In this document: one piece after another, positions 1 to 33,392 of the stretch
How positions within the stretch are numbered: the stretch's first letter is position 1
How the letters are laid out: each line of letters starts with the position of its first letter
From: Gammaproteobacteria bacterium
Lineage (GTDB): Bacteria; Pseudomonadota; Gammaproteobacteria; GCA-001735895
Length of the DNA: 33,392 nucleotides
NCBI GenBank assembly: GCA_024229615.1
Contig: JAAESG010000297.1
Location: 1-33,392 of the forward strand
Reading direction: 5' to 3'
The notes under the pieces: generated by a model
What the model was told of the DNA's origin: nothing
What the model saw: the letters and a program-made list of their open reading frames with translations, nothing else
The model's database searches: none
Translations under genes and position numbers: made by a program

Positions 1-49
1 CAGGCCAAGCGCTTGCCATCGACTGCCAAGGCAGTACGATGATCACACC

Positions 50-431
50 ATGCGTGACCTGGGCATCTTGTTCGCTCATTTCATCACAACCATTTGCAAA
101 TTGATGGGGCCGAGTGGAGCCCGGTCCGTCGTGGCAGAATCCTTGCTGGTTAAGCAGCAGTTATTGATCGTTACTCGATCACGTCAACGTGCACCAAAAC
201 TCAATGCCCTGGATCGCGTCGTCTTCGGCCTGTGCGCTCTGTTTATGCATCCGGACCGGATTTATAAATCAGCAATTGCGATAAAACCTACGACTATTCT
301 TAGCGCCTCGCGCCCTGGTTATACGAAAATACCGACTTCTCTTCTCGCCCAAGGCTCCCGGTAAGGCAGGCCCGAAGGGTCCTGCGCTTGAGCTGATCAA
401 AATCAGCTGTTTATGGACGGACACTAAATAG
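50..431 (+). pseudogene. Decayed integrase/transposase N-terminal fragment
   Basis: Translation from 50 gives a segment (LMGPSGARSVVAESLLVKQQ, then a Ser/Arg-rich stretch and LDRVVFGLCALF) that I recognise from memory as the N-terminal region of a family of integrase-core (rve/DDE) transposases. The match continues only after a frame change near 299-302. The next frame then reads KYRLLFSPK, PGKAGPKGP and ALELIK, again typical of that family just before its catalytic core. It runs to a stop at 429-431. The DDE catalytic core is missing, so this is a frameshifted, 3'-truncated remnant. A solo copy of a repeat seen elsewhere in the window lies about 70 bp downstream (484-506) and may be the old element's end. 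The family call is from memory of conserved motifs; frameshift and truncation are visible directly. Confidence 0.6.
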
Positions 432-450
432 GAATTCGCCAGGGACACGA

Positions 451-506
451 CCTCTCGTCGTCTCGCAACGAGTGGTAACGAGTGGTGGTGAGAAATGCGG
501 GCTAGC
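451..506. repeat. Solo copy of a short dispersed repeat (copy 1)
   Basis: Positions 484-506 carry GGTGGTGAGAAATGCGGGCT followed by AGC. The 20-bp core is identical to the right arm of the palindromic copy at 29364-29431 and, in reverse complement, to the copy at 19205-19246. The sequence just before it (CGTCGT at about 456) resembles the inner part of the other copies less closely. Only one arm is present. Its outer end points right, away from the integrase remnant upstream, so it could be the right-hand end of a decayed insertion sequence. Confidence 0.6.
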
Positions 507-598
507 TGAGTCTGCCAGGTTTGTAAGTTAATTGTGTTGTCGAACACAAAAGTGTCTCTGTCACTGCGGGTTCTGAATACGAGTGCCGAATCTGGGTC
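507..598. other. Short non-coding stretch downstream of the GGDEF-EAL gene
   Basis: No gene is seen. The one structure noted is a small inverted repeat, TTGTGTT (532-538) and AACACAA (543-549), with a four-base loop. It lies just beyond the stop of the minus-strand GGDEF-EAL gene and could be a weak terminator for it, but no clear T-run follows on the minus strand. Confidence 0.3.
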
Positions 599-3004
599 TT
601 AAAATGGATGGGCAACTTCCTTTGGCCCGGAGTCACTCTGTTCGTCCTGTAACAGTAGTACCAGATCGTCGAAAGCGATTGGTTTACTGAAATAATATCC
701 CTGCATTAAATTGCATCGCTGCCGCTTCAGAAAATCGAGTTGCTCTTTAATTTCCACTCCTTCCGCGACCGTTTTCATGCCCAATTCCCTGGCCATGTTG
801 ATAATGGCGATGGTGATCGACATGTCGTCTTTATCCTCGGGGATGTCCTGGATAAAAGAACGATCGATCTTCAGGGTTGAGATCGGGAAACGCTTGAGAT
901 AGGAGAGCGAGGAATAACCCGTACCGAAATCATCGATCGAGATGGTTACCCCGAGGGCCGATAGTTGGTTCAAAGTCTGATTGACACTATCCAGATCAGA
1001 CATCAGCATGCTTTCGGTAATTTCGAGATCGAGTAGCGCAGGTTTCAAACCGGTTTCATCTAATACCCGGCGAACATTTTCTACCAGGTCAGCCTCCCCA
1101 AGCTGACGAGCAGACAAGTTGACCGATACCTGAATCGAGGGGAATCCCAAATCCTCTAAGCTCTGGTTCTTTTTGCAGGCTTCAGCCAACACCCATTCGC
1201 CGATTGGCATGATTAGACCTGTTTCCTCGGCCAGGGGAATGAATTTATCCGGGGGTATCAATCCTCGATCTGGGTGGTCCCAGCGAATCAGCGCCTCCAT
1301 CCCCACGATTTTGCCATTTTCGATATCGACCTGGGGTTGATAGACCAGCTTAAATTCGTCTTGTGATAACGCCTGTCTTAACTCGTGTTCGAGTTCCAGA
1401 CGTTCTTCTACCTGCGCGGTCATTTTCTGGCTAAAAAACTGATAGTTGTTACGACCTGTGTTCTTGGCGTAATACATGGCAGCATCTGCGTTTTTCATCA
1501 GGTTCTCTACACTTTGATCGTCAAAAGGATGCAGCACGATCCCGATGCTGGTCGTCGTAAAAAAATCCCTGCCGTTGATATGAAAGGGAGCAGAAAACTT
1601 CTCGATGATCTTTTCTGCAACAACCGTGACGTTGTGTATGGTTTTAATATCATGCAGCACCAGGGTGAACTCATCGCCCCCCCATCGAGCTACGGTATCG
1701 CAGGCACGCATACAGCTGCGCAATCGTTCTGCGGCCTCGATTAACAGGCGATCACCCGCGTCGTGGCCCATACTGTCGTTGATTTTCTTGAAATGATCGA
1801 GATCGAGAAACAAGACTGCGATCAGGTGATCATCGCGATCAGCTTCCTTCATGGCTTGTGCAAGCCGATCGACGAACAGGCTGCGGTTTGGCAAATCGGT
1901 AAGATCATCATAGAAAGCAAGATAATTCAGGCGTTCCTCTGTTTTTTTCTGCTCGCTGGTATCAAGTATGATTGCAACGTAAACCGGTGGATCTTCCGTG
2001 GGCGAATATTGAAGTCGTACCTCGACCGGATAGGTGGAGCCGTCTTTCCTCTCGTGTACTGTTTCAAAGTAGACCTGGTCGCGCGTTCCAATACGCAGCG
2101 GTTCGATATAAGCCAGAAACTGATCCCGGGTAATTTCAGGCTTTAAATCCAGCGCCGTCATCTGCAGTAATTCTTCAGTGCTGTAGCCCAGATTGTCACG
2201 CCCACCCCGGTTCACATGTGTGAATTGAAAGTTGTCGGCTGTGAAGATATAGATTTCGTTCGACGACTCATCCAACAGATGCCCGAGTCGGTCCGAAACT
2301 TCGGAGGCCTGTTTATTTTCCTCTCGTTGTCGCGCCATTATCTTTTCTGCATGGGCAACAAATGTATAGAGAATCAGGTATAACAACCCAAAAATTGCCA
2401 ATACGACTGCGATGACCTGGTACTGCCTGTGTTGAATCTCAGAGAGGGTCGCGGTTATATCGGAGTAGATTTCAATCACGCCAACGACTCGATTACCTCG
2501 GCCACCGCGAATAGGCAGGTAGCTGGACAACACTTGCCGTTTAAAGACGTTATTGCCATCAATTTTGCGGAATTTCTCTCTTACGGAAATTTTGCTGATG
2601 ACTTGACCGTTAATCGCCACCTTACTACCGGGGTAATCCGCCGCTTTGACGTCACCGGTTTGCGTAGCGTCCGTAGAAAACAGCGTTTTGCCCCTGGTAT
2701 CGAACATCTTGATTTTGAGTATGGGTAGCTGCTGCACGATTTTTTCAACATCGTTGTGCAAACTTGTCGACAAAGGGTGGTTCACCAGCTGTGATTTCGG
2801 CAACGATTCTGCGTCTTTTAGAAAATCCCGATACTCTGGCCATAATGTGTTGACGATTGTCTGCGTCAGGGCCAGGTAGTTATGTTCCTCCAGCTCGATC
2901 AGCTGCTCGATCGTGGTGTATCGATAGTAAATGCTTAAAGTTACCGCTGAGGCGATAAAAGCGATGAAGCTGACGATGGAGAAGTAATACCTTAGTTTGA
3001 ACAT
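599..3004 (-). CDS. Membrane-anchored PAS-GGDEF-EAL c-di-GMP enzyme
   Basis: An 801-residue protein with the parts for both making and degrading c-di-GMP. It has an N-terminal transmembrane helix (about 7-26), a periplasmic sensor-like region, a second helix (about 194-216), a PAS domain (about 240-350), then GGDEF and EAL domains. The GGDEF motif is intact at 442-446 and is preceded five residues earlier by RACD, an intact RxxD inhibitory I-site. The EAL domain keeps EAL (570-572), the NLSARQ asparagine, LEITES, DDFGTGYSS, the KIDRSF lysine and AEGVE, so phosphodiesterase activity is plausible. The gene diverges from flgG, with a sigma28-like promoter on its strand at 3098-3124, suggesting expression with late flagellar genes. 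The start at 3004 has no strong Shine-Dalgarno. Domain calls are firm; which activity dominates, and the periplasmic signal, are unknown. Confidence 0.93.
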   Translation of the reverse strand: MFKLRYYFSIVSFIAFIASAVTLSIYYRYTTIEQLIELEEHNYLALTQTIVNTLWPEYRDFLKDAESLPKSQLVNHPLSTSLHNDVEKIVQQLPILKIKMFDTRGKTLFSTDATQTGDVKAADYPGSKVAINGQVISKISVREKFRKIDGNNVFKRQVLSSYLPIRGGRGNRVVGVIEIYSDITATLSEIQHRQYQVIAVVLAIFGLLYLILYTFVAHAEKIMARQREENKQASEVSDRLGHLLDESSNEIYIFTADNFQFTHVNRGGRDNLGYSTEELLQMTALDLKPEITRDQFLAYIEPLRIGTRDQVYFETVHERKDGSTYPVEVRLQYSPTEDPPVYVAIILDTSEQKKTEERLNYLAFYDDLTDLPNRSLFVDRLAQAMKEADRDDHLIAVLFLDLDHFKKINDSMGHDAGDRLLIEAAERLRSCMRACDTVARWGGDEFTLVLHDIKTIHNVTVVAEKIIEKFSAPFHINGRDFFTTTSIGIVLHPFDDQSVENLMKNADAAMYYAKNTGRNNYQFFSQKMTAQVEERLELEHELRQALSQDEFKLVYQPQVDIENGKIVGMEALIRWDHPDRGLIPPDKFIPLAEETGLIMPIGEWVLAEACKKNQSLEDLGFPSIQVSVNLSARQLGEADLVENVRRVLDETGLKPALLDLEITESMLMSDLDSVNQTLNQLSALGVTISIDDFGTGYSSLSYLKRFPISTLKIDRSFIQDIPEDKDDMSITIAIINMARELGMKTVAEGVEIKEQLDFLKRQRCNLMQGYYFSKPIAFDDLVLLLQDEQSDSGPKEVAHPF

Positions 3005-3097
3005 TGGTTAAACAGCAATTTCGTGTTGTGTTTAATCGCTAATCCCGATCGAGCAAGGCTTCACGAACGCGATCACAAGATAACGACTTATGGAAAT

Positions 3098-3124
3098 TTA
3101 TCGACAACTCGAGTAATAACTTAA
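3098..3124 (-). promoter_or_regulatory. Sigma28 (FliA)-like promoter for the GGDEF-EAL gene
   Basis: On the minus strand TTAAGTTA (3117-3124) is followed by an 11-base spacer and GTCGATAA (3098-3105). Consensus is TAAAGTTT-N11-GCCGATAA, so 13 of 16 positions match with exact spacing. Transcription would start near 3090, giving a leader of about 85 nt. The -35 half lies inside the left arm of the inverted repeat at 3116-3155, so anything binding that dyad would interfere. Confidence 0.55.
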
Positions 3125-3155
3125 ACCTGAACCCACGGATTCAGGTTTAAGTTAT
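3116..3155. repeat. Perfect 16-bp inverted repeat in the divergent intergenic region
   Basis: ATAACTTAAACCTGAA (3116-3131) and TTCAGGTTTAAGTTAT (3140-3155) are perfect reverse complements separated by eight bases. The dyad lies upstream of both divergent genes, so it is not in the usual place for a terminator, and it is AT-rich without a T-run. It overlaps the -35 element of the sigma28-like promoter facing left and lies about 125 bp upstream of the sigma54-like promoter of flgG, a suitable distance for an activator site. An operator or enhancer-type dyad is the likelier reading; a relic terminator is the alternative. Confidence 0.6.
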
Positions 3156-3279
3156 CTCACGTCCTGCTCTCGAAAATATGGTATGAAATCTTTCGATTCG
3201 GCACAGGTTAGTCGTTATTCCGTATTTCGCTGCCTTGGCATACGGAAAATCATAATCCGCCTTGCCTCACAGGCGCGAT

Positions 3280-3295
3280 TGGCATGGTAACTGCA
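3280..3295 (+). promoter_or_regulatory. Sigma54 promoter for the flgG operon
   Basis: TGGCATGGTAACTGCA keeps GG and GC at the 10-base spacing of -24/-12 promoters (consensus TGGCACG-N4-TTGCA). Transcription would start near 3307, about 24 bases before the flgG ATG. It fits a FleQ-type middle promoter. Confidence 0.65.
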
Positions 3296-3330
3296 TAGTT
3301 CTTCGTCAGAACCTAGATGGAGAGCACAAC

Positions 3331-4116
3331 ATGAACCAATCCCTTTGGATTGCAAAAACCGGACTCGATGCGCAGCAGACGCGACTGTCGGTGATATCCA
3401 ACAACTTGGCCAACGTCAGTACCACCGGATTCAAGCAATCGCGCGCGGTATTTGAAGATCTTCTGTATCAAAACCTGCGCCAGGTGGGCGCTCAGACCTC
3501 CGAAGACACGCGTTTACCCTCGGGTTTGATGCTTGGAACCGGTAGCCGCGTGGTCGCAACCGAAAAGATTCATACCCAGGGCAACATTGAAACCACCGGT
3601 AAATCGCTCGATGTCGCGATCGACGGCAAGGGGTTTTTCCCGGTGTTATTACCCGATGGTGAGCTCGCTTATACCCGCGATGGCAGTTTCATGATCTCCG
3701 ACCAGGGGCAATTGGTTACCGCCAGCGGCTACGAATTGCAGCCCGGAATCACCCTGCCGACCGATACCCAGTCGGTGACCATTGGTACCGATGGTACCGT
3801 CAGTGTGCAACTGCCGAACCAGTCGTCGCCGAGCATCATAGGCAATCTTCAAATAGCAAACTTCATTAATCCCACCGGTCTACAGTCGATCGGGGAAAAC
3901 CTCTATGTTGAATCAGCTTCTAGCGGCACCGCACAAGAAGGTACGCCAGGCCAAACAGGACTGGGACGTTTGCGTCAGGGTTCGCTCGAGTCCTCGAATG
4001 TGAATATTGTCGAGGAGATGGTCAGCATGATTGAAACCCAGCGTGCCTACGAAATGAATTCGAAAGTGATTTCAACAGCCGATGGTATGTTGCAATACCT
4101 CAACAACAATACCTAG
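3331..4116 (+). CDS. flgG: Flagellar distal rod protein FlgG
   Basis: A 261-residue protein of normal FlgG length. It opens with the rod/hook family motif ([14 protein letters not shown]), has the IDGKGFF and TRDGSF segments of the central region, and ends with the conserved [20 protein letters not shown] coiled region. FlgG polymerises to form the distal rod that crosses the periplasm to the hook. The ATG at 3331 is chosen because GGAG at 3319-3322 is well spaced and because an upstream TTG at 3262 would start before the sigma54 promoter. It is first of flgGHIJKL, with its stop 5 bases before flgH. Unusually, flgBCDEF do not precede it; the neighbour is the divergent GGDEF-EAL gene. Confidence 0.96.
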
Positions 4117-4121
4117 GTGAC

Positions 4122-4814
4122 ATGATGAAGCGCTTTTCCAGACCAATTCAGATACTGCTGCTGGTAAGCCTGGGGGTGGGTTGTGCGCAAACCCGGATCG
4201 TGGTGCAGCCCGATCCGCAGTATGCCCCGATAGACCTGACAGCGGTGGCGTACAAACCCGAACCCAACGGCTCGATTTTCCAGGCTGGACGGTCGATTCG
4301 GCTGTTCGAAGACAACAAGGCATTTCGTATCGGCGACGTGCTTAGTGTGACCTTGCTGGAATCGACCAATGCTTCGAAGTCGGCTGCCACCAATACCGAC
4401 AAGGATGATGAAATCGATCTGAGTGCTTCCGCCATCTTCGGTAGTAGCGGACCCACGATTAACGGGAATTCGGTGCTGTCGAGTTCGCTCCTTGGTGAAC
4501 GTGAGTTTTCCGGTAGCGGGGATAGCGAACAGAGCAATAGTCTGAGCGGTGAGATTGCGGTGACCGTGGTCGATGTTTTGCCCAATGGCAACTTGTCGGT
4601 ACGTGGCGAAAAAATCATCGGACTTAACCAGGGATCGGAATTTATTCGAATCTCCGGCCTGGTCAGACCACAGGATGTAAGTTCGGACAATATCGTGGTG
4701 TCGAGCAAGGTGGCCAACTCGCGAATTTTCTATGGCGGTGGCGGTGTGGTTGCCGAATCCAATACTCGTGGCTGGCTATCACGCTTTTTCGATAGCCCGA
4801 TGTTTCCGTTTTAG
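4122..4814 (+). CDS. flgH: Flagellar L-ring lipoprotein FlgH
   Basis: A 230-residue outer-membrane lipoprotein forming the L-ring around the rod. The N-terminus has basic residues, a hydrophobic stretch and the lipobox LGVGC, with the lipidated Cys at residue 21. The C-terminal half has the family pattern (SGEIAVTVVDVLPNGNLSVR, GEKIIGLNQGSEFIRISG, VRPQDV, and a terminal Gly-rich GWLSRFFD). Two ATGs are adjacent (4122 and 4125); the second is slightly better spaced from the AGGTGA at 4115-4120. It lies between flgG and flgI, 9 bases before flgI. Confidence 0.95.
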   Translation: MMKRFSRPIQILLLVSLGVGCAQTRIVVQPDPQYAPIDLTAVAYKPEPNGSIFQAGRSIRLFEDNKAFRIGDVLSVTLLESTNASKSAATNTDKDDEIDLSASAIFGSSGPTINGNSVLSSSLLGEREFSGSGDSEQSNSLSGEIAVTVVDVLPNGNLSVRGEKIIGLNQGSEFIRISGLVRPQDVSSDNIVVSSKVANSRIFYGGGGVVAESNTRGWLSRFFDSPMFPF

Positions 4815-4823
4815 GAGCGTGAT

Positions 4824-5927
4824 ATGAAATTCTCGAAAACTATTATCTTGTTGTTTTTAATCGGGTTTATGGGTAATGTCTGGGCCGAGCGCATCAAGGA
4901 TATCACCTCGATCAAGGGCGTTCGCAGCAACCAACTGGTCGGCTATGGCCTGGTCGTGGGTCTCGATGGGTCGGGCGATCAGACTTCACAAACACCTTTC
5001 ACCGTGCAAAGCCTGAAAAGCATGCTCTCCCAGTATGGAATAACCTTACCGCCCGATATCAATCCGCAGGTGAAGAATATTGCCGCGGTGACGGTTCACG
5101 CCGATTTGCCGCCATTCGCGAAAATAGGTCAGACCATCGATGTTACGGTTTCATCGCTCGGAAACGCCAAGAGCTTGCGTGGTGGTAGCCTGATCATGAC
5201 TCCGCTAAAAGGTGCCGATGGCAATATTTATGCACTCGCCCAGGGTAACCTGATCGTTGGAGGCCTCGGTATCGAAGGCGCCGATGGTTCGTCGATTACG
5301 ATCAACGTGCCGAGCGTTGGACGCATTCCTGGCGGTGGCAGCATCGAACGTGAAATTGCCAATCCATTTGCCAGCGGCGACAAGGTCATTCTCAATCTGA
5401 AGCGGGCGGATTTCACTACAGCGAAACGTCTCGCCGACACGATTAACCAGATCCTCGGGCCGAACAATGCGCGTGCCAAGGATAGCGTTACGGTCGCGAT
5501 CAATGCCCCGAAAGATATTTCGCAGCGTGTTGGATTCATGTCTTTCATCGAAAACCTCGAGTTCCAGCCGGGAGAGGCGGCGGCCAAGGTTATCATCAAC
5601 TCACGCTCCGGCACCGTGGTGATCGGCAATCATGTCAAGGTTTATTCAGCCGCGGTATCGCACGGCAACCTGACCGTGACCATCACCAATACCGTCGACG
5701 TAGAACAACCCGGCCCCTTCAGCGGCGGCACCACGACTGAAAATGTACAGTCGGATATCGAGGTGACCGCCGAAGACAACCGCATGTTCCGTTTCCCCAG
5801 AGGGGTTACCCTGAGTGAAATAGTGCGTGCGGTGAATCAGGTAGGTGCTTCGCCCGGTGACCTGGTAGCGATTCTCGAGTCGCTCAAGCAGGTTGGGGCA
5901 CTGAGCGCCGAATTGATCGTGATTTAG
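4824..5927 (+). CDS. flgI: Flagellar P-ring protein FlgI
   Basis: A 367-residue periplasmic protein that assembles the P-ring in the peptidoglycan layer. A Sec signal peptide of about 21 residues ends in VWA before ERIKDI. The mature protein starts with the FlgI hallmark [20 protein letters not shown], continues with GSGDQ and [12 protein letters not shown], and ends with the conserved [21 protein letters not shown]. Length is normal for the family. An AGGAG Shine-Dalgarno overlaps the flgH stop, so translation is probably coupled. Confidence 0.97.
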
Positions 5928-5939
5928 TCGGGATCAGCC

Positions 5940-6971
5940 ATGTCGATTTCCAATCAGGCCGACTTTTTCCTGAATTTTAAGCAGTTCGGTGAGATGAAAC
6001 TGGCAGCACGCGAGCGCTCGGATGATGCCGCACAATCTGTCGCGCGACAGTTTGAGGGTTTGTTCGTACAGCAAATGCTGGCGGCGATGCGTTCGGCATC
6101 GAAAATCGATAACGTGCAAAATAGTGCGCACCTGGATTTTTACCAGGAAATGTATGACAAACAACTGGCGCAAAGCATCGCCGCGCAGGACAGACTCGGC
6201 GTTGCCAGAATGATCCTGCAGCAAATGCCTGCAACCGAAGGATTATCCGATCAGGATCAAGCGAATGATAATACGCAAGACATCGATCTGCTAATGCCTG
6301 TCGCGAAGCCTGGCGATTTTGTTTCCGAAGTTATAAAACCTGTCGTTTCGAGCACCGTTCACACGACTGTAGCCGGGAATGGAGAAGCGTACTCGGCGGT
6401 GGTGCTGAATAAAGTCCTGGATGATGATTTTGCCGAAGTCGCGCGCATCGAGCGGGACAATAACCGTTGGCAAACTCCGGGCCGATTTATTACCGATATT
6501 TTACCGCTGGCCGAATCCGCTGCACAAACCCTGGGTGTCAGCGCCAGTTTACTTGTTGCACAAGCCGCACTGGAGACTGGCTGGGGCAGACATATGATGA
6601 AATTTGACGATGGCCGCAGCAGTAACAATCTGTTTGGTATCAAGGCCGGTGTCGGTTGGCCGGGTGGTTCGCTGAGCAAATCATCGCTGGAATCCCGTGA
6701 CGGTATCCTGCTAAGCCAGGTATCAAGTTTTCGCGCCTACGCCTCGCCGGCACAAAGCATTGCGGATTACGTTGATTTTGTGCAGAACAACCCACGCTAT
6801 CAGCCGGCGCTGAAGCATGCCGGCGATGACCAATCCTATATCCGTGAGCTCCACAATGCGGGTTATGCGACCGATCCGCACTATGCAGACAAGGTGCTTA
6901 ACATATTAAATGGCGGGGTTTTACAAGACATGCTCGCCGAACTCAAGCAGGGAGTAAGCTATCATGCCTGA
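5940..6971 (+). CDS. flgJ: Rod-cap and peptidoglycan hydrolase FlgJ
   Basis: A 343-residue two-domain FlgJ. Residues about 20-100 form the rod-binding domain (ARQFEGLFVQQMLAAMRSAS and FYQEMYDKQLA). Residues about 185-335 form the glucosaminidase domain (LLVAQAALETGWGRHMM with candidate catalytic Glu at about 212, NNLFGIKAG, FRAYASPAQSIADYVDFV, NAGYATDPHYADKVL). The linker is variable. FlgJ caps the growing rod and opens a hole in peptidoglycan. Dual-domain FlgJ is typical of beta- and gammaproteobacteria. Its last codons overlap the flgK start by 8 bases. Confidence 0.95.
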   Translation: MSISNQADFFLNFKQFGEMKLAARERSDDAAQSVARQFEGLFVQQMLAAMRSASKIDNVQNSAHLDFYQEMYDKQLAQSIAAQDRLGVARMILQQMPATEGLSDQDQANDNTQDIDLLMPVAKPGDFVSEVIKPVVSSTVHTTVAGNGEAYSAVVLNKVLDDDFAEVARIERDNNRWQTPGRFITDILPLAESAAQTLGVSASLLVAQAALETGWGRHMMKFDDGRSSNNLFGIKAGVGWPGGSLSKSSLESRDGILLSQVSSFRAYASPAQSIADYVDFVQNNPRYQPALKHAGDDQSYIRELHNAGYATDPHYADKVLNILNGGVLQDMLAELKQGVSYHA

Positions 6972-8886
6972 TCTACTCAATACCGCGGTCAGCGGTCTGC
7001 TGTCTCATCAGCGGGCGTTGAGCACTACCAGTCACAACATTGCCAATGTCAATACACCTGGTTACAGCCGTCAGAATGTCGAATTTGATACCAACAACCC
7101 GTCTTTTTTTGGGGGCAACTTCTATGGCAATGGTGTTCAGATAGCATCGGTTTCCCGATCCTATGATCAATTCTTGACGCGGGAGGTCCGCGATACCACG
7201 TCGGTCCATGCACGCGCCGCCAGGTTTAGTGAATTGGCCTCGCACATCGACGATGTGCTCGCCGACCCGCAAGGCGGGATCAGTCCGATGCTGCATGATT
7301 TTTTCGAGTCAGTGCAGGATTTGGCCGACGATCCGGCTTCGAGCACGGCACGTTACGCGATGATCAACACCGCTCAATCGCTGGCAGGTCGTTTCCATAG
7401 CATCGATAACCGTTTTGAAGAACTGGCGCAGAATACAAAAACCGATATCCGCGATGTCGTCGATCAAATCAATAACCTGGTAACGCAGATACGCGAGATC
7501 AATATTGCGCTGAATGATATCGCCCCATCCGCGGCGGCCAGCCAACAGTCGGCCGATCTACTCGATCAACGCGATGCGCTACTGGATGAGCTCGCGAGCA
7601 AGATAGATATTACCGTGATCGACGAGAGTCAGAGTAATCTGTCGATTTTCATCGGTAATGGTCAGACTATGCTCAGCGGAACCGAGGCCTTTTCGTTAAG
7701 TACTCAGCCCGACGTCAGTGATCCTTCGAAGGACGTCATCGCCTACAACGGCCTGATTTCGGTCTACGATATCAACGCCCACCTGTCGGGTGGTGAGCTT
7801 GGTGGATTGCTTGATTTTCGCTCCGGGGTGCTTGATCCAACCCGAAATGCGCTCGGTCGCAGTGCGATTGGGCTAGCCGAGATTTTCAATGCGCAAATGC
7901 GCGATGGTATGGATTTAAACGGTAATCTCGGGCAGGATTTTTTCAATTACAGCGGCCCGCAATCGATTGCTTATGCGAGTAATACCGGAAGCGCAACCGT
8001 CGCCACGGTGATTAGCGATGTCAGCGCACTCACCACCGATGACTATCAATTGACTTTCGACGGTGTCAATTGGACGCTGACCTCGGACAGTGGTAGCAGT
8101 GCCAGTGTCGCCAACGGAGCGCCGGCGACCCTGGTATTTGAAGGTTTGACCCTGACTATCAATGGTGCCACCGCGGTTGCTGGCGATCGCTTCACGATTA
8201 AGCCGACGGTGAACGGCGCAGAGAGTCTGCAGGTTATTACGTCCGACCCGAGTGAAATAGCCGCGGCGCTACCGATTCGCAGCAGCGCATCACTCAACAA
8301 TCTCGGTAACGTCAATATCAGTGCCGGCGTGGTTACTGATGTCACGAATCCAAATCTGCTCAACACCGCAACCCTGACCTTCGATAATCCACCGACCAGT
8401 TTGCGTGCCGATGTTGATGTCGTGGTCGGTGGGGTAGCTTATGCAACGGGTGCTGCGATCCCCTACAGCAACAACATGGTCGTCGATGCCAATGGCTGGC
8501 AAATCAATCTGAATGGTGCGGCGCAAGCCGGTGATGTTTTTACGATCGAGTCGAATCTGGGTGGTACGGGTGATAATCGTAACGCTCTGAATCTCGCCAA
8601 CTTGCAAAACAGTGGCGTATTCGATGGTGGTGTCGCCAGTTTTCAGGAAGATTACAGCTCCCTGGTCGGTTTTGTCGGTTCTCAAACCCGGGCGGCTAAT
8701 CTCGAACGCGATGCACAGGAATCACTTTTATTTCAGGCGATAGATCGAAAATCTTCTAAAGCTTCCGTCAATCTGGACGAAGAAGCAGCTGATCTGGTGC
8801 GTTATCAGCAGGCCTACGAAGCAACCGCTCGGCTGATCAGCACCGCTCAGATCCTATTTGAAACATTGCTCGATAGTGTAAGGTAA
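6964..8886 (+). CDS. flgK: Hook-filament junction protein FlgK (HAP1)
   Basis: A 640-residue hook-associated protein 1 linking hook to filament. The N-terminus has LLNTAVSGLLSHQRALSTTSHNIANVNTPGYSRQ-type sequence and the C-terminus has the conserved LDEEAADLVRYQQAYEATARLI segment ending in FETLLDS. It is longer than the roughly 550 residues of enteric FlgK because of a central region (about 330-540) with two beta-rich modules of pattern YxLxFDG...WxL...GDxFTI. A related module occurs in FlgL. The start overlaps flgJ and the stop is two bases before flgL. Confidence 0.95.
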   Translation: MPDLLNTAVSGLLSHQRALSTTSHNIANVNTPGYSRQNVEFDTNNPSFFGGNFYGNGVQIASVSRSYDQFLTREVRDTTSVHARAARFSELASHIDDVLADPQGGISPMLHDFFESVQDLADDPASSTARYAMINTAQSLAGRFHSIDNRFEELAQNTKTDIRDVVDQINNLVTQIREINIALNDIAPSAAASQQSADLLDQRDALLDELASKIDITVIDESQSNLSIFIGNGQTMLSGTEAFSLSTQPDVSDPSKDVIAYNGLISVYDINAHLSGGELGGLLDFRSGVLDPTRNALGRSAIGLAEIFNAQMRDGMDLNGNLGQDFFNYSGPQSIAYASNTGSATVATVISDVSALTTDDYQLTFDGVNWTLTSDSGSSASVANGAPATLVFEGLTLTINGATAVAGDRFTIKPTVNGAESLQVITSDPSEIAAALPIRSSASLNNLGNVNISAGVVTDVTNPNLLNTATLTFDNPPTSLRADVDVVVGGVAYATGAAIPYSNNMVVDANGWQINLNGAAQAGDVFTIESNLGGTGDNRNALNLANLQNSGVFDGGVASFQEDYSSLVGFVGSQTRAANLERDAQESLLFQAIDRKSSKASVNLDEEAADLVRYQQAYEATARLISTAQILFETLLDSVR

Positions 8887-8888
8887 CC

Positions 8889-10088
8889 ATGAGAATCTCC
8901 ACCCGGCAGATCTACACCCAGGGAATAGAAGGTTTCCAGCAACAGCAGGTAAAACTGGCGCGGTTGCAGCAGCAGATTTCGAGCGGGATGCGTCTTAGTA
9001 AACCTTCCGATGATCCTGCGGCCGCATCTAAAGTGCTTGAACTCGAGCAAAGCGTCTCGCTCAACCTGCAATATCAGTCCAACATCAACCTGGCTGAACA
9101 ACGTTTGAATCAACAGGATGCGATCCTGGCCAATTATGACAATCTACTGATCCGCGTGAGGGAATTAGCGATACAAGCCAACAACGCGCCGGTCGACGCG
9201 GTATCCCGCAACGCCATTGCGGCGGAACTAGACGAACGCCTCGGCGAGGTTTTGTCATTGGCAAACAGCATCGATGCCAATGGCGATTTCCTGTTTGCAG
9301 GTTTTCAGAATAACAACGCCCCGTTTACCAGGGCGACGACGGGATCCCGAGACCACGTCACTTTCAACGGGGACGATGGTGTTCGAGCCGTACAAATCAG
9401 TCAAACCAGGCAAATGGATACCGATATAACGGGGCAGGAAATATTCATGCAGGTTGCTTCGACGACAAGCTTGAGGGAAATACCCGCAGCCGCGAACGGC
9501 GGAACCGGCGTAATCGCACCTGCCAGCGTCGCGGATAGTTCACTTTTTGTTGCCGGTGACTATGAGGTTCGTTTTACCGCACCCGGGGTGTACGATGTCT
9601 TCGATGTTGCCGGCGGCATCAACATCGTCACTGGCGCCACCTATACCGATAGCCAGCAGATAGACTTCCAGGGGATCAGGACCTCAATCACAGGCGTTCC
9701 GGCCGCCGGCGACGTGTTCACCATCAGCAGCGGCCAGTACCAGGATGTCTTCTCCATTGTTGCGAGCTTGTCGGAAACCCTTAAGACGGCTCCGACGAGT
9801 GATATCCGGGCCGCCAATATCGCACAGTCGCTGGCCGATCTTGACAATGCCTTCGAAAATGCCCTCAATGCTCGTACCCGTATCGGAGGGCGGTTGAACG
9901 CTCTGCAAGGCCAGCGCGAAGATAACGAGGGGCAGGTCCTGGTTGCGCGCTCCACGCTCAGTATCCTGCGCGATACAGATCTGGCTGAAGCTATCAGCCA
10001 ATTGGCCCTGGAACAGACAACTCTGGATGCCGCGCAGGCTGTATTTGCAAGAATTACCAGTTCCTCGCTGTTCAACTTCCTCAAGTAG
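8889..10088 (+). CDS. flgL: Hook-filament junction protein FlgL (HAP3)
   Basis: A 399-residue hook-associated protein 3. The flagellin-like N-terminal coil (MRISTRQIYTQGIEGFQQQQ, then LQQQISSGMRLSKPSDDPAA) and C-terminal coil (LSILRDTDLAEAISQLALEQ) are intact. The middle (about 195-280) holds a beta module with YEVRF, IDFQGI and PAAGDVFTI, which also appears in FlgK. It is the last gene before the sigma28 promoter of fliC, 12 bases after its stop, and no separate terminator was found between them. Confidence 0.95.
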   Translation: MRISTRQIYTQGIEGFQQQQVKLARLQQQISSGMRLSKPSDDPAAASKVLELEQSVSLNLQYQSNINLAEQRLNQQDAILANYDNLLIRVRELAIQANNAPVDAVSRNAIAAELDERLGEVLSLANSIDANGDFLFAGFQNNNAPFTRATTGSRDHVTFNGDDGVRAVQISQTRQMDTDITGQEIFMQVASTTSLREIPAAANGGTGVIAPASVADSSLFVAGDYEVRFTAPGVYDVFDVAGGINIVTGATYTDSQQIDFQGIRTSITGVPAAGDVFTISSGQYQDVFSIVASLSETLKTAPTSDIRAANIAQSLADLDNAFENALNARTRIGGRLNALQGQREDNEGQVLVARSTLSILRDTDLAEAISQLALEQTTLDAAQAVFARITSSSLFNFLK

Positions 10089-10100
10089 GCGATATTTTTC

Positions 10101-10127
10101 TAAAGTTTTTTCGTTTGCCGCCGCTAA
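10101..10127 (+). promoter_or_regulatory. Sigma28 (FliA) promoter of the flagellin gene
   Basis: TAAAGTTT (10101-10108), an 11-base spacer, then GCCGCTAA (10120-10127) matches the sigma28 consensus TAAAGTTT-N11-GCCGATAA at 15 of 16 positions. The start would be near 10134, giving a leader of about 80 nt before fliC. Confidence 0.85.
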
Positions 10128-10139
10128 AGTTCTTGAGCG

Positions 10140-10165
10140 GGCCATTTAGCTATATTCGGATGGCC
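10140..10165 (+). promoter_or_regulatory. Leader hairpin of fliC with GGA near the loop
   Basis: GGCCAT (10140-10145) and ATGGCC (10160-10165) can pair around a 14-base loop whose end reads CGGA. A second GGA lies in the Shine-Dalgarno (ACGGAGAG, 10203-10210). This arrangement resembles CsrA/RsmA sites, but the stem is only 6 bp and the reading is tentative. Confidence 0.25.
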
Positions 10166-10214
10166 TGTAAATTAAATTCTGCGCTTGTTGAAGCGTGTAT
10201 TTACGGAGAGAACA

Positions 10215-11576
10215 ATGCCTCAGATTATTAACACAAACATTGCGTCGTTAACGGCGCAGCGGAACCTCAACGGTTCTCAAAGTAGCCTGGCTACTTCGCT
10301 ACAGCGTTTGTCGTCAGGTCTGCGCATCAACAGTGCAAAAGATGATGCTGCGGGTCTCGCGATTTCAGAACGCTTTACCACCCAGATTCGGGGTTTGAAT
10401 CAGGCAATCAGGAATGCCAACGACGGTGTATCGTTCGCACAAACCGCCGAGGGTGCACTCAGCACTACCGGCGGGGCGCTGCAACGAATTCGTGAACTGG
10501 CGGTGCAATCGATTAATGATACCAACTCGTCTAGCGACCGACAGGCACTGAACAACGAAGTTAGCCAGCTGATCGCTGAAGTGAATCGTATCTCGAATTC
10601 TACCCAGTTCAATGGTCAGAACATCCTCGATGGTACCCTGGCCACCCTGACTTTTCAGGTTGGCGCTAACCAGAGTCAGACGATTCAGGTTGACGGCGTC
10701 GATTCAAGGACATCGCAATTGGGCGCACGGGTTTCGACCAGCGCTTCATTCACCGACACTCAAGTCGCGGCATTAACCACGGTCACCCTGAATGGTAACG
10801 CCATCGATCTTTCGGCTGCAACTACGACCCAGGATGTTGTCACCAGTATCAATGCGGTGGCTGCGACGACTGGTATTGAGGCGCTGAAAGCGACTACTAC
10901 CAGTACCGCGGCTGCAGGTTTGGCTATCACCACCTCTGGTGTGGTCAGCATCAATTCGGTCGCGGTGACCGTTACCAACGGAGACGCAACTTCGACTGCC
11001 TCCGCGATCAATGCGGTTTCAACCCAGACAGGCGTGACTGCGGCCATCAACACCGGTGCTATCGTGTTGAGCAATTCAGACGGTTCCGACATCGTTGTCG
11101 ATAACGCTGGAACGGGTCAGTTGGGCGCGGTTGCCACGACTGAAACCTTTCAGGCTGGTGTGACTCTGGCCGGAGCGGTCGCCGAGGGCGCATTTACTGC
11201 AACTGGCGGTGTCGGTCTCGACGTCGAGGGTGCGCTGTTAGGTGCGGCTACGCAGGCAGACAGGACTCTGACCGGTGTCGACGTTTTGAACGGAACAAAC
11301 GCAAACGACGCGTTGCTGACTCTCGACTTTGCATTACAGCAAGTCAGTGGATTGAGAGCGACTCTCGGTGCGGTGCAGTCTCGTTTCGAATCTACGATTT
11401 CGAACCTGAGTGTTACTTCCGAGAACCTGGCGGCTGCACGTTCACGTATTCGTGACGCCGACTTCGCGGCTGAAACCGCTGAGTTGACGCGCAGCCAGAT
11501 ACTACAACAGGCAGGTATTGCGATACTGTCGCAGGCCAATGCTCAACCGCAGAATGTACTGGCGTTACTTCAGTAA
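10215..11576 (+). CDS. fliC: Flagellin (filament protein) FliC
   Basis: A 453-residue flagellin, the only one in the window. The N-terminal D0/D1 is canonical (PQIINTNIASLTAQRNLN, LQRLSSGLRINSAKDDAAGL, ISERFTTQIRGLNQAIRNAN) and so is the C-terminus (SRIRDADFAAETAELTRSQI, then ILSQANAQPQNVLALLQ). The surface-exposed middle (about 175-375) is Ala/Thr/Ser/Val-rich and has flagellin-IN-like repeats (LNGNAID, INSVAVTV). The ATG at 10215 follows a strong ACGGAGAG; an upstream TTG at 10185 would add ten non-conserved residues before MPQIINTN. Expression would be from the sigma28 promoter at 10101. The gene ends before a strong hairpin. Confidence 0.97.
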   Translation: MPQIINTNIASLTAQRNLNGSQSSLATSLQRLSSGLRINSAKDDAAGLAISERFTTQIRGLNQAIRNANDGVSFAQTAEGALSTTGGALQRIRELAVQSINDTNSSSDRQALNNEVSQLIAEVNRISNSTQFNGQNILDGTLATLTFQVGANQSQTIQVDGVDSRTSQLGARVSTSASFTDTQVAALTTVTLNGNAIDLSAATTTQDVVTSINAVAATTGIEALKATTTSTAAAGLAITTSGVVSINSVAVTVTNGDATSTASAINAVSTQTGVTAAINTGAIVLSNSDGSDIVVDNAGTGQLGAVATTETFQAGVTLAGAVAEGAFTATGGVGLDVEGALLGAATQADRTLTGVDVLNGTNANDALLTLDFALQQVSGLRATLGAVQSRFESTISNLSVTSENLAAARSRIRDADFAAETAELTRSQILQQAGIAILSQANAQPQNVLALLQ

Positions 11577-11584
11577 CAGGTGAA

Positions 11585-11618
11585 TGAGAGACTGGCACGG
11601 TCAGTGCCAGTCTTCTCA
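11585..11618 (+). terminator. Strong hairpin after fliC
   Basis: AGACTGGCAC (11589-11598) and GTGCCAGTCT (11604-11613) pair perfectly around a five-base loop, and the stem extends outward by TGAG/CTCA-type pairs with one bulge. No long T-run follows, only TCTTCTC, so termination may be partial. The same bases hold a sigma54-like promoter (11593-11608). Confidence 0.6.
11593..11608 (+). promoter_or_regulatory. Sigma54-like promoter for flaG inside the fliC hairpin
   Basis: TGGCACGGTCAGTGCC has the full TGGCACG -24 element and GC at the correct 10-base distance from GG (GTGC instead of TTGC). The start would be near 11619, 17 bases before the flaG ATG. Being part of an inverted repeat, a chance match is possible. 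Confidence 0.45.
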
Positions 11619-11635
11619 TCAAGCGGAGAGATAAT

Positions 11636-12049
11636 ATGGCTAGCGAGATTTCAAGCATGGCGTCGGTCAGGGTATTGAGTGGCGCAGCTAAGAATTCACC
11701 ACAGGTCACGCAGACTGATGTAGCCACAGTGCTAGAAAATGGTGGCGAAGCCTTGCCACAGCAGGGCAAGGAGCTGCCAGCCCAGGTCGCTGATTCCGCT
11801 GGAATTAGTGAGGCTGTTTCCAGGATCAATGAAATCGTACAGAGTATTCAACGTGATTTATCCTTTAATCTGGATGAAGACAGTGGTCAGACCATCATCA
11901 GGGTCATCGATTCGGAAAGTGGTGAACTAATTCGCCAGATTCCATCTGAAGAAGCACTGGCAATCGCAAATCGGCTCCGTGATTTACAGAAGGATACGGT
12001 TAATGGAAGCGGAGTAAGTCAAGGCCTTCTATTTTCCGACAGGACCTGA
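11636..12049 (+). CDS. flaG: FlaG family protein
   Basis: A 137-residue small FlaG-family protein. The first 65 residues are poorly conserved. The C-terminal half carries the FlaG domain (IQRDLSFNLDEDSGQTIIRV, then DSESGELIRQIPSEEALAIA). FlaG lies between flagellin and FliD in many polar-flagellate gammaproteobacteria and affects filament length in some; its mechanism is not settled. A strong Shine-Dalgarno (GCGGAGAG, 11623-11630) precedes the ATG. A hairpin terminator follows at 12093. Confidence 0.9.
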   Translation: MASEISSMASVRVLSGAAKNSPQVTQTDVATVLENGGEALPQQGKELPAQVADSAGISEAVSRINEIVQSIQRDLSFNLDEDSGQTIIRVIDSESGELIRQIPSEEALAIANRLRDLQKDTVNGSGVSQGLLFSDRT

Positions 12050-12055
12050 CAAAAC

Positions 12056-12071
12056 TGGTCTATTTCTTGCT
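12056..12071 (+). promoter_or_regulatory. Sigma54-like promoter for fliD
   Basis: TGGTCTATTTCTTGCT keeps GG-N10-GC and a full TTGC -12 element; the -24 half is only TGG. The predicted start near 12082 is about 106 nt before fliD and just upstream of the hairpin at 12093-12123, so the hairpin would be in the fliD leader. Confidence 0.45.
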
Positions 12072-12092
12072 GTTAATTATTTAAAGAGTCTT

Positions 12093-12128
12093 GAGAATGG
12101 GTTAGGTAAAGCTAACCCTTCTCATTTT
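12093..12128 (+). terminator. Terminator-like hairpin between flaG and fliD
   Basis: GAGAATGGGTTAG (12093-12105) and CTAACCCTTCTC (12112-12123) pair with one bulged base around a six-base loop, followed by ATTTT. It can end flaG transcripts. If fliD is transcribed from 12056-12071 it is also an attenuator-like leader element. Confidence 0.6.
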
Positions 12129-12187
12129 GATTAGTTGGTCGGCTAGCCAAAGCTGCCCTTGAACAGCTGAAACACGGGAAAACGCAT

Positions 12188-14233
12188 ATGGCAGCAATAA
12201 GCTCACTTGGAGTTGGATCGGGTCTGGATCTGGGCACGTTGGTGTCGAACCTGGTTGAAGCCGAACGCGCGCCTAGCGCAAACCGGCTAGCCGTCAAGGA
12301 ACAAAACTTCAATACCGAACTTTCAGCATTTGGTTTGCTGCGCAGCTCCCTGTCACAGTTTCAAACAAGCCTGCAAGGGCTCCAGTCCTCAACCGCGTTC
12401 GCTGCAAAAGATATCACGTTATCCGATGCGACGGTATTTTCCGCAACGGCGGACAATACCGCGGATATCGGTGATTATTCAATCGAGGTAACGATACTGG
12501 CCAAGGCTCAATCGCTCGCAAGCAACGCCGCAAGCGCATTTGCCTCGGTTGATGATACGATCGGCAGCGGGAGTATGACGATCCAGTTTGGCTCCACGAC
12601 CACGGGTCCTTACTCGTTTACCGCGGATCCAGCCAAAAGTTCGCAAACTATAGTTGTCAGCAGCGCTAACGACAATACAACCGTCTCCACATTGCGCGAC
12701 TACATCAATGACAATGATTATGGTGTACAGGCGTCGATCATCAATGATGGCAACGGCTATCGTCTGTTGCTGAGCTCGCAGGACTCCGGTGCCGCCAACA
12801 GTATGGAAATAACCGTGAGTGCTGACGCCGACGGCGACGATAACGACAATTCGGGCCTGTCACAATTGGCGTTTAACGCTTCGGCACAAACCAGTATGCT
12901 GCAAACCGTGGCCGCCAGGGATGCGGCACTGACCATTAACGGACTGGATATTAGCAGCCAGAGCAACACCATCGACGACGCCATTAGCGGTGTCACACTC
13001 GACTTGCTGAGGGCCAGTGCCGGCAATTTGGTTAACGTTGCCATCAAGGAAAACACCAATGAGATCAAGGCTTCGGTCAGCGCATTTGTAGAGGCTTACA
13101 ATGAGCTGGAGAATAACATTGACGCACTGACCGCCTATGACGCAGAGAGCGGAACCGCTAGTGCCCTGAATGGCGACTTCACCGTACGCACTATCAGCAG
13201 TCAGATACGCAACGTCCTCTTCGGTGCTGTCTCCGGTCTGAATAGTAATATCAAATCACTTGTAGATGTCGGTATTACGACGAATTCAAGCGGAACCCTG
13301 AATTTTGATAGCAGCAAGTTGACAGTGGCTCTACGCGACTATCCAGCCGAAGTCGAAGCGCTCTTCAGCCTACAGGGAACGACGACAGACTCCGGTGTGC
13401 GTTACCTATCGGCGAGCGAGGATACCAGAACGGGTGACTATGCGATTAATATTACTTCCGGGGCGACCCAGGGCGTGCTTAACGGCGCCAGCGGTGTCAA
13501 TAATCTAACAGTCGATGCGGATAACGATAACATAACACTGTCGATCAATGGCGTTACCACTGGATCGCTCAATCTGACCCAGGGTGTTTATGCCGATGCT
13601 GCATCACTGGCAGTCGAAATTCAAACGCAGATCAATTCGTCAGCTGCCATACTGTCGAGCAGCCTCAGTGTTGGTGTTAGTTATGACGGTGCCAACGATC
13701 GCTTCATCCTGACCTCCGCTGACTATGGCGCAACTTCCAGCGTGGAGATAACCGCGCTGGATGTAGACAGCAGTAGTGATTTCGGCTTGTCGATCGGACA
13801 GGGGGTGACGGGTATCGACTTTAGCGGAACCATCGACGGCAAATCAGCGTTGGTTACGGGTAGCACAATGACCAGTCCGGGCGGTGACAGTGACGGCCTT
13901 GCCCTCGAAATACTGTCCCCGGGTACTACCGGACCTCTAGGTGTCGCTTCGGTAACTCGAGGGGTAGCTGCTACCCTGGATATCTTGTTGAACAATTTTC
14001 TGCAATCCGATGGGTTTATTGCGTCGAGGGAAGAAAGCATCAATGAAAGCCTCGAGGATATCGTCGACGAGGGCCTTCGCCTGGACGATAGAATCGCGAG
14101 TTTCGAGGCGCGTCTGATCAGGCAGTTTTCGGCGCTCGATGCCCTGGTTGCGCAGTTCAACCAGACCAGTAATTTCCTGGCCCAGCAATTGGCTAACCTG
14201 CCCAAACCCAACTCGATCGGCAGTGGCAACTAA
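12188..14233 (+). CDS. fliD: Filament cap protein FliD (HAP2)
   Basis: A 681-residue cap protein, well above the roughly 465-475 of E. coli and P. aeruginosa FliD. The N-terminus is canonical (ISSLGVGSGLDLGTLVSNLV, EAERAP), the IDDAISGVTLDLL segment and the C-terminal coiled region (RLIRQFSALDALVAQFNQTS, ending in QQLANL) are present. The extra length lies in the exposed middle (about 405-560), which has a second GDYAINITSGA...VEITA unit resembling the GDYSIEVTILAKA...MEITV unit at about 95-220, suggesting internal duplication. FliD caps the growing filament and folds flagellin. A leader hairpin and a sigma54-like site precede it. Confidence 0.96.
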   Translation: MAAISSLGVGSGLDLGTLVSNLVEAERAPSANRLAVKEQNFNTELSAFGLLRSSLSQFQTSLQGLQSSTAFAAKDITLSDATVFSATADNTADIGDYSIEVTILAKAQSLASNAASAFASVDDTIGSGSMTIQFGSTTTGPYSFTADPAKSSQTIVVSSANDNTTVSTLRDYINDNDYGVQASIINDGNGYRLLLSSQDSGAANSMEITVSADADGDDNDNSGLSQLAFNASAQTSMLQTVAARDAALTINGLDISSQSNTIDDAISGVTLDLLRASAGNLVNVAIKENTNEIKASVSAFVEAYNELENNIDALTAYDAESGTASALNGDFTVRTISSQIRNVLFGAVSGLNSNIKSLVDVGITTNSSGTLNFDSSKLTVALRDYPAEVEALFSLQGTTTDSGVRYLSASEDTRTGDYAINITSGATQGVLNGASGVNNLTVDADNDNITLSINGVTTGSLNLTQGVYADAASLAVEIQTQINSSAAILSSSLSVGVSYDGANDRFILTSADYGATSSVEITALDVDSSSDFGLSIGQGVTGIDFSGTIDGKSALVTGSTMTSPGGDSDGLALEILSPGTTGPLGVASVTRGVAATLDILLNNFLQSDGFIASREESINESLEDIVDEGLRLDDRIASFEARLIRQFSALDALVAQFNQTSNFLAQQLANLPKPNSIGSGN

Positions 14234-14246
14234 ACCAGACTTTAGC

Positions 14247-14273
14247 TAAAGAAAATCCTGCCGAAGACGATAA
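14247..14273 (+). promoter_or_regulatory. Sigma28 (FliA)-like promoter for fliS
   Basis: TAAAGAAA (14247-14254), an 11-base spacer, then GACGATAA (14266-14273) matches sigma28 consensus well (GCCGATAA with one change; TAAAG exact). It lies just after the fliD stop, and the start would be about 23 nt before fliS. It would co-express the flagellin chaperone with flagellin. Confidence 0.65.
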
Positions 14274-14302
14274 ATAGAGTAGAAACCACGGAGAAATAAT
14301 TA

Positions 14303-14707
14303 ATGAGAAATCTTGCACTTAAAGCGGTCAATCAATACCAGACTGCAGATAACAGTTCGATCCAGTATGCGGATCCCCACGAACTAATTCTGCGCCTGAT
14401 GAATGGCGCCATCGAACGAATCGCCCAGGCCAAAGGTGCGATCCAGTACCAGGATGTCAAGCATAAGGCCGAGTACATCGGCAAGACTATTTCCATCGTC
14501 GGCGGACTGGAAGGATGTCTTGATCATTCTCAAGCTGGGAACCTGTCAGAGAATCTTTCGAGCCTTTACCAGTACATGATTATCTCTCTGACCGAGGCGA
14601 ATATTAACGATGATATAGCCAAGCTCAATGAAATCAGCGATCTTTTACTCGAAATCAAGTCTGCCTGGGAGCAGATTCCGGGACAGAGTCAAAATGTCAG
14701 CAGCTAG
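14303..14707 (+). CDS. fliS: Flagellin export chaperone FliS
   Basis: A 134-residue helical protein of normal FliS length. It carries the family pattern: an N-terminal NQYQTADNSSIQYADPHELI, LILRLMNGAIERIAQAKGAI, then SLYQYMIISLTEANINDD. FliS binds the C-terminal disordered region of flagellin in the cytoplasm, preventing premature polymerisation and delivering it to the export gate. ACGGAGA is well spaced before the ATG. The last 14 bases overlap the next gene. Confidence 0.94.
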   Translation: MRNLALKAVNQYQTADNSSIQYADPHELILRLMNGAIERIAQAKGAIQYQDVKHKAEYIGKTISIVGGLEGCLDHSQAGNLSENLSSLYQYMIISLTEANINDDIAKLNEISDLLLEIKSAWEQIPGQSQNVSS

Positions 14708-15032
14708 CAAATCTCCTGTCATGATGAGTAGGCAACAGGCCCTGGTCGAGGCGATAAATCTGACCGATGAAATTCTCGAGGTATTGAGCAGAGGTGAGTT
14801 TGGTCGCGTTAGCGAGCTCGAGATTGAAAGAAAACCTATTATAGAACAAGCATTTACAAACTCAATTGAACAAGTTGACCTAATAAAGGCATCGCATTTG
14901 AAAGACCTGAACCAACAAGTAGTGGACAGGCTCAATGGCTTCAAGCAATCGATAGTACTGCAACAGGCACGCATTCGAAATGCGTCTAAAGCGACTCGTG
15001 CCTACCTTTGTGTCGACTCAGACCCCAAATAA
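14694..15032 (+). CDS. FliT-like small flagellar chaperone (tentative)
   Basis: A 112-residue, mostly helical protein that I cannot match to a family by motif alone. Its position directly after fliS, its size and its helical, charged character (TDEILEVLSRGEFGRVSELE, then ERKPIIEQAF) fit the FliT / FleP-type proteins found at this place, which act as FliD chaperones or accessory factors. The chosen ATG at 14694 overlaps fliS by 14 bases; internal Met codons at 14721 and 14724 are alternatives. No strong Shine-Dalgarno, so coupling to fliS is likely. Confidence 0.7.
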   Translation: MSAASKSPVMMSRQQALVEAINLTDEILEVLSRGEFGRVSELEIERKPIIEQAFTNSIEQVDLIKASHLKDLNQQVVDRLNGFKQSIVLQQARIRNASKATRAYLCVDSDPK

Positions 15033-15178
15033 TTGTTGAATTCATCGATTAAAATATTTAATGTAAAAAGACCATATTTTATCGTCGAGATATTGTCGCT
15101 TCGACTAGACTGAACATTAAAGTCCGAGGCCGTCAAATTACTGGCAAGGATTTGTTTTTGAAATCGGGGTGATATCAG

Positions 15179-16594
15179 ATGATGGAAGATGGTGGGAACC
15201 AGGACAGCAACGAGGTGCTGGTGGTCGATTCCAACTATACGCGCGGTCATTCATTCCTCGCTGTACTGGGTTTCATCAAGGTTGAGGCCAAGCTCATAAC
15301 CCCCGAACAACTACCCGATATTCCTCGCCGCGAACTTTACAATTACCTGGCAATATTCAGTATTGATGGTGACGATATCGCGAAGTTTTTTCTGCAACGC
15401 AACAAGGAGGACAAGTGCCAATACCCGGTGATTCTACTGGCCGACAAGTCGGAACTCAGCGCGCTCGAAATTATAGTACAGCTGCCTTTTATCTCGGGTC
15501 TTTGTTTCCAGTCAGATTACTACTCCCTTTCCCAGGTTCTTGACCAGGCACGCAAACACAACAAGCGTGAACGACGCATGCAGAATCGCGAGTGTCAGCC
15601 GCTTATTGGTAACAGTAAGGCGATCGAGCGCATAAACTTGATGATCGATCAGGTCTCGGATACGAATGCTTCGGTGTTGATTCTGGGGGACTCAGGTACT
15701 GGTAAGGAGGTTATTGCGCGCAATATCCATGCCCAGTCCTCACGTAGCAAGAAGCCCTTTGTTCCCATCAACTGCGGGGCAATTCCGGCTGAACTACTTG
15801 AAAGTGAGCTGTTTGGCCATGAAAAGGGGGCCTTCACCGGAGCGATTAGCGCCCGCCAGGGTCGTTTCGAACTTGCCGAGGGCGGGGTTATCTTCCTCGA
15901 TGAGATTGGTGATATGCCATTGGCGATGCAGGTCAAGTTATTGCGCGTACTACAGGAACGCTGCTATGAAAAGGTTGGCAGTAACAAGTCGATTAAGGCC
16001 GATGTGCGGGTAATTGCCGCGACTCACCGTCGACTTGAGGAATTGATTACCGAAGGTGAGTTTCGCGAAGATCTTTTCTATCGATTGAATGTGTTTCCGA
16101 TTGAAGTGCCGCCACTGCGCGAACGCCAGTCCGATATACCGTTGTTGATTCACGAAATGATTTCTCGCATTGAGCGTGAAAACCGCGGCTCGGTAAGACT
16201 CAGCAAGAAAGCGATTGCCATGTTGCAGCAGTATGCCTGGCCGGGGAATGTACGTGAGCTGGCCAACCTGATCGAGCGGCTTGCCATTCTTTTCCCACAC
16301 GGTGTCGTTGATTCGAAGGATTTACCCGAAAAGTATCAAGGGGAAGGTTTCCTCGAGGTGAGAGAAGGTTCTGCCGACGATGCGCAGACCCAAGCCCCCG
16401 ATCTGGACCTTCGCGAGTTACCGAACGACGGTATCGATATGAAAAAGCATCTCACCGATATTGAGATTTCACTGATTGAACAGGCGCTCGAAAAAAACAA
16501 TAATGTGGTGGCACGTGCCGCCACTATGCTCAATATGCGTCGTACCACACTTGTCGAGAAAATGCGCAAATACGAAATCGAGCGTGTTGATTAG
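15179..16594 (+). CDS. fleQ: FleQ/FlrA-type sigma54 master flagellar activator
   Basis: A 471-residue sigma54 enhancer-binding protein. An N-terminal FleQ domain (about 10-125) lacks a clear phosphoacceptor. The AAA+ domain has Walker A GDSGTGKE (170-177), the sigma54-contacting GAFTGA loop and Walker B VIFLDEIGDM. The C-terminal HTH (NNVVARAATMLNMRRTTLVE, KMRKYE) is the FleQ/FlrA form. FleQ starts the flagellar hierarchy, and c-di-GMP controls it in Pseudomonas. The R-N after Walker A (181-182) and an ExxxR (EMISR) are kept, but the LFRS motif known in P. aeruginosa FleQ is replaced by E-C-Q-P (138-141). The ATG at 15179 follows CGGGGTGA. It is preceded by 146 bp with no clear sigma54 site, fitting a housekeeping promoter. 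Confidence 0.93.
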   Translation: MMEDGGNQDSNEVLVVDSNYTRGHSFLAVLGFIKVEAKLITPEQLPDIPRRELYNYLAIFSIDGDDIAKFFLQRNKEDKCQYPVILLADKSELSALEIIVQLPFISGLCFQSDYYSLSQVLDQARKHNKRERRMQNRECQPLIGNSKAIERINLMIDQVSDTNASVLILGDSGTGKEVIARNIHAQSSRSKKPFVPINCGAIPAELLESELFGHEKGAFTGAISARQGRFELAEGGVIFLDEIGDMPLAMQVKLLRVLQERCYEKVGSNKSIKADVRVIAATHRRLEELITEGEFREDLFYRLNVFPIEVPPLRERQSDIPLLIHEMISRIERENRGSVRLSKKAIAMLQQYAWPGNVRELANLIERLAILFPHGVVDSKDLPEKYQGEGFLEVREGSADDAQTQAPDLDLRELPNDGIDMKKHLTDIEISLIEQALEKNNNVVARAATMLNMRRTTLVEKMRKYEIERVD

Positions 16595-16662
16595 CGTCAT
16601 TTTTCTGTCATCCGGAAATAAAAATAATCTTAACTGTCTGTTTTTGAAAAACTTATTATAGT

Positions 16663-16678
16663 TGGTTTGCCTTATGCA
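16663..16678 (+). promoter_or_regulatory. Weak sigma54-like site before fleS
   Basis: TGGTTTGCCTTATGCA keeps GG-N10-GC but matches poorly elsewhere. fleSR is sigma54/FleQ-dependent in Pseudomonas, so a site here is expected. However, the predicted start (about 16689) coincides with the GTG start codon, which is awkward. Confidence 0.3.
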
Positions 16679-16691
16679 CTCCATTTGGAGT
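16678..16691. promoter_or_regulatory. Palindrome over the fleS start region
   Basis: ACTCCA-TT-TGGAGT is a perfect 6-bp inverted repeat with two central bases. It covers the only GGAG near the fleS GTG (16690) and part of that codon. It could be a DNA-binding half-site pair; a two-base loop makes an RNA hairpin of this exact form unlikely without fraying. Confidence 0.3.
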
Positions 16692-17847
16692 GGAAAATAT
16701 AAAACAGAATATTGACGAATCGCCACTGCAGAATCTGCAATCTGCATTTGAGCAGTTTAATCGACTCTCACAGAGCCTGAATGCCAGTGTCGATCGGATC
16801 AATCACAACGTTGAGCGCGTCAACTCACTTCCTCGCGAATGGCATCACGCGGCTAACCCGCAACTTTTCGACGCCATTCCTGGCGGTGTCGTGGTACTGG
16901 ATCGGCACGGTCTGGTTGTCGAGGCCAACGATAGCGCACGGCAATTACTCGGCAAACCTGTTTACCAACAGGCCTGGCGCGACCTGGTCAAGCGGGTTTT
17001 CCTGGCGGAGCTCGACCAGGGTGAATTGAAAACTGCCGATGGTCGTCAGTTCAGTCTCTCTACGCGTCCGCTCGGATACGCACCAGGACAGGTGTTGTTG
17101 TTCAGCGAAGTTACCCAGACGCGGGAATTACAACGTACTGCGCAACAAAATCTGCACCTGGTGACGATGGGCAAGATGATGGCCAGCCTCGCGCACCAGA
17201 TCAGGACGCCACTGGCATCTTCGATGTTGTACCTGTCGCAATGTGTTGAAAGCAGCCTCGAACATGAAACCATCCAGTCGTTTTGCCAGAAGGCACTGGC
17301 ACGTACCCGACATATCGAAAAGCTGATCAATGACATGCTGGTTTTTGCCCATGGTGGACAATTTGTAACCACCCGTTTTTCTGTCACCGAACTATTCAGC
17401 GAGCTCAATGATCAACTCATGCCACAGTTACAACAACGTGTTGCGAAATTGAGAGTGAGCGGTCAGGAATGCTCTGTGGAATTGCAGGGCAACAAGGATG
17501 CATTGCTGGGTGCACTCGGCAATCTGTGCATGAATGCGTTACAGGCCTGTGAGCAGGAAGCGCGCATCGAAATCGCAATCCAGCGAACCAGGCAAGGTCT
17601 GTTGTCGATTTCAATAAAGGACAATGGCTGTGGAATGGATCGTGCCACGCGCACTCATGTCTTCGATCCCTTTTTTAGTACCAAAACCGATGGCACAGGT
17701 CTCGGGCTTGCGGTCGTGAAAGCCGTTATCGAATCACACCAGGGTCGTATCGCAGTTTACTCGCGTCCCGGGCGAGGCTGTCGTTTTCGAATATTCCTGC
17801 CCTGTAGACAGGCGATGGCAACGCAGATCAGTAGTACCCGAAATTAA
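16690..17847 (+). CDS. fleS: Flagellar sensor histidine kinase FleS
   Basis: A 385-residue soluble histidine kinase; no membrane segment is seen. An N-terminal coiled region (FEQFNRLSQSLNASVDRINH) precedes a PAS domain (about 55-140; FDAIPGGVVVLDRHGLVVEA). The H-box SLAHQIRTPLASS has the phospho-His at about 169, followed by the N-box (LGNLCMNALQA), G1 (DNGCGMD), F-box (FDPFFSTK) and G2 (GTGLGLAV). It should phosphorylate FleR, whose gene starts 24 bases later. The start is GTG at 16690; an ATG at 16674 is in another frame and ends after 13 codons. No well-spaced Shine-Dalgarno is visible, so the exact start is uncertain. Confidence 0.92.
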   Translation: MENIKQNIDESPLQNLQSAFEQFNRLSQSLNASVDRINHNVERVNSLPREWHHAANPQLFDAIPGGVVVLDRHGLVVEANDSARQLLGKPVYQQAWRDLVKRVFLAELDQGELKTADGRQFSLSTRPLGYAPGQVLLFSEVTQTRELQRTAQQNLHLVTMGKMMASLAHQIRTPLASSMLYLSQCVESSLEHETIQSFCQKALARTRHIEKLINDMLVFAHGGQFVTTRFSVTELFSELNDQLMPQLQQRVAKLRVSGQECSVELQGNKDALLGALGNLCMNALQACEQEARIEIAIQRTRQGLLSISIKDNGCGMDRATRTHVFDPFFSTKTDGTGLGLAVVKAVIESHQGRIAVYSRPGRGCRFRIFLPCRQAMATQISSTRN

Positions 17848-17871
17848 CAATTACATGAATGGAGTTTAAGT

Positions 17872-19200
17872 ATGGTTGATGTACTGGTAGTAGAGGATGA
17901 TGCCGATCTGCGCGAGGCTATCTGTGATACGCTGCAGCTAAATGAAATCAGTTTTCACGACGTTGAAAATGGTCTCGCCGCGGAGAGATTTCTGGCCAAG
18001 CATACGGCATCGCTGGTACTTAGCGACGTACAGATGAGTCCGGGTAACGGCTACGAATTGCTGTCCTCGATTCGCAGCAATCAAATCGATGTGCCGGTTA
18101 TTCTAATGACCGCCTATGGTTCCATTCCACAAGCGGTGGATGCGATTCAGGCAGGCGCGGCCGATTATCTGGTAAAACCCTTCGAAGTATCAAATCTGGT
18201 CAACACTGTACGCAAACAAATCCGTAACCCGATCTGCGCGGATCAGGGTCTGGTAGCGGTGGATGCTGCCAGCCAGGAAACACTGATATTGGCGAGGCGC
18301 GTGGCAAAAACGGATGCGACGGTTTTACTCAATGGTGAAAGTGGCGTGGGTAAAGAAGTTTACTCGCGGTTTATTCATCAACAGTCTGCACGCCACGAAC
18401 AGGCCTTTGTCGCAATCAATTGCGCTGCGATTCCTGAAAACATGCTGGAGGCAGTCTTGTTCGGCTATGAAAAAGGCGCGTTTACCGGTGCCTACAAGGC
18501 TACCATGGGTAAGTTTGAACAAGCCCAGGGCGGTACCCTGCTGCTCGATGAGATAACAGAGATGGACCTTGCCCTGCAGGCCAAGATTCTGCGGGTGTTG
18601 CAGGAAAAGGAAGTAGAGCGTCTCGGCGGCAGCAGTGTAGTCGATTTGGATATTCGTATTATCGCCACCACAAACCGGGATCTACGTCACGAAGTACGTG
18701 AGAAACATTTCCGCGAAGATCTGTTTTACCGGCTCAACGTGTTTCCGATTACGATATCGGCCCTGCGTCAGCGCGCTGACGATATTGTTCCTGTGGCGCG
18801 TAAAATTCTGGCGCAGTACGGTCGTGCAGCAGGGCAAACCATTCAGCTTTCGGATGCAGCTTGCAAGGTCCTGTGCCAGCACAGTTGGCCCGGTAATGTA
18901 CGTGAACTGGATAACGTCATTCAACGGGCGTTGATTCTGAAGCAGGGTAATGACATCCAGCCGCAGGACATTATGCTGGAACAAGGTGGCCTCGAACAAG
19001 CTCCGCTGGAAGCATCACTCGAAGACAACGGTTTGCTGCATTCGGACCTGCGTGATCGTGAAGCAGAGGTGATTCTGGAAACCTTGAGTAGCTTCAGGGG
19101 CAGCCGCAAGAAGACCGCGGAAAAGCTGGGCATCAGCCCTCGCACGCTGCGCTACAAACTCGCCAAAATGCGCGACAGCGGCACTCCCGTTCCCGACTAG
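17872..19200 (+). CDS. fleR: Sigma54-dependent response regulator FleR
   Basis: A 442-residue NtrC-type regulator. The receiver domain (1-115) has the acidic pocket VVEDDAD, phosphoacceptor Asp52 (LVLSDVQMSPGNGYE) and Lys in DYLVKPFE. The AAA+ domain has Walker A GESGVGKE (155-162), GAFTGA and Walker B GTLLLDEITEM. The C-terminal Fis-type HTH is SSFRGSRKKTAEKLGISPRT. FleR acts with FleS to activate the second tier of sigma54-dependent flagellar genes in Pseudomonas-type hierarchies. A GGAG lies 8-12 bases before the ATG. The stop is four bases before a copy of the dispersed repeat. Confidence 0.95.
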   Translation: MVDVLVVEDDADLREAICDTLQLNEISFHDVENGLAAERFLAKHTASLVLSDVQMSPGNGYELLSSIRSNQIDVPVILMTAYGSIPQAVDAIQAGAADYLVKPFEVSNLVNTVRKQIRNPICADQGLVAVDAASQETLILARRVAKTDATVLLNGESGVGKEVYSRFIHQQSARHEQAFVAINCAAIPENMLEAVLFGYEKGAFTGAYKATMGKFEQAQGGTLLLDEITEMDLALQAKILRVLQEKEVERLGGSSVVDLDIRIIATTNRDLRHEVREKHFREDLFYRLNVFPITISALRQRADDIVPVARKILAQYGRAAGQTIQLSDAACKVLCQHSWPGNVRELDNVIQRALILKQGNDIQPQDIMLEQGGLEQAPLEASLEDNGLLHSDLRDREAEVILETLSSFRGSRKKTAEKLGISPRTLRYKLAKMRDSGTPVPD

Positions 19201-19204
19201 TCCA

Positions 19205-19246
19205 GCTAGCCCGCATTTCTCACCACCTTATCTACTGCGACGACGC
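19205..19246. repeat. Copy 2 of the short dispersed repeat, just after fleR
   Basis: GCTAGCCCGCATTTCTCACC, then ACC and, after a few bases, CTACTGCGACGACGC. This is nearly the reverse complement of the right half of the copy at 29364-29431, about 40 bp long with only a small difference after ACCACC. Only one arm is present. Its outer end faces left, toward fleR. Confidence 0.7.
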
Positions 19247-19649
19247 AATGCCGCACCCTGCCTGCATTTGGCTCGGTCAGAGCGCTCGAGATAGTCCTGA
19301 ATCCGTAGGTTTATGACGGCGCATGACGTCACAAAAAATGCGCCTAACAGGCGCGGGCGCCGGATGCTCGTGCACTTACGAGCTTTCCAGCCCTCCATGT
19401 TTAGCCCGATGTTCCCAGGGCGAGAGATCGCCCAGTGAGTCATGGGCTGATCTTCGTTGTATTCTCGTATTTAGTTTTGCTTTGAGTTGGATATGCCAAT
19501 CGGAATTGATGCTGACTAACCACTACGTGAGAAAAGCGTAAGTAATGCGTGATAAATCTCCGGATTTCAGATTTACCTATTTCCATTCGTACTCAACCTC
19601 AGTTCTAATATAATAATGAAGATTCGCGTTATCTGATAAGGATGTAGTT

Positions 19650-19685
19650 AATCAGGGTAAAATAAAGAATCAGGGCAAGATAAAA
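19650..19685. repeat. Tandem 18-bp direct repeat
   Basis: AATCAGGGTAAAATAAAG is followed immediately by AATCAGGGCAAGATAAAA; 15 of 18 bases agree. It lies in the AT-rich non-coding part upstream of the HDOD gene and could be a regulator site pair or paired RNA motifs. Confidence 0.6.
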
Positions 19686-19750
19686 AACCTAAGGTACTCA
19701 TCTCGGATATAAGGTGGCTTATCGCCTTACAAAATATCAAGGGCTAGAAA

Positions 19751-19791
19751 AGGGGCATTCTCTCTACGCGAGTACCCCTGACTGTACTTTT
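19751..19791 (+). terminator. Terminator-like hairpin upstream of the HDOD gene
   Basis: AGGGG (19751-19755) and CCCCT (19775-19779) with inner CTC/GAG pairing, followed a few bases later by CTTTT. It may end transcripts from fleSR or a small RNA, or be part of the HDOD leader. Confidence 0.35.
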
Positions 19792-19874
19792 CGTTATCGG
19801 ATTTTCTCTACTCATTACGTATTCGATAACTTTATAGATTCGCAAGGAATATGGACTTTTGAAGAGCGATTGCA

Positions 19875-21215
19875 ATGCAAAGAATACTGATTGCCAACTG
19901 TGATCAGGCTGAATGCAAACTTATCGAGGAAGCACTCGATAACAAGCATGTTGTGCTGACACTCAGGGACCCCTCGGAATATCAGGTCAGTGAACATGAC
20001 TGCGATGCTATCCTGGTCGACAGCAATTTCACGGAAAATCACGGTTTCGATTTTTTGATGAATATCCTGGTTGATTGCCATGTGCCAACCCTGCTTATTG
20101 TCCCCATAGACCACCCGGAATATGCGCTTGAGGCAGTACGGGCCGGTGCCTATAACTATTTGGTGAAAACTCCAAACTACCTCGAACTATTATCTTTCAC
20201 AATTGAAAAGGCTATCGCCGGTTATCTTGAACATGATGAACTGCTGCGAACAATTAAGGTTCTAAAAAAACGGGTCAAAGAACTTGAGAGCAAAACATCT
20301 CTGGCCTCAAACAAGAATCCCATTGCGCAATCGGTAGACCAGCGAGAGACCTCGTCACCGTCAGCCAATAACCGTACAAGCTTGATTGATGAAATCAAGC
20401 GGCAACTGAGCGAGGGCAAGTTTAATCTGCCTTCCTACCCGGAAATCAACGACAAACTCAAAACGCTGATTGACAAAGGGGCGGGTATGCCTGAAATCTC
20501 AAGGCTAATCAGTGATGATGCCGCCATTTCCACTGAATTAATCAAGATATCCAACTCGGCATTATTTAAAGGCGTTAGTAACAATATCTCAGTGGAACAG
20601 GCCATCAACCGACTGGGGCTGAAAGAGACGGCTATGCATACAGAGATTATCTCCAATCGCGCCCTATACAGTAATTCCAGTAAGAAATTTTCACCCTTGT
20701 TAGCTGACCTCTGGAATCATTCTATGGCCTGTGCCCACACATCGCATATCGTTTCTACTCATCTGGGCATCGGCGAACCGCATGATCTGTTCATGATGGG
20801 ATTGCTACACGATATAGGCGTCTTGCTATTACTGCAAATCATCATTGAAGTCGATAGCCTGGGGGCGATGGAGCAAGAAATTGTGCCGGAGCAGCTACAT
20901 GATTTTCTTACCACTCACCACAATAGCTTCGGAAAAAGCATTTTGACGCGTTGGAAGTTTCCTGAGTCCTATACCGATATTGCGGCATTTCATGACAATC
21001 CTGAAAACAGTGGCAATCAAACCGATGAGTTGATGATTGTCAATTTTTCCAATCTATTGGTCCATACCTTGGGACATGCCCTGAAACCAGAACAGGGAAT
21101 TGAACTGGAGAAACTGGAATCGACAAAACACCTAGGGCTGGATGTGGATAAAATCGAGGCGATCACCGAGGAAGCGATCGTGCTTATTGACGAAGCCAGA
21201 CAGCGCGTCAACTAG
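19875..21215 (+). CDS. Receiver-like plus HDOD domain protein
   Basis: A 446-residue protein inserted between fleR and fliE. Residues 1-120 form a receiver-like fold with a possible phosphoacceptor Asp49 (AILVDSN) and Lys98 (YLVKTPN). The acidic pair expected near residues 8-9 is Asn-Cys and the switch Thr/Ser position looks like Pro, so phosphorylation is doubtful. A charged coil (about 120-145) and linker lead to an HDOD domain (about 178-390; LPSYPEINDKLKTLI, IKISNSALFKG, then LLHDIGVLLL with His312-Asp313). HDOD proteins are signalling adaptors, often without demonstrated enzymatic activity. Context suggests a role in motility control, but that is inference. It is flanked by unusually long non-coding DNA and is more AT-rich by eye than its neighbours, compatible with insertion. 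The Shine-Dalgarno (GAAGAGCG) is modest. Confidence 0.85.
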   Translation: MQRILIANCDQAECKLIEEALDNKHVVLTLRDPSEYQVSEHDCDAILVDSNFTENHGFDFLMNILVDCHVPTLLIVPIDHPEYALEAVRAGAYNYLVKTPNYLELLSFTIEKAIAGYLEHDELLRTIKVLKKRVKELESKTSLASNKNPIAQSVDQRETSSPSANNRTSLIDEIKRQLSEGKFNLPSYPEINDKLKTLIDKGAGMPEISRLISDDAAISTELIKISNSALFKGVSNNISVEQAINRLGLKETAMHTEIISNRALYSNSSKKFSPLLADLWNHSMACAHTSHIVSTHLGIGEPHDLFMMGLLHDIGVLLLLQIIIEVDSLGAMEQEIVPEQLHDFLTTHHNSFGKSILTRWKFPESYTDIAAFHDNPENSGNQTDELMIVNFSNLLVHTLGHALKPEQGIELEKLESTKHLGLDVDKIEAITEEAIVLIDEARQRVN

Positions 21216-21568
21216 TGTTTACCGGTCCTGACAGGGTGACGTGACACGAGGACGGCAGAAACACCTCGGGTGCGGTCGGACCTAGGGCGATCGCCGACGC
21301 TGGCCGAATACTATCTTCGTTTAGCATGGGTTTATCACCTCACAGGAAACATATGCTGCGGTGAGCCAATCCCGAAAAGGAAAATGCTGACTGGAGAACT
21401 GTGTGCGTCGAGTGCGGACCAGTCAACCGCAGGCACAGCTCGGAGGGCGGGGAGGACGTCTGTTCTTGCCGAACCTTATCATCCCTGGAATCGCCTGGTG
21501 CCCGAAACGTCGGACCCTACTACCAGGCCAGGAAGTCAACTCGCAGTAATTACACTTGCACTAAAAGT
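21216..21568. other. Non-coding stretch between the HDOD gene and the fliE promoter
   Basis: No recognisable gene. The first part (21236-21300) is GC-rich with short self-complementary pieces such as GGCGATCGCC. An open frame across 21270-21596 has no familiar motif, would run through the fliE promoter and is treated as chance. No terminator for the HDOD gene was clear. Confidence 0.4.
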
Positions 21569-21584
21569 TGGCTCGATTGTTGCT
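21569..21584 (+). promoter_or_regulatory. Sigma54 promoter for the fliE operon
   Basis: TGGCTCGATTGTTGCT matches TGGCACG-N4-TTGCT with one change. The predicted start is near 21595, leaving a leader of about 113 nt before fliE. Confidence 0.75.
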
Positions 21585-21629
21585 CACTACCAATAAAGGG
21601 CCTGAAAAGGTTTAAAAAACCGACTTAGT

Positions 21630-21643
21630 GTCAAAAAGTTAAC
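21630..21643 (+). promoter_or_regulatory. Possible FleQ-type box in the fliE leader
   Basis: GTCAAAAAGTTAAC matches 10 of 13 fixed positions of the FleQ box as I recall it (GTCANTAAATTGAC). It lies about 35-50 bases downstream of the predicted start. FleQ is known to bind downstream of sigma54 promoters at some P. aeruginosa flagellar operons including fliE, so the position is sensible. Confidence 0.35.
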
Positions 21644-21707
21644 AGTTTTGCTCCTGGTAAGCCATTCAGGGCCAAATCCGTCAAGAAATCGACCGGTAGG
21701 GAATTTC

Positions 21708-22028
21708 ATGATTAATAGCACACAGAACCACTTGTTAAATCAGATGCAGGCGCTCGAATCCCTGGCCAGCGGCCAGGCGGCACAAGTTGAGGTCAAGCCT
21801 GAACAAGGCCCTAATTTTGCCGATTTGATGCAGCAGGCGATCGGTCAGGTCAACGAAACCCAGATGCAGGCCGCCTCGCTCACAAAATCGTTTGAACTCG
21901 GCGAAAACGTCGATCTTTCAGAAGTCATGATTGCGGTGCAAAAATCCCGCGTTTCATTTGAAGCTCTGACCCAGGTACGCAACAAACTCCTGAGCGCATA
22001 TCAGGATGTCATGAACATGTCGGTGTAA
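21708..22028 (+). CDS. fliE: Flagellar hook-basal body protein FliE
   Basis: A 106-residue FliE linking the MS ring to the rod. The C-terminus has the family pattern SFELGENVDLSEVMIAVQKS then VSFEALTQVRNKLLSAYQDV. The ATG at 21708 follows GGTAGGGA; an upstream start at 21648 would add 20 non-conserved residues. It is first of the fliEFGHIJ operon and stops three bases before fliF. Confidence 0.94.
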   Translation: MINSTQNHLLNQMQALESLASGQAAQVEVKPEQGPNFADLMQQAIGQVNETQMQAASLTKSFELGENVDLSEVMIAVQKSRVSFEALTQVRNKLLSAYQDVMNMSV

Positions 22029-22031
22029 GCC

Positions 22032-23786
22032 ATGGCTGAAGCGAGCATTAACCAGCAAATGATGCCCGGCGCTGACGGGCAGGGGATGGTGTCGGTCACC
22101 ACGCGACAAATGAACCCGATCGATGCAGTGGCACAGTCGCGTGCGGTACGCCATATCAGCAAGCTCGTCGGGCTCGCGGCGGCGATTGCCGTTGGCACAG
22201 TTGTCGTGCTGTGGACCGCGGAACCGAATTACGCCCCACTTTATACCAACATGTCGGGCAAGGACGCATCCCAGGTGGCCGATGCCCTGATGTCACGTGA
22301 TATCGACTTCAAGCTTGAGGCCAACAGCGGTACCTTGCTGGTAGATCAGACGAAATTGTCTGAAGCACGCCTGTTACTGGCTTCGCAAGGTTTGGCGGGC
22401 GGTAGCAGCAAGGGTCTAGAAATGCTCGAACAGGACCAGGGCCTGGGTACCAGTCAATTCATAGAAACCGCACGTTACAATCATGCCCTCGAAGCCGAAC
22501 TGGTGCGCTCGGTGGAATCGATCCGTGCGGTCGAAAAGGCGCGTGTACACCTGGCGATACCGGAACAGTCCATATTTATTCGTAACCGCACCAGACCCAG
22601 TGCCTCGGTCGTGGTCAAGCTACATCCGGGTCGGGTTTTAAACCCCGGACAGGTAGAGGCAATCGTGCAGATGATCGCTTCGAGTATCCCGATGCTGGAA
22701 AGTTCCGAGGTCAAGGTGGTCGATCAGTTTGGTCGGCTTTTGACCAATGACAAGGATGAGGGTATGTCACTGACCACACGTCAGTTCGACTATTCTCGCA
22801 AGCTCGAGGACAACTTCTCTGATCGCATTATCAATTTACTGCAACCGATAGTCGGGGAAGGCAGGGTGAATGCCCAGGTAGCCGCACAGCTCGATTTTTC
22901 TTCAGTCGAATCGACCCGTGAGGCGTTTGATCCGGAACGTAGCGTTATTCGCAGTGAGCAGGTGAACGAAGAGGAGAGTCGCAGTTTTACCCAGGCACTC
23001 GGTATTCCGGGGGCGCTCAGCAACCAACCTCCACCGAGTGGTCAGATTGAAGCAGTCGAAGGCGACGTGGCGGACGGCGATATCTCCAGGGAAATTCCGA
23101 GTAATCAAAATCGATCAGCGACTCGTAACTACGAGGTAGATCGCATCATCAGCCATACCAGCAATCCGGTTGGCAGCGTGCAACGCTTGTCCGTAGCCGT
23201 GATTATCGACGACAAGCAGGTTACCGCCGACGACGGTAGTATCTCCAAATCACCCTATAGCGACGAAGAAATTGCGCGATTCGAAAACCTGGTCAAGGAG
23301 ACGATTGGTTTTGACGAAAATCGGGGTGACTCGGTCAGTGTTATCAATGCTTCGTTTCTAGAGGTGGAAGAGCCGGTGGTCGAGGCCGTGCCAGCCTGGC
23401 AAAGCCTGCTCAACGAAGCCTGGATAGTGAATCTGGTGAAACAGGTGCTGGGCGCGCTCGGACTCGTCCTCGTCTACTTTATTTTTCTGCGGCCAGCTTT
23501 ACGTTCACTGTCTCTGAAAAACAACAATTCACAACCCGCCAGTGGTGAAGATGGCGACAATGCGAACGCTGCGCCCGCGCAGATGCAGTACGCGATGCCA
23601 GGCCAACAAACGGGTGCGATGAGTGTCGGTATTCCTAGTCTGGCAGACGACCCGAACAATCAGGCGGCGCTGGTCCGGCGTAAGGACGCGACCTACGATC
23701 AAAAGGTCGATATGGCACGCTCCATGGTGATGGATAATCCAGCACGCGTTGCCAATGTGATGAAACACTGGGTGGGTGACGAATAG
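22032..23786 (+). CDS. fliF: Flagellar MS-ring protein FliF
   Basis: A 584-residue inner-membrane protein that forms the MS ring. It has an N-terminal transmembrane helix (about 47-63), the periplasmic YscJ/FliF domain (YAPLYTNMSGKDASQVADAL, ETARYNHALEAELVRSVESI, KARVHLAIPEQSIFIR), a variable middle, and a second helix (about 462-486). The cytoplasmic C-tail (RSMVMDNPARVANVMKHWVG) is the FliG-binding segment. Length is normal. The stop TAG shares its last base with the fliG GTG, so translation is probably coupled. Confidence 0.97.
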   Translation: MAEASINQQMMPGADGQGMVSVTTRQMNPIDAVAQSRAVRHISKLVGLAAAIAVGTVVVLWTAEPNYAPLYTNMSGKDASQVADALMSRDIDFKLEANSGTLLVDQTKLSEARLLLASQGLAGGSSKGLEMLEQDQGLGTSQFIETARYNHALEAELVRSVESIRAVEKARVHLAIPEQSIFIRNRTRPSASVVVKLHPGRVLNPGQVEAIVQMIASSIPMLESSEVKVVDQFGRLLTNDKDEGMSLTTRQFDYSRKLEDNFSDRIINLLQPIVGEGRVNAQVAAQLDFSSVESTREAFDPERSVIRSEQVNEEESRSFTQALGIPGALSNQPPPSGQIEAVEGDVADGDISREIPSNQNRSATRNYEVDRIISHTSNPVGSVQRLSVAVIIDDKQVTADDGSISKSPYSDEEIARFENLVKETIGFDENRGDSVSVINASFLEVEEPVVEAVPAWQSLLNEAWIVNLVKQVLGALGLVLVYFIFLRPALRSLSLKNNNSQPASGEDGDNANAAPAQMQYAMPGQQTGAMSVGIPSLADDPNNQAALVRRKDATYDQKVDMARSMVMDNPARVANVMKHWVGDE

Positions 23787-24802
23787 TGGCGGACAATCAA
23801 CCACAAAAAGGATCCACAATCAGGGGATCGGAAAAAGCCGGGGTATTGTTATTGACCCTTGGTGAAGACGTGGCTGCCGAGATCCTGCAACATCTGGACC
23901 CGAAGGAAGTGCAGAAGGTCGGCTCGTCCATGGCGATGATGAAAGATGTATCACGCCCGACGGTGGAAAATGTCATCGACGATTTTTTCGATACGCTCGA
24001 ATCCCAAACCTCACTTGGTATTGGTAATGACGCCTATGTTCGCGGCATGCTTGAGAAAGCCTTGGGTGAAAAAGCTGGCAGTGTCATCGATCGCATCCTG
24101 CTGGGTAGTGGCAGTAACGGCCTTGAATCGTTGAAGTGGATGGATCCGAAATCGATTGCCGAAATTATTCGCCTGGAACATCCCCAGATTATTGCCATCG
24201 TACTGTCTTACCTTGATGCCGATAACGCGGCTCATGTGCTCGCCAACCTGCCGGAAAATACCCGCGCCGGGATCCTGATGCGTATCGCTACGCTCGAGGG
24301 CGTGCAGCCGGCGGCAATCAAGGAACTCGACTCGATCATGGAAAAATATTTCAGCGATAGCGAAAACGTCAAGTCGTCGATGGTGGGTGGCGAGAAAACC
24401 GCTGCCAATATCCTGAACTTCATCGACAGCCCGATCGAAAACACGGTGATGGAACAGATCCGCACCGAAAATGAGGATCTCGCGGTGCGTATCGAGGATC
24501 AGATGTTCGTCTTCGACAATCTGCGCGAGGTCGACGATCGTGGTATTCAGACCATGATGCGTGAAGTGTCCACCGATCTGCTGTCGCTGGCGCTCAAGGG
24601 CGTCGACGATGAAATGCAAAATAAATTCCTCAAAAACATGTCATCACGCGCCGCGGAAATGCTGGTCGAGGACATGGAAGCCAAAGGTCCGGTGAAGCTC
24701 AGCGAGGTCGAGGCGGCACAAAAGGAAATTCTGGCGGTCGCACGCAAACTGGAAGAGTCTGGGGAAATCGTGCTGATGGGCGGTGGCGAGGAAATGATCT
24801 AA
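23786..24802 (+). CDS. fliG: Flagellar motor switch protein FliG
   Basis: A 338-residue C-ring protein that contacts FliF and the stators. It shows the N-terminal domain (EKAGVLLLTLGEDVAAEILQ), the middle-domain segment EHPQIIAIVLSYLDADNAAHVLANL (with the EHPQ motif), and the C-terminal torque helix with charged residues (LLSLALKGVDDEMQNKFLKN, MSSRAAEMLVEDM). The start is GTG at 23786, one-base overlap with the fliF stop, preceded by GGGTGGGTGA. Confidence 0.96.
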   Translation: MADNQPQKGSTIRGSEKAGVLLLTLGEDVAAEILQHLDPKEVQKVGSSMAMMKDVSRPTVENVIDDFFDTLESQTSLGIGNDAYVRGMLEKALGEKAGSVIDRILLGSGSNGLESLKWMDPKSIAEIIRLEHPQIIAIVLSYLDADNAAHVLANLPENTRAGILMRIATLEGVQPAAIKELDSIMEKYFSDSENVKSSMVGGEKTAANILNFIDSPIENTVMEQIRTENEDLAVRIEDQMFVFDNLREVDDRGIQTMMREVSTDLLSLALKGVDDEMQNKFLKNMSSRAAEMLVEDMEAKGPVKLSEVEAAQKEILAVARKLEESGEIVLMGGGEEMI

Positions 24803-24840
24803 GCGCGTCGCTGCGGGACGTCGCCTGACAACAATAATAG

Positions 24841-25470
24841 ATGAGTGATAGTGGAATGGAGGTTGAAAAAATAGTCGAGAAATGGCGTGCACCGGTAATG
24901 GAAGCCGATCCCAGCCGGGTATTGCGGCACCGTGAAACAGACGATGCCTCGATTCCAACCGTGGCCGATATCGAGAGTTTGCGCCGGCAGGCGGAGGAGG
25001 AAGGATTCCAGCAGGGTCTGATCCGCGCGCAACAGGAAGCCGGCGAGCTGCAGCAACGGTTGTTGAAATTGATTGAATTTTTCGAAAACCCGCTGCAATC
25101 GCTGAACGAGGATATCGAACACCAGTTGACCCAGCTCGCGGTGACGCTGGCGCAGCAACTGGTACGACGCGAACTCAAGATCGAACCCGGAGAAATAATC
25201 GGTCTGATCCGTGATTCGGTAAAATTGTTACCCGGCAATACGCGCAATATTACTATTCTGCTACATCCCGAGGATGCCCGCCTGGTGCGTAATGCGCTGT
25301 CGCTAGAGCCCGGCGACGAGGAGCATAACTGGAAACTTGTGGAAGACCCGATGATTACTCGCGGTGGTTGTCAAATCAGCGCACCGCCATCGTCGATCAA
25401 CGCAACTCTGGAAAACAGGCTATCCGAACTCGCAGCATCGGTGCTCGGTGGCGAAAGGGAGCAGGATTAA
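24841..25470 (+). CDS. fliH: Flagellar export ATPase regulator FliH
   Basis: A 209-residue FliH. The N-terminus is variable. A glutamine/glutamate-rich coiled region follows (about 45-90; EEGFQQGLIRAQQEAGELQQ), then the C-terminal domain (LTQLAVTLAQQLVRREL, LLPGNTRNITILLHPEDARL). FliH binds FliI and docks it at the export gate. The start at 24841 lacks a Shine-Dalgarno (upstream is CAACAATAATAG); an in-frame ATG at 24856 is an alternative. The stop TAA overlaps an ATG (25470) of a small open frame. Confidence 0.9.
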   Translation: MSDSGMEVEKIVEKWRAPVMEADPSRVLRHRETDDASIPTVADIESLRRQAEEEGFQQGLIRAQQEAGELQQRLLKLIEFFENPLQSLNEDIEHQLTQLAVTLAQQLVRRELKIEPGEIIGLIRDSVKLLPGNTRNITILLHPEDARLVRNALSLEPGDEEHNWKLVEDPMITRGGCQISAPPSSINATLENRLSELAASVLGGEREQD

Positions 25471-25592
25471 TGGCCAATGCGTCTATCCCGTTACGCCACG
25501 TCACCGCGAGATTTTTGGTGGTCGTACCATGCCTGCTCGGATATAGCGGTCTGCTAGTAGAGCAATGTCGTTGCAGTTACCGAGCTGGGTAG
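25470..25592 (+). CDS. Possible 40-residue protein coupled to fliH
   Basis: The fliH stop and an ATG overlap as TAATG. The ATG has a good Shine-Dalgarno (GGGAG, 25457-25461, 8 bases away), better than that of fliH. The 40-codon frame encodes MANASIPLRHVTARF, then a hydrophobic stretch LVVVPCLLGYSGLLV and a Cys-containing tail. It ends with tandem stops TAG TGA and is in frame with fliI, which starts 6 bases later. I recognise no family. It fills the only gap of more than 100 bases within fliE-J. It may be a real small membrane protein, a coupling device for fliI, or chance. Confidence 0.35.
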   Translation: MANASIPLRHVTARFLVVVPCLLGYSGLLVEQCRCSYRAG

Positions 25593-25598
25593 TGAGAT

Positions 25599-27017
25599 AT
25601 GCCAACTGAAGCGCTGATCGAAAAAGCGAGGCTGGACTGGATGACCGCGCTGGCCCGGGTTGGCACTGAATCCAGGCGTTATGGTAAACCCGTAGTCGAG
25701 GGTGTGTTGACCCGCATGGTCGGATTGACTCTGGAAGCGGTTGGCTGCCAGGCGCCGATAGGTGCACGCTGCGATGTTGTCAACTCCATAGGTGAGCGTG
25801 TCGAAACCGAAGTTGTCGGGTTTTCCGGTGACAGCCTTTACCTGATGCCGACCACGGAGGTACACGGCCTGGTACCGAATGCTCGCGTAATTCCCACCCG
25901 GCATGGTTCCGATGTGCTGGTTGGTCCGGAACTGCTGGGCCGGGTAATCGACGGGCGCGGCCGGCCACTGGACGATAAGGGGCCACTGCGCGCGCGTAAC
26001 AAGTTCGCCTTGCAGGGCAAAGAAATCAACCCCCTGGCACGGACGCCTATTCGCGAGGAACTCGACGTGGGCGTGCGTGCGATTAATGCGCTGTGCCCGA
26101 TCGGCCGCGGTCAACGTATGGGATTATTCGCCGGTAGTGGTGTCGGAAAATCCGTGCTGTTGGGTATGATGACGCGCTATACCGAGGCCGATATTGTCGT
26201 GGTTGGATTGATAGGCGAGCGTGGGCGCGAGGTCAAGGAGTTCGTGCAGGAAATTCTAGGTGAGCACGGGCTGCAAAAAGCGGTTGTGGTTGCGGCACCG
26301 GCGGACGCATCGCCGCTGATGCGCATTCATGGCGCGATGCAAGCAACCAGCATCGCCGAGTACTTTCGCGATCAGGGTAAAAACGTGTTGCTACTGATGG
26401 ATTCTCTAACCCGGTTCGCCCAGGCGCAACGTGAAATTGCACTGGCTATCGGCGAACCCCCGGCCACCAAGGGTTATCCACCGTCGGTATTCGCACGCCT
26501 GCCACAACTGGTCGAACGTGCCGGTAACGGGTCGCTGAACTCGGGTTCGATCACCGCATTTTATACGGTGCTGGTGGAAGGTGACGATAGTGCTGACCCA
26601 ATTGCCGATGCCGCACGCGCTATACTCGATGGGCATATAGTGTTGTCGCGGCAATTGGCGGAATCCGGCGTCTATCCGGCAATTGACATCGAAGCTTCCA
26701 TTAGTCGCTTGACGCCGCAGATTACAACTCCCGAACACATGAGCATGACGCAAAATTTCAGGGGAATTTATAATCTCTACCAGCAAAATCGTGACTTGAT
26801 CAGCATTGGTGCTTATCAGCCGGGAACTGATCCCGCTATCGATCGGGCGGTGCGTATGCATCCGCTGATGATAGATTTCATCGGCCAGGAAATGGACCAG
26901 TCGGTGGATTTCGAAGGCAGCCGCGATCAGCTGACGCAGCTGCTCAATCAAACTGAAAACAAGGACCAGACGCAGCTGGTTGATAACTTGCTAGAGCGGA
27001 ACCTGAACCAGGGATGA
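25599..27017 (+). CDS. fliI: Flagellum-specific export ATPase FliI
   Basis: A 472-residue F1-like ATPase energising the flagellar type III export. It has the N-terminal beta domain ([20 protein letters not shown]), Walker A GSGVGKS (179-185), the GERGREV motif, Walker [33 protein letters not shown] and the VLVEGDD segment. Length is slightly above the usual 440-460. The start at 25599 is preceded by GGGTAGTGAG and by the 40-codon frame. fliJ follows after 10 bases. Confidence 0.97.
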
Positions 27018-27027
27018 GGGATAAGCA

Positions 27028-27462
27028 ATGACTCGAACCCAGCGCTTACGTCCGGTAATGCAGCACGCGGACAAAAAGGAGCGATACGCTCTACAGCAAG
27101 TAGCGCTAAGCCAGGCTGTACTCGACTGCGAAAAAACCCGGCTAATTCAGCTACAGGACTACAAGCTCGAGTACCAGCAAAAGAAAAAAATCGACATCGG
27201 CGTATTCACCCCGATCGAACTGCAGGAATTCAACCGGTTCATGCAGCAGCTTGATCAGACCATCGAAAGTCAGATGGAACTGGTTGAATTGCGTCTGCAG
27301 GAGCTGGAACAGCAACGCCGGTTGTGGACAGCGACGCGAATTGATTCGAAGAAGATGCACAAGGTCGTGGAAAAGCTGCAAAAACAGGAATTTGTCGAGC
27401 AGGAGCGCAAAGAGCAGAAAGCGCAAGATGAGTTAGCACAGCGCAAAAACAACAGTCGTTGA
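27028..27462 (+). CDS. fliJ: Flagellar export chaperone FliJ
   Basis: A 144-residue, almost wholly helical, charged protein typical of FliJ, the central stalk-like partner of the FliI ATPase. Coiled-coil character is evident throughout (LRLQELEQQRRLWTATRIDS-type pattern; KVVEKLQKQEFVEQERKEQK). Sequence conservation of FliJ is always low, so the call rests on length, composition and position between fliI and fliK. The ATG at 27028 follows GGGATAAG. Confidence 0.88.
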   Translation: MTRTQRLRPVMQHADKKERYALQQVALSQAVLDCEKTRLIQLQDYKLEYQQKKKIDIGVFTPIELQEFNRFMQQLDQTIESQMELVELRLQELEQQRRLWTATRIDSKKMHKVVEKLQKQEFVEQERKEQKAQDELAQRKNNSR

Positions 27463-27479
27463 GATAATTTCTCAAAAAC

Positions 27480-27495
27480 TGGCACACATGATGCA
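27480..27495 (+). promoter_or_regulatory. Sigma54-like promoter for fliK
   Basis: TGGCACACATGATGCA has a full TGGCAC and the correct GG-N10-GC spacing (ATGCA for TTGCA). Transcription would start near 27507, about 60 nt before fliK, which is separated from fliJ by 104 bp. Confidence 0.6.
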
Positions 27496-27566
27496 TTCAG
27501 TTCTTTTATTGAAACCGGACAATGAGCGACTGTGCATTGTCTGACGGGAACTGACTGGATAACGAC

Positions 27567-29249
27567 ATGAACATATTGCTAACCGACGTACGATCGCTAA
27601 CCCTCGATATGCCGGAACTGCCCGTAGCCGTTCGATCGGTTCCGAATAGCTTTGCCGGCATGTTTAATCATGAGTTGCCAACCAGTGCTGAGGAATTGGA
27701 CCAGGTCATTGATTTTAAAGAGTTTTACGAGAAATTCCCGATCGCGCTCGAAACCCCGGAGCTGGCTTCGGAAGTCGCGCCGGGGACCATCTGGCACGAG
27801 TATCTGGCTGAACATAAAATCGGCATTACGATGGACGCGGATTCGCTGCCACCGGCTCGGCCGACGCTGGAAAATATCATCCTGGAGCGATCGGGTAATC
27901 CATTGGTCGAGCCAGGCGCTGATCTCTCGTCAGATCTGCAAGCAGGTGTAATTTTGCCTGCCGGCGGAAATCCATTGCCGCAACGGACGCAACTAAGTGA
28001 CAGTGTCGAGGTCGCTGTTTCGGTGTTACCCGGCGCACGCGTGAATCTAGATGTCAACGAGACGGTCGTGGCGAGCAGCTTACGATCGCCTTTGCCGCAA
28101 GTCACGTCGACTCCTCCTCGATCAACGCCGACTAATGCACGACTACACGGTCCTGTATCCCCGGCGATATTCGCTAGTGAGATTGCGCCGATTGTTGCTA
28201 CCTCAGATGGGTCTGTCAAACAGGGATCCATAACTAACGATGTGGTCAAGAATGGGTTTCCCACTGCTGAACTCGCTCCACCCGCTACAGCGAATACCGT
28301 GTCGGCGGTCAAACCCGTTACCGAGGTTGGGCAAGTCCGAGAGGCCGAGTTGGTATCGACTGTCGTTTCAACGGTGACAGGGGAATCGGTCAAAGCTCGG
28401 CATACCGTGAGCGCAGTCAACCCGGTGACAAGACCTGGCTCGATTGCCGAACTCGCGCCTGTGCTCGAGGAGTCAGCACAGACGGCCTCTCAAGGCATCG
28501 ATAAGAAGGCCATCGATAAAATGATGCAAAGTAACAGGCAGGCGACTCCTGCCAGGACTGAAGCGGTGGTAGATAAGGCTATTCTGGCAACAGATCCGAA
28601 GCTCGCTGTGGAAATCTCCAGCATTCGCGAGCCGGTGGCTATCGAAATTCGTGGTGTCGAGAACGCCACGCCGGTAATCGTTAACCCTTCTCTGCAAAAT
28701 AATGGGGGCCAGAACACCCATGGTTCACAACTGGCGCCGCTAGCGGTGCCTGGCCAGGCAGTCGCCGCGACCCCGACACCACAGGTTAACCCGTTGCCAC
28801 CACAACTCGAAACCATGAGCCTGACACGTAACGCAGATGCAACGGAGTGGGGTAATGGCCTCGGCGATCGAGTCAACTGGATGATCAATCAAAAGCACAA
28901 CACTGCCACGATTCGACTCGATCCGCCTTTTCTCGGTAAGCTCGATGTGCATATAAAAGTGGCGGATGACCTGACCACAATCACGATCCAGACCCAGCAT
29001 GCACCCACCCGGGATCTGATTGAATCGGCATCCCTGCGATTGCGCGATTCGCTTCAGGAAAGTGGATATCAAAATGTAAATGTCGATGTTTCGCACCGCC
29101 AGGACCAACAGCAGGCGCGCTCGCATGCCGAAAGGCAATCAACCGCGGAAGCACAGAATGAACTCAGCCAGGAACAAGCCTCGGAGCATGAACCACGAGA
29201 ACAGCTCAGTGACCTGAATGGCGATGGTCTTGTAGATACCTTCGCCTGA
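27567..29249 (+). CDS. fliK: Hook-length control protein FliK
   Basis: A 560-residue FliK. The long N-terminal region is Pro/Ala/Val/Thr-rich and poorly conserved, as expected of the molecular ruler. The C-terminal Flg_hook domain (about 430-525) has the conserved ATIRLDPPFLGKLDVHIKV, ITIQTQHAPTRDLIESASLR and LRDSLQESGY. FliK measures hook length and switches export specificity. An internal near-repeat is visible (TVSAVKPVTEVGQVREAEL from residue 244 and TVSAVNPVTRPGSIAELAP from residue 280). It has its own sigma54-like site and ends in a strong terminator. Confidence 0.93.
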   Translation: MNILLTDVRSLTLDMPELPVAVRSVPNSFAGMFNHELPTSAEELDQVIDFKEFYEKFPIALETPELASEVAPGTIWHEYLAEHKIGITMDADSLPPARPTLENIILERSGNPLVEPGADLSSDLQAGVILPAGGNPLPQRTQLSDSVEVAVSVLPGARVNLDVNETVVASSLRSPLPQVTSTPPRSTPTNARLHGPVSPAIFASEIAPIVATSDGSVKQGSITNDVVKNGFPTAELAPPATANTVSAVKPVTEVGQVREAELVSTVVSTVTGESVKARHTVSAVNPVTRPGSIAELAPVLEESAQTASQGIDKKAIDKMMQSNRQATPARTEAVVDKAILATDPKLAVEISSIREPVAIEIRGVENATPVIVNPSLQNNGGQNTHGSQLAPLAVPGQAVAATPTPQVNPLPPQLETMSLTRNADATEWGNGLGDRVNWMINQKHNTATIRLDPPFLGKLDVHIKVADDLTTITIQTQHAPTRDLIESASLRLRDSLQESGYQNVNVDVSHRQDQQQARSHAERQSTAEAQNELSQEQASEHEPREQLSDLNGDGLVDTFA

Positions 29250-29259
29250 TTACCCCGTT

Positions 29260-29287
29260 ATTGCGGCGTTCGCGTCGCAATTTTTTT
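29260..29287 (+). terminator. Intrinsic terminator after fliK
   Basis: ATTGCGGCG (29260-29268) and CGTCGCAAT (29273-29281) pair (one G-T) around a TTCG tetraloop, followed by seven T (29281-29287). A textbook rho-independent terminator ending the fliK transcript, 11 bases after the stop. Confidence 0.9.
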
Positions 29288-29363
29288 ACCCCCTAATTTG
29301 CGTTACGACCGAAAATCGGCAAATCCCGGCTGATACCAGACTGCAGGCGCCACGGAGCGCACC

Positions 29364-29431
29364 AGCCCGCATTTCTCACCACCTTTTGTAGCGTCGTCGC
29401 AGTAGAAGGGTGGTGAGAAATGCGGGCTAGC
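29364..29431. mobile_element. Palindromic MITE-like repeat (copy 3)
   Basis: AGCCCGCATTTCTCACCACC (29364-29383) and GGTGGTGAGAAATGCGGGCT (29409-29428) are perfect 20-bp inverted repeats around a 25-base centre that includes CGTCGTCGCAGTAG. Single arms of the same sequence occur at 484-506 and 19205-19246. Short length, no coding capacity, perfect terminal inverted repeats and dispersed copies suggest a non-autonomous transposable element or an extragenic palindrome. No target-site duplication was identified. It lies between the fliK terminator and the fliL promoter. Confidence 0.6.
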
Positions 29432-29603
29432 GGCGGGTAGCGTCAGCTGTCATCGCGCTCGCAGGTCTTCTTCCGCTGTTGCAGTGGATCGTTAGCCTCG
29501 CGACCGACAAGTTATTGTCTCTGCCCCGGTAAACACCTGTCAAAATACTGCCGACTTGACCAATCTTCAATATAAGCCATTGAAAGATATAAATTAAATT
29601 AGT
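29432..29603. other. Non-coding stretch upstream of the fliL promoter
   Basis: With the repeat before it, this makes a gap of about 400 bp between fliK and fliL. No gene is seen. The final 40 bp are AT-rich. GTCAAAATACTG near 29550 resembles half of a FleQ box, too weak to call. Confidence 0.4.
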
Positions 29604-29619
29604 TGGCATGCGAATTGCT
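29604..29619 (+). promoter_or_regulatory. Sigma54 promoter for the fliL-fliR operon
   Basis: TGGCATGCGAATTGCT matches TGGCACG-N4-TTGCT with one change. The start would be near 29630, 25 bases before the fliL ATG. Confidence 0.75.
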
Positions 29620-29654
29620 CAACTTAGTTATTGACAGGCACAGTGGGGTTCAAC

Positions 29655-30176
29655 ATGGCTGAAGAAGAAAAGCAGGCCGACGAAGAAAAACAGGGCGAAG
29701 AAGGCAAGACAGGTGGTGGCAAGATAAAATTGATACTGATCGTTGTCGGCGCACTGTTACTGGTTGGCGGTTCGATCGGTGGCACCCTTTTGATAGTCGG
29801 GGGTGGAGACGATAGCGCTGAAGTTGAAGTCGAAGAAGAAGCGGTCACCACTCGCGATGATCCCAGTTACGTCGATCTGAAGCCCGCCTTCACCGTTAAC
29901 CTGGCGCCTGAAGATCCAGTCGGGTTCCTGCAGATATCGATGCAGGTACTGACCTTTAACGATGATGTCGCCAAAGACCTGGAGAAACACAAGCCTCTGA
30001 TTCGCAACAATCTCCTGGTTTTGTTCGGCAATCAGAAATCGGCCGAGCTGCGCGCGTCCGAGGGCAAGGAGCGGCTGCAAAAATCGGCACTGGAATCGGT
30101 GCAGGCGGTTATCAATGAGCATGGCTCGGGCGGTGAAGTCAACAATGTGTTCTTCACCGACTTCGTGATGCAATAG
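29655..30176 (+). CDS. fliL: Flagellar basal-body associated protein FliL
   Basis: A 173-residue single-pass membrane protein that associates with the stator around the MS ring. A charged Glu/Lys-rich cytoplasmic head (about 1-24) precedes a transmembrane helix (about 27-49; IKLILIVVGALLLVGGSIGG). The periplasmic domain has YVDLKPAFTVNL and the conserved C-terminal VNNVFFTDFVMQ. The ATG at 29655 follows GTGGGG; an upstream start at 29631 is at the predicted transcription start. It is first of the fliLMNOPQR operon. Confidence 0.93.
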   Translation: MAEEEKQADEEKQGEEGKTGGGKIKLILIVVGALLLVGGSIGGTLLIVGGGDDSAEVEVEEEAVTTRDDPSYVDLKPAFTVNLAPEDPVGFLQISMQVLTFNDDVAKDLEKHKPLIRNNLLVLFGNQKSAELRASEGKERLQKSALESVQAVINEHGSGGEVNNVFFTDFVMQ

Positions 30177-30185
30177 GGGGTCAGC

Positions 30186-31205
30186 TTGAGTACCGATATT
30201 CTCAGCCAGGACGAAGTCGATGCCTTGCTTGGTGGTGTCGATGACGGCGCAATCGATACGTCTGCGGAAGAAATCGAGATCGATGGCGAAGCCAGATCAT
30301 TCGACTTCAACAACCAGGAACGTATTATCCGCGGTCGTTTACCGACCCTGGAAATGATCAACGATCGCTTTGCGCGTTATTTTCGTGTCAGCTTTTTCAA
30401 CATGCTGCGCAAGTCGCCGGAGATATCGGTAAACGGTATCGAAATGATCAAGTTTTCCGAGTACATTCATACTCTGTATGTTCCTACCAGCCTGAACATG
30501 ATCAAAATGGAGCCCCTACGCGGCACCGGGTTGATCATGCTCGATCCCAAACTGGTTTTCATCCTGGTGGATAACTTTTTCGGTGGCGACGGTACGATTC
30601 ACGCCAAGATCGAGGGTCGTGAATTTACCAACACCGAACTCCGGGTCATCGAAAGGATCGTGCAGATGTCCTTCGGCGATCTGGTGAAAGCCTGGGAGCC
30701 GGTGATGGCTGTGGAGTACAGCTATCATAACCACGAAGTCAACCCGCACATGGCAAATATCGTCAGTCCGACTGAAGTGATTGTGGTATCGAACTTTCAC
30801 GTAGAACTCGATGGCGGTGGTGGCGATCTGCACATTGTTTATCCCTATTCGATGATCGAGCCGATCCGCACCGTGCTCGATGCGGGTGTGCAGAGCGACC
30901 ATGGCGAACTCGACGAACGCTGGTCGATTTTGCTCAAGGAAGAATTGATGCATGCCAAGATAGAATTGCAGGCTCTGTTTGTCGAGAAGCAGTTGCCGGT
31001 ATCCGATCTGATCAATTTCAAGGCTGGTGACATTATCCCCATCGATATGCCCGAGCAGGTATTACTACTCGCCGAAGAACTGCCGATCATTCGTGGCCAG
31101 TACGGCGAGCACCAGGGTAATACCGCGATCAAGGTCGAAGAAATCGTCGAAATCTACGATCCCGAAAACCAAGATATTAAAAGCGCAATCGCGCAACCTG
31201 AATAG
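30186..31205 (+). CDS. fliM: Flagellar motor switch protein FliM
   Basis: A 339-residue C-ring protein. The N-terminal CheY-P binding peptide LSQDEVDALLGG is intact, followed by the CheC-like middle domain (RTLPTLEMINDRFARYFRVS-type segment; FFGGDG) and the C-terminal SpoA domain (VEKQLPVSDLINFKAGDIIP). The start is TTG at 30186, supported by GGGGG at 30176-30180 and by alignment to the usual FliM N-terminus. The stop is 16 bases before fliN. Confidence 0.96.
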   Translation: MSTDILSQDEVDALLGGVDDGAIDTSAEEIEIDGEARSFDFNNQERIIRGRLPTLEMINDRFARYFRVSFFNMLRKSPEISVNGIEMIKFSEYIHTLYVPTSLNMIKMEPLRGTGLIMLDPKLVFILVDNFFGGDGTIHAKIEGREFTNTELRVIERIVQMSFGDLVKAWEPVMAVEYSYHNHEVNPHMANIVSPTEVIVVSNFHVELDGGGGDLHIVYPYSMIEPIRTVLDAGVQSDHGELDERWSILLKEELMHAKIELQALFVEKQLPVSDLINFKAGDIIPIDMPEQVLLLAEELPIIRGQYGEHQGNTAIKVEEIVEIYDPENQDIKSAIAQPE

Positions 31206-31221
31206 TCTGCAGGAGACTGAT

Positions 31222-31659
31222 ATGAGTACTGAAACAGAAGAAGCCATGGATCAGGATGCGATGGCTGCTGAGTGGGAGACAGCCATGGAAGAGCAAGGTG
31301 AGGCCGAAAGCGATGACAGCTCAGACCCTGGCGCCGATGCTGAATTCCAACAAGTTGAAGCCAAGCAATTAAACGAAACCTCGATCCCCGGTTCAGGCGA
31401 TGTCAAGCTCGACGTTATACTCGATATACCAATAACTATCGCGATGGAAATCGGGCGCACCCAGCTCAGTATTCGTAACCTGTTGCAGCTTAATCAAGGC
31501 TCTATAGTCGAGCTTGATCGTCTTGCCGGCGAACCGATGGATGTACTCGTAAACGGTACTCTTGTGGCCCATGGCGAAGTAGTAGTGGTAAACGAAAAAT
31601 TCGGCATTCGGCTGACCGACGTCGTCAGCCCCGCAGACCGGATCAAGAATCTACGCTAA
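31222..31659 (+). CDS. fliN: Flagellar motor switch protein FliN
   Basis: A 145-residue FliN. An acidic N-terminal extension (about 1-60) precedes the SpoA domain (VILDIPITIAMEIGRTQLSI, RNLLQLNQGSIVELDRLAGE, VLVNGTLVAHGEVVVVNEKF, GIRLTDVVS). It forms the base of the C-ring with FliM and binds FliH. The ATG at 31222 has AGGAGA nicely spaced; open frame extends upstream into fliM but those residues are not FliN-like. The stop TAA overlaps the fliO ATG. Confidence 0.96.
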   Translation: MSTETEEAMDQDAMAAEWETAMEEQGEAESDDSSDPGADAEFQQVEAKQLNETSIPGSGDVKLDVILDIPITIAMEIGRTQLSIRNLLQLNQGSIVELDRLAGEPMDVLVNGTLVAHGEVVVVNEKFGIRLTDVVSPADRIKNLR

Positions 31660-32081
31660 TGCATCGTTTACTCGTTTTACTGATCGGGCTTTTCTCTAGC
31701 GCCGTGTTGGCGCAGTCAGACCCTGCCGTGACGATGCCGCTAGAGCCATTGTCATCGCCTTATCTTTTGAAGTTGACTGGCGGTTTGTTGCTGGTCGTGA
31801 TCATCATTTTCGGGCTTGCCTGGCTAGTCAAGAAATTCAATTTGAACCAGCAGTCTCAGAACGGCCTGATCAGAATCATCGCGGGGCTGTCGATTGGCGC
31901 CCGCGATCGAATCGTGCTGTTACAGATTGGTGAGGAACAGATCCTCGTTGGATTGACGCCGGGACGTATCGAAAAACTCCACACCATGTCTGAGCCACTT
32001 GAGGTGGGGGAAGGAGAGATGGCGTCTTCGCCGTTCGCTGAAAAGTTTAACCGACTGGTGGGTGAGCGGGACAAATCATGA
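31659..32081 (+). CDS. fliO: Flagellar export accessory protein FliO
   Basis: A 140-residue FliO. It has a cleavable-looking N-terminal hydrophobic segment ([16 protein letters not shown]), a transmembrane helix (about 30-52; [20 protein letters not shown]) and a cytoplasmic domain ([31 protein letters not shown]). FliO assists FliP assembly. The start forms TAATG with the fliN stop, and its stop forms ATGA with the fliP start, so this part of the operon is tightly coupled. Confidence 0.92.
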
Positions 32082-32821
32082 AATTTCGGTTCGCTCTTTT
32101 TTTAATCTTGATGGTTCCCGAAGTGCAGGCGCAGTCGGCCGGTATTCCGGCGATTTCGATCGATGGTGGCAGTGGCGATGGCCAGACCTATACCGTGACG
32201 CTCGAAATCCTGGCACTGATGACCATGCTGACATTGTTGCCGGCGATCCTGCTGATGATGACTTCGTTTACGCGCATCATTATCGTGCTATCAATTTTAC
32301 GTCAGGCTCTTGGAACCGCACAAACACCGTCGAACCAGATCATTCTGGGACTGGCCCTGTTTCTGACCTTGTTTGTCATGTCACCGGTATTCGACCAGGT
32401 CTATCAGGTAGCGATGCAGCCCTACCTGAATGGATCGATGTCGGCGATGGATGCCATGCAGGCGGCCACCGAGCCCTTCAAAACTTTTATGCTGGCGCAA
32501 ACGCGTGAAACCGATATACGCATGTTTGCCGATATAGCCGGGGTGGCTGAAATCGAGTCCCCGGAAAAAACTCCGTTTACTTTGCTGATGCCGGCCTTTG
32601 TCACCAGTGAACTGAAGACCGCATTTCAGATCGGTTTTCTGATTTTCATTCCCTTCGTCGTGATCGACCTGGTCGTCGCCAGCGTTCTGATGTCGATGGG
32701 CATGATGATGCTGTCTCCGATGATTATCTCTTTGCCATTCAAGTTAATGTTATTCGTACTGGTTGACGGTTGGGCGTTGATCATGGGGACATTGGCTTCC
32801 AGTTTTCTGTTGGGCGCCTGA
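32078..32821 (+). CDS. fliP: Flagellar export gate protein FliP
   Basis: A 247-residue inner-membrane export gate subunit. An N-terminal signal peptide ([16 protein letters not shown]) precedes the family hallmarks: [40 protein letters not shown], then [27 protein letters not shown] and [13 protein letters not shown]. Length is normal. It overlaps fliO by four bases and is one base from fliQ. Confidence 0.97.
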
Positions 32822-32822
32822 G

Positions 32823-33092
32823 ATGACTCCCGATATGGTTATCGACCTGTCACAACAGGCGCTTTATCTGATCGCGATGATTGCGGCGCCGATGCTACTG
32901 TCAGCACTTGCGATCGGCCTGTTGATCGGTATGTTCCAGGCGGCAACCTCTATCAACGAGCAAACTCTGAGCTTTATTCCCAAACTCATGGTGTTGCTAT
33001 TGTCGATACTGGTTGCCGGGCCCTGGATGCTTAATCTACTGCTGGGTTTTACGCGGCGACTCTATATCAACATCCCCGGTCTGATTGGGTGA
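32823..33092 (+). CDS. fliQ: Flagellar export gate protein FliQ
   Basis: An 89-residue protein with two transmembrane helices, the full FliQ length. Conserved features are LIAMIAAPMLLSALAIGLLI, GMFQAATSINEQTLSFIPKL and the C-terminal GPWMLNLLLGFTRRLY. It is part of the FliPQR export channel. It starts one base after the fliP stop and ends 7 bases before fliR. Confidence 0.97.
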   Translation: MTPDMVIDLSQQALYLIAMIAAPMLLSALAIGLLIGMFQAATSINEQTLSFIPKLMVLLLSILVAGPWMLNLLLGFTRRLYINIPGLIG

Positions 33093-33099
33093 TCGGCAT

Positions 33100-33392
33100 A
33101 TGGATTTCAATTTCGCCCAGGCTACAGCATTTGTCGGCTCCTTGATCTGGCCGATGATGCGTATCAGCGCAATGTTCATTGCGATGCCGGTAATCGGTAC
33201 CCGGCTGGTACCGACACGAGTCAAGATTATCATTACCCTGGTATTGTCGGTGGTGGTGTTACCGTTGTTGCCCGAATTGCCACAGGTTGAAGCGCTCTCG
33301 CTGGAGGGATTGTTTATTTCGGCCCAACAAATTCTGATCGGTCTGTCGATGGGTTTCACGATGCAACTGGTATTTGGCGCACTGATGATCGC
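33100..33392 (+). CDS. fliR: Flagellar export gate protein FliR (N-terminal part)
   Basis: The first 97 codons of FliR, cut by the window end; full-length FliR is about 250-260 residues. The visible part has FNFAQATAFVGSLIWPMMRI, SAMFIAMPVIGTRLVPTRVK and QILIGLSMGFTMQLVFGALM, all FliR-like membrane segments. The ATG at 33100 has no strong Shine-Dalgarno, and coupling to fliQ is likely. flhB and flhA would be expected next. Confidence 0.93.
   Translation, partial: MDFNFAQATAFVGSLIWPMMRISAMFIAMPVIGTRLVPTRVKIIITLVLSVVVLPLLPELPQVEALSLEGLFISAQQILIGLSMGFTMQLVFGALMI

Follow-up and report, generated by a model that had tools for sequence, protein, structure and literature searches.

How did a gene for an HDOD signalling protein come to stand between fleR and fliE in a FleQ-type flagellar cluster, and does it take any part in motility there? 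The locus belongs to a contig of 33,392 nucleotides (JAAESG010000297.1, assembly GCA_024229615.1), which was analysed along its whole length and is called here the window. The data are best explained by an HDOD signalling protein that was acquired laterally, works independently of phosphorylation and is encoded where insertions are tolerated. In this explanation, which we regard as probable, the segment 19201-21562 would be a recent insertion bearing one intact foreign HDOD signalling gene, perhaps co-opted by its host or merely tolerated.

The gene and its surroundings

As a first-pass annotation of the window had proposed, an HDOD gene with a receiver-like N-terminus lies between fleR and fliE, as an intact reading frame of 446 codons (Table 1). 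The HDOD part matches PF08668 along the entire profile (1-196 of 196) with 113.8 bits, against a cut-off of 22.9, and the N-terminal match to Response_reg (PF00072) reaches 26.6 bits, below the cut-off of 30.2. The flanks of the gene, estimated earlier at about 670 and 490 bp, measure 674 bp on the fleR side and 492 bp on the fliE side, and are the two longest of the 25 intergenic gaps in the window's gene list. The accompanying statement that genes of the cluster mostly overlap or lie close together is roughly right, 12 of the 25 gaps being of 12 bp or less.

Table 1. Features of the fleR-fliE region, in window coordinates
Feature	Position	Strand	Remarks
fleR-like sigma-54 response regulator (left neighbour)	17872..19200	+	Pfam Sigma54_activat, Response_reg, HTH_8
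Inserted segment, not in relatives	19201..21562	.	Congener fleR-fliE gap homology restarts at 21563
Left half of dispersed MITE-like repeat, right end missing	19205..19328	+	Terminal repeat CTAGCCCGCATTTCTCACCACC
Decayed 3' end of IS3-like transposase gene	19380..19488	-	86% identity to G000:C437:16188-16296
Spacer upstream of HDOD gene	19491..19874	.	AT-rich, 38% GC
Degenerate receiver-linker-HDOD protein	19875..21215	+	446 aa
Degenerate receiver domain	19887..20183	+	Residues 5-103, Pfam Response_reg
HDOD domain	20427..21002	+	Residues 185-376, Pfam E 9.4e-33
Spacer, single copy in genome	21216..21562	.	GC-rich (57%)
37-bp fragment of congener repeat	21480..21516	-	Also in G002 fleR-fliE gap, 89%
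Sigma-54-type promoter of fliE (predicted)	21568..21584	+	
FleQ-box-like site 1, fliE leader	21630..21643	+	Consensus match
FleQ-box-like site 2, fliE leader	21680..21693	+	Consensus match
fliE (right neighbour)	21708..22028	+	Pfam FliE E 1.5e-28; ATG 21708

Two compositional checks had been suggested. Base composition set the gene apart, its GC of 0.457 being the lowest among 26 genes; codon usage did not, since the gene is no outlier among those of the window, and codon usage was dropped as proof of transfer. The fleR-like product is 71-86% identical to its congener versions. The whole genome gives 16 HDOD matches, and the four other HDOD proteins of the same genome checked by Pfam show no receiver match. 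The AlphaFold model of the protein, predicted from the single sequence, has a mean pLDDT of 37.9, too low for it to be of use. An RNA element at the locus was considered and rejected, the two Rfam matches both being sub-threshold (E 1.2 and 2.2).

Two further genes of the window may be mentioned. A GGDEF-EAL protein resembling the phosphodiesterase DibA is encoded at 599-3004 on the reverse strand, divergently from the flg genes, so that a c-di-GMP enzyme lies near the flagellar cluster. Between fliS and fleQ, and overlapping the former, lies a reading frame of 134 aa (14628-15032) for which Pfam gives no match; by position it could be fliT-like.

Absence of the insert from relatives

A search for FleR covered 57 genomes, counting that of the window; 33 matched at E<=1e-100, and 30 fleR loci were retrieved, of which 29 belong to relatives. 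Among the latter, 20 have fliE after fleR with no HDOD gene between: 14 from congeners (gaps of 151-433 bp) and 6 from other genomes of the same class (gaps of 11-207 bp). The gene is likewise missing from this junction in congener G029, which has a transposase between fleR and fliE, bringing the total to 21 of 29. In the remaining eight loci the contig ends (L075, L077, L086, L092, L096) or other genes follow downstream (L089-L091). When the insert was compared with 20 gap sequences, a stretch of 145 bp from 21563 on was found to be 78% identical to locus L071, and it is because congener homology restarts at this position that we delimit the insert as 19201-21562. No gene-length DNA match to it exists in the 56 other genomes.

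The search was extended at the protein level to samples that overlap one another, at most four candidates per genome being scored in the class and phylum samples. None of 40 other genomes of the family encodes a full-length homologue, the best match (E 5.6e-24) covering the HDOD part only. Of the 368 other genomes in the class sample, 17 match at E<=1e-25, with the HDOD part only, the best of them at E 2.1e-39 over residues 154-400; one of these 17 (L104) aligns by tblastn over residues 1-442 at 23% identity. In the phylum sample, 0 of 397 other genomes match at E<=1e-30.

These results bear on the possibility that the HDOD gene is ancestral to the flagellar cluster and was lost from all sampled relatives. 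Nothing speaks for it directly, the ancestral gene order flanking the gene being the one circumstance in its favour. Against it, the gene is present at none of the 21 resolved fleR-fliE junctions of relatives, the congener gaps hold no remnant of it, and the protein falls in trees within another order (see below). The finding that would have spoken for it, an HDOD gene at this place throughout the order, was made neither in the family nor in the same-class sample. Given the empty junctions, the lack of a full-length homologue in the family and the lack of a match at E<=1e-30 in the phylum sample, an ancestral component was ruled out, and we find this explanation hardly credible.

Mobile DNA at the junction

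The left flank opens, as had been noticed, with a copy of a mobile-type repeat. Its first stretch (19205-19227) is found again in the window at 484-508, 29364-29390 and 29409-29431, and a 19-base piece of it has 55 exact copies in the genome, against 0 for a reversed control. The repeat end sequence is present in 3 of 56 other genomes, all of them congeners (control matches: 0), and the whole left flank gives at least 54 match rows in the genome, itself included, among the best 40 of 156 candidates. Many copies have inverted ends about 145-250 bp apart; the family thus shows the inverted ends and the many copies of a MITE, of which the copy at 19205 is one half. Next to it lies the frameshifted remnant of an IS3-like transposase gene; the peptide of the related copy on contig C437 matches Pfam rve_3 (E 7e-10).

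Elsewhere in the window, the repeat copy at 29364-29431 is a short one of two arms, 19 nt apart, and accounts partly for the 381-bp gap between fliK and fliL; downstream of it, in front of fliL, comes a sigma-54-type site (29603). Near the window's left edge, at 484-508, the MITE-like repeat is represented by one end.

The junction has received other mobile elements in the genus. In congener G029 the transposase between fleR and fliE matches DDE_Tnp_1 (E 2.3e-25). In congener G011 fleR is immediately followed by a Y1_Tnp fragment (E 3.2e-5), fliE lying past the contig end. The fleR-fliE gap is a recurrent landing site for mobile DNA in the genus. As to the form of these sequences, the G029 transposase is an open IS4-type frame (L118, 3225-4691), and the gap of G001 (L081) contains, by eye, a near-perfect long hairpin that starts with GGGGACACAATACTTGATTCAC.

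A repeat in many copies may also mislead an assembler, and the contig could be a chimera joined through it: the assembly consists of 735 contigs, and the left junction falls at a copy of the repeat. Nevertheless, fleR and fliE, adjacent in relatives, here flank the insert, and since these neighbours bracket it on both sides one false join would not suffice to produce the arrangement. Furthermore, the HDOD gene is joined to fliE by DNA that has no other copies in the genome. An artefact of assembly is in our view very unlikely.

The fliE control region is intact

Both flanks had been described as long and non-coding. Their length is as stated, whereas the right one is not free of function, for its last 145 bp would be the promoter and leader of fliE. 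Immediately past the right edge of the insert, TTGGCTCGATTGTTGCT at 21568 is an exact match to the sigma-54 pattern, for which, with one mismatch allowed, the window holds 3 matches against 0.24 expected. Of the 14 congener gaps, 13 have a sigma-54-type site 131-144 bp upstream of fliE, the distance in the window being 139 bp; none was found in the 6 fleR-fliE gaps from outside the family. Two FleQ-box matches within two mismatches occur in the window (0.27 expected), both in the fliE leader, and at least two such matches were obtained in 4 of 100 shuffles. The consensus used was proposed for Pseudomonas putida by authors who, in the excerpt relied on here, doubt its general use (PMC6120874). 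Because the sigma-54-type site and the FleQ-box-like leader sites are present, the right flank is considered to carry, as judged from these motifs, an undamaged fliE control region of conserved promoter and leader (21563-21707). This flank gave no plasmid match.

For the HDOD gene itself the control region formerly proposed was not borne out: no sigma-70-like site was recognised upstream of it on the forward strand, and scans for sigma-54 and sigma-28 sites gave none. The recognisable control elements of the flanks belong to fliE.

It is here that a second explanation deserves close attention, which shares the acquisition with the best explanation and differs from it on function: the gene would be incidental, settled at a tolerated site with no flagellar tie, and at most cutting read-through from fleSR into fliE. 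Unrelated mobile DNA at the congener junction (the IS4-type element of G029, the Y1-type fragment of G011, a repeat in G002) speaks for this explanation, as do the palindromic repeat-like stretches seen by eye in the gaps of G020, G007 and G001, the intact fliE promoter downstream of the insert and the lack of a recognised promoter for the HDOD gene. However, the gene is intact next to decayed debris, and according to passages of several reports (PMC6543031, PMC11813219, PMC11004494, PMC4114195) there are HDOD proteins that alter motility in other bacteria. We give this incidental status only slightly less than an even chance.

A degenerate receiver

In the alignment, the HDOD protein has N8 and C9 at the site of the acidic pair of canonical receivers such as FleR, and V76 at that of the conserved Thr, while D49 and K98 are kept. 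Positions 8/9, 49, 76 and 98 presumably have the functional roles that we assign to them from the alignment. Measured against the residues that characterise PF00072 (acidic pair, acceptor Asp, Thr/Ser and Lys), the protein thus lacks the acidic pair and the Thr. The acidic pair, which in receivers is metal-binding, is also absent from 11 other aligned family members (L149, L154-L163). Among the kin, the Response_reg cut-off is passed by L140 (38.8 bits) and L154 (34.1 bits) and failed by L157, L158, L159 and L162. Since the receiver is devoid of the metal-binding pair, switching by phosphorylation appears unlikely.

Origin of the gene

A first pattern scan of genome contigs yielded no homologue; a second one, built from an alignment with a same-class relative, gave L140, from a Desulfobacterales MAG (genome G784), which matches the window protein over its entire length (35%, 159 of 457 columns, residues 1-443). 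Searched against 389 genomes of its order, its own included, the L140 protein finds matches at E<=1e-40 in 37, and 10 genomes, again with its own, have full-length members. When the window protein was used as query against the 20 loci of that search (L149, L154-L172), 11 were matched from its first residue to residue 423 or farther, at 31-37% identity.

In the trees, the window protein falls within a 14-row clade (100/100) and, inside G784's order too, a 7-row clade (99/99) made up of itself, L149 (the gene of L140), L154, L155, L156, L157 and L162. L104, L141 and L150 were absent from the first tree and added to a later one; L104 has a canonical-looking receiver and stands outside the clade of the window protein. 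A topology uniting the window protein with L100 and L142, rows from the same class or from Ectothiorhodospiraceae, was rejected (p 1.9e-6), as was the same grouping plus L104 (p 8.7e-5). A tree of the HDOD domain only places it in a 20-row group of the same order (98/94), beside L166, which leaves the precise sister row uncertain. The branch of the window row is long (1.15-1.27) and, together with the identity of 31-37%, suggests that the donor is unsampled or that the protein evolves fast. The host genome, in turn, looks gammaproteobacterial from its RpoD, which aligns end to end with that of Escherichia coli (774 bits); the transfer would have run towards the window's lineage.

Two other sources were examined and discarded: among plasmid records five match the protein, over its HDOD part and with at most 27% identity; 50,697 phage records yielded no match, and the pattern scan gave no viral contig.

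The absence from relatives, the conserved junction without the gene, the mobile debris and the tree position in a distant order together make a strong case, at the sequence level, for acquisition of the HDOD gene from elsewhere.

Linkage with PilZ genes

A PilZ gene lies directly upstream in 6 of 11 loci (L149, L154, L155, L156, L157, L162), which are all the other rows of the 7-row clade; it ends about 10-55 bp before the HDOD gene (Pfam E 4e-16 to 8e-12). At L158 the HDOD gene is preceded by CheR and CheB genes, and at L159, L160, L161 and L163 no PilZ-like neighbour appears in the list of open reading frames, part of which was run against Pfam. A narrow literature search found no description of the PilZ-HDOD pair. 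In L140, a stretch that by eye resembles a tRNA precedes the pair (about 5409-5482).

The window protein belongs to this PilZ-linked family: like L140, L154-L157 and L162, it is homologous over its full length, co-linear and lacking the acidic pair, and it shares their 99/99 clade, a placement that the HDOD-only tree gives less exactly. Unlike these kin, it is located in a flagellar cluster and has no PilZ neighbour, neither a PilZ gene nor a remnant of one being found in the window flanks. As PilZ is a c-di-GMP receptor and its gene precedes the HDOD gene in the closest relatives, c-di-GMP was probably the ancestral input; with no PilZ neighbour in the window, a signal of this kind would here have to come through one of the host's own proteins.

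Comparison with known systems

Passages of two reports describe GsmR of Xanthomonas campestris, an HDOD response regulator that affects flagellum synthesis genes (PMC4114195, PMC6543031). It is likened to the window protein by description, both being of response-regulator type with HDOD output; the link to flagellar genes is that of GsmR, and the window receiver lacks the acidic pair. SadB of Pseudomonas, a YbaK-HDOD protein, is stated in a passage of PMC6543031 to bind c-di-GMP and to act on flagellar control. The HDOD domain is common to SadB and the window protein, the c-di-GMP-linked control of motility being that of SadB, whose N-terminal domain is YbaK-like where the window protein has a receiver. 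In sulfate reducers, regulators of the DVU0330 type share the receiver-HDOD architecture, again as compared by description, and the HDOD of DVU0330 has no activity on c-di-GMP according to the portion of PMC4114195 used here. By analogy with GsmR and SadB, a role in motility is plausible. In the window, however, the one tie of the gene to flagella is its position, which by itself would not mark the protein as a motility regulator.

Meaning of the insertion

We propose that the insertion took place in the lineage of the species, splitting the short stretch that runs from fleR to the sigma-54 promoter of fliE, and would have brought a degenerate receiver-linker-HDOD gene whose family is otherwise found in the order of the Desulfobacterales genome. 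The protein is unlikely to be switched by phosphorylation and is most likely an adaptor controlled by a partner, with an output through the HDOD domain, by protein-protein contact, and an ancestral input passed on by its PilZ partner. In the new host, it would then have been either co-opted into c-di-GMP or motility control or simply tolerated at a harmless site.

A bolder version, which we consider unlikely though worth stating, supposes that a two-gene c-di-GMP module exists in bacteria of the Desulfobacterales type, composed of a PilZ receptor and a phosphorylation-blind receiver-HDOD adaptor, and that its HDOD half, captured between fleR and fliE of a FleQ-type cluster, now couples flagellar expression to a PilZ or c-di-GMP signal of the host.

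New here are the non-canonical receiver of this receiver-HDOD protein and the genomic context in which it is found. HDOD proteins recur in the control of motility; a small family with a receiver that would not be phosphorylated in the usual manner, encoded adjacent to PilZ genes, offers a direct and testable guess at their input. In turn, the fleR-fliE gap may let a regulator enter a flagellar cluster while leaving the promoter of fliE unbroken.
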